A stretch of 36,549 nt of DNA from Rhizobiaceae bacterium (GTDB taxonomy: Bacteria; Pseudomonadota; Alphaproteobacteria; Rhizobiales; Rhizobiaceae): positions 1 to 36,549 of the forward strand of contig JAIXTO010000037.1 in assembly GCA_027483885.1 (NCBI GenBank), given 5' to 3'. The notes under the pieces were generated by a model that searched no databases, was not told the DNA's origin, and saw nothing but the letters and a program-made list of their open reading frames with translations. Within the stretch, counting starts at the first letter, position 1; each line of letters begins with the position of its first letter. This document shows, piece by piece, positions 1-36,549 of the stretch. Made by a program: the position numbers and the translations under genes.

Positions 1-149
1 ACGCTGGTTCTCACCACAAGATAGTCCATAGCGGTCAGCCGGTTCAGATCTACCGCTCGAGGGAAATGGGCGTGCAGCACAAAAACTGCCCTCACGCCAG
101 TTTCGAGCGGGCCATTAAAAGTGGACGCGGAGGTCACGAACGTCGCCAT
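1..149 (-). CDS. ABC-three-component system middle component (MC2-like), partial
   Basis: Only the first 49 codons are present; the gene runs off the left edge. The ATG at 149-147 lies inside the end of the upstream nuclease gene (16-base overlap), so the two are probably translationally coupled. The visible N-terminus contains NGPLETGVRAVFVL followed by LNRLTAMDYLVV, a pattern I recognise from ABC-3C middle components of the MC2 type. In such systems a small middle component links an ABC/SMC-like ATPase to an effector protein. The family name is recalled knowledge, not a search result. The ATPase gene would be expected just outside the window on the same strand. Moderate confidence because so little of the protein is visible. 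Confidence 0.6.
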   Translation of the reverse strand, partial: MATFVTSASTFNGPLETGVRAVFVLHAHFPRAVDLNRLTAMDYLVVRTS

Positions 150-1231
150 GTCAACTTCCCGTCATTCGCGAGCTGGTGGCAAATTCCGCGGCGATCGGTT
201 AGCATTGTGCTGCGGTTCAGCGGATGAGCATCGAGAGCCAAGGATTGCGCTTTGTCGGTGACAGCGATCACCCTCCGATATCCGTCGGAGTGTTCGCCAT
301 CGTATGTATCAAAGACTCCCTCTAATATCTCAGTCTGCAACCCCTCGAATGTCCCCGGTTCAACTTTTTCCCGCACAAATACCCGCAGTGACTCCGCGTG
401 GTAAAATGCCTCGCGGGCGCGCTGGAAGTGGGACTTCAAATTAGCCCACTTGTCGAGATGAGAGACCGCGGCGACAGTCTCGCCCTTGTGCTCTGCATAG
501 GCATCAAGCAGCTTGCTTGTGTAAGTCGCCTCTGCCTCCTCGATCTCGACTGGAACAGCGTCGGGTCGCGGGCGCGACGGCAATCCACCGCCGAAACGGC
601 CACGATGGTACGGAGTCTTGGAGTGGGCCTCGATTATCGTTCGAGGCTGTTCAGCCGAGAATATCCGGAAGTCGAAATCTCTAACGTAGGCGAGAAATTT
701 ACCGTCCAGAGTGACTGGGCCAGTTGAAGTGATTTTTCCGGAGATGACTTTGTCCCATTCCGCAAGCACCTTCGCCTTCAGTTTGTCCGCGTTGGCGAGC
801 AACAAAGATAACGATGTCGAAGCCCCTTTCGGCGCGATGAACCGGCATGCTCTCGGGGCTTTGTATTCTCCTGAGAAGGAATACCAGAGCATTTTCCCAA
901 TCTCAGGCGCGACTACACCGAAACTCAGGGGTGAGTTATAGTGCTTGCACTGGTGATTGTCCCAGATTCCGAGTAGCTGGTCGGCGTCGCAGAAGCCTGC
1001 TATATCGATACCTTTATCGCCAGCACCGGTCGGACGCATAACGCTGACATACGCAGATTTGAGCGAGTGGACCCATTCGTCTATGAACGTTTCCCAATCG
1101 CTGGCTTCATAAATCTGGATGATTTTGAGAGGATCAATCTTCGGACCGTTCTCAAACTCGTTTGCCAGAAGAATTTTTGCTGACGGCAGGTCTTTCACCG
1201 CATTCTGTAACGACATCAGAGTTGCCTGCAT
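134..1231 (-). CDS. ABC-3C effector: Mrr-like nuclease domain plus C-terminal adaptor
   Basis: A 365-residue protein. Residues about 45-100 look like an Mrr/PD-(D/E)XK restriction-endonuclease fold: acidic residues near E48/E52, GDKGIDI with D76, and QCKH with Q94 and K96. Known Mrr-like nucleases use this D...QxK arrangement to cut DNA. The remaining ~250 residues are mostly helical and match no catalytic family I know; in ABC-3C systems this part is the domain that contacts the middle component. The ATG at 1231 has AAGG six bases upstream. The gene overlaps the downstream middle-component gene by 16 bases, supporting a shared operon. I infer an anti-phage or anti-plasmid effector; a stand-alone Mrr-like restriction protein is the alternative. 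Confidence 0.6.
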   Translation of the reverse strand: MQATLMSLQNAVKDLPSAKILLANEFENGPKIDPLKIIQIYEASDWETFIDEWVHSLKSAYVSVMRPTGAGDKGIDIAGFCDADQLLGIWDNHQCKHYNSPLSFGVVAPEIGKMLWYSFSGEYKAPRACRFIAPKGASTSLSLLLANADKLKAKVLAEWDKVISGKITSTGPVTLDGKFLAYVRDFDFRIFSAEQPRTIIEAHSKTPYHRGRFGGGLPSRPRPDAVPVEIEEAEATYTSKLLDAYAEHKGETVAAVSHLDKWANLKSHFQRAREAFYHAESLRVFVREKVEPGTFEGLQTEILEGVFDTYDGEHSDGYRRVIAVTDKAQSLALDAHPLNRSTMLTDRRGICHQLANDGKLTWRRS

Positions 1232-1541
1232 TTCAGCCTTGTGCTCGAAGCAAAATGTTAGGTCGAGTAAGAGCTTAGTTATAACAGCCGCAATGATGCA
1301 TGCAACCCAAAGTACGTCACTCGACGTTCTGTTTGACTATTTTTCAACTAGATCCTGTCTCGCCAAATTATTGGGTCGATTGCTACAAACTAGCGATCCC
1401 GTTTCGGCTCACTTAACTGGGCTCGAGTTCCTGAAAATCGGTGACTAGTTATCGTGTGGTTCGAGCGGAGGACGATTGTTGTGTCTGGCGGTTGTCTCGC
1501 ACTCTCTCGGTGAAAGGACGGTAGGCGTTTGGATCCAGCAC

Positions 1542-1602
1542 GCTGCCTCCCACTAGACAGAGAGGTGTATTATCTGCAAACACATTGGGAGGCGGAGGCA
1601 GC
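1542..1602 (+). ncRNA. Candidate structured RNA or hairpin upstream of the reverse transcriptase
   Basis: This lies in the 408-base gap (1232-1639) between the divergent ABC-3C and reverse transcriptase genes. GCTGCCTCC (1542-1550) is perfectly complementary to GGAGGCAGC (1594-1602), closing a 43-base loop. The inner arm also has a second pairing option (GCCTCCC with GGGAGGC at 1588-1593 region), and GTGT/ACAC can pair inside the loop. Several defence reverse transcriptases use an adjacent non-coding RNA as template, so the position is suggestive. Nothing else recognisable was seen in the gap. It could equally be a leader hairpin or operator; transcription is not shown. Confidence 0.3.
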
Positions 1603-1639
1603 ATTTTAGCCGTCCGCATCAAGCAAGAACAGGGCGCAA

Positions 1640-3268
1640 TTGATCAAGGTCGACAAAGATCATTTTCTGAGGGCCGCGCTTGAGATTGGTCACAGCGGCG
1701 ACAACGATACTTTACCTTACGATCTCGATGCAGGATTCATCAAAGAAAAGGCAGGGGATCTCGCGACGATTTGCCTGGAATTGTTCCAATGCGTCGAGAG
1801 AGGTTCAATCGGGAAACCGGCTGTTTTCATGAACGGTCTGTCGATTCCAGCAGAACGCCTACTCGTCCCGTCTGGGCCACATGGTTTTCGCTTCACTACG
1901 AAGATCCATCCGTTCTGGAACCTATATCTCAATGGATTAGGATTGGCGATCGCTGAGGCGAACGAAGGACAGCGGAGCGATCGAGCGCACTCTTATCGGC
2001 TCGCTTCCCAGGGGCCCGGCCTCTTCGATCGAACGCGGTCATGGCGGGCCTATAAGCTTGCAACTTTAAGCGAGCCGAATCTGGGCGATGACGGCGCGGT
2101 GGTCATCCAGACCGATGTCGCGAGTTTCTACGAACACATCTACCACCATCGGCTGGAAAATGTCGTTAAGGACCTGGCGCCGGGTTCCACGATTGCGATG
2201 CAGATTGATCGGATACTAAGCAAGTTGTCGGCGGGTCGTTCCTTCGGCCTCCCGGTTGGTGGTCAATGCGCGCGTATTCTGGCTGAAGTGATGATGACGC
2301 CGATCGACCGATCATTAAGCGACGCCGGGCTCATCTGGCATCGCTATGTTGATGACTACACCCTAATTTGCCGTTCGCAGCAAGAGGCCTACAAAGCGCT
2401 CTCTGAACTGTCGCATGCGTTGGCTGACTACGGCCTCTCGCTCAACCGTAGCAAAACAACCATCTTAACCGCTAAACACTATAAGGATTTCGTAGGAGCA
2501 CAATTGGGAGAGGGTGAGGACTCCAGCCTTGCTTTGCGGGAACTCGACCTGCATTTCGACCCATACTCGGACAATGCTAGCGCAGAGTACGAGAAGCTTA
2601 AACAGTCGTTCGAAAAGATCGATATCTCGTTTCTTCTGGACCTTGAGCGAGAGAAGTCGCAGCCGGACGCGTTCGTGCTTGCGCAAATCGGTCGAGCGCT
2701 CAAGTTCCAAGAGCCGGGCGTGGCAGTTCAATTATGCGCAACGCTTCTCGACCCAAAGAATCTGGATTCGTTTCGCGCGTCGTGGTCGAAAATTATGCGT
2801 GGGGTATATGCGGTGCGATCGAACGACGAGTTCGCATCTATTTTTGCTGCGATCGACTTCTTGCTCGACAAGATTCCGAGTACCGGGGCGCATCTGCTCG
2901 TCCCCGAAGCCAATATGTTGCATTTCCTACGAGCGCTCCGGTTCGCCAGAACCGACGTCCGAGGTGTTTTCGTTCGCCAAACCTACGACTCGACGAAATC
3001 AGCCGCTGTCCGACGGGCCTGCATCGACTGCTGGAGATATTGGGCGGATCGGCCAAACTTTACCCGCTTGCGCAACCAATGGCAGAACTTGGGCGCCGGC
3101 GAGCAACGAATGCTTTGGTTGGCGGCTGGTGCGTTTGGAGACGAAGGGATGAAGACAAAGGACCAACTTCGCGGCTCGATTGCACAGGCATGGCAGATTG
3201 GGATCGAGAATGTCACGGCGGGAAGCTTTGCAGCCTGTTATGAGGACTGGGTCAAATATGGCGTTTAA
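1640..3268 (+). CDS. Reverse transcriptase of the UG/Abi-like defence class
   Basis: A 542-residue RNA-directed DNA polymerase. Motif A is QTDVASFY with D159, motif B is GLPVGGQ starting at G203, motif C is YVDD at 236-239, and motif D-like YGLSLNRSKT follows. Both catalytic Asp of YVDD and the motif A Asp are present, so it should be active. The last ~240 residues lack maturase or HNH domains and look helical, as in UG/Abi reverse transcriptases rather than group II introns. The start is TTG at 1640 with AGGG at 1631-1634 upstream. The stop overlaps the next gene by 11 bases, indicating an operon with the PD-(D/E)XK-like protein. I cannot assign a specific DRT type. Base composition is more AT-rich than the phn region, consistent with transfer. 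Confidence 0.85.
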   Translation: MIKVDKDHFLRAALEIGHSGDNDTLPYDLDAGFIKEKAGDLATICLELFQCVERGSIGKPAVFMNGLSIPAERLLVPSGPHGFRFTTKIHPFWNLYLNGLGLAIAEANEGQRSDRAHSYRLASQGPGLFDRTRSWRAYKLATLSEPNLGDDGAVVIQTDVASFYEHIYHHRLENVVKDLAPGSTIAMQIDRILSKLSAGRSFGLPVGGQCARILAEVMMTPIDRSLSDAGLIWHRYVDDYTLICRSQQEAYKALSELSHALADYGLSLNRSKTTILTAKHYKDFVGAQLGEGEDSSLALRELDLHFDPYSDNASAEYEKLKQSFEKIDISFLLDLEREKSQPDAFVLAQIGRALKFQEPGVAVQLCATLLDPKNLDSFRASWSKIMRGVYAVRSNDEFASIFAAIDFLLDKIPSTGAHLLVPEANMLHFLRALRFARTDVRGVFVRQTYDSTKSAAVRRACIDCWRYWADRPNFTRLRNQWQNLGAGEQRMLWLAAGAFGDEGMKTKDQLRGSIAQAWQIGIENVTAGSFAACYEDWVKYGV

Positions 3269-4010
3269 CCGCCTGCCGACGCGCGACCCAAGGACAGTAG
3301 CGCGGGACATTCCGGGAGTCCTCGACATACTTTTCCCCCGATTGGCCGGCGGCCTCGTCAGAGCTCTAAACGCAAAGATGTTCACATTCGCCGGAATCAG
3401 CGCGATTCCGCCCGAGCTGATCGAAAAAAGCCAGCTTCAGAAGGCGATGCTGTTCGAGCTGTCGATGGCGCGCGCCGAAAGCGAGCTAAGGAGCGGGACT
3501 GTCGCGTCCTGGAATGAATGCCTGCAAATTGCGGCACGGCGCCAGCAGCGCCATTTCGATGCACAAATTCCAAAGACACTCGAGCCGGACGACATCCTCG
3601 TTGCCGAGTATGCCTCTCGCAATCTTGTGACGATGTTGGAGAGCGTACAAGCTCAACGGCCGTCGAGTATTTTGGAGTATGCACCGTTGATTCCTGGCCT
3701 CGGCTGGATAGCATCTGGCAATGGGGATTTCGCGATCGGCTCAACGCTCATTGAGGTTAAGCATACGGATCGCAATTTTGGCGCCGGCGATTTCCGGCAG
3801 ATTCTAATGTATTGGCTATTGCGGTATGCACGAGCCATTGAAAGTGAAAGCGCGGTATGGTCGGATGTTATTTTGCTGAACCCGCGGCGAAATGCAGCAC
3901 TTCTAATAGACTACGATTATTTGCTCCGTTCTGCGTCTGCGTCGTCAAACCGTATCGAATTGGTTGAGCTTTTGAGGTCTGCGGTCGGGCAGGACTTTGA
4001 TCGGCGTTGA
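3258..4010 (+). CDS. PD-(D/E)XK-like putative nuclease partnered with the reverse transcriptase
   Basis: A 250-residue protein read from ATG 3258, inside the last codons of the reverse transcriptase gene (11-base overlap), with GAGG about 12 bases upstream. An in-frame upstream ATG at 3240 is possible. The C-terminal half carries GNGDFAIG with D157 followed by IEVK with E166 and K168: the D-x8-ExK spacing of PD-(D/E)XK nucleases. An 'FRQILMYWLL' helix follows, as in many such folds. The N-terminal ~140 residues are helical with no recognised domain. The tight coupling suggests it works with the reverse transcriptase in one system, perhaps as the nuclease effector. The nuclease call rests on the motif only. 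Confidence 0.6.
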   Translation: MAFNRLPTRDPRTVARDIPGVLDILFPRLAGGLVRALNAKMFTFAGISAIPPELIEKSQLQKAMLFELSMARAESELRSGTVASWNECLQIAARRQQRHFDAQIPKTLEPDDILVAEYASRNLVTMLESVQAQRPSSILEYAPLIPGLGWIASGNGDFAIGSTLIEVKHTDRNFGAGDFRQILMYWLLRYARAIESESAVWSDVILLNPRRNAALLIDYDYLLRSASASSNRIELVELLRSAVGQDFDRR

Positions 4011-4218
4011 AAATTAGGATCTGCGCCCACGACAAACCTCTCGACGTCGCCTGACCATACATTATCGAAAAATCGGCATCCGTTTCACTAAGTCGGTAGT
4101 TAGAATGCCCGCTTGAGTATTGCGTGCGTCCGTAAGCGATCGCTTTGGAAAGCGCGTGCGGAGAGCCAAGCCATTGGCCACAATAAACAATTGGTCCGCT
4201 CGTAAACTAGATCACAAG

Positions 4219-4325
4219 GTGGTCGGTTCGTATTGCTTCAAGAGCAGGATGGCTGGCTACGCGATTCTGATGCGCCATTCGCGGCCCGCACGCAATGACC
4301 GCTTCGCGCCTATTCGGTCGTAGAA
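4219..4325 (+). repeat. Direct repeat, copy 1 (about 105 bp)
   Basis: This stretch matches 28152-28261 in the same orientation with small indels. Identical blocks include ACGCGATTCTGATGCGCCA (4259-4277), CGCGGCCCGCAC, ACCGCTTCGCGCCT and ATTCGGTCGT. It sits in a 505-base gene-free gap (4011-4515) and looks like the decayed end of some element or gene; I do not recognise it. The same gap has a 16-base perfect palindrome, AGCAGACATGTCTGCT, at 4348-4363. No convincing gene was seen in the gap. Confidence 0.7.
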
Positions 4326-4515
4326 TCCATTGTAGCACCTAACCAAAAGCAGACATGTCTGCTGTGGCATATAGCCTGACCTTCTTGACGTTGCGACCGC
4401 AGCGTTTGCGAACAGTATGTCGGTCCGACCACCAGCCCGGCCCTTAACTAGGCTCTTGACTCAGGTGGCAGAAACCCTTGGCCCTTGGGACACTCTGGGG
4501 TGACGTTCGCAAAGA

Positions 4516-5940
4516 TCATGCTTGGTCATCTATTCGATCGGCGCGCTCTCCGTGGTCGCCGCCCTGCACCGACGCCCAGGCAATGACGGCAGCGACTAGA
4601 GCGATGGCCGCGCCGGCGCCAAAGGCTGGGGCGAGACCCGACACGAAATCTCCGGGGGCAGCGGCTAACGCATAGATCGAGGTGATGACGGCGATGCCGA
4701 GTGCGCCGCCGATCTGCTGGTCCATTTGTAGCAATCCGGAGGCGGCGCCTGCATGCTCGCCCGGCACGCCATGCATGATGGTCACCGTTCCCGGCGCAAA
4801 GACCAGTGCGATACCGACCGCATGGATCAAGAGTGGGAAAAGAATTGCCGGGAAGTAGCCGTCGCCTTCGGTGAGCAGGGCAAGCCCGATCAGGCTGATC
4901 GCGACCAGAATGCTTCCGGTGGTAAGCAACACGTGCGATCCGAACCGGGCGATGAGCGGCGGGACAAACTGGCTGATTATGAACACCGTGGCTGTCAGCG
5001 GCATGTAGGCAAGGCCCGCGACCAGCGGCGAATAGCCAAGGACCCGTTGAAAATACTGAACCAGCATGAACAGCACCGCAAAGTGCACGCCGACAACAAG
5101 GGCCATGACCGCAAGCCCTCCTAGCCGCGAACGGTCACCTAAGAGGTTGAGGTCGAGGAGAGGTTCCCTGTGTCGCTGTTCCGTCCGGACGAAGGCAATG
5201 AACAGAAACAGTGCTGCCGCAAACGAGGGGATGGTGCTGAGGGATGCCCAGCCGTTTTCGGCCGCACTGATGAACCCATAGACCAGGGCGACGGAGCCAA
5301 GGGTTGCGGTTACGGCACCGAGGACGTCGAGGCGCGCCTGCTTCGGATGAGTCTCGGCGACAAGCCGCCCGATGGCCGATATAACCAGGATGCCGACCGG
5401 CACGTTGATCAGCAGCGACCAGCGCCACGACAGGAATTCGGTCAGCGCTCCGCCGAGGATCATCCCCGCAGACGCGCCAATGGTCGAGACAGCGATGAAC
5501 AGCGACATGCCACGCGCCTGTTCCGTCTCGTTGCGTGCCGTCAGCATGACCAGGGCAAGAACGCTCGGACCGGCCAGAGCGGCACCCATCCCCTGCAACA
5601 CGCGCGCGACGAGAAGAATGGCAGGGCTCGGCGCAAGGCCACCGAGAAAGGATGCCAGCACAAACACAGCGAGACCGAGGCGGAAGGAGCGAACCTGCCC
5701 GATCATGTCGCCCAGCCTGCCGCCCAAAAGGAGCAGGCCGCCGAATGCCAGGCCGAAGGCGTTCAGTACCCAGGTGAGGCTCGCCGGGTTGAAACCAAGA
5801 TCCTCCTGGATGCGGGGCAGCGCGACCACGACGATCAGCAGATCCATGGAGAGCATGAACTGCGCGGTTAGGATGGTGAACAGGGCAAGCGCGCGCCGCC
5901 CCGTTGTGGGAGCGATGCTCTCACGGATCGAGCTTGCCAT
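4516..5940 (-). CDS. MFS multidrug exporter, DHA2 (EmrB/QacA-like) type
   Basis: A 474-residue polytopic inner-membrane protein. The N-terminal helix contains 'MLSMDLLIVVVALPRIQEDL', typical of 14-helix DHA2 drug:H+ antiporters, followed by a motif-A-like GGRLGDMIG and a motif-C-like 'IGPxxG'-type segment (AVSTIGASAGMILGG). RWSLLINVPVGI is also characteristic of DHA2 exporters. Expected role: proton-driven efflux of a toxic or signalling compound; the substrate cannot be read from sequence. It lies downstream of an SDR gene on the same strand, but a terminator-like hairpin (5992-6011) separates them, so it may have its own promoter or depend on read-through. Start ATG at 5940. Confidence 0.85.
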   Translation of the reverse strand: MASSIRESIAPTTGRRALALFTILTAQFMLSMDLLIVVVALPRIQEDLGFNPASLTWVLNAFGLAFGGLLLLGGRLGDMIGQVRSFRLGLAVFVLASFLGGLAPSPAILLVARVLQGMGAALAGPSVLALVMLTARNETEQARGMSLFIAVSTIGASAGMILGGALTEFLSWRWSLLINVPVGILVISAIGRLVAETHPKQARLDVLGAVTATLGSVALVYGFISAAENGWASLSTIPSFAAALFLFIAFVRTEQRHREPLLDLNLLGDRSRLGGLAVMALVVGVHFAVLFMLVQYFQRVLGYSPLVAGLAYMPLTATVFIISQFVPPLIARFGSHVLLTTGSILVAISLIGLALLTEGDGYFPAILFPLLIHAVGIALVFAPGTVTIMHGVPGEHAGAASGLLQMDQQIGGALGIAVITSIYALAAAPGDFVSGLAPAFGAGAAIALVAAVIAWASVQGGDHGERADRIDDQA

Positions 5941-5991
5941 CTGGCATCTCCGATTGATGATTGAGGGAGTTCCGGGAAGGGGGAAAAACTA

Positions 5992-6011
5992 CGCCCGGTG
6001 TTCACCGGGCG
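5992..6011 (-). terminator. Rho-independent terminator after the SDR gene
   Basis: CGCCCGGTG (5992-6000) and CACCGGGCG (6003-6011) form a perfect 9-bp stem with a two-base spacer. On the minus strand it is followed within a few bases by TTTTT. It lies 30 bases after the stop of the 6041-6790 SDR gene and ahead of the MFS gene. Confidence 0.8.
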
Positions 6012-6040
6012 CAGGTGTCGTACCGGTGCTTGCGCGGGGG

Positions 6041-6790
6041 TTAGTAGCCGACGCCGCGAACGCCGCCGGCGGCACGCAGGGATTCGCCTGTGACCCAGTG
6101 CGCGTCATCCGAAGCGAGGAAAACCGCGACCGGCGCAATATCCTCGGGCTCGCCAAAGCGGCGGAGCGGTGTGCCGGCAATCAGCTTCTCGCCGAACTCG
6201 CCCGCAAAATTGCCGTCCGTTGCCGGCGTATTGGTGTGGCCGGGCAGGATGGAGTTGACCCGGATGCCGCGGGGCCCGAGTTCACGGGCAAGCGCGAATG
6301 TCATCGTATCGACGGCGCCCTTGGTGGCCGCATAGACGCTGGAAGCAAGGTAGGGGTCGGTGCTCAGGATCGAGCTGATGTTGATGATGCTCGCCGTTTC
6401 GCCGAAATGCTTGGAGGCCTCGCGGATCGCCAGGAAGTAGCCGAGAACATTCAGATTGAACTGCTTGTGAAAAGCGTCCTCGGTAACATCGGTTGCCATT
6501 TCGAACACCGCGACCCCGGCATTGTTGACGAGGACATCGACCTTGCCGTAGTCGGCCTTCACCTGGTCGAACATACGGATGACGTCTGCGCCCTTGCTCA
6601 TGTCCGCCTGCATCGCGGTGGCCTTGCCGCCGGCCGCCTTGATCGAAGCGACGACCGTGTCCGCGCCCGACTTGCTGGAATTGTAGTTGACGATGACGGT
6701 CGCACCCTCGGCACCCATGGCCTTGGCAATGCCGGCACCGATGCCGCTCGATGCGCCGGTCACGACCGCGATTTTTCCGTTGAGCTTCAT
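6041..6790 (-). CDS. SDR-family NAD(P)-dependent oxidoreductase
   Basis: A 249-residue classical short-chain dehydrogenase. Cofactor motif TGASSGIG is at 11-18, NNAG at 89-92, the catalytic Ser near 139-140 and YAATK with Y153 and K157. A C-terminal 'LPGHTNTPA' loop and 'FLASDDAHWVTGE' are typical of the family. The substrate is unknown; reduction of a carbonyl (or the reverse) with NADPH or NADH is expected in the cytoplasm. The start at 6790 is chosen because GAGG lies eight bases upstream; an in-frame ATG at 6832 would add 14 unrelated residues. The gene is divergent from the AraC regulator at 6947, which probably controls it. Confidence 0.88.
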   Translation of the reverse strand: MKLNGKIAVVTGASSGIGAGIAKAMGAEGATVIVNYNSSKSGADTVVASIKAAGGKATAMQADMSKGADVIRMFDQVKADYGKVDVLVNNAGVAVFEMATDVTEDAFHKQFNLNVLGYFLAIREASKHFGETASIINISSILSTDPYLASSVYAATKGAVDTMTFALARELGPRGIRVNSILPGHTNTPATDGNFAGEFGEKLIAGTPLRRFGEPEDIAPVAVFLASDDAHWVTGESLRAAGGVRGVGY

Positions 6791-6946
6791 AACTATAACC
6801 TCGTTGGGATGCTTAAGACCGATTGGCCTCAACGCTCATTCAAACGTAAGGTGTCGGCGCTCCGACCGCGTGCCGATTGCTGGCGTTTCCTTGCCTATTC
6901 TTGTCAATGGCTTGCGCCGGGATGCCGCTCGGTGTCATGCTGCAGA

Positions 6947-7861
6947 ATGAACCAGCCAATGGACGAACTGCGCGCCATCGTGATGCGCGCCGAAAACACC
7001 TGGACGGAAACAGGAATTCCCCGGCTCCGGATGGTGCGCGGCGAGGCCTGCTCGGATCAGGTCTACGAGCCGATGATCCACCTCGTGCTGCAGGGCACGA
7101 AGATACTCTCGATCGGCGACCAGATCCTGCAGTTCGAACCAGCGACCTATTTCGTCGTGCCGGTCGATGTGCCGGCCATCGGCCAGATCTGCTACGACAA
7201 GCCGGACACCTGCTACCTGGCGCTCAGCCTGACGCTCGATCCTGCCGTGATCGCCGGCGTGCTCGCCGAGCAGGAAGACGATGGTGCCTCAGCGCTGGCG
7301 CCGCGCTTTTCCGTCTCGACCGCCACGCCGGATCTGATCGATGCCTGTCTTCGCATGATGCGCCTGATCGACCGTCCGAAAGAGGTGGCCATGCTGGCGC
7401 CGATGATCGAGCGGGAAATCCTGTTTCGTGTCCTGCAGGGGCCGCAGGGCGACATGCTGCGACAGATCGCACGGCCGGAAAGCAGATTATCCCGGATGCG
7501 CAGCGCGATCGACTGGATCCGCGCCCATTACACCGAGCCATTTCGTGTCGAACCTCTTGCGGCCATGACCGGGATGAGCGTTTCGGTCTTCTATCGCCAC
7601 TTCAAGGCGATCACGGCGATGACCCCGATCCAGTACCAGAAGAAGCTGCGTCTCCTGAAGGCCCGGCGCCTGCTGATCTTCGAGCCACGTGACGCTGCCG
7701 CGATCGCGTTTTCGGTGGGGTATGAAAGTGCTTCGCAGTTCAGCCGCGAATATGCGCGGATGTATGGCTTGCCGCCCGTGCGCGACGTGGCGCGGTTCAA
7801 GACACCGGCTGCCCGGAGGACAGCCGCGATCCCACTCATGGAAAGTGCGGAACTGGCTTAG
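6947..7861 (+). CDS. AraC-family transcriptional regulator (AraC_N type)
   Basis: A 304-residue regulator. Residues about 25-190 form the AraC_N-type sensor domain (VYEPMIHLVLQGTK, then PATYFVVPVDVP). The last ~100 residues form the two helix-turn-helix units, with MSVSVFYRHFKAIT and 'VGYESASQFSREYARMYG' as recognition segments. It should bind DNA and respond to a small effector. It is divergent from the SDR gene 6041-6790 across a 156-base gap, so it likely regulates that gene and possibly the MFS exporter. The ATG at 6947 was chosen; ATG 6959 is an alternative, and neither has a strong ribosome site. It ends 25 bases from the end of a convergent paralogue, with about half of residues similar by eye. 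Confidence 0.85.
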   Translation: MNQPMDELRAIVMRAENTWTETGIPRLRMVRGEACSDQVYEPMIHLVLQGTKILSIGDQILQFEPATYFVVPVDVPAIGQICYDKPDTCYLALSLTLDPAVIAGVLAEQEDDGASALAPRFSVSTATPDLIDACLRMMRLIDRPKEVAMLAPMIEREILFRVLQGPQGDMLRQIARPESRLSRMRSAIDWIRAHYTEPFRVEPLAAMTGMSVSVFYRHFKAITAMTPIQYQKKLRLLKARRLLIFEPRDAAAIAFSVGYESASQFSREYARMYGLPPVRDVARFKTPAARRTAAIPLMESAELA

Positions 7862-7886
7862 CTGAGATCGCAATCCTCACGATGGC

Positions 7887-8774
7887 TCAAGCGGCCCGCA
7901 GGTCCTGCGTCGCCTTGGCCAGATCCTTGGACGGCGGCAGGCCGAACAGGCGGGTGTATTCCCGGCTGAACTGGTTGGGGCTTTCATAGCCGACCACGAA
8001 GGCGACGGATGTCGCATTGCCCTGTCCGGCGATCAGCAGCGAGCGGGCATGAAGCAGGCGGACGCGCTTCTGGAATTGCAGCGGGCTGAGCGCCGTGACC
8101 GCCTTGAAGTGGCGGTGAAAGGCAGAGACGCTGAGCGCCGCCATCTCGGCCAGCGCCGCCATCTTGATCTGTGTCGCGAAGTTATGCCGGATCCAGTCGA
8201 TCGCCACGCTGATGCGCGAGAGCGACGTGTCCGGCGTGGCGATATCGCGCAGCATCCATCCGAGCGGCCCCTGCAGGACCCGGAAGAGAATTTCGCGCTC
8301 ATAGGCAGGCGCCAGAACCGCGATCTCGTCGGGATGATCCAGAAGCCGCATCATCCGAAGCCAGGCATCCAGAAGCTCGGGGGTGACCGGGGCAACGGAA
8401 AAGCCGGAGTCGAAGGGTTTTCCGCCAGCGGGCTTGGGGATTTCGGCAAGAAGACTGGCGAGGATTTTTGGGTCGAGCGCCAGCTTGATGGCAAGATAGG
8501 GTTCTCCCGCCGCAGATGGGTGGATCGAGCCTGCAGCGGGCAGATCGACCGACATGACAAAATAGGTTGCCGGATCATACTCAAGGGTGCGGTCGCCGAC
8601 CGTCATGGTCTTGGATCCCGTGAGGATAAGATTGATCATCGGCTCGTAGACGGCGGCAAGCTTGTGCTCGGGGATTTCGCCCTGGACCATGGCGACGCGG
8701 GGAATGCCTGTCTCGGTGATCCTGTTGTTGGCGCCGGACGCAAGGTCTCGAAGTTCCTGCAGTTGCTGTTCCAT
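7887..8774 (-). CDS. AraC-family transcriptional regulator, paralogue of the 6947-7861 regulator
   Basis: A 295-residue regulator with the same layout as its neighbour: sensor domain with VYEPMINLILTGSK and DPATYFVMSVDLP, then two helix-turn-helix units (LSVSAFHRHFKAVT; 'VGYESPNQFSREYTRLFG'). The two genes are tail to tail. It is divergent from the SDR gene at 8909 across 134 bases, so autoregulation and control of that SDR operon are likely. Start ATG 8774. I infer function only from family and context; the inducer is unknown. Confidence 0.88.
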   Translation of the reverse strand: MEQQLQELRDLASGANNRITETGIPRVAMVQGEIPEHKLAAVYEPMINLILTGSKTMTVGDRTLEYDPATYFVMSVDLPAAGSIHPSAAGEPYLAIKLALDPKILASLLAEIPKPAGGKPFDSGFSVAPVTPELLDAWLRMMRLLDHPDEIAVLAPAYEREILFRVLQGPLGWMLRDIATPDTSLSRISVAIDWIRHNFATQIKMAALAEMAALSVSAFHRHFKAVTALSPLQFQKRVRLLHARSLLIAGQGNATSVAFVVGYESPNQFSREYTRLFGLPPSKDLAKATQDLRAA

Positions 8775-8908
8775 GGCTCGACCCTGTCAGACGCATGCCT
8801 GCGGCGCAAGGCTTGAGCAGAAACAGGCAAATTTCGAAGAGGATCGGGTGAGCGCCGGTGGACGGGCGCCAGTAACTTCCTGTCACACCAGATGCACAGG
8901 AGAGAGAC

Positions 8909-9652
8909 ATGAAGATCGCCATCATCACCGGCAGCAGCCGCGGCCTCGGCGCCAGCACCGCCATCGAATGCGCAGGGCGCGGCATGAGCGTGATCGTCAC
9001 GTATAACAGCAATCCGGCGAAAGCCGATGAGGTGGTCAGTGCGATTATGGCCAAGGGCGGCCAGGCTGTGGCACTGAAGCTGGATGTGGCCAACAGCGGG
9101 ACATTTGCCGCTTTCCGGGACGAGGTTGCTGCACAGCTTGACGCTCTCTGGGGCCGCCAGACCTTCGATTACCTCGTCAACAATGCCGGATACGGCCTGT
9201 TCAATCCGATTGCGACCGTGACCGAAGAACAGTTCGATGGGTTGTTTTACGTCCATCTCAAGGGGCCGTTTTTCCTCACCCAAACGCTGCTGCCGCTGAT
9301 GGCGGATGGCGGTCATATCGTCAACCTGACCAGCGCCACCACGCGGGTCGCGACATCAGGTGTCGCGCCCTATGCGGCCTTCAAAGGCGGGCTGGAAGTG
9401 CTGACCCGCTACATGGCCAAGGAATTTGGCGAGCGACGCATCCGGGCCAATTCCATCGCTCCTGGTGCCATCCGCACGGAACTCGGCGGCGGTCTCAACG
9501 ATGAATTCGAAGCCGTGCTGGCGGGGCAGACCGCACTCGGCCGTGTCGGCGAGCCCAATGACATCGGCGGCGCCATCGCCAGCCTGCTTTCGGATGAAAA
9601 CCGCTGGATCAACGCCCAGAACATCGAAGTGTCAGGCGGCTACCTCATCTGA
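8909..9652 (+). CDS. SDR-family NAD(P)-dependent oxidoreductase
   Basis: A 247-residue short-chain dehydrogenase with TGSSRGLG at 7-14, NNAG at 91-94, Ser142 and YAAFK with Y155 and K159, all catalytic positions intact. GGAGAG lies just before the ATG at 8909. It resembles the SDR at 6041-6790 in fold but not closely in sequence. It is the first gene of a likely operon with the reductase at 9728 and the NTF2-like gene after it. The divergent AraC gene at 8774 probably regulates it. Substrate unknown. Confidence 0.88.
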   Translation: MKIAIITGSSRGLGASTAIECAGRGMSVIVTYNSNPAKADEVVSAIMAKGGQAVALKLDVANSGTFAAFRDEVAAQLDALWGRQTFDYLVNNAGYGLFNPIATVTEEQFDGLFYVHLKGPFFLTQTLLPLMADGGHIVNLTSATTRVATSGVAPYAAFKGGLEVLTRYMAKEFGERRIRANSIAPGAIRTELGGGLNDEFEAVLAGQTALGRVGEPNDIGGAIASLLSDENRWINAQNIEVSGGYLI

Positions 9653-9727
9653 AAAACACCGCGCGGATGATCGGCCCGGCCGATATCCGCCTCCCGCTGC
9701 AACGCCTCAAGGAATGGAATAACCTCT

Positions 9728-10708
9728 ATGAAAAAGCTGATGATCTACGGCGCGACCGGCTACACGGGTCGCATGGTGGCCGAACACGCCAAGGCCGCCG
9801 GAACACCGATCGTGCTTGGCGGAAGAACGGAAAAGCCGCTGGCGGACCTCGCCACGAAACTTGGTGTGGAGTATAGGGTATTTGCCCTTGATGATGCCGC
9901 ATTGATCGACCCGTCCTTGATTGACATCGGGGCGATCGTGAACGCTGCCGGTCCGTTCATGCGGACGGCGAAGATCCTGATTGCGGCTGCCATCCGCAAC
10001 GGCGTGCATTACATCGACACCGCTGCTGAACTCGACAGCTATCGCCTTGCCGAACAACTTGATGCCGAGGCAAAAGCGGCGGGCGTGATGCTGCTTCCGG
10101 GCGGTGGTGGCAGCGTGGCGATGCTCGGCAGCCTCGCCGGACATGCGGTCGCGAGGGTAAAGACCGCCCGCAAGATCCGGATCGCGCTGCATGTCGCGGG
10201 TGGTTTGTCGCGCGGGTCCGCCATCAGCGCCACGGAGAACATGACGGCCGACACGCTTGCCCGCGTTGGCAGTGAACTGGTCACGGTTGACGGCAGCATC
10301 CAGACCTTCGACTTCGGGAGGGGCCTGGTGGAGAGTTTCCAGGTCACGCTTCCCGATCTCATCACCATCTGGCGGGCAAGCGGTGTTCCCAACATCGAGA
10401 CCTTCGTGCATGTGACAGGCGACGGGTTTCCGCAGGGCGATCTGTCGGCGCTTCCCGACGGTCCGACCGAACAGGACCGCCTGGACAACCGCTATCAGGC
10501 TGTCGTGGAGGTGACGGATGCCGACGGCACCGTCGTCCGGTCGATCCTGGATACGGTCAACGGCTACTCGTTTACGGCCATCGCGGTCGCGGAAGCTGGA
10601 CGACGTGTTATCGCAGGAGAAGTCCGTCCCGGTTTCCAGACGCCTGCGGGGCTGTTTGGCAGCGGGTTCGCCGAGACGATCGCCGACACCACGATCATCG
10701 ATGTCTGA
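9728..10708 (+). CDS. Saccharopine dehydrogenase-like NAD(P)-binding oxidoreductase
   Basis: A 326-residue protein with an N-terminal Rossmann motif GATGYTG at 8-14, a second segment VLGGRTEKPL that suits NADP binding, and AAGPF near residue 77, all typical of the saccharopine dehydrogenase/trans-acting enoyl reductase superfamily. The reaction is likely an NADP-linked reduction, substrate unknown. It starts 75 bases after the SDR stop with AAGGAAT upstream and belongs to the same probable operon. Its end overlaps nothing, but the next gene starts 10 bases later. No truncation is visible. Confidence 0.8.
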   Translation: MKKLMIYGATGYTGRMVAEHAKAAGTPIVLGGRTEKPLADLATKLGVEYRVFALDDAALIDPSLIDIGAIVNAAGPFMRTAKILIAAAIRNGVHYIDTAAELDSYRLAEQLDAEAKAAGVMLLPGGGGSVAMLGSLAGHAVARVKTARKIRIALHVAGGLSRGSAISATENMTADTLARVGSELVTVDGSIQTFDFGRGLVESFQVTLPDLITIWRASGVPNIETFVHVTGDGFPQGDLSALPDGPTEQDRLDNRYQAVVEVTDADGTVVRSILDTVNGYSFTAIAVAEAGRRVIAGEVRPGFQTPAGLFGSGFAETIADTTIIDV

Positions 10709-10718
10709 GGAGCGGGAC

Positions 10719-11050
10719 ATGCAACACCTCGTCGACAGTTTTATCCGAACGACCAATGCTTTCGACATCGAAGGCGCGTTGTCCCTGTTTGCACCCGATG
10801 CCGTCATAGACGACGTCTCGGTCGGCGAAGCGTTCTTAGGGAGTGCCGGCGTCCGCGCCTACATCGAGCGCTTCTTCGTGGGCTACAACACCGCGAGCAG
10901 GCTGCTATCGCTCGACAGGCCGGACGACCACCATGCCGTTATCTGAACCGCCTCGATTTCACCGGTGACTTCGGCCATGAGATCGGCATCCTCAAGATTG
11001 CGGTAAACTCCGAAGGCTTAATCGAACGGATCGACGCCGACCTTGAATAG
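10719..11050 (+). pseudogene. SnoaL/NTF2-like small protein, broken by a frameshift
   Basis: The ATG at 10719 has GAGGAG seven bases upstream. The first 75 codons read as an NTF2/SnoaL-like protein (VDSFIRTTNAFDIEGALSLF, FAPDAVIDD, then AYIERFF) and stop at 10946. The expected remainder, including DFTGDFGHEIGILKI and ending ERIDADLE, continues in another frame to a stop at 11048-11050. The total of 332 bases is one short of a multiple of three, consistent with a single-base deletion near 10930-10940. The intact protein would be ~110 residues, normal for the family. It may be a real pseudogene or a base-calling error. Last gene of the SDR/reductase operon. Confidence 0.7.
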
Positions 11051-11293
11051 AGTAACCTTTAGAAGAGCACGTCTTCCTGCAACGGTAATCCTACTGCTTA
11101 AGTTCCGGATAGTCGCTCTCGCCGTTCCGGGCTCCAAAGCCGCCAGTCTGTAGTCGGCCCCATAAAAGCCATTCCCGAGGGCAAGTAGTTGCTCCTATGA
11201 TGAAATTCAGCGCGAACTTATCGGCCAAATAATGGGGTCGGCGGTTCGAGTCCTTTCAAGGCGTGGGACTTGCTCAGGGCCTCAATTGTGTTT

Positions 11294-11605
11294 TTAGAAC
11301 AAGGCAGAAAGATCGCGCCGTCCATCCACCACTCGGACTATCTCGACTGTATGAACAGGTCCGTCCTGAGTGTCAGGCTTTATTTCGTAAAGAATAACGT
11401 AGGGCGCCTCCACTAACATCCGGGCAGTGCGGAACACTTCCGGATGACGCTCGCCGAGACGAGGATGCTCGATCAGCATTTCCGCCTTTTTGCGGAATTT
11501 CGAAAAGTAACGTTCCGCGCTCCGAGGCTGCTCTTTAGCGATGTCGATGTAGATCTTCTTAACGTCGGCTCGAGCCTTTGGTGTCCAGAGAAGCTTAACG
11601 GGCAT
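11294..11605 (-). CDS. parE: ParE/RelE-type toxin
   Basis: A 103-residue protein with the ParE-toxin pattern: WTPKARADVKKIYIDIA, an internal HPRLGERHPE segment and a C-terminal VEIVRVVDGRRD strand. ParE toxins act on DNA gyrase; RelE relatives cut ribosome-bound mRNA, and the sequence alone favours ParE. The first 12 bases overlap the end of the antitoxin gene, the usual antitoxin-first order. The two form a stabilising module, seen often on plasmids and islands. The gene is followed by a 243-base gap (11051-11293) with nothing recognised. Confidence 0.85.
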   Translation of the reverse strand: MPVKLLWTPKARADVKKIYIDIAKEQPRSAERYFSKFRKKAEMLIEHPRLGERHPEVFRTARMLVEAPYVILYEIKPDTQDGPVHTVEIVRVVDGRRDLSALF

Positions 11606-11876
11606 GAGGGTTGGCGGCCGTCATTTCCTGACGCGCTTCATCCAACACCGCGTCAAAATCGACCTCGACCGCGGGGCCACTGGCCTTGCCTTCTTCCCAC
11701 ATCGCGCGCAATTTTGTGATGTCGTCGCGCTTCTGGATCCACTTGGCTGACCAATCACGCATTGCTTCGCGGACAACTTCGCTTCCGCTAGCATAGGCGC
11801 CGCTGTTTACGGCATCGCGCAACAGCTCGGCGTGTTGTGGCGTCATCGAGACGCTTACTTTCTCAACATTGGGCAT
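11595..11876 (-). CDS. parD: ParD-type antitoxin
   Basis: A 93-residue ribbon-helix-helix antitoxin. The N-terminal VEKVSVSMTPQHAELLRDAV gives the DNA-binding fold, followed by 'GAYASGSEVVREAMRDW', a classic ParD/CopG motif. The acidic C-terminus would wrap the toxin. The ATG at 11876 has GAGGT upstream and is preferred over an upstream in-frame ATG at 11903. It overlaps the toxin gene by 11 bases. It should repress its own promoter, which lies within an adjacent integrase fragment. Confidence 0.88.
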   Translation of the reverse strand: MPNVEKVSVSMTPQHAELLRDAVNSGAYASGSEVVREAMRDWSAKWIQKRDDITKLRAMWEEGKASGPAVEVDFDAVLDEARQEMTAANPHAR

Positions 11877-11965
11877 AGTGACCTCTGTACGTAGTAGTAG
11901 CAATCATTACCACCGCCCTGCCTTCGCGGCAATGCCCATCTTTCCACTTGCGCCGCGGAACCAAC

Positions 11966-12091
11966 AGCCAGGCGTCCAATATCGCGAATATAGTTGCGCT
12001 GCGTTTCGCGTGAGAAACGCCGCATGTTCATGTCGTCGATCAACCGCTGGCGCAGCGGGCTGATAGGTGTGTCGAGATCGGGGTACTGCAT
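11966..12091 (-). pseudogene. Tyrosine recombinase N-terminal fragment
   Basis: The ATG at 12091 (AGGAG upstream) starts MQYPDLDTPISPLRQ and continues to 'MNMRRFSRETQRNYIRDIGR', which I recognise as the N-terminal SAM-like core-binding region of IS/transposon-associated tyrosine recombinases. After about 42 residues the similarity stops and an unrelated tail follows up to 11855, running into the parD start. The catalytic domain is missing, so it cannot recombine. It marks an old mobile-element insertion joined to the parDE module. Confidence 0.65.
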
Positions 12092-12738
12092 GATCAGGCT
12101 CCTTTGTTGAAGAAGCTTGTCATGCTCTGCCCTTGCCGGGCGATGTTCAATCCAGGCGCCGACTCCAGCCTACGCCTTCTACCTCAGTCGCAGACGCCCT
12201 CCCGCGAAGCGGGTTCGTTCTCCGGCCCCATTCCAGCCATTCCTCCCAATGAGATCTATAGGCATGCTTTGCGGAAATGAATTCCGCATGTTCGAGGATC
12301 ATCTGCGCCTTTTTGTGATCCGCACAATGAAGGGGCAGTGAAAGCCGGCTGCCTGGCGAGCGGTGAATGAAGGCGGCTGGCGCCGCTTCCGGCTTGGGCA
12401 TCACCTTTGGGAATAAAGTCGTCAATGACGCCAAAAACGGTAACTCGCCACGACCGAAAAATCAGAGGGGTAGGGAGAGTTGGCTGGCGAGCGGCAATTA
12501 TTTCCGCTCTCCAACACCGAGTATGCGCTGAGGTAGGATCGTGTCCCGTAGTGTAGCTCTTTGCCATCCACGGCGTATTCCGGCTCGGCCGGAGGGAATA
12601 TCAGCGGGCCACAGCAGGCAAGCTGATGAGTGGATCGTCGCTCTCAGGCCGAGTGTTGCTCGGTGAAAAAACCGCTATCGCGTGATCCCGTCGCCGTGAC
12701 ACACAGCCGCAGATGATCAGATCTTTGCCAGCGATCAA
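12092..12738. other. Gene-free interval, 647 bp
   Basis: No recognisable gene. Small inverted repeats are present: TGCGGAA/TTCCGCA (12270-12288) and TCCGGC-TCG-GCCGGA (12579-12593), the latter within a longer imperfect hairpin flanked by TATTC/GAATA. Several open frames of 75-100 codons show no family features, and their codon use looks like chance. Confidence 0.5.
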
Positions 12739-14001
12739 TCAAACTTTCAGTTGGCGAAGCTTCGGCATACGCATCCACAAGAGTAAGGCGAAGACCACGA
12801 CGATAAAGGACATCAATGCCATAGCGGGCCTTGGTCCTGTCACTGTCGAGAGAAGAGCCATAGCGGCGGTCCCCATCGGCATCAAGCCGCGCGTCATGAA
12901 GAGAGAAGACAAGACCCTCCCTCGAAACTCGTCGGCGACCGTCAGTTGCAAAATTGTATTATTGGAAGAATTGTAGGCTATGTGCATAGCGCCTGCTGCA
13001 AACAGCACCGGGATTGCCCAATACATGGTCGGCGCCATGGCGACGAGGATCAGCGAGAGGCCGAAGCCTGCCATGAAGATCAGCATGGTCGAGCCGCGTC
13101 TCTCATCCCGCTGCAAACGACTGGCAAGTAGACCGCCACATATCGACCCTGCCGCAGCAAGCGCAGTCATCAAGCCGAGGCCGCTGGCGCCGGTATGGAA
13201 GACCTGTGCGGCAAAGACCGCCAGAAACTGGATATAGGGCTGGCAGAAGAATGTCGGAACCAGCGCGACGGCAACCAGCATCAGCAAAACGGGTTCGCGG
13301 CCCATATAGCGAAAGCCACCCAGAAGGCTGGAGAGGAAGCTCTCTTGCTTGCGTGTGACCTTTTGAGGCGGCAAGTCGAGCATCAGGAGCATAGCCATCA
13401 CGACGGTAAAGCTCAGCGCGTTTGCGATGAAGCAGGCCGTGACGCCAAAGCTGGCAATGAGCCCGGCCGACGCCAAAGGTCCGATGATCTTTGCGAGATT
13501 GAGTGCCATCGAATTTAACGATACCGCGCTCGCTATCGCCTCATGCGGTACAAGATAGTAGACAAGCGAGTGGCGGGCCGGCAGGTTGAAGGACACGATC
13601 ATACCGCGGCAGACCGCAAGGATCAGTATCAACCAGATCGATGCGTTGAAGAAGGTGACAACACATGCCAGGCCGATGGCGACGGACATGGCCAGCGCCT
13701 GTGTCCAGATGAGCATCGTTCTTCGATCGACACGGTCGGCAACGACGCCGCCGAACATTGCAAACAGCATGATCGGCAGCCCGCGGCACAAATTTACCAA
13801 ACCGAGCATCACCGGGTCGTTCGTCGTCGAGATCACGAGCCAGTTCAGGGCGATCTGATCAAGCCAGTCTCCGACAAAGGAGATCGAGTTGCCATACCAG
13901 AACAGTCGATAGTTACGATAACTGAGGGCCGCAAAGGTTCCACTCCGAGCAATGGAGGGCGTCGTCGTGTCGCTATCCTTCGACGTGTCAGGTGATGTCA
14001 T
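12739..14001 (-). CDS. MFS exporter, EntS/TetA-like (MFS_3 type)
   Basis: About 420 residues, 12 predicted membrane helices. 'ALSYRNYRLFWYGNSISFVGDWLDQIALNWLV' type N-terminus (split here as RNYRLFWYGNSISFVGDW and IALNWLV) and GGVVADRVDRR are characteristic of the MFS_3 group, which includes enterobactin exporter EntS and some macrolide exporters. Expected role: proton-coupled efflux. The start at 14001 (MTSPDTSKD) is preferred; an upstream ATG at 14067 would translate through a 20-bp inverted repeat. It lies at the 3' side of the phn-associated genes, but the substrate is unknown and involvement in phosphonate metabolism is not shown. Confidence 0.82.
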   Translation of the reverse strand: MTSPDTSKDSDTTTPSIARSGTFAALSYRNYRLFWYGNSISFVGDWLDQIALNWLVISTTNDPVMLGLVNLCRGLPIMLFAMFGGVVADRVDRRTMLIWTQALAMSVAIGLACVVTFFNASIWLILILAVCRGMIVSFNLPARHSLVYYLVPHEAIASAVSLNSMALNLAKIIGPLASAGLIASFGVTACFIANALSFTVVMAMLLMLDLPPQKVTRKQESFLSSLLGGFRYMGREPVLLMLVAVALVPTFFCQPYIQFLAVFAAQVFHTGASGLGLMTALAAAGSICGGLLASRLQRDERRGSTMLIFMAGFGLSLILVAMAPTMYWAIPVLFAAGAMHIAYNSSNNTILQLTVADEFRGRVLSSLFMTRGLMPMGTAAMALLSTVTGPRPAMALMSFIVVVFALLLWMRMPKLRQLKV

Positions 14002-14030
14002 GAAAAATCCCGAGGGTAGGGTTATCTCGT

Positions 14031-14076
14031 CCGCAAATCGTGGATCCGACTTGTCGGTCGGATCCACGATTTGCGG
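14031..14076. repeat. Perfect 20-bp inverted repeat with 6-base loop
   Basis: CCGCAAATCGTGGATCCGAC (14031-14050) is the exact reverse complement of 14057-14076, separated by TTGTCG. It sits between the phosphatase-family gene (ends 14180) and the MFS start (14001). Neither strand has a run of T right after it, so it is not a standard intrinsic terminator. It may be an mRNA-stabilising stem, a regulator site or a small palindromic repeat. Confidence 0.75.
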
Positions 14077-14179
14077 GTCGAAGGCCGCGTTTCAGGCCGC
14101 TCGTTTGGGCGCCATACTCTGAGGTTCTTTTCCTGCCGTGGCGTCAAATTTCGAGGTCGAACTTGCCTGTCACGCGCCT

Positions 14180-15445
14180 CTATCGGCCCTGCAGCGCCCT
14201 TCCGTCCATATCCTTTTCCAGCAAACTGAGATGGCTCAGGATCGTCGGTGCAATATCCGTGATTGAGCTATCTTCGGTCACTTTGCGGCCAGCCTCGAAA
14301 CCTTCACCCACCATGATCAGTACGGGATTGGTCTCATAACGACCACGTCCGCCATGCATGCCGCAATCGCGGCGAACCTCGCCGATCTCCTCGTCGAAAC
14401 GCACTGCCATGGCGGACAGTCCCGGAACGCCGTTGATGTTGGCGCCTTCGGTCTTGGCCATGTCGATGGCGATGATGTCGTCACCGGGGATCTGACCAAG
14501 TTCGGCCAGATCCTCACCCATGAACACATCTTCCACCCAGGGCTGTTCGCGCAACCAGTCGGCTGCCTCAACACGCCGACCGGCAGCAATGCCGCCGAAA
14601 TGGATGAATGCGGCGCAGCCTTGCGGTGCAACTACGATTTCGGGTCCGTCGAGCGACGACTTGAAGCCGGCTTCGAACAGCCGGCGTTCGACCGGGATCG
14701 CCTCGGTGACGGATTCGTGGCCATGGTCCGAACCGACGATGAACAGCACGTCATGGCCCTCATCCCGCAACCGTTCCACGGCCTCTGCTACCTGGCCGAC
14801 CAGCCTGTCGGCACCGGCAAGCGCTGCGAGATGAACCTCGGAGCCAAGCGGAGCTGCATGCATCGACTTGTCGGGTTCTGACAACCAAAGGGTGGCGGAG
14901 GAGGGACGTTTTCCCGACAAAGCCTCGATGAAGCGCCGGGTGACGATCGCATCGCCCTCGTATCCGGCTGCGGTCGTCAAGGTTTCGCCAGTGGGGATGC
15001 GGCCTGGCGCATAGCAGAGTTCGCGGTGGTACATGTGGGCATGGCTATAGCTGTCATGGAAGAAGGCAGCGCCTGGCGAGGCGTTGCTGGCGATAATCGA
15101 GCCGTGGAGACCTGCGACGCGCTCCGACAGGGCCGGACGGGTCAACATGCGGCCATAGTGGCGGCGATAGGTATCGAAGAATTCCGGCTTGCCCGCATCG
15201 TGGAATTCGAAACCGCCTTCGATCGGCAGACCCATGCAGTTGCCTCGCAAACCGTGGCCAAGCGGATGGCACCCGGTCGCGATTGAGGCGGAGGACGCAC
15301 GGGTCGCGGACGGAAATATGCCGCGCTGATTGGCAAACCAGGTGCCGCCGCGCCTGAGTGATGCCATCACGGGGGTCGTCTCGTCGGTGATGAAATCCGG
15401 GCGGTTTCCATCGCACATGACGGTGACTGCAATTTTGTGGGCCAT
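14180..15445 (-). CDS. Alkaline phosphatase superfamily hydrolase, phosphonoacetate hydrolase-like
   Basis: A 421-residue metal-dependent hydrolase of the nucleotide pyrophosphatase/phosphodiesterase family. CDGNRPDF near residue 11 supplies the first metal Asp, FPSATRASSASIATG carries the Thr/Ser nucleophile, EPDKSMHA, GSDHGHES and CGMHGGRG supply further metal ligands, in the family order. Related enzymes include phosphonoacetate hydrolase (PhnA) and are often found next to phn genes. I infer a role in hydrolysing a phosphonate or phosphate ester made or taken up by this cluster. It has no obvious signal peptide, so it is probably cytoplasmic. It lies on the phn strand after a decayed region, so it may be the last phn-associated gene. 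Confidence 0.75.
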   Translation of the reverse strand: MAHKIAVTVMCDGNRPDFITDETTPVMASLRRGGTWFANQRGIFPSATRASSASIATGCHPLGHGLRGNCMGLPIEGGFEFHDAGKPEFFDTYRRHYGRMLTRPALSERVAGLHGSIIASNASPGAAFFHDSYSHAHMYHRELCYAPGRIPTGETLTTAAGYEGDAIVTRRFIEALSGKRPSSATLWLSEPDKSMHAAPLGSEVHLAALAGADRLVGQVAEAVERLRDEGHDVLFIVGSDHGHESVTEAIPVERRLFEAGFKSSLDGPEIVVAPQGCAAFIHFGGIAAGRRVEAADWLREQPWVEDVFMGEDLAELGQIPGDDIIAIDMAKTEGANINGVPGLSAMAVRFDEEIGEVRRDCGMHGGRGRYETNPVLIMVGEGFEAGRKVTEDSSITDIAPTILSHLSLLEKDMDGRALQGR

Positions 15446-15486
15446 GGGACGTCCTTGTTCAAATCAGGAATGAAATCAGTGTCGGT

Positions 15487-15830
15487 TCAGGCAAGCCGCG
15501 TCGGCAAAGGGCGTTCAGACAGTGAGGTCGTGGTCTTCGCATGCTCGGTCCAATTGCTGGCGTCGATGCTGAGAAAAAGGCGGGGGCGCACCACGTCGTG
15601 GCTGAGGCCGTCCGCATCCAGATGCCAGACGAGATAGCCGGTGCGAATGTGGCTGATATCGCCCGGCGGATTGGCCGGTATGTTTTGACGAAGGAGGTGG
15701 CCGGCGCGGTGACGATCCAGAGGCCCTTGTGGTCCCGCACCGTGTACTTGTGGTATATGTCCCGCGGCTAGCACCGTTACGCCATGCGCTTCACCGATCT
15801 GGCTACCGATGGTCAGCATCGAGCGTAGCG
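15487..15830 (-). pseudogene. Metallophosphoesterase C-terminal remnant with frameshifts
   Basis: Reading minus-strand frames in turn gives GVTVLAAGHIPQVH, then VRDHKGLWIVTAPATSF in another frame, then NIPANPPGDISHIRTGYLVW and a tail to the stop at 15487. Together they look like the C-terminal part of a calcineurin-like phosphoesterase (GH metal motif near the start), broken by at least two frame changes and lacking the N-terminal metal-binding half. The assignment is tentative. It directly follows a truncated ABC ATPase, so a deletion may have joined the two. Confidence 0.4.
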
Positions 15831-16018
15831 CGGCCAGTGACTCTTGCCGCTGTCGGCAGCAGACCAAGTGCTGCAAGCTAGGTCACTGACTTGCCGGAGC
15901 CCGATTCGCCGACCAGGCCAAGCGTCTCGCCACGACCGATGGCGAGGTTGATCGCATTTAGAACCCTTACCCCATTGAAGGCGACGGTCAGGTCGTCCAA
16001 AGTCACATAGTTACTCAC
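15831..16018 (-). pseudogene. ABC transporter ATPase (OppD/DppD type), N-terminal remnant
   Basis: Starts at GTG 16018, overlapping the acyltransferase stop by 8 bases (GGTGAGTAA). It reads a normal ABC N-terminus (LDDLTVAFNGVRVLNAINLA) and Walker A GESGSGKSVT, then hits TAG at 15878-15880. The frame then continues with LAALGLLP and GRATLD, so a Trp codon TGG probably became TAG. The signature, Walker B and rest of the protein are absent. The family (peptide/nickel importer ATPase) is recognised from the KSVTxLAALGLLP pattern. Confidence 0.65.
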
Positions 16019-16667
16019 CGGCCTCTGCCTCCAGTTTCGCGACCGGCGCAGATGTGCCCGGCCGATATTTCTCGATGAAGGCGTCGATCGACAGCCCGCG
16101 GATGTCGGCGAGTGCGCGGCTGAGGGCATCGTGCGACCAATCCCACCAGGCGATCTCCAGAAGTGCAGGGGCCTGGGCCTCGCTGAAGCGTCGCTTGATG
16201 ACGCGTGCTGGAACGCCGCCGACGATCGTATAGGGTTCCACGTCCCTGGATACGACCGCACCAGCACCGACCACCGCGCCTGTTCCGATCGTCACGCCGG
16301 GCAGCACGGTCACGCCGTGACCGATCCACACATCGTGGCCGATGGTGACCCAGTGATCCTTGCGCCACTGAAAGAACGCCGCGTCATCATCGCCAAGGCC
16401 GTACTGGGCGGCTCGATAGGTGAAATGATGCTGGCTGGCGCGCCAGGTGGCGTGATTGCCCGGATTGATCCGCGCACCCTCAGCGATCGAGCAGAACTTG
16501 CCGATCGTCGACCAGACGACATTGCCGTTCTTGACGATATAGGAGTAGTCGCCGAACTTGCTCTCTCGCATGCTCACATGGGCCTGAATCTCGGTCCAGC
16601 GACCAATGTCGCAGTCGATCACGCTGGCTGTTTCATGGATGGTCGGCTGTTCACTCAACATCTTCAT
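16011..16667 (-). CDS. Left-handed beta-helix acyltransferase, phosphonate-metabolism type
   Basis: A 218-residue hexapeptide-repeat protein. Hexad repeats run from about residue 20 to 165 ([55 protein letters not shown]), the xenobiotic/chloramphenicol acetyltransferase-like fold. A family of this kind is regularly embedded in phn clusters (TIGR03308-like, from memory). It may acetylate an aminophosphonate or a sugar-phosphonate intermediate; the substrate is not established. ATG 16667 overlaps the phnE stop by 4 bases (ATGA), so it belongs to the phnCDEE operon. An upstream in-frame start at 16778 lies inside phnE and is rejected. Confidence 0.85.
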
Positions 16668-17527
16668 CGTGTCGTCCCCATGGTGCCGATGAAACGGGCG
16701 CGGATGGTGGCAGACAGAGCGTCGATCACATAGACCATTGCGATGATCAGCAGGATGATCGACCAGGCTTCGTCCCATCGATAGGCCCCGATCCGGTCAG
16801 ATAGAAGGAAGCCGATGCCGCCGGCACCGACGATGCCGAGAATGGTCCCAGAGCGCACGTTGGATTCGAAATTGTAGAGCGTGATCGACAGAAGCACCGG
16901 CATGACCTGGGGCATCATGGCAAAGCGGACCGCTTGGAGGCGCGAACCGCCTGAGGCGACGACCCCTTCCACCGGTTTGTTGGAAATGTTCTCGATGGCT
17001 TCCGCATAGAGCTTTGCCAGCACACCGACCTCGCTGACGGCAATGGCCATGACGCCGGCCAGAGGTCCAAGCCCGAAGGCGCGGATGAAGACCAGCGCCA
17101 GGATCAGTGTTTCGAAGGCGCGGATGATGTCGAACCCGCGGCGCACTCCAAACCGCAGCAGCGGCAGCCGGTTGATCGTCTTGGCGCCAAGGAAGGACAG
17201 CGGGAAGGCCAGGATTGCACCCAAAATGGTGCCGAGAAAAGCCATCGAGAGGGTCTCGCCGAGTCCTTCGAGGATTGCGTCGATCTCATCCCATTCGGTC
17301 CAGACATGCGGTGGAAACATGAACGAGAGGACACGTCCAAGCCGTCCAAACCCCGTGACGATGCGCTCCGGTGAGAAGCCGAAATCATAGAGGCACCATG
17401 CAAACAGCGCGGCAAATCCCCAAAGGAGTGCCAGTCGGCGTAGCCGGACGGAGAGCGGCTGGCGGAATGCCTGCGGCATCCGCTGACGCCAGTCGGCAAT
17501 TTCCGTCGGAGAGATCGTGGTCAGCAT
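16664..17527 (-). CDS. phnE: Phosphonate ABC transporter permease PhnE (second copy)
   Basis: A 287-residue inner-membrane permease with about six helices. The EAA-type loop that docks PhnC is present ([19 protein letters not shown]), followed by [16 protein letters not shown], standard for PhnE. It should pair with the PhnE encoded just upstream to form the channel. The start at 17527 has AGGAC upstream and lies 3 bases after the stop of the other permease gene. The product's end overlaps the acyltransferase start by 4 bases. Paired phnE genes are common in rhizobia. Confidence 0.92.
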
Positions 17528-17529
17528 CG

Positions 17530-18447
17530 TCAGGTCCTTTCCAGGCCGATGAGCCTGTGGCGCAGCTTTTCCGATCCCCAATCGATGATGAAGACCGAAA
17601 CCAGGATGATGATGAAGAGGGCAGAGAGATCGGTGTATTCCTGCAGGGAGACGGCCGTACGCAACTCCTGGCCGAGACCGCCGGCGCCGACATAACCGAT
17701 GACCGAAGAAGACCGGACGTTGATCTCGAAGCGCAGCAGCGTGTAGCTGATGATGTTCGGCAGCACCTGTGGCACGGCACCGTAGCGGATCTGGTCTGCC
17801 CAGCTTCCGCCGGAGGACTTGACGCCTTCCAGTGGCCGCATGTCGAGATTTTCATTGGCCTCGGAGTAGAGTTTACCCAGTGAACCGCAGGTGTGAAGCG
17901 CAATCGCCAGCACTCCGGCCATTGGCCCGACACCGAAACAGAAGACGAAGATCAAGGCAAAGACCAGTTCTGGGACGGTGCGCGCGATTTCGAGGCAGCG
18001 TCTGGTGATCGTCAGAACCCACCGGTTGGGCGACAGGTTGCGCGATGCCAGAAATGAGAGCACGAAACCACCTGCGACACCGAGCGCCGTTGCCATGAAG
18101 GCGATCAGAACCGTCTCCAGCAGCAGCGATGCCCAGATCTTCCAGCGCCAAAACCATGTGGCGATGTCTGAAGCCAAGGTGTCCCAGCCGAGTGACGGGA
18201 TGGTCTTGGCCAGATATTCGCCGAGACGTGGCAGGCCGGCGAGCAGGATCCAGCGTTCGGCGCGCGTCCCATCCGACAGTGTGACCTGCGCCACTTTGAA
18301 GAAATTGGAGAAATCGGCGGTCAGCAGGAAAAGTGCCAGAAGAACGATCACCACCAGCGCGCTCTGCATCCGGGCGCGATGGCGATGCGCTGCGAAGGCG
18401 CGCTCGAAATCGGCGATGGCGGTTGACGACGATATGGCGGCTGTCAT
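17530..18447 (-). CDS. phnE: Phosphonate ABC transporter permease PhnE (first copy)
   Basis: A 305-residue permease with an N-terminal membrane helix (about 28-46), a periplasmic segment and the transport domain: IARTVPELVFALIFV, the docking loop 'SEANENLDMRPLEGVKSSGG' and SVIGYVGAGGLGQELR. It forms the membrane channel with the second PhnE. It begins 63 bases after phnD, and a terminator-like hairpin (18474-18495) lies in that gap, so its expression is probably lower than that of the binding protein. Start ATG 18447. Confidence 0.92.
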   Translation of the reverse strand: MTAAISSSTAIADFERAFAAHRHRARMQSALVVIVLLALFLLTADFSNFFKVAQVTLSDGTRAERWILLAGLPRLGEYLAKTIPSLGWDTLASDIATWFWRWKIWASLLLETVLIAFMATALGVAGGFVLSFLASRNLSPNRWVLTITRRCLEIARTVPELVFALIFVFCFGVGPMAGVLAIALHTCGSLGKLYSEANENLDMRPLEGVKSSGGSWADQIRYGAVPQVLPNIISYTLLRFEINVRSSSVIGYVGAGGLGQELRTAVSLQEYTDLSALFIIILVSVFIIDWGSEKLRHRLIGLERT

Positions 18448-18461
18448 GGCTGCTCTGTCCC

Positions 18462-18495
18462 GGGAAAAGAAAAGGACAGGCCTTCAAGCCTGCCC
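18462..18495 (-). terminator. Terminator/attenuator between phnD and phnE
   Basis: On the minus strand GGGCAGGC pairs with GCCTGTCC (8 bp, one G-U) around a 6-base loop, followed by TTTTCTTTT. It lies 15-50 bases after the phnD stop. Such stems are common after the binding-protein gene of importer operons and allow partial read-through. Confidence 0.75.
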
Positions 18496-18510
18496 TTCGA
18501 TCTGGTCTGA

Positions 18511-19413
18511 TCAGCTCTTGCGCTGTGCCTTCAGCCAGGCACGCATGTCGACGATCCACTGGTATCGGTCATGATTGACATCGACATAGGCCTTGGCGGT
18601 GGAGCTATCTGCGCCGCTCATTTCCTTGAAGGCTGCCGGATCGGCTGTCGGCACGTTCTTCACGGCATCCTTCATAGCGCTAACCATTTCCGCCGGCAGG
18701 TTCTTGCGGGCGGTGAAGGGGCCGGACGTGATCTCGGGCGACTTCCAGATCCAGCAGACTTCGCCGGGCTTGATCATGCCCTTGGAGACCATGCGCTGGG
18801 GGATGCCGCTCTTTTCGTTGTTGATATAGGTGGCGGCAGCATCGAACTGGCCGTTGACCACGCCCTGCACGCCTGCCTCATGGCTGCCGGAGAAGGGGGT
18901 GGCGGAGAAATAGGTCGAAGGCTCGAAGCCCTGCTTGACCAGGTTGTAGTTCGGCACGGCATAACCGCTGGTCGAGTCCGGATCGGCGAAGGCGAGAACC
19001 TTGCCCTTCAGGTCTTCAATCTTCTTGTAGGGGCTATCGCAACGCACGGCGACGATCGAATAATAGCCGGTCGAACCGTCTTCCTGCTGTGAGGTCAAGA
19101 GCGGTTCGACGCCGCCCTTGGTCTCGGTATACGCGGCGGCATAGGCGGACGAACCGAGGAAGGCGAATTCGATCTGGTTTGCCGCAAGCGCCTGGATCAC
19201 GCCGTCATAGCTGCCGGCGGTGAAGATCTCGACATCGACGCCAAGCGTACGCTTCAGGTAGTCCTTGAACGGCTGGTAACGGGCGAGGCGGTCCTTTTCG
19301 TTCTCGGCCGAGGTGACGCCGAAGCGGACGACCTTGTAGTCGGTCTTCCAGTCGGCGGCGATCGCGGGAACGGATACGAGGGCGAGAAGCGCGGTGGCGG
19401 CAAGAAATCGCAT
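18511..19413 (-). CDS. phnD: Phosphonate-binding periplasmic protein PhnD
   Basis: A 300-residue solute-binding protein with a clear Sec signal peptide (MRFLAATALLALVSVPAIA, cleavage expected before ADWK). The mature part has the PhnD pattern: FGVTSAENEKDRLARYQPF, YDGVIQALAANQIEFAFLG, ADPDSTSGYAVPN and a conserved DAAATYIN. It captures phosphonates in the periplasm and delivers them to PhnE-PhnE. The start at 19413 is preferred because GGAG is six bases upstream; an ATG four codons earlier (19425) has a poor site. It lies 24 bases after phnC. Confidence 0.95.
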   Translation of the reverse strand: MRFLAATALLALVSVPAIAADWKTDYKVVRFGVTSAENEKDRLARYQPFKDYLKRTLGVDVEIFTAGSYDGVIQALAANQIEFAFLGSSAYAAAYTETKGGVEPLLTSQQEDGSTGYYSIVAVRCDSPYKKIEDLKGKVLAFADPDSTSGYAVPNYNLVKQGFEPSTYFSATPFSGSHEAGVQGVVNGQFDAAATYINNEKSGIPQRMVSKGMIKPGEVCWIWKSPEITSGPFTARKNLPAEMVSAMKDAVKNVPTADPAAFKEMSGADSSTAKAYVDVNHDRYQWIVDMRAWLKAQRKS

Positions 19414-19437
19414 GGGTTTCTCCATTGGGGGTAAGGG

Positions 19438-20244
19438 TCAGGCGTCAACCGCCGGGCGGATTGCCGTCGAGGTTACGGATTCGTTGAATTCGCCGAGATC
19501 GTCGCTGCCATAGATATCGCGGACGACCTCGCCGGTGAGTTGGTGGGCGCCGCCGTCGAAGATGACGCGACCGGCGCGCATGCCGATGATGCGGTCGCAA
19601 TAGGCCCGCGCCGTATCCAGCGTGTGCAGGTTGACGAGGACGGTGATGCCGTCCTCGTTGTTGATCGAACGCAGCGCGTCCATCACGCGGGTCGCATTGC
19701 CGGGATCGAGGCTGGCGATGGGCTCATCTGCCAGCAGGATGCGGGGGTTCTGCACCAGGGCGCGGGCAATGGCCACGCGCTGCTGCTGTCCGCCAGAGAG
19801 CGTGCCCGCCTTCTGGAGCGCCTGGGGTGCGAGGTCCAGGCGATCAAGTGCCCGGATCGCCAGTGCCCGTTCCGCATCGGTGAAATGCATGGCCATCGAG
19901 CTGGCGAAGCCATGTGCGGCAAGCCGGCCGACCAGCACATTGGTGAGTACGTCCAGACGGTCTATCAGGTTGAACTGCTGAAAGATCATCGCGCATTGGC
20001 GGCGCCATTCCCGCAAGGATTTCCCCTTGAGGGCGGTGATATCCTGGCCTCCGAAGGCGATGCGGCCATCTGTCGGTTCGATCAGCCGATTGATCAGTCG
20101 GAGGAGGGTGGACTTGCCCGCACCGGAGCGGCCGATGATCCCGACGAATTCGCCGGGACCGATGTCGAGGCTGACGCCGTCCACCGCGCGGGTGGAGCCA
20201 AAGCTGCGGCCAAGGCCGCTCAGGGTGAGATTGTGCTTTTCCAT
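19438..20244 (-). CDS. phnC: Phosphonate ABC transporter ATPase PhnC
   Basis: A 268-residue ABC ATPase. Walker [11 protein letters not shown]-loop [18 protein letters not shown], signature [15 protein letters not shown] and Walker [14 protein letters not shown] are all intact. '[18 protein letters not shown]' is typical of PhnC. It powers phosphonate import at the inner membrane. It is the first gene of phnC-D-E-E and is preceded by a TTCGAA-centred palindrome (20282-20293) 38 bases upstream that matches the phnF operator. Start ATG 20244. Confidence 0.95.
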
Positions 20245-20281
20245 GGGGCCAATGCTGGCCCTCGTCTGTGACAGCGCGATA

Positions 20282-20293
20282 TCATTCGAATGA
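20282..20293. promoter_or_regulatory. Putative PhnF operator upstream of phnC
   Basis: TCATTCGAATGA is a perfect 12-bp palindrome, 38 bases before the phnC start. The 16-base stretch around it matches most of the 20-bp palindrome upstream of phnF (26931-26950). Shared sites at both phn transcription units suggest control by PhnF. Confidence 0.7.
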
Positions 20294-20375
20294 ATTTATT
20301 CTTGCGGATTTGTGACGCCGACATAAGCCAAGGAGACAGTGGTCGGGCCAAGGGTTACAGTGCGCCAGACAGGCG

Positions 20376-20410
20376 CCACAAGAAGGGCCGGCAGCTTTCG
20401 CCGCCGGCCC
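20376..20410 (-). terminator. Terminator after phnM
   Basis: GGGCCGGC (20385-20392) and GCCGGCCC (20403-20410) form a perfect 8-bp stem, followed on the minus strand by TTCTTGT. It lies 24 bases after the phnM stop and separates phnG-M from phnC-D-E-E. Confidence 0.7.
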
Positions 20411-20433
20411 GAGCCTGGTCAGATGACGTGCGA

Positions 20434-21603
20434 TCAGGCCGCACGGGTGCGGGTAATCGATCCGTCGGAATAGATCTTGCCGCCACTGCGGATCGTCGCG
20501 CGCACATGGCCGATTCCGCTGTCGTCGGCGATGACGAAATCGGCCTGTTTGCCAAGCGCGATCTCTCCTCGATCCGACAGACCGAGTGCTTTTGCAGGGT
20601 TAAGCGTTGCAAGGCGGGTGGCACCGGCAAGACCGGCCGGATCGGCCTTTGCCAGTTCCAGGATCGCCGGCAGGATCGCAGACGGGTGATAGTCGGAAGC
20701 GAGGATATCCAGCACGCCCTCGGCATGCGCCTGCCGTGCAGAAAGGTTGCCGGAATAGGACTGCCCGCGCAACGCATTCGGTGCACCCATGGCTGTCGCG
20801 AGCCCTCTGGCGCGGGCTTCGCACGCGGCTTCCAGCGTCACCGGAAATTCGCTGATTGCGGCACCCAGATCCTGCATCAGCGCCACCTTTGCGGGCGTGT
20901 CATCGTCGTGGCTGGCAAGCGCCACGCCATGGGCACGGCAGGTTTCGGAGATCGCGCTCAAAGTTTGCGCCATGATTTCGGCGGGCTGGGTGCGCTCCTC
21001 GATACGCTTGGCGATCGACTGGGAGGCTTCCTCCCGGCTCAGACCCCGCTCGCGGACCATCTTTTCGACATGCCGTTCTATGTCGCGGTACTGGCCCTGT
21101 CCGGGTGTGTGGTCGGTCAGCGAGATCAGGTCTACCGCACCTTCGGCAATGAGTGCCTCGATAACGCTCAAGGCCTTCGGAAAGGTGATCTCGAAGCGGG
21201 CGTGGACCCGGTGATCGACAAGCAGTTGCGGCCCCATCGATTTCAGTGCGCGGATGATGGCGCTGGTGTGCTCGTAGCTGCGCAGATGGCCGTAGGTGGA
21301 GGAGGGGCTGAAGGAAACGGCCGCATAGGCGGTCGTGATGCCGGCCACCGCCAGCCGCCGATCGAGGTCGCGTAGGCCCAGTTCCAGGGGCATCGGCACA
21401 TTCGGCCGCGGCTCCACTTCGCGCTCCACCATGTCGCCGTGCATATCGACGAAACCGGGCAAAAGCAGAAGTCCATCGCCGAAGAGTTCGGCGCCGACCA
21501 CCGGCGTATCCGCAATCTCCGCTATTTTGCCGGCCTCGACCCGGATGGAGCCACGTTCGATGACGCGGTCTGCCAGTACGACGCGAAAATCAGATATCCA
21601 CAT
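20434..21603 (-). CDS. phnM: PhnM, ribosyl-phosphonate triphosphate diphosphatase
   Basis: A 389-residue amidohydrolase-fold enzyme. PhnM removes pyrophosphate from ribose 1-phosphonate 5-triphosphate after PhnG-H-I-L attach the phosphonate to ribose. Metal-site motif PGFVDMHGDMVEREVEPRP is near residue 50, DHTPGQGQYRD near 163, ASHDDDT near 220 and 'ILASDYHPSAILPAILELA' (D and H) near 308. The start overlaps the phnL end by 14 bases, so it is the last gene of the phnG-M operon; a terminator-like hairpin follows. Length and motifs are normal for the family. Confidence 0.93.
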   Translation of the reverse strand: MWISDFRVVLADRVIERGSIRVEAGKIAEIADTPVVGAELFGDGLLLLPGFVDMHGDMVEREVEPRPNVPMPLELGLRDLDRRLAVAGITTAYAAVSFSPSSTYGHLRSYEHTSAIIRALKSMGPQLLVDHRVHARFEITFPKALSVIEALIAEGAVDLISLTDHTPGQGQYRDIERHVEKMVRERGLSREEASQSIAKRIEERTQPAEIMAQTLSAISETCRAHGVALASHDDDTPAKVALMQDLGAAISEFPVTLEAACEARARGLATAMGAPNALRGQSYSGNLSARQAHAEGVLDILASDYHPSAILPAILELAKADPAGLAGATRLATLNPAKALGLSDRGEIALGKQADFVIADDSGIGHVRATIRSGGKIYSDGSITRTRAA

Positions 21604-22297
21604 GGCCGTCTATCTCCTCGGATTTCAGTTCAATGTCGCGGTCGACGAGGCCTGCCACGTCGCCGGGATGATGGAAGACGCCGATCATGGCGACGCCTTG
21701 TGCCTTCAGATCGGCAAGCCGGCGGACCAGTGCGGCGCGGGCATTGACGTCGAGCGAAGCCGTCGGCTCATCTAGCAGCAGCAGTCGTTGCGGCAGGATC
21801 AGTGCCCGGGCCAGATTGACCTTTTGCTGTTCACCGCCAGAAAATGTGGTGGGGTAGGCGCGCCAGAGGTCGCGCTTGACGCCGAACTCCTCAAGCCAGC
21901 GGCGCGCTTCGCTCAGCGCCTCTGGCTGTGCGATGCCTGCCTGACGGAGCGGTTCGGCGACGATCTCTTCTGCCGCGACGCGCGGACGGGCAATCAGGAA
22001 CTGCGTAACGAAACCAATCTCTCGGCGTCGTAGTAGGGCAATATCGACATCGGCGGCGCGGGCAAGATCGATCCGCCCCTCTGCCGTGTGATACCAGACA
22101 TGGCCGGACCGTGGCAGGTAGCTGCGATAGAGCGTGCGCAGAAGTGTCGATTTGCCGACGCCGTTTGCTCCCTTCAAGAGCAGGAATTCCCCCGCATGTA
22201 GCGTGAAGCCGATGCCGGAGAACGCGTGAAGGCGCTGGTCCAGATGGTGCATGTGAAACGTCTTGGCGAGACCCTCGACGTGGAGAACCGGTTGCAT
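21590..22297 (-). CDS. phnL: PhnL, ABC-type ATPase subunit of the C-P lyase system
   Basis: A 235-residue ABC-family ATPase. Walker A GANGVGKST, signature FSGGEQQKVNLARAL, Walker B RLLLLDEPTASLDV and a switch His in FHHPGD are intact. PhnL acts with PhnG-H-I in forming ribose 1-phosphonate 5-triphosphate, not in transport. The start at 22297 has GAGGTGGTG upstream; an earlier ATG (22342) lies inside phnK and is less likely. It begins 7 bases after the phnK stop. Confidence 0.93.
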   Translation of the reverse strand: MQPVLHVEGLAKTFHMHHLDQRLHAFSGIGFTLHAGEFLLLKGANGVGKSTLLRTLYRSYLPRSGHVWYHTAEGRIDLARAADVDIALLRRREIGFVTQFLIARPRVAAEEIVAEPLRQAGIAQPEALSEARRWLEEFGVKRDLWRAYPTTFSGGEQQKVNLARALILPQRLLLLDEPTASLDVNARAALVRRLADLKAQGVAMIGVFHHPGDVAGLVDRDIELKSEEIDGHVDI

Positions 22298-22304
22298 CAC
22301 CACC

Positions 22305-23132
22305 TCACAGTTTCGCGTGTACGAGTTGCTGGGTATAGGCATGCTGCGGATCCTGGAAGATCTGGTCGACTAGCCCTTCCTCCACCACGCTACCGCGTCG
22401 CATGACCATAACCCGGTCCGCCATCGTTCGTATGACGCCAAGGTCGTGGCTGACGATCACCATGGTGATCGCCCGGTCGCGCTGCAGCCGTTTCAGGGTA
22501 TCGAGCACCAGCGCCTGGACGCTGACGTCAAGCCCGGTCGTCGGCTCGTCGAGCAGCAGCAGCGCCGGTTCGAGCGCAATGGCCTTGGCAAGCTGCACGC
22601 GCTGCTGCATGCCGCCCGAAAGTTCGACGGGCCGGGCATCCATACGGGCAAGCGGGAATTCTGAGGCGTCGAGCGCGTCGCGCGCCCTTGCCCTCAGCGC
22701 CTCGAAACTGCGCTCGCCGGCGATCAGCAGCCGTTCCGCCACATTGCCGGAACTGCTATGGTTCATCAGCAAGCCGAGATGCGGGTTCTGGTAGACAATG
22801 CCGATCTGGCGGGCGCAGAGCATACGGCGCTCGAGACGATCAAGGTGAAAGAGGTTGCCGCCGAGCCCGGGCAGATCTAGCCTGTAGTCGCCCTCATCCG
22901 GGATATCTTCCAGGTTCATCATCCTGAGCAGCGTGGATTTGCCGGAGCCGCTTTCGCCGACGATGCCGAGAACCTCGCCCGGATAGACCTTGGCCGATAC
23001 ATCCTGAAGCGCAGTGACATCGCCGTAGCGTTTGCTGATGGCGGTCATCGTCAGGAGCGGCGGCGTGGTCATCAATTGTGGCGGCAGTTGCTGCAGGGCC
23101 GCCGCCCGGATGTGTAGTTCCTGAAGCGTCAT
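22305..23132 (-). CDS. phnK: PhnK, ABC-type ATPase of the C-P lyase complex
   Basis: Up to 275 residues. Walker A GESGSGKST, signature LSGGMQQRVQLAKAI, Walker B ALLLLDEPTTGLDV and switch VSHDLGV are intact, and YQNPHLGLLMNHSSSGNVAERL is a PhnK hallmark. PhnK binds the PhnGHIJ core through PhnJ and couples ATP hydrolysis to complex turnover. The ATG at 23132 overlaps the phnJ stop by 4 bases like the other phn junctions; an internal ATG at 23072 gives the more usual family length (255 residues) but has no good ribosome site. Confidence 0.93.
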   Translation of the reverse strand: MTLQELHIRAAALQQLPPQLMTTPPLLTMTAISKRYGDVTALQDVSAKVYPGEVLGIVGESGSGKSTLLRMMNLEDIPDEGDYRLDLPGLGGNLFHLDRLERRMLCARQIGIVYQNPHLGLLMNHSSSGNVAERLLIAGERSFEALRARARDALDASEFPLARMDARPVELSGGMQQRVQLAKAIALEPALLLLDEPTTGLDVSVQALVLDTLKRLQRDRAITMVIVSHDLGVIRTMADRVMVMRRGSVVEEGLVDQIFQDPQHAYTQQLVHAKL

Positions 23133-24043
23133 TGGGTGAATGTCCCGTTCTTGTACCAGGTGTCGCCGATGGCAACGGTTTCGCCTTCGTTGCGGCGGAT
23201 CGCCTTGACGCCGAACTGGCTGTCGGAGAGTTCGTGCGCCGACGTCCCGTCGTCCTTCGGGATCTCGTTCATGAAGTAGCCTTTCACACCGGAGCGGTCG
23301 CAGGTGAGGCTGGCGTGGTCCTCCACCTTGTAAGGCACGTCGGAGAAGACAAGCGGTTCCACGCGGGTAAACGGTGGCACGGCAAACAGCCGCTTCTCAC
23401 GACCGGCGGAGAGGAAGGTGAGGTGCCGCGCCATGTGGAGCTTTGGTACGTCCCAGCGGGGGATCGGTGATGGTGTCATCACATGCCGGCCATTGACCAG
23501 CGCCGGATAGGCGGCGCCCTGCATGATGCGACCGGAGCGCACGATCTGTTCATAGAGGGTCAGCCACAGCCGGCTGTAATCGGCATCTGCATGCATTTCG
23601 CGTGCCGCCGACATGTTGGGCTCCACGGGGCGCAACGGTTCCGGGTTTGGAACCTGCAGCACCAGGATCTGGTCGTCCCGCAGTTTTTCCTCCGGAATAC
23701 GGTGACGGCTCTGTAGAATGGAGGCTTCCAGCGTATCCATCGTCTCGGCGGCGCCGGAGACGCGGGCGATAAAGCGACGGATCGAGGCGGCATTGACGCC
23801 GTCATCGGCGCCCTGATCAATGACCTTGATCGACGACGACGGCTTGATCAGTGTCAGCGTTACCTGCAATCCGCCGGTTCCCCAGCCTCGGGCGATGGGT
23901 ACTTCGCGGCTGGCATAGGGCATTTGGCAGCCGGGAACCGCAATCGCCTTCAGCATCTTGCGACGCATTTCGCGTTTGGCGGACGCGTCGAGGAAGCCGT
24001 AGCTGAAGGCTTCCCATGGCCTGGTGAGGTTTGAAAGACTCAT
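23129..24043 (-). CDS. phnJ: PhnJ-like C-P lyase subunit lacking most Fe-S cysteines
   Basis: A 304-residue PhnJ homologue: RPWEAFSYGFLDASAKREMR, AIAVPGCQMPYASREVPIARG, GWGTGGLQVTLT, VIDQGADD and RHRIPEE are PhnJ signatures, and the C-terminal AGREKRLFAVPPFTRVEPL aligns with the segment just before the cluster site. Known PhnJ is a radical-SAM C-P lyase with four Cys (C241, C244, C266, C272 in E. coli). Here the same positions read C248, S251, L272 and G278, and the protein has only two Cys in total. The reading frame is clean and fits between phnI and phnK with 4-base overlaps, so this is not a simple frameshift. It cannot bind the cluster in the usual way; function may be changed or lost. 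Confidence 0.9.
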   Translation of the reverse strand: MSLSNLTRPWEAFSYGFLDASAKREMRRKMLKAIAVPGCQMPYASREVPIARGWGTGGLQVTLTLIKPSSSIKVIDQGADDGVNAASIRRFIARVSGAAETMDTLEASILQSRHRIPEEKLRDDQILVLQVPNPEPLRPVEPNMSAAREMHADADYSRLWLTLYEQIVRSGRIMQGAAYPALVNGRHVMTPSPIPRWDVPKLHMARHLTFLSAGREKRLFAVPPFTRVEPLVFSDVPYKVEDHASLTCDRSGVKGYFMNEIPKDDGTSAHELSDSQFGVKAIRRNEGETVAIGDTWYKNGTFTQ

Positions 24044-25125
24044 GCCGGCTCCTCCTGGCGCTGGATGGTTGAGGATGTGGCATGCGCAGCCGTCCCGGCT
24101 TTGGCGTCGCGCAGCGCATCCAGCGAGGACTGGAAGGTGACGTAATGCGGCAGCTTGAAGTGGATGCAGAAGCCCGAGGCCTCTACCGGCTCTGTGTGGT
24201 AGAGGAAGAACTCCTCGTTTACCGGCGAGTTTTTTGGCGCGGCCGGCGCGTTAAGATCCAGCGTTGCACCGGCAATAACCTTGACCTCGTTCCAACCGAG
24301 CGTCGCGCAGAAGCCGAGTTCGAGCTTGCCTGACTTCCCCTTGTTGGTGACCTCAGCTTGGGAAACTTTCACGCGCCCGGCAGAGAACACCGTGCCGCGC
24401 GGGTGGCGTACCCTTAGCTCTGCCTCGGCGAGGCGCAGTTCATTGACGGTCGGATGGGCATTGCCGTAACCGCGCATGGCCGAATAACCGAGCGCCAACA
24501 CCCCGCCTGTATCGGCCCTTGCCAGGCTCTGCAGCGTATGCGCCCGCTTGGCGGGGAAAAGCAGCGGTTCCCGGGTCAGGTCCGGAATGTCTTCCGGGGC
24601 TACGGGCGTGGCGGAAACATCGGCAACCAGTCCGACGGCCTTCTGCCAGGCCGCAAGAGACGGCTGATGGGCCGGCGCGGGACGGGCGGCGGGTTCCACC
24701 GGCATTGGAACAAACGGCTGCCCCTCCAGCACGCTGGTTGCCAGCAGGCGGTGGGAATAATCAAGCGTTGGGCCTAGGATCTGACCGCCCGGAATGTCCT
24801 TGAAGGCGGCAGAGATCCGCCGCACGGTAAACAGGCTCTCCTGCGTGACCGGCTCTGCGATCGCAAGCCGCGGCTGGGTGGTGCGCCAGGCACGCAGCAA
24901 AAGAACCGTCTCGTACAGATCGCCGCCGGACTGTGCCAGCGCAAGCGCGGCCAGATCCGGCTCATAGAGCGAGGCTTCGCCCATCACCCGGTCGATCAGC
25001 CAGGGCAGCGCCTGGCGGATGGCCGCCACACGCTGTGCATCGATGTCGCCGAGACCGGCACGATAAAGCCTCTCGGACTGTTCTATGGCGCGCTCACCGC
25101 CACGGGTCGCCACATAGGCCATCAC
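24040..25125 (-). CDS. phnI: PhnI, C-P lyase core subunit
   Basis: A 361-residue PhnI. The N-terminus MMAYVATRGGERAIEQSERL and the C-terminal EEFFLYHTEPVEASGFCIHF and LPHYVTFQSSLDALR are typical of the family. PhnI is a nucleosidase that, with PhnG, PhnH and PhnL, attaches phosphonates to ribose-triphosphate using ATP. It overlaps phnH and phnJ by 4 bases each (ATGA), giving coupled translation and a fixed subunit ratio. No truncation is visible. Confidence 0.95.
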   Translation of the reverse strand: MMAYVATRGGERAIEQSERLYRAGLGDIDAQRVAAIRQALPWLIDRVMGEASLYEPDLAALALAQSGGDLYETVLLLRAWRTTQPRLAIAEPVTQESLFTVRRISAAFKDIPGGQILGPTLDYSHRLLATSVLEGQPFVPMPVEPAARPAPAHQPSLAAWQKAVGLVADVSATPVAPEDIPDLTREPLLFPAKRAHTLQSLARADTGGVLALGYSAMRGYGNAHPTVNELRLAEAELRVRHPRGTVFSAGRVKVSQAEVTNKGKSGKLELGFCATLGWNEVKVIAGATLDLNAPAAPKNSPVNEEFFLYHTEPVEASGFCIHFKLPHYVTFQSSLDALRDAKAGTAAHATSSTIQRQEEPA

Positions 25126-25694
25126 AGCACCTCAATCGTTGCGGATCGCGGCAGGCCGAGCACTCTGTCGCCGTCGATCAAGAAGAGTTCGAAGCCAATC
25201 GGATATTCGCAGCGGGCACTCCGGATCGCCCAGACTTCGTCCGGGATGCCGCCGATCCAGATCTCCACGGCGCCTTCGATGCCGGGGCCTGACAGCCGGA
25301 GACCCCGACCGCTTCCGATATCGGCTGGAGCGAAAACGGTTGCCCCTTCATCCGGATAGAGATGCGAACCGGTCGGCACGTCGCGCAGTGCAGCGAGACC
25401 GTCTGGCGTATCGAGCGCGAGGAAGGCGTGATCTGCCTCAGCCGCGGGCGTGAGATAGGCGCCGGTTGCGGCAATCCTTTCGGAGAGACTGGCATCACAG
25501 GCGAAGACCCGGCATTCCCGATCGACAAGGGTTTCTGCAAGCGCGAAAGGATCGCTACCCGGCAACGACCGGATCTCGCCAGGCCGCGCGAGCGCCCACA
25601 TCAGGGCTTCATAGGTGGCGTTTGCGCGTGCCTCGGACAGATTTCGAACTGGCACGACTAGATCAGGGTGCGTTTTGGGACTTTGGATCGTCAT
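25122..25694 (-). CDS. phnH: PhnH, C-P lyase core subunit
   Basis: A 190-residue PhnH. The family pattern ATYEALMWALARPGEIRSLPG near residue 30 (split here: ATYEALMWALARPGE, then IRSLPG), DTPDGLAALRDVPTGSHLYPDEG and a C-terminal GFELFLIDGDRVLGLPRS are present. PhnH is a structural and catalytic partner of PhnG, PhnI and PhnL. ATG 25694 shares one base with the phnG stop (TGATG), and its end overlaps phnI by 4 bases. Confidence 0.94.
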   Translation of the reverse strand: MTIQSPKTHPDLVVPVRNLSEARANATYEALMWALARPGEIRSLPGSDPFALAETLVDRECRVFACDASLSERIAATGAYLTPAAEADHAFLALDTPDGLAALRDVPTGSHLYPDEGATVFAPADIGSGRGLRLSGPGIEGAVEIWIGGIPDEVWAIRSARCEYPIGFELFLIDGDRVLGLPRSATIEVL

Positions 25695-26155
25695 CAGAAC
25701 GTTTCCATCTCGACGCGTGTCGCTTCAACTGCGCGCAGGCGCTGTTCGTCAGCCGTCAAAATGCGCGTAGCTTGCGCCTCGACGAAGTGCGCGAGACGCT
25801 CTTTGTCCGCTCCCGCCATCGCTGCGGCGTCGATCACGGCCATAGCCATGGCGCGCTCAAGATCGCGGCCGATGACCATGCCGTAGCCTTCGGTCTCCCC
25901 GCCTTTGACCCGGATATGGGCTTCCGCGACAAGCACCTCACCCAGATGAAAATCGGTGCCGGCAACGGTGTCGCGCATGGGGAGCATGACAAGCCCGGTG
26001 CGGCTTTGAACCACCTCGATCTCGCCAAGCAGGGGGAGCACGTCCTCTGCGAAGGTCTTCAGCGCGCCATCATCGGCACGCGCCAGAGTGTCGAGAAGAT
26101 GGGCATGGCAAGGCATTCCGGAGTTGGCGACGCCGGTCATTTCATCAATCATCAT
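25694..26155 (-). CDS. phnG: PhnG, C-P lyase core subunit
   Basis: A 153-residue PhnG. 'LPLLGEIEVVQSRTGLVMLPMRDTVAG' region (EVVQSRTGLVMLPMRD) and FHLGEVLVAEAHIRV followed by GYGMVIGRDLERAMAMAVID are characteristic. PhnG forms the base of the PhnGHIJ core. Two adjacent ATGs (26155 and 26152) follow AAAGGA; the second has the better spacing. It starts 21 bases after phnF, so phnF and phnG are probably cotranscribed. Confidence 0.94.
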   Translation of the reverse strand: MMIDEMTGVANSGMPCHAHLLDTLARADDGALKTFAEDVLPLLGEIEVVQSRTGLVMLPMRDTVAGTDFHLGEVLVAEAHIRVKGGETEGYGMVIGRDLERAMAMAVIDAAAMAGADKERLAHFVEAQATRILTADEQRLRAVEATRVEMETF

Positions 26156-26176
26156 TATTCCTTTCGCGGACCGAAC

Positions 26177-26920
26177 CTAGTCGCGGGAGGACGGGGAGGG
26201 GTCTGGGTCGTCGAGGGTATCAAAACTGAACTGCACGCGGTCTCCGGCCCAGATCGCTTCCGAGTAACCGATCGCACGGCCGTCGGCGGTTACGTCCGTC
26301 TTGGTCAGCACAATGACGGGATGATCGACATGCTGGCTGAGCAGTCTTGCCTCATCGGGTTCCGGCCGCCTTGTGAAGATGGTCGTGCGCTTGCGGAAAT
26401 AGTCCGTAATCCCGTGATCGCGATAGATTTCAGTTACGGAGGTGCCCGCAGCGCGTCGGGCGCCGAGGTCGGCGAAAAGTGCCGCTTCGTGAAAGGCCAT
26501 TCCCAGACTGATCGGCACTCCGTCCGCAAAGCCGCGGCGCAGGATGCGGTGGACGAGCGTATCCTCGGCAAGACCAAGCGCCTGAGCCACCCTTGCCGGT
26601 GCCGGTATGATCTCGGCCGAAAGATGTTCGCCTGCGGGCGCAATACCCTGTTCCAGAAGGTTCTGGCGAAAGCGGGTGCGCCGGCCGATGTTATAGATGA
26701 TGAGCGGCGCTGCTTCGACGAAGGTCCCACGCCCCTGCTCGACCCGGAGCTTGCCCTCCACCGCGAGAGAGGCAACCGCCCGCCGCACCGAATGCCGGCC
26801 AGCACCAAATGCCACGCAGAGCTCCGGTTCTGTCGGCAGGCGCGCGCCAGGAGCAAGCTTGCCCGAGGCGATGTCGCCGGCCAAGCGGTCTCGAATGATC
26901 TGCCAACTGTCTCTTTGCAT
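26177..26920 (-). CDS. phnF: PhnF, GntR-family (HutC/UTRA) repressor of phn genes
   Basis: A 247-residue regulator. The N-terminal winged helix (about 5-72; IASGKLAPGARLPTEPELC, then GRHSVRRAVASL) binds DNA, and the C-terminal UTRA domain (about 90-235; VHRILRRGFADGVPI, ITDYFRKRTTIF) binds a ligand. PhnF represses phn genes until a phosphonate or phosphate-starvation signal is sensed. ATG 26920 is chosen because the upstream in-frame extension would run through a 20-bp palindrome (26931-26950), the likely operator. Autoregulation is therefore probable. Confidence 0.93.
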   Translation of the reverse strand: MQRDSWQIIRDRLAGDIASGKLAPGARLPTEPELCVAFGAGRHSVRRAVASLAVEGKLRVEQGRGTFVEAAPLIIYNIGRRTRFRQNLLEQGIAPAGEHLSAEIIPAPARVAQALGLAEDTLVHRILRRGFADGVPISLGMAFHEAALFADLGARRAAGTSVTEIYRDHGITDYFRKRTTIFTRRPEPDEARLLSQHVDHPVIVLTKTDVTADGRAIGYSEAIWAGDRVQFSFDTLDDPDPSPSSRD

Positions 26921-26930
26921 GCACGTCGTC

Positions 26931-26950
26931 CGATTCATTCGAATGAATCG
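26931..26950. promoter_or_regulatory. Putative PhnF operator upstream of phnF
   Basis: CGATTCATTCGAATGAATCG is a perfect 20-bp palindrome 11 bases before the phnF start. Its core recurs upstream of phnC (20282-20293). Size and symmetry suit a dimeric GntR-family repressor. Confidence 0.75.
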
Positions 26951-26966
26951 TATGTAGCGCATGCGT

Positions 26967-26984
26967 ATGACGTGGCGATGACGC
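26967..26984 (-). promoter_or_regulatory. Pho-box-like repeat upstream of phnF
   Basis: Minus strand reads GCGTCATCGCCACGTCAT: two xxGTCAT half-sites 11 bases apart, matching 5 of 7 positions in each half of the CTGTCAT-N4-CTGTCAT Pho box. It lies just upstream of the PhnF palindrome, where PhoB could activate and PhnF repress. Visual match only. Confidence 0.5.
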
Positions 26985-27016
26985 TTGTTGCTTTCCGCGC
27001 GGAACTGAGCCGGTGG

Positions 27017-27343
27017 GGGTGCGGACGAAAACTCGGACCACCAGGAGGCAGGCTGGCTAACCCGGATCAGCGAAGCGAAGCTGGTTCGCTCGATGTCCCG
27101 AAAGGGTTGCTCGCAAGACAACGCCGCTTGCGAAGGCTTCTTCGGCCGGTTGAAAACCGAACTCTTCTATCCCCGAGACTGTAAGGCCATGACAATCGAA
27201 CAGTTCTTCGGCGAGGTGGATGCCTATATCCGCTGGTACAATGAGAAGCGCATCAAGATATCGCTGGGATCGCTCAGCCCGGTCGAATATCGTAAAAGCC
27301 TCGGCCTGATCTTATGAAACAGTCCAACGTTTTATCCGCACCC
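27017..27343 (+). mobile_element. Internally deleted IS3-family element
   Basis: The ends 27017-27038 and 27322-27343 are 22-base imperfect inverted repeats; both begin GGGTGCGGA reading inward and end GGAC. Between them only the 3' end of an IS3-type orfB remains. The element is about 327 bases, so most of both transposase frames has been lost. A full-length copy elsewhere could still mobilise it. No clear target duplication was seen. Confidence 0.7.
27069..27317 (+). pseudogene. IS3-family transposase orfB, C-terminal fragment
   Basis: The frame reads SEAKLVRSMSRKGCSQDNAA, then CEGFFGRLKTELFY and 'YIRWYNEKRIKISLGSLSPV', the C-terminal end of the DDE (rve) integrase core of IS3-family transposases. 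The catalytic Glu region (CEGFFGRLK) is present, but the DD part is missing. It lies between the two inverted repeats of the deleted element and cannot be active. Confidence 0.85.
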
Positions 27344-27456
27344 TCGATGTTCAACATTCGGGCATGACACAAGAAGTTCCATAAATCGGCGATATGCCAC
27401 GCGTGCGATGTCGCTTTGGTGGTTTTCGTGCCAGTAGCAACGCTGACAGGCCACCC

Positions 27457-27750
27457 TTAAACAACGACTTGGGAGGAAATCTTTCGGCGCCCGTGCAGCA
27501 CGCGGATGATTTCGACTGCGCCGCCAGTGAGCCGATAAAGAGTTAGATACTCGCCTGAGACCAGATGCCGAATACCCGGTGCAATGTCGTCGCGCGCCAC
27601 TCCCGAGTACGGGTGTCGTGCGAGATGCTGCCAGCGCGCCTCAAGCGCATCGAGAACTCGATCAGCTGCGACTATGTTTTCAACGGCAATGTAGGACCAT
27701 ATTTCGATCAGGTCCTCATCGGCACGATCCGTGCGGACAATAGAAAGCAT
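27457..27750 (-). CDS. parE: ParE-type toxin (second module)
   Basis: A 97-residue toxin of the ParE/RelE superfamily: ADEDLIEIWSYIAVEN, LARHPYSGVARDDIAPGIRH and a final VEIIRVLHGRRK are classic. It differs clearly from the toxin at 11294, so it is an independent acquisition. It starts 2 bases after the antitoxin stop. The 113-base stretch before it (27344-27456) shows no gene. Confidence 0.88.
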   Translation of the reverse strand: MLSIVRTDRADEDLIEIWSYIAVENIVAADRVLDALEARWQHLARHPYSGVARDDIAPGIRHLVSGEYLTLYRLTGGAVEIIRVLHGRRKISSQVVV

Positions 27751-27752
27751 AG

Positions 27753-28031
27753 TTAGCTTTCGCGTCGTGAAGATTCAATGCGATGGCGCGCGGCAGCTTT
27801 TACCTCTGCCATCGTCGAACGCGAACTCGGACCGCTGTCGATGCCCTCCTGAACAAGGGTTCGCAGATCCTCGACTGTATAACCAAGCAAATCCCGTCTT
27901 TCCTTCCACTCACGCACGGCGTCGCGGATGGCTTCGCTAGTCGACGCATATTCGCCAGCATCGACCGCGCTTCGCACAAATCCCGCCATCTCAGGTGTCA
28001 GTGCAATGGTAATCTTCTCAACCGTCGTCAT
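27753..28031 (-). CDS. parD: ParD-type antitoxin (second module)
   Basis: A 92-residue ribbon-helix-helix antitoxin with VEKITIALTPEMAGFVRSAV and GEYASTSEAIRDAVREW. It neutralises the toxin encoded next to it and probably represses the shared promoter. Order and near-overlap are standard for the family. Confidence 0.9.
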   Translation of the reverse strand: MTTVEKITIALTPEMAGFVRSAVDAGEYASTSEAIRDAVREWKERRDLLGYTVEDLRTLVQEGIDSGPSSRSTMAEVKAAARHRIESSRRES

Positions 28032-28151
28032 TGTAGGAGCCTTCTTCTCGCCATATCCATGGTATGCGATTAGCGTACCGAAGGCAAGATGCCGATATGC
28101 CGGACTCGGGCAACTACTTGATTCCCTTCCGCGTCGGCTTGCCGGCCGAGG

Positions 28152-28261
28152 TGGTCCGCGGTTCGGATCCCATCAAGAGCACGATGCTGGCAACGCGATT
28201 CTGATGCGCCACCCGCGGCCCGCACTCAATCACCGCTTCGCGCCTTCAATTCGGTCGTGGA
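28152..28261 (+). repeat. Direct repeat, copy 2 (about 110 bp)
   Basis: Same orientation as 4219-4325; the longest shared block is ACGCGATTCTGATGCGCCA at 28193-28211. It lies in a gene-free gap (28032-28626) between the antitoxin and the MATE exporter. One frame through this copy reads GLPAEVVRGSDPIKSTMLAT and stops, suggesting the 3' end of a decayed gene of unknown type. Confidence 0.7.
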
Positions 28262-28349
28262 GGTCGTCATCACTCATGCCCGAGAGAGGACATAGCTCTG
28301 TGGCGGCGCAAGTCGCCTGTGCGCCATCAGCGGACTATTCACCGTAGGA

Positions 28350-28373
28350 TGTCCAATGATAGCGCATGACCGG
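28350..28373 (+). repeat. Short repeat resembling an IS end, copy 1
   Basis: TGTCCAATGATAGCGCATGA then CCGG is nearly identical to 36128-36150. It begins with TGT, as IS21-family ends often do. No transposase gene is nearby, so it would be a remnant. The family assignment is a guess. Confidence 0.35.
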
Positions 28374-28626
28374 TTGAAGGTCGTCGCTCATCGGGCGGTC
28401 AAAAGCCAGCCGCCATTGGGCCGCGTGCAGAATTCTCACGCACGCTTCTATTGACAATCGCTGAGTTTGCTGGCTTTTCTCGCAAAGGTTCCGAGTACCT
28501 GCCGCCTGCAGACGCAAGTCACGGTAAAGCCCGGCATAAGATGATTTTTTCTCACCCTCGAAGCATTTCGTCGGTGGCAATGCAGGCCCCCATCACAGTC
28601 GAAATGCCTCTTTGGAGGAGTGAGTG

Positions 28627-30021
28627 ATGTCTTTGCGACAATCGCCCGAAAACCGTTTTCTGACTGCCTCGCCAGGTAGAATTTTTGTTTCCACAGCACT
28701 GCCTATGATCGCCATCATGGTGATGAACGGGATGCTTGGTATTATCGACGCCGTCTTTCTGGGACATTTCGTTGGTGCGGACGCTATGGCGGCCGTCGGC
28801 ATGGCGCTTCCAGTCCTGATGTTGACGATCGCGCTTTCGACCCTTGTCAGCGGTGGAATGTCCAGCCTGCTGGCTCGCCAGCTCGGCGCCGACGACCGTA
28901 ACGCGGCCAACGCGACCTTCGCCGGCGCGCATGGACTTGCGTTGACGATCGCTTCAATGCTGATCGTGATCTTCTGTGCGGGCGGGTGGGGCTTCGCCCT
29001 GCGCATTGCGGGCTCCGATGGTGCGGTTGCCGAAATGGTGTGGATCTTCCTGGCTATAACCGTATTCGGAACCCCGGTACAATTTGTGCTGGGTATTCAT
29101 GCCGATGCCTGGAGGAACGAAGGACGGGCCGGATTGATGGCGCTGATGTCACTTGGGGTCACGCTTATCAACATTCTGCTGAACTACATCCTGGTGGTGA
29201 TGCTCGAACTCGGTGTTGCGGGTTCGGCCACGGGCACGGTTCTGGCGCAGGCGCTGGGACTGGTCCTTCTGGCCGGACTGCGCCCGTTCCTTGGTGGCAT
29301 GATGCCGCTCAACAGTCTCTGGCGGAACCGCTGGACGGGCAGTTGGAGGCGTATTGTTGCGCTGGGTGCGCCCGTCAGTCTGGGTTTTATCGGAATGGCG
29401 CTTTCGGCCGCCAGCGTAGTTCTCGCCCTACGTTTTGCAGGCAGCACCGATTACGCCAGGACCATTGCCGCCTACGGGATCGTGACACGCATTTTCGGTT
29501 TTGCCTTCCTGCCAATCATGGCGATCGCGATGGCGATGCAGAGCATAGTCGGCAACAATGTCGGTGCGCGTCTTTACGCCCGCTCGGATGCGGTCCTTCG
29601 GCTCGCCGCAGCAAGCGCATTGCTTTACTGTCTTACAGTCGAGGTTTTGTTGCTGAGTCAAGGCACAGTCGTCGGAGCAGCCTTTGTCGCTGATCCGGAT
29701 GTGATCGGCGAGGTCGGCCGATTGCTTCGCCCCATGGGAGCGGTCTATCTCTTTTCCGGACCGGTTCTTGTGCTCGGGCTTTATTTCCAAGCCATCGGCC
29801 AACCGGCCCGCGCGGCTCTTCTGACCATGGTCAAGCCGCTTATCCTGTTGCCTGTCTTGGTCACGATCGCTGCGGCAATGTTGGGCGCGGATGCGATTTG
29901 GCTCGCCTATCCGTTGGCCGATGGCGTGGCTGCAGTCATCGCAACTCTTGTGCTTGCCGTCGCCCTGAAGGCGCGGGGAACCGCTGGTATCGGGCTCAAG
30001 GCCCTGGGGAGCATGCCATGA
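28627..30021 (+). CDS. MATE-family multidrug exporter
   Basis: A ~464-residue inner-membrane protein with 12 helices. The N-terminal LPMIAIMVMNGMLGIIDAVF and FVGADAMAAVGMALP, then 'GTPVQFVLGIHADAWRNEGR' region, match MATE cation antiporters. It should export cationic drugs or metabolites using Na+ or H+. ATG 28627 follows GGAGGAG at ideal spacing; a GTG one codon earlier is possible. Its stop overlaps the next gene's start (ATGA), so the two are coupled. Confidence 0.88.
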   Translation: MSLRQSPENRFLTASPGRIFVSTALPMIAIMVMNGMLGIIDAVFLGHFVGADAMAAVGMALPVLMLTIALSTLVSGGMSSLLARQLGADDRNAANATFAGAHGLALTIASMLIVIFCAGGWGFALRIAGSDGAVAEMVWIFLAITVFGTPVQFVLGIHADAWRNEGRAGLMALMSLGVTLINILLNYILVVMLELGVAGSATGTVLAQALGLVLLAGLRPFLGGMMPLNSLWRNRWTGSWRRIVALGAPVSLGFIGMALSAASVVLALRFAGSTDYARTIAAYGIVTRIFGFAFLPIMAIAMAMQSIVGNNVGARLYARSDAVLRLAAASALLYCLTVEVLLLSQGTVVGAAFVADPDVIGEVGRLLRPMGAVYLFSGPVLVLGLYFQAIGQPARAALLTMVKPLILLPVLVTIAAAMLGADAIWLAYPLADGVAAVIATLVLAVALKARGTAGIGLKALGSMP

Positions 30022-30440
30022 CAGTCAGAAACATCGCAGAAGCCAAGGCGCACGCAAAATCTCTGAGGAGCGCACTTGCCGCCGACGGTACCGTGTTGGG
30101 CCATGCCCAGGCGCTGGAACTGGTCGCCCGGCAGAACGGCGCACGCGACTGGAACACCTTGTCCGCCCGCCTCGCCAAGGCTCATCCCCCGCCGTTTCAT
30201 TTGCACCAAAGGGTGCAGGGGCGGTATCTTGGGCAACCCTTCAAGGGCAAAATCAACGCATTATCATCCTCGGGCTCGCACTATTCTGTGACTGTCCGTT
30301 TCGATGAACCGGTGGACACGGTTACCTTCGACAGCTTTTCCAACATGCGCCGAGTGGTAAGAGGTACGGTGGATATCAATGGAACGTCCGTGCGCAAGAC
30401 ATCAAACGGGACGCCGCACCTGACTTTAAGCACGTCATGA
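30018..30440 (+). CDS. Small glyoxalase-superfamily-related protein
   Basis: A 140-residue protein. The first ~60 residues (AKAHAKSLRSALAADGTVLG, then HAQALELVARQNGARDWNTL) match a short helical domain annotated as glyoxalase-related in many proteobacteria. The rest (RVQGRYLGQPFKGKINALSS) looks like a small beta domain. No vicinal-oxygen-chelate metal residues were seen, so true glyoxalase activity is doubtful. It starts within the MATE stop codon (ATGA), so it is cotranscribed. Function unknown. Confidence 0.65.
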   Translation: MTVRNIAEAKAHAKSLRSALAADGTVLGHAQALELVARQNGARDWNTLSARLAKAHPPPFHLHQRVQGRYLGQPFKGKINALSSSGSHYSVTVRFDEPVDTVTFDSFSNMRRVVRGTVDINGTSVRKTSNGTPHLTLSTS

Positions 30441-30606
30441 GCCTCGGTGAGTTAAAGTGTTGAGTTTAAGCAGGATTTAACCCGCTTTTCCATTTCGCGT
30501 TGTCCCACCAGATCCGGTGTAGTCGATTGTACGGCAACAATTTTATCTGGCGTGAGTGGATCGCCGCATAATGGAAAAATGGATCAAACTGACGTGAAAA
30601 CCAACA

Positions 30607-30696
30607 CTTGGCCATACGAAGATCGAGAACACAGTCAGATATCTCGGCGTCGACATTGAGGACGCACTAGAACTGGCCGAGCGGACTGAAATCTGA
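30607..30696 (+). pseudogene. Tyrosine recombinase C-terminal fragment
   Basis: The frame reads LGHTKIENTVRYLGVDIEDA and ends ALELAERTEI before a stop. This is the last segment of a phage-type integrase, with the LGH box and the nucleophilic Tyr in TVRYLGV. Only ~29 residues remain; the upstream part is not recognisable. It lies in the 446-base gap 30441-30886, which otherwise holds only the hairpin at 30704-30726. It is too short to function. Confidence 0.8.
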
Positions 30697-30703
30697 ATGA
30701 GGA

Positions 30704-30731
30704 CGGCCCCGCACGTTGTGGGGCCGCGCCC
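30704..30731 (+). terminator. Terminator-like hairpin after the integrase fragment
   Basis: CGGCCCC (30704-30710) pairs with GGGGCCG (30720-30726), followed by CGCCCTTTCG. It starts 8 bases after the integrase stop. The T-run is short, so it may be a weak or relic terminator. Confidence 0.4.
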
Positions 30732-30886
30732 TTTCGCTGCGAGAGCCTCTCGAAGGATTCGATCCGCTTTGCGCATTCAAAGAAGCCATACGGTTCTGAT
30801 GGTTTCGTGCTACTGGCGTGCGCGTGCAACACTAGCACCCATCCTCGGGAACAGCATCCGGGGTCTACACCAGGAAAGATCGAGCG

Positions 30887-31231
30887 TTGGCCCGCAAGAA
30901 CAGAGATGAGCTAGCTTTATGGAACGAGCCTACGCCAGAGCCTGTGTTCTGCCCGATGTGCGAGCGCGTCATCCCGGAGGATCAGAGAGACGAGCATCAT
31001 CTCGTTCCCAAGAGCAAGGGTGGGAAGAAAACCGTCTGCCTGCACCGCATATGCCACGACCAGATCCATTCGATCTTCACCGATGCGCAACTAGCCAAGA
31101 AGTTTTCCACGATCGAAACCATCGTGGAAGACCCTGCGGTGCGGACATTCGTCACTTGGGTGAGAAACAAGCCCCCGGGCTTTTCGGATTCTGCAAAGGA
31201 ATCACGACAGTCATTCCGTCGAGGCCGCTAA
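30887..31231 (+). CDS. HNH endonuclease-family protein
   Basis: A 114-residue protein with a zinc-finger-type HNH motif: FCPMCERVIP (C22, C25), DEHHLVPKSKGGKKTVCLH (H37, H38, C51) and RICHDQIH (C56, H61). The HNH fold cleaves DNA with one metal ion; small stand-alone members resemble McrA-like proteins of restriction and mobile elements. The start is TTG 30887 with AGGA eleven bases upstream. It is isolated between an integrase remnant and the STAND module, so its partner is unknown. Confidence 0.75.
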   Translation: MARKNRDELALWNEPTPEPVFCPMCERVIPEDQRDEHHLVPKSKGGKKTVCLHRICHDQIHSIFTDAQLAKKFSTIETIVEDPAVRTFVTWVRNKPPGFSDSAKESRQSFRRGR

Positions 31232-31647
31232 CTGTAACAGGCGAAAGTTCCGGCTAGAAGCGAATGCTGCCGTGGCGGGAATGCGCCTCCAAGTCGGTCG
31301 TTCGACGGCGCTGTCCCGATCTCCAAGACCTGCCGTTCACTGAGGCCGCATCGAACTCGCAAAATGGGCGGGAAGCTGACCTTCGCTGCACCCAGGTGGA
31401 ACGGCAAAGATGCGCAGGCAGCGGACCGTCAGCGCGCCGTCGTGGACAGGCGGGACGGCGCGCCTTTCGGCCACTGACGAAGGGGGTTGTGAGAACCATC
31501 CGTTGGGCCTTGCCGCAGTCCTGTCGTCCAAAATCCAGACTCGCCGCGTTACGGACTCTCAAAAACCGCTGGTCATAGGGTTGAGCGTCTGAAGTAATAA
31601 GCTGCGGCCCGAAGGGCAGACCACTGGCGAACGCAAGTCGCCCACGT
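31232..31647. other. Gene-free interval, 416 bp
   Basis: Open frames here show no family features. The stretch looks like decayed intergenic DNA between the HNH gene and the convergent STAND gene. No clear terminator was found after either gene. Confidence 0.5.
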
Positions 31648-34600
31648 TCAATGCGGCCGACGTTCTGACCACGTCGGAAGCAGGAACTTTGTCGGATCGC
31701 GGGTCACAGCAATTGCAACCTCGCGCAGCGACCCGAGCGGGGTCGGGAAGACCTTCGCCGGTCGCACACGTCGCAGCGCCGCGGCGGCGGGGCCGTCGTT
31801 GTTCCCCAGTTCCCTTAGTCGTGCCGCCGCTTGGCGCTGACCATGCAGGATCAGCGGCGCCGCCTCCTCGGTGTCCGCGAGGTAAGCGTTGAGCGCTTGC
31901 ACCAATAGATCCTTCTCCTGCGCGGTCGAGCCCGCTCGCCGCCGCATCTGTGCTTCGGCAAAAAGTGCGCCCGCTTCGACCTGACGATCGATGCTGGCAG
32001 GAGACGCGTCGCGCGCGAGGGCGAGGTAATGCTCGGCGACGGCGGAATCGCCGAGCCGCGATCGGAAATCGGCGATTTTGAGCAACTGTTTCGCTTCCCA
32101 GGCCGTGCCGCGGCGTCCCGGATTGAACTCCAGGGCGTGTTCGATCGCGTCGATCGCAACCTTGAATGCGGCCGGGCTATTTAATTCGTTGCCTATAGCC
32201 GCGTCACATTCCGCCTGCTCGAGCAGGGCCGTCGTGAGGCGCTTGTTGCTTCCGATCACTTCGGCGCGTTCGAGGCACTCTGCGACGACCGCCTTGGCGC
32301 GCGCATATCGCTCGGCGTACCTATAGATCGCGGCGACGTCGAGATTGTAATCTATAAGATAGTCTTCCGAACTGTCATACATGTTGCCGAAGCTCTGCCA
32401 GCCCGACTTAGCCACAAGCTCATGCGCGCGCAGCGTGTAGGTCGCCGCAGAGATTAGATAACCTGCCGCCGCATTTCGCGACGCCATCGCCGAGTACATT
32501 CGCTTCAGGGAATGCAGCGTGGGTTTGTAGTCTTTGCTACGATACTGCACCATAAGTGCGCCCATGTTGTCGAGCGTCATCTCCCGCTTAAGGCGGTGCT
32601 TGGCTTCGTCGAGATCGTCGCGGGCCGAAATCGCCTGCTGCGCCGCTGTTACGCAGCGGAAGACGACCTCCTCCGCCTCTGTCAACCTGCCGACGGCGAT
32701 AAGCGAATCCTCTGAAGACATTGCGCACATTGGATCTAGGCACAAATGCACGCCTGAATGGCATTTCTGCAGTTTAATGCTAAGGTCCGGCCGGCCGGAA
32801 ATTTCGTAGAGGCTCGCCAAACCTTGCGCAAAATCACTTTGAGCGGCTAGCCCGTCGAATGGCGTTGAAGGAATATCCTCGGGAGTGATTAAAAACGTGG
32901 GATCCGCGCCGTTATCCTCTTCATCGATCGCGACGAACAGCTTGTAGATCTCGAATAACTCGCGCGTTGCATTGAGCCGACGCAGACCGTTCCGCAGGTC
33001 GCCGGCGAGATAGACCGCCTCAGTCTTCATACCGTGCTCGAGCATCAGTGCAACGAGCGCTATGTTGATCTCTAACTCGACAACGGACTTCGGCATATCC
33101 GGCACGCCGATGGAACTCGCGCCCGAGATGATGTCGAGCATAGATTTCGCTCGACTCCGGACTGCATGACTGAGTACCGGATGTATCGTCAACCGATCCT
33201 TGTCGAAGCCAACGAGTTGACGCTCAGTCAGTCGCAGAATGGCTTCGTGGAGGTGCTGCTCGATGGCGTCGCGAACGACTGGAGACGGGCTAAAATCATC
33301 ATATTCGATGCCGCGTTCCTCCAAATCGCGGGTGATGACGTCGTAACGAAAAAAGGTCGTCTCAAGCAATCCGTACAGTATCGAAACCGGTATCGGGAAC
33401 CGCAGCGCTGAAATTGCCCGGAGAACCCAGTCGCATAGTTGGTCGAGCTCGTTGAGGGCCGCAGCAAAGACGTCGCTGCGCTTCTCGGCCCGGGTCGCGC
33501 CCTCGCGGAATGGATCGAACGCTCCACGCCGGTAGAACGCCGCGATGGATTCGCCCTTCGACATGCTGCCAGAAGCCACCTGTAGGGCCAACGGCCAGCC
33601 TTCTACCGCGGTATGCAGGTCAGAGAGCTTGGAATCCGCAGCGTTTAGGCCACGTCGTTTCCAATAGTCCCGCGTCTCCTCGATCGTGAAGCTGTTGAGC
33701 GGAAGGTCGCGTACGGCAGCAATGGGGGCGCCCGCACCCTGCTGTAGGTCGAACGGTAGGTAACGTGTCGTGATCAGGAAACGGCTGCTCACGACGTTCG
33801 GCTTGTGCAGCGACTTTATAAACTGCGCGAGCTCGCCGTCAGCGATCTTGCGGAAGTTCACCAGCTCCTCGCGCTTGCGGTAGGCGTCGGTTCCAGCCTC
33901 CAGCGCCTCGAACGCCTTCTCGTCGAAGCTGCGTCGGGTGTGGCTGTAACCCTGAAAGGTCGCCTCGAAGCCGTCGAGGACGATCAGCAGCTTCTCATTG
34001 CGCAGCCCGTCGTGGCACACTTTCTCCCAGTCGTGAATCTCAGAATTGGAGAGATCGCTGCCAGCAATGTAAGATGCTAAGCGTAGCATCAGATCTCGGT
34101 AGTTTGCGGTATCTTCGTAGAAGCTGTACCAGAACGCACCGGCGAAGGCTCGTTCGCTATTGTAACGCGACTGCCACCATGTCCAGGCGAGCGCGGACTT
34201 TCCCATCCCGCCGAGCGCCTCGACGACGCAGATCGGGACATTCGCCTCCGCCTCGTCGATCCAGCGGTCCAGGTCCTCGAGGACGCCGGCCCGACCGCAG
34301 AGCTTGATCTGGAGCAGGTCGTATTGGTGCACGGGCAAAAGTGGGCGGCGAAACGGTTGGGGCGTCGCCCCTTGCAGCGCCAGCAGCGCCAACTTGGAAA
34401 GCTCGTGCTCAGTCTCAAAGGGTACGATAACACGGATGACGGTCTTTCTTGTCTTCAAACGATAAATGAAGTCCTCGCGCTGCCGGAACTCAGCCACCGC
34501 TCGCTCGAGCTCATTCGCGTCGTGTGCCTCGTCTCTGAATTGCTTAAAGGCTACAGCCTGATCCAACGCGAAGACAAACATCGGCTTTCCACTCGCGCTC

Positions 34601-34860
34601 GCCTCGTCGTATTCGATCTCGGTATAGGATCGCATCTCATCGGGGAGGTTGAGGGGCTTCGTGCCATATCGCGTGCCGATGACCAGCAAATAGACGTCGC
34701 AATCCGAAACCAGCTGACGCGAAAACGCAACCGGATCACTATTGGGTGGTCGGGAAACCTCACAAAGCATCGTCTGGAAACCGGCCGCCCGTAGATCCTT
34801 GTCGAGTTGGCTGCGGTACTCGGACATCTTGCCGAGCGTAGAGCTTATCATGACCTTCAT
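31648..34860 (-). CDS. DUF4062-STAND-TPR ATPase, putative defence sensor
   Basis: A 1070-residue protein. Residues 1-85 (MKVMISSTLGKMSEYRSQLD, then DCDVYLLVIGTRYG) match DUF4062, a TIR-related domain. A STAND NTPase follows: Walker A LGGMGKSA with K221, Walker B LLIVLDGF with D296, and GWPLALQVASGSM near 430, an APAF1/NB-ARC-like feature. The C-terminal third (about 690-1050) has helical repeats of TPR type. STAND proteins recognise a trigger through repeats, oligomerise and activate an N-terminal effector, in several cases phage defence. It is downstream of the SLOG-membrane gene (90 bases apart, same strand), suggesting one module. Weak ribosome site at 34860. Confidence 0.8.
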   Translation of the reverse strand: MKVMISSTLGKMSEYRSQLDKDLRAAGFQTMLCEVSRPPNSDPVAFSRQLVSDCDVYLLVIGTRYGTKPLNLPDEMRSYTEIEYDEASASGKPMFVFALDQAVAFKQFRDEAHDANELERAVAEFRQREDFIYRLKTRKTVIRVIVPFETEHELSKLALLALQGATPQPFRRPLLPVHQYDLLQIKLCGRAGVLEDLDRWIDEAEANVPICVVEALGGMGKSALAWTWWQSRYNSERAFAGAFWYSFYEDTANYRDLMLRLASYIAGSDLSNSEIHDWEKVCHDGLRNEKLLIVLDGFEATFQGYSHTRRSFDEKAFEALEAGTDAYRKREELVNFRKIADGELAQFIKSLHKPNVVSSRFLITTRYLPFDLQQGAGAPIAAVRDLPLNSFTIEETRDYWKRRGLNAADSKLSDLHTAVEGWPLALQVASGSMSKGESIAAFYRRGAFDPFREGATRAEKRSDVFAAALNELDQLCDWVLRAISALRFPIPVSILYGLLETTFFRYDVITRDLEERGIEYDDFSPSPVVRDAIEQHLHEAILRLTERQLVGFDKDRLTIHPVLSHAVRSRAKSMLDIISGASSIGVPDMPKSVVELEINIALVALMLEHGMKTEAVYLAGDLRNGLRRLNATRELFEIYKLFVAIDEEDNGADPTFLITPEDIPSTPFDGLAAQSDFAQGLASLYEISGRPDLSIKLQKCHSGVHLCLDPMCAMSSEDSLIAVGRLTEAEEVVFRCVTAAQQAISARDDLDEAKHRLKREMTLDNMGALMVQYRSKDYKPTLHSLKRMYSAMASRNAAAGYLISAATYTLRAHELVAKSGWQSFGNMYDSSEDYLIDYNLDVAAIYRYAERYARAKAVVAECLERAEVIGSNKRLTTALLEQAECDAAIGNELNSPAAFKVAIDAIEHALEFNPGRRGTAWEAKQLLKIADFRSRLGDSAVAEHYLALARDASPASIDRQVEAGALFAEAQMRRRAGSTAQEKDLLVQALNAYLADTEEAAPLILHGQRQAAARLRELGNNDGPAAAALRRVRPAKVFPTPLGSLREVAIAVTRDPTKFLLPTWSERRPH

Positions 34861-34950
34861 TTATCGGCCTGCGGATCAAGGGGGGAGAAACATGCTAAAG
34901 GGATTTGAAATGCGACGGTTGCTGCAACGATCGGTCGCCGGCCGGCTCGC

Positions 34951-36021
34951 TCAGGGCGGAGCGATGTCTACGCTCTCCGCCTGCTTGCGCATCCTGTTAA
35001 AAATAGTGTCGAATCCCACGCCGGCGGACAGCGCGACGATGATCGACGACAGAAACTGGATCCGGTCAGTCGCGGCCACTGCCGCCGTCCCCGGCGCCAG
35101 CAGGTTTTGAGCGCCGACGAACTGCGGCGCGAGATAGGCCAGCCCCGCTACCAGACCGGCGACAGCGCCGAGCAGCACCGCAAGTCTGGGGTCGGCCGAA
35201 CCCGGCTCCGCAAAGATGGTGCGCACCGCCGCACCGACGGCGCCTGCCGCGACGAGCCCGCCAAAGATCAACGCGATGAATTGGCCCGGGTTCGTCACGG
35301 CCCCTGCGCCGAGAACGAGGATGGCGAGCAGCGCGGCGGTCGCGCCAAACGCATAGACGCCTTGGTTGCGTCGTTCGAGGATGGTGGCCAGCCTCTGCCG
35401 GTCCTGCTGCTGCTGCGCCCGGACGCGGTCTGCGCGCCGGCAGTCCTTGTGCAACCGCCCGATCAGGTCGGCCGCCGGCCGCGTCCCCCAAGCGTCGCCC
35501 GACTGCGCCTTATTGGCGTGCGCGAGTTGCGCCCACACCTTGGCCGCGGACCCGCCGAACGCGTCGATCGCCAGTACAGGGAGGTGTCGCGCGATGGCGA
35601 TCTGCCCAGCGATCAGGGTCGAGGTCGCGCCAGCGAGCAGCACGACGGCGTCAACCCCTTCCTCGGCGGACAACGACTGATAGAACGGCACCTCCCAGTC
35701 TTCCCCGGGGAACAGAAGATGATCGAACAGCTCTTGCCGGCTGGACTGTTCCGCAAACCGGACTTCATCCCGAAGTATGGTGGGATAGCGGACCCGGATG
35801 AGCGGAGCTTGAACCGTGGCGGGTGTCGCTTCAACAAATCCTTTCACTACGTGCGGCTCGAGCGACATCTCGTTTGAGAAGTAAACGATCAGGCCAAAAC
35901 CCGCTTGCGCCAACTCTCGTCCGAGGGCGATGCCCTCCTGCTGTGCGTTCGACGTAACGGCTTTGTCGAGTTTCCAAAAGCCGCCGATGATGGCTACGAA
36001 GAACCGCCGATCGTTTTCCAT
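34951..36021 (-). CDS. SLOG-like domain protein with four membrane helices
   Basis: A 356-residue protein. Residues 1-185 look like a SLOG/LOG-type Rossmann domain: VAIIGGFWKL at 9-18, GRELAQAGFGLIVYFSNE at 34-51, DAVVLLAGATSTLIAGQIAI at 124-143 and AFGGSA at 154-159. A charged, Gln-rich linker (195-220) precedes four hydrophobic stretches near 221-241, 246-268, 280-299 and 321-339. SLOG domains bind nucleotide-derived ligands and are linked to membrane effectors in conflict systems. I infer a ligand-gated membrane effector partnered with the STAND protein. No transport family was recognised. Confidence 0.7.
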   Translation of the reverse strand: MENDRRFFVAIIGGFWKLDKAVTSNAQQEGIALGRELAQAGFGLIVYFSNEMSLEPHVVKGFVEATPATVQAPLIRVRYPTILRDEVRFAEQSSRQELFDHLLFPGEDWEVPFYQSLSAEEGVDAVVLLAGATSTLIAGQIAIARHLPVLAIDAFGGSAAKVWAQLAHANKAQSGDAWGTRPAADLIGRLHKDCRRADRVRAQQQQDRQRLATILERRNQGVYAFGATAALLAILVLGAGAVTNPGQFIALIFGGLVAAGAVGAAVRTIFAEPGSADPRLAVLLGAVAGLVAGLAYLAPQFVGAQNLLAPGTAAVAATDRIQFLSSIIVALSAGVGFDTIFNRMRKQAESVDIAPP

Positions 36022-36430
36022 CTTCCGGCCCTCTCTTGGCCCCCGGCTAAATCATTGCCCTAACTGTAGCGCGCGAAGTGCTCGACTTGTCGACCGTCTG
36101 GTGGCCTCCCCACATCGAGCGGTCCGGTGTCAATGTTAGCGCATGACTGGCCTCGGCGCTACGGCCTGTTTGGGCGGCGGAGCTGACGAAGATGGCGACC
36201 CGGCCAAGGCGTGACCTCCGGTGCTAACACCCGGTAGTCACGCGAGAAATGCCGGCATTTCGTGTTGTGGTTATGGCATCGGCCTTCGATCACGAACTCC
36301 ACCACGGCTATGTTGCAAACGTAAATCAGCTCCAAACCGGGGCTTTAGAAAAAATGCGGATAATTTTTTGTCATCGCGCGGGAAATATGTATTTGTGATG
36401 GAAACTCATTGGCGCCCGAAGGAACGTTAC
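36022..36430. other. Upstream region of the SLOG-STAND module
   Basis: This 409-base interval has no gene I can support. It should hold the promoter of the minus-strand module. It carries the second copy of a TGTCAATGTTAGCGCATGAC repeat (36128-36150), also found at 28350-28373. The part next to the IS (about 36340-36410) is AT-rich. Confidence 0.45.
36128..36150 (+). repeat. Short repeat resembling an IS end, copy 2
   Basis: TGTCAATGTTAGCGCATGAC then TGG, nearly identical to 28350-28373 in the same orientation. See that entry; the identity of the parent element is not known. Confidence 0.35.
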
Positions 36431-36549
36431 TTGAATAGCCCCGCGTTTCGTAGACACCCTCCGGTTACGTTTTCTGCTGCTTTTCGAACTCGACGGGCGA
36501 CAGCATCCCGTTTCTGACATGTTTGCGCTTCGGGTTGTAGAACATCTCG
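36431..36549 (-). mobile_element. IS3-family element, end only (cut by window)
   Basis: TTGAATAGCCCCGCGTTTCG at 36431, followed by TAGACACCC, resembles the terminal inverted repeat of IS3-family (IS51/IS407-like) elements. It precedes the 3' end of the transposase gene. The rest of the element lies outside the window. Confidence 0.7.
36465..36549 (-). CDS. IS3-family transposase orfB, C-terminal end (partial)
   Basis: The last ~27 codons read EMFYNPKRKHVRNGMLSPVE then FEKQQKT and stop at TAA 36465-36467. NPKRxHxxxxxLSPVEFE is the standard end of IS3-family DDE transposases. It enters the window from the right; whether it is intact cannot be seen. Confidence 0.85.
   Translation of the reverse strand, partial: EMFYNPKRKHVRNGMLSPVEFEKQQKT

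Follow-up and report, generated by a model that had tools for sequence, protein, structure and literature searches.

Can a C-P lyase be complete, and be kept by selection, when its PhnJ subunit lacks most of the cysteines on which catalysis is thought to depend? The accepted mechanism of Escherichia coli PhnJ, as set out in reviews, needs both a cluster and a cysteine radical. The question arises from a phnJ gene (304 aa, minus strand, 23129..24043) in a stretch of 36,549 nucleotides from a Rhizobiaceae bacterium, here called the window. An earlier note, made from the sequence alone, had reported that the cluster and radical cysteines are largely replaced in its product. It had offered three explanations: a divergent C-P lyase chemistry, a structural-only PhnJ working with another catalytic protein, or a recently inactivated enzyme.

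The product is a full-length member of the PhnJ family. It matches Pfam PF06007 over profile positions 2-271 of 275 with 383.3 bits (E=6.5e-115), above the gathering score of 25 across the full domain, and matches E. coli PhnJ (4xb6_D) with E=7.5e-78. Five PhnJ proteins compared with NCBIfam were all without a match at 1e-3; E. coli PhnJ was among them, so the silence of NCBIfam on the window PhnJ is uninformative. The alignment agrees with the residues first reported: E. coli Cys241, Cys244, Cys266 and Cys272 correspond to C248 (codon at 23300-23302), S251 (23291-23293), L272 (23228-23230) and G278 (23210-23212), all on the minus strand and placed by arithmetic from the ORF start. The sole further cysteine is C39, in the motif VPGCQMPY, as also reported. 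Of the three ligands expected in the radical-SAM [4Fe-4S] enzyme (EC 4.7.1.1), Cys241, Cys244 and Cys266, the window PhnJ keeps Cys241 alone, and a glycine stands in place of the radical cysteine. The glycyl radical site Gly32 is present as Gly38. The lost ligands belong to the C-terminal domain, which begins at about E. coli residue 235 by alignment columns (23132..23323, minus strand). A compensating frameshift hiding the CxxC motif, a possibility the earlier note had allowed for, is not there: the C-terminal region runs in a single frame to the stop and aligns with other Cys-poor rows. The AlphaFold model of the protein was poor (pLDDT 42.2, pTM 0.47, from 26 close rows).

The gene lies in a complete phn operon on the minus strand (16664-27121), in the order phnF, G, H, I, J, K, L, M and then phnC, D, E, E, and the other subunits of the C-P lyase core complex (PhnG, H, I, K, L and M) are encoded in the same operon as PhnJ. 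The operon begins with phnF, a GntR/UTRA regulator (26177..27121 as the listed ORF; PF07702, and TIGR02325 above cut-off); its match starts at residue 72, and translation therefore probably begins further inside that ORF. It is followed by phnG (25694..26155; PF06754), phnH (25122..25694; PF05845) and phnI (24040..25125; PF05861, 346 bits), which overlaps phnJ by 4 bases. Two core-complex ABC ATPases come next, phnK (22305..23132) and phnL (21590..22342); their best NCBIfam matches fall under the cut-offs (TIGR02323, 223.5 bits against 302.85, and TIGR02324, 233.5 bits against 256.3). The triphosphate diphosphatase gene phnM (20434..21603) has NF011988 and TIGR02318 above cut-off. The importer comprises the ATPase gene phnC (19438..20244; PF00005 and the phnC profile), the phosphonate-binding protein gene phnD (18511..19425; PF12974, and TIGR03431 above cut-off) and two permease genes, phnE (17530..18447) and a second phnE (16664..17581), both with PF00528 and the phnE profile. 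All of these genes are on the minus strand. A ParDE-type toxin-antitoxin pair (27457-28031; PF05016, PF03693) lies upstream of the operon, and a MATE-family exporter (28624-30021; PF01554) is encoded on the plus strand. Judged by these comparisons, the predicted protein is a PhnJ-family member in a C-P lyase complex, but it lacks the cysteine set that defines a radical-SAM [4Fe-4S] enzyme.

The same cysteine state recurs widely. PhnJ sequences were gathered from 200 relatives, of which 10 carry a Cys-poor copy, from 398 genomes of the phylum (four carriers), from plasmids, and from a scan of named genomes from which the best 80 of 181 relatives were taken. The alignment has 171 rows, among them E. 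coli and some repeats: 67 carry all four cysteines (CCCC), 102 read C-[ST]-[VLIA]-[GMA] and two are fragments. No half-way form was present among the 171, and Cys241 is kept in 102 of 102 Cys-poor rows. Because the named-genome scan used the C-terminal region of this very clade as its query, the share of 102 in 171 cannot be read as a frequency; the peptide patterns of the scan excluded the cysteine positions. The Cys-poor rows hold two repeats (L043 is from the L146 genome and L048 from the L154 genome), and the CCCC rows include two duplications, of the canonical gene of the window's genome (L001, L003) and of the E. coli gene. Two copies of the window gene (L002, L056) were omitted from the alignment and the operon survey, and the fragments (L054, L055) were set aside. 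In the two same-genus genomes with these fragments (G050 and G042, respectively), the sole PhnJ found is split into two adjacent pieces with the surrounding phn genes present.

Carriers of the Cys-poor type are, judged by record titles, mostly Rhizobiales and Rhodobacterales, and the type also occurs on Thermus thermophilus plasmids (C-T-V-M and C-T-I-M). Among the best 80 of 181 relatives in the named-genome scan, 79 are apparently alphaproteobacterial and one is given as Proteobacteria. An even sample of the family of Pacificibacter marinus contained it in 18 of 296 genomes, and a scan of viral contigs found no relatives of the Cys-poor PhnJ.

The earlier note had suggested checking for a conserved clade of Cys-less PhnJ with its own phn operons, and the alignment and two trees show one. 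In a PhnJ tree built without the C-terminal columns (42 of the 102 Cys-poor and 35 of the 67 canonical rows), the Cys-poor rows fall on one side of one branch with an SH-aLRT of 95, by a quick method whose program warned that long branches meet there. The Thermus PhnJ is placed beside the remaining Cys-poor rows. A tree of PhnI alone (24 Cys-poor and 23 canonical rows) gives the same split with a support of 99. Among Cys-poor loci of at least 6 kb, phnG to phnM are present in all but L158 and L168, where the contig ends, and phnC-D-E come after phnG-M in most. In the Haematobacter massiliensis plasmid pOT1-5, an IS66-type element is inserted between phnM and phnC of the Cys-poor operon (L035:12791-15052), and integrases and toxin-antitoxin genes lie upstream of it, which marks the setting as mobile.

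Selection on these genes could be gauged from dN/dS, a check the note had proposed. In 12 of 13 pairs (L035/L095 was left out) the ratio was low: residues 1-234 gave 0-0.19, and the C-terminal domain, the faster-evolving part of PhnJ in 11 of the 12, gave 0.04-0.24. The window phnJ itself bears no mark of a pseudogene, whether relaxed selection or a broken frame. The idea of a recent inactivation thus lacks support, since the state is clade-wide, spanning Alphaproteobacteria and Thermus plasmids, the C-terminal domain has a dN/dS of 0.04-0.24 and new invariant residues have become fixed. Gene decay or a sequence error, in whose favour the missing cysteines speak and nothing further, is contradicted by 102 rows alike, low dN/dS, intact operons and a frame open to the stop, and can be practically discounted. 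In this comparison, the Cys-poor PhnJ is one clade under purifying selection in a conserved operon.

What the clade has retained is concentrated at another site. In E. coli, PhnI His328 and His333 bind a zinc (His219 in the open state) at which the ligand PRcP is located, and PhnJ contacts this ligand through Arg107, His108, Gln124 and loop 47-50 (PMC9947105). PhnJ Gly32, loop 47-50, Arg107, His108 and Gln124 are kept in 101 of 102 Cys-poor rows, the remaining row being cut by a contig end. In PhnI, H328 and H333 are each present in 101 of 101 members and H219 in 100 (with one gap). The whole set of zinc-site residues (PhnI H219, H328 and H333; PhnJ R107, H108 and Q124) is therefore found in both the window and the clade, and the PhnK ATPase residues Gln90, Asp170, Glu171 and His204 are kept wherever the alignment has a residue.

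Other positions have changed in concert. Six C-terminal residues of PhnJ (Glu235, Arg243, Asn252, Pro255, Glu265 and Lys274) are invariant in the clade and unlike the usual canonical ones, and residue 259 is deleted. PhnI Cys253, present in 95% of canonical rows, has given way to Ala in 92% of the clade, and no member has Cys there. At a threshold of at least 90%, and with L053 left out, PhnI shows 19 and PhnJ 18 fixed differences, among them PhnI D336T, three residues past the zinc ligand H333. Such differences would fit a complex that acts on another kind of bond or substrate and cleaves no C-P bond. However, the operon keeps phnCDE and phnM, the window PhnD scores above the NCBIfam cut-off for phosphonate binding, and phnN is linked to the clade's operon in the five genomes described below, which makes this very improbable.

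A further possibility concerns the lost site itself. The authors of the cryo-EM structures call the C-P lyase mechanism an unresolved conundrum, partly because the cluster site lies ~30 Å from Gly32 in E. coli PhnJ and Gly32 is 31 Å from the zinc in the open state (PMC9947105). The four-Cys site could be a mere structural metal knuckle in all PhnJ proteins, lost here much as zinc ribbons lose ligands, in which case the accepted radical-SAM mechanism would be wrong or incomplete for all C-P lyases. Besides the distance, which a review deems too great while pointing out that zinc replaces the cluster in the structure (PMC7916636), the charged residues fixed around the lost site would suit this explanation. 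Against it stand the published E. coli chemistry with SAM, as cited in reviews, and the lack of any canonical row with a single loss, a strict pattern if the site were merely structural (the 67 CCCC rows being so by definition). We regard it as unlikely.

The radical or the cluster could instead come from elsewhere, with an unlinked protein activating Gly32, or with cysteines of several subunits holding a cluster, so that the chemistry would still be radical. Gly32, the reported radical site, is present in every row that covers the position, and cysteines are common in alphaproteobacterial Cys-poor members: PhnH C60 in 93%, PhnM C219 in 82% and PhnK C81 in 75%. Two more lie close to the sites discussed above. 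PhnI Cys326, two residues before the zinc ligand His328, occurs in 98% of Cys-poor rows and 3% of canonical ones, and PhnJ Cys33, adjoining Gly32, in 82% and 0% (the canonical cysteine comparison had 11 rows for PhnG and seven for PhnM). However, a Thermus member (L034) has neither of these two nor PhnH C60; across PhnG, H, I, J, K, L and M, PhnJ Cys241 is the only common cysteine that it also carries, so there is no multi-subunit cysteine set clade-wide. In addition, no radical-SAM or Fe-S protein appears among the annotated product names of six Cys-poor loci. That several subunits jointly bind a cluster through their cysteines is therefore unlikely, with some room left in the alphaproteobacterial members, whose common cysteines could serve a cluster or thiol of another kind; a radical or cluster from elsewhere is, taken as a whole, quite unlikely.

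The window phnJ is not the sole phnJ of its cell. A whole-genome search found a second PhnJ with four cysteines on contig 99 (C99:2972-3787, 496 bits), where it belongs to a separate phnFGHIJKL cluster; phnM, DUF1045 and phnN of this canonical system lie on contig 137. PhnFGHIJKL and phnM are common to the two systems, and the two PhnM proteins share only ~36% identity. The genome has a second DUF1045 gene (C60:9117-9797, L173), which scores 230 bits, under the TIGR03223 cut-off of 248.95, and no other phn gene was seen within the 10 kb around it.

Most carriers examined show this pairing. Canonical-like PhnJ (at least 467 bits) is also present in 39 of 40 named Cys-poor genomes, which were chosen from the best 80 of 181 relatives, the majority being isolates and not metagenome bins. 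The family sample shows a canonical PhnJ in 16 of 18 carriers, against a PhnJ in 136 of 278 non-carriers (Fisher p=0.001). The association between the two types is real, and canonical PhnJ in most carriers would fit a dependence on the canonical enzyme, which counts against the explanation favoured below.

Strict dependence in every genome is nevertheless contradicted by five solitary genomes (G082, G124, G603 Paenochrobactrum gallinarii, G687 and G865), in which no other PhnJ and no other full-length PhnI was found, the single full-length PhnI being that of the Cys-poor operon. G082 and G124 are 99% complete, and G687 and G865 come from genomes at least 95% complete. All five encode PhnN and a DUF1045 protein, the latter under cut-off in two. 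Moreover, phnN lies within ~9 kb of the Cys-poor phnJ in five of five solitary loci but in one of 48 non-solitary loci, which represent 46 distinct genomes with two repeats (Fisher p=2e-6). The five arise separately on the best tree, but the independent contrasts with support number only three, which does not suffice for a phylogenetic sign test of the link with phnN. In G082, phnC-D-E, DUF1045, phnM and phnN adjoin the Cys-poor GHIJKL genes, and PhnM is of the canonical kind, with 50-52% identity to canonical-type alphaproteobacterial PhnM and 34-36% to Cys-poor PhnM. The substrate of PhnN, ribose bisphosphate, arises after C-P cleavage (PMC10574752). The simplest reading is that the Cys-poor GHIJKL set has replaced the canonical one in G082 and would make the same product.

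These genomes bear directly on a division of labour between the two systems. Here, the Cys-poor complex would load certain phosphonates onto ribose (through PhnI, G, H and L, then PhnM), with its PhnJ acting as a scaffold for PhnK and PhnL, and the canonical PhnJ of the same cell would cleave the C-P bond. The high rate of co-occurrence, in the named carriers and the family sample alike, and the lack of a visible phnN in 47 of 48 non-solitary loci are in line with such a scheme. It leaves unexplained the five genomes without a canonical PhnJ or PhnI, in which phnN, acting after cleavage, is nonetheless part of the Cys-poor locus, and we consider it doubtful. Of the three explanations in the earlier note, a structural-only PhnJ assisted by another catalyst is therefore possible where a canonical PhnJ is present (39 of 40) and fails for the five solitary genomes. 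Divergent chemistry fits best, given the retained zinc-site residues and the five genomes whose sole PhnJ and PhnI are of this type and linked to phnN.

Comparison with known systems places the window operon close to, but distinct from, characterised ones. E. coli PhnGHIJKLM (PhnJ structures 4xb6 and 7z15-7z19) has the same subunits in the same G-H-I-J-K-L-M order, and its PhnJ is alignable with that of the window over ~255 residues at ~46% identity. The two share Gly32, the pocket residues of PhnJ and the zinc histidines of PhnI. The window differs in lacking Cys244, Cys266 and Cys272, in having the new invariant C-terminal residues and in an operon without phnN and phnP. The PhnJ of T. thermophilus HB8 (plasmid pVV8, NC_017767.1) belongs to the Cys-poor clade, with C-T-V-M and 61% identity over the match. 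Its phn cluster is unlike that of the window, with the importer first, other flanks, no PhnI C326 and no PhnJ C33; the search covered the pVV8 plasmid record, and a growth study of this plasmid (Ohtani 2012) is cited in PMC5529391.

Nearest to the clade in the tree are PhnJ proteins from haloarchaea (L037, L087, L088) and Gammaproteobacteria (L061, L062, L089), which, unlike the clade, all keep four cysteines. The gammaproteobacterial three have a pocket loop GFGT instead of GWGT and a longer stretch before Cys241. A genome of the window's genus (G017:C15) contains a second, very divergent PhnGHIJKL module (L053:7098-11487), adjoining a BtuC/FecCD-type importer (L053:3702-6636); no PhnM was found in this locus. 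Its PhnJ keeps four cysteines and has His108 replaced by Gln and Thr50 by Val, the mirror image of the window PhnJ.

Taken together, the window gene may well encode the PhnJ of a complete C-P lyase system, the second in its genome and one maintained by selection, that works without a PhnJ-borne cluster, a reading to which we assign a probability of roughly one in two. Besides the frequent presence of a canonical PhnJ, the accepted E. coli mechanism and the faster evolution of the C-terminal domain count against it. A PhnJ without the full ligand set or the radical cysteine is, by these data, a selected part of a full phosphonate pathway. Cleavage would probably take place at the zinc site formed by PhnI and PhnJ and would need no [4Fe-4S] cluster in PhnJ, though the chemistry of this step is inferred.

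C-P lyase activity proper is the cleavage of alpha-D-ribose 1-phosphonate 5-phosphate, which yields PRcP together with an alkane or other carbon product. In the scheme we propose, three of the four C-terminal cysteines binding the [4Fe-4S] cluster (or zinc) would have disappeared from the PhnJ of one ancestor, new polar and charged residues would have become fixed around the hole, and PhnI would have changed alongside. PhnG, H, I and L would join the phosphonate to an ATP-derived ribose, and PhnM would then trim the ribose-coupled phosphonate. PhnI and PhnJ would release 5-phosphoribosyl 1,2-cyclic phosphate and the carbon part at a site formed by the zinc-binding histidines of PhnI and by Arg107, His108 and Gln124 of PhnJ, with neither a PhnJ-borne Fe-S cluster nor Cys272. 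One possible route is an attack of the ribose 2'-OH on phosphorus with departure of a stabilised carbanion, which would restrict the enzyme to activated phosphonates. PhnN and an enzyme that opens the cyclic phosphate would complete the pathway; these finishing enzymes would come from the canonical operon in most genomes and from genes linked to the Cys-poor operon in the solitary ones. More tentatively, the enzyme may be a cluster-free, probably oxygen-tolerant and iron-sparing zinc C-P lyase of PhnI and PhnJ, working outside radical-SAM chemistry and yielding PRcP through 2'-OH attack. This version, possible rather than probable, includes an enzyme common to rhizobia and Roseobacters that reached Thermus plasmids by old descent or transfer.

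PhnJ and C-P lyase are well known, and the Cys-poor clade as a putative cluster-less form appears, as far as we found, to be new: no description of it was found in searches of open-licence PMC papers. Some Rhodobacteraceae may have several C-P lyase copies (PMC6852614), and the available text of that source makes no mention of a cysteine difference between them. The clade provides a natural control for the mechanistic conundrum, since it has given up the radical cysteine and, of the three cluster ligands, all but Cys241, yet retains the known zinc-site residues, and it offers a way to test whether the C-P step depends on the cluster. Should the four-Cys site prove to be merely structural, the accepted mechanism would be overturned.

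There are also potential consequences for environmental surveys. Gene surveys take phnJ to mark the release of methane from methylphosphonate, and the need of phnJ for iron has been discussed (PMC6852614), and the Cys-poor form is carried by Marivita (L094, L097, L098, L111 and L121), a genus used in work of the methylphosphonate and methane type (PMC8774927). If the Cys-poor PhnJ cannot cleave methylphosphonate, marker counts based on phnJ would be inflated; if it can, it would do so without the iron of the cluster. Many bacteria carry a second complete C-P lyase gene set with a Cys-poor PhnJ, one that may work without a cluster.
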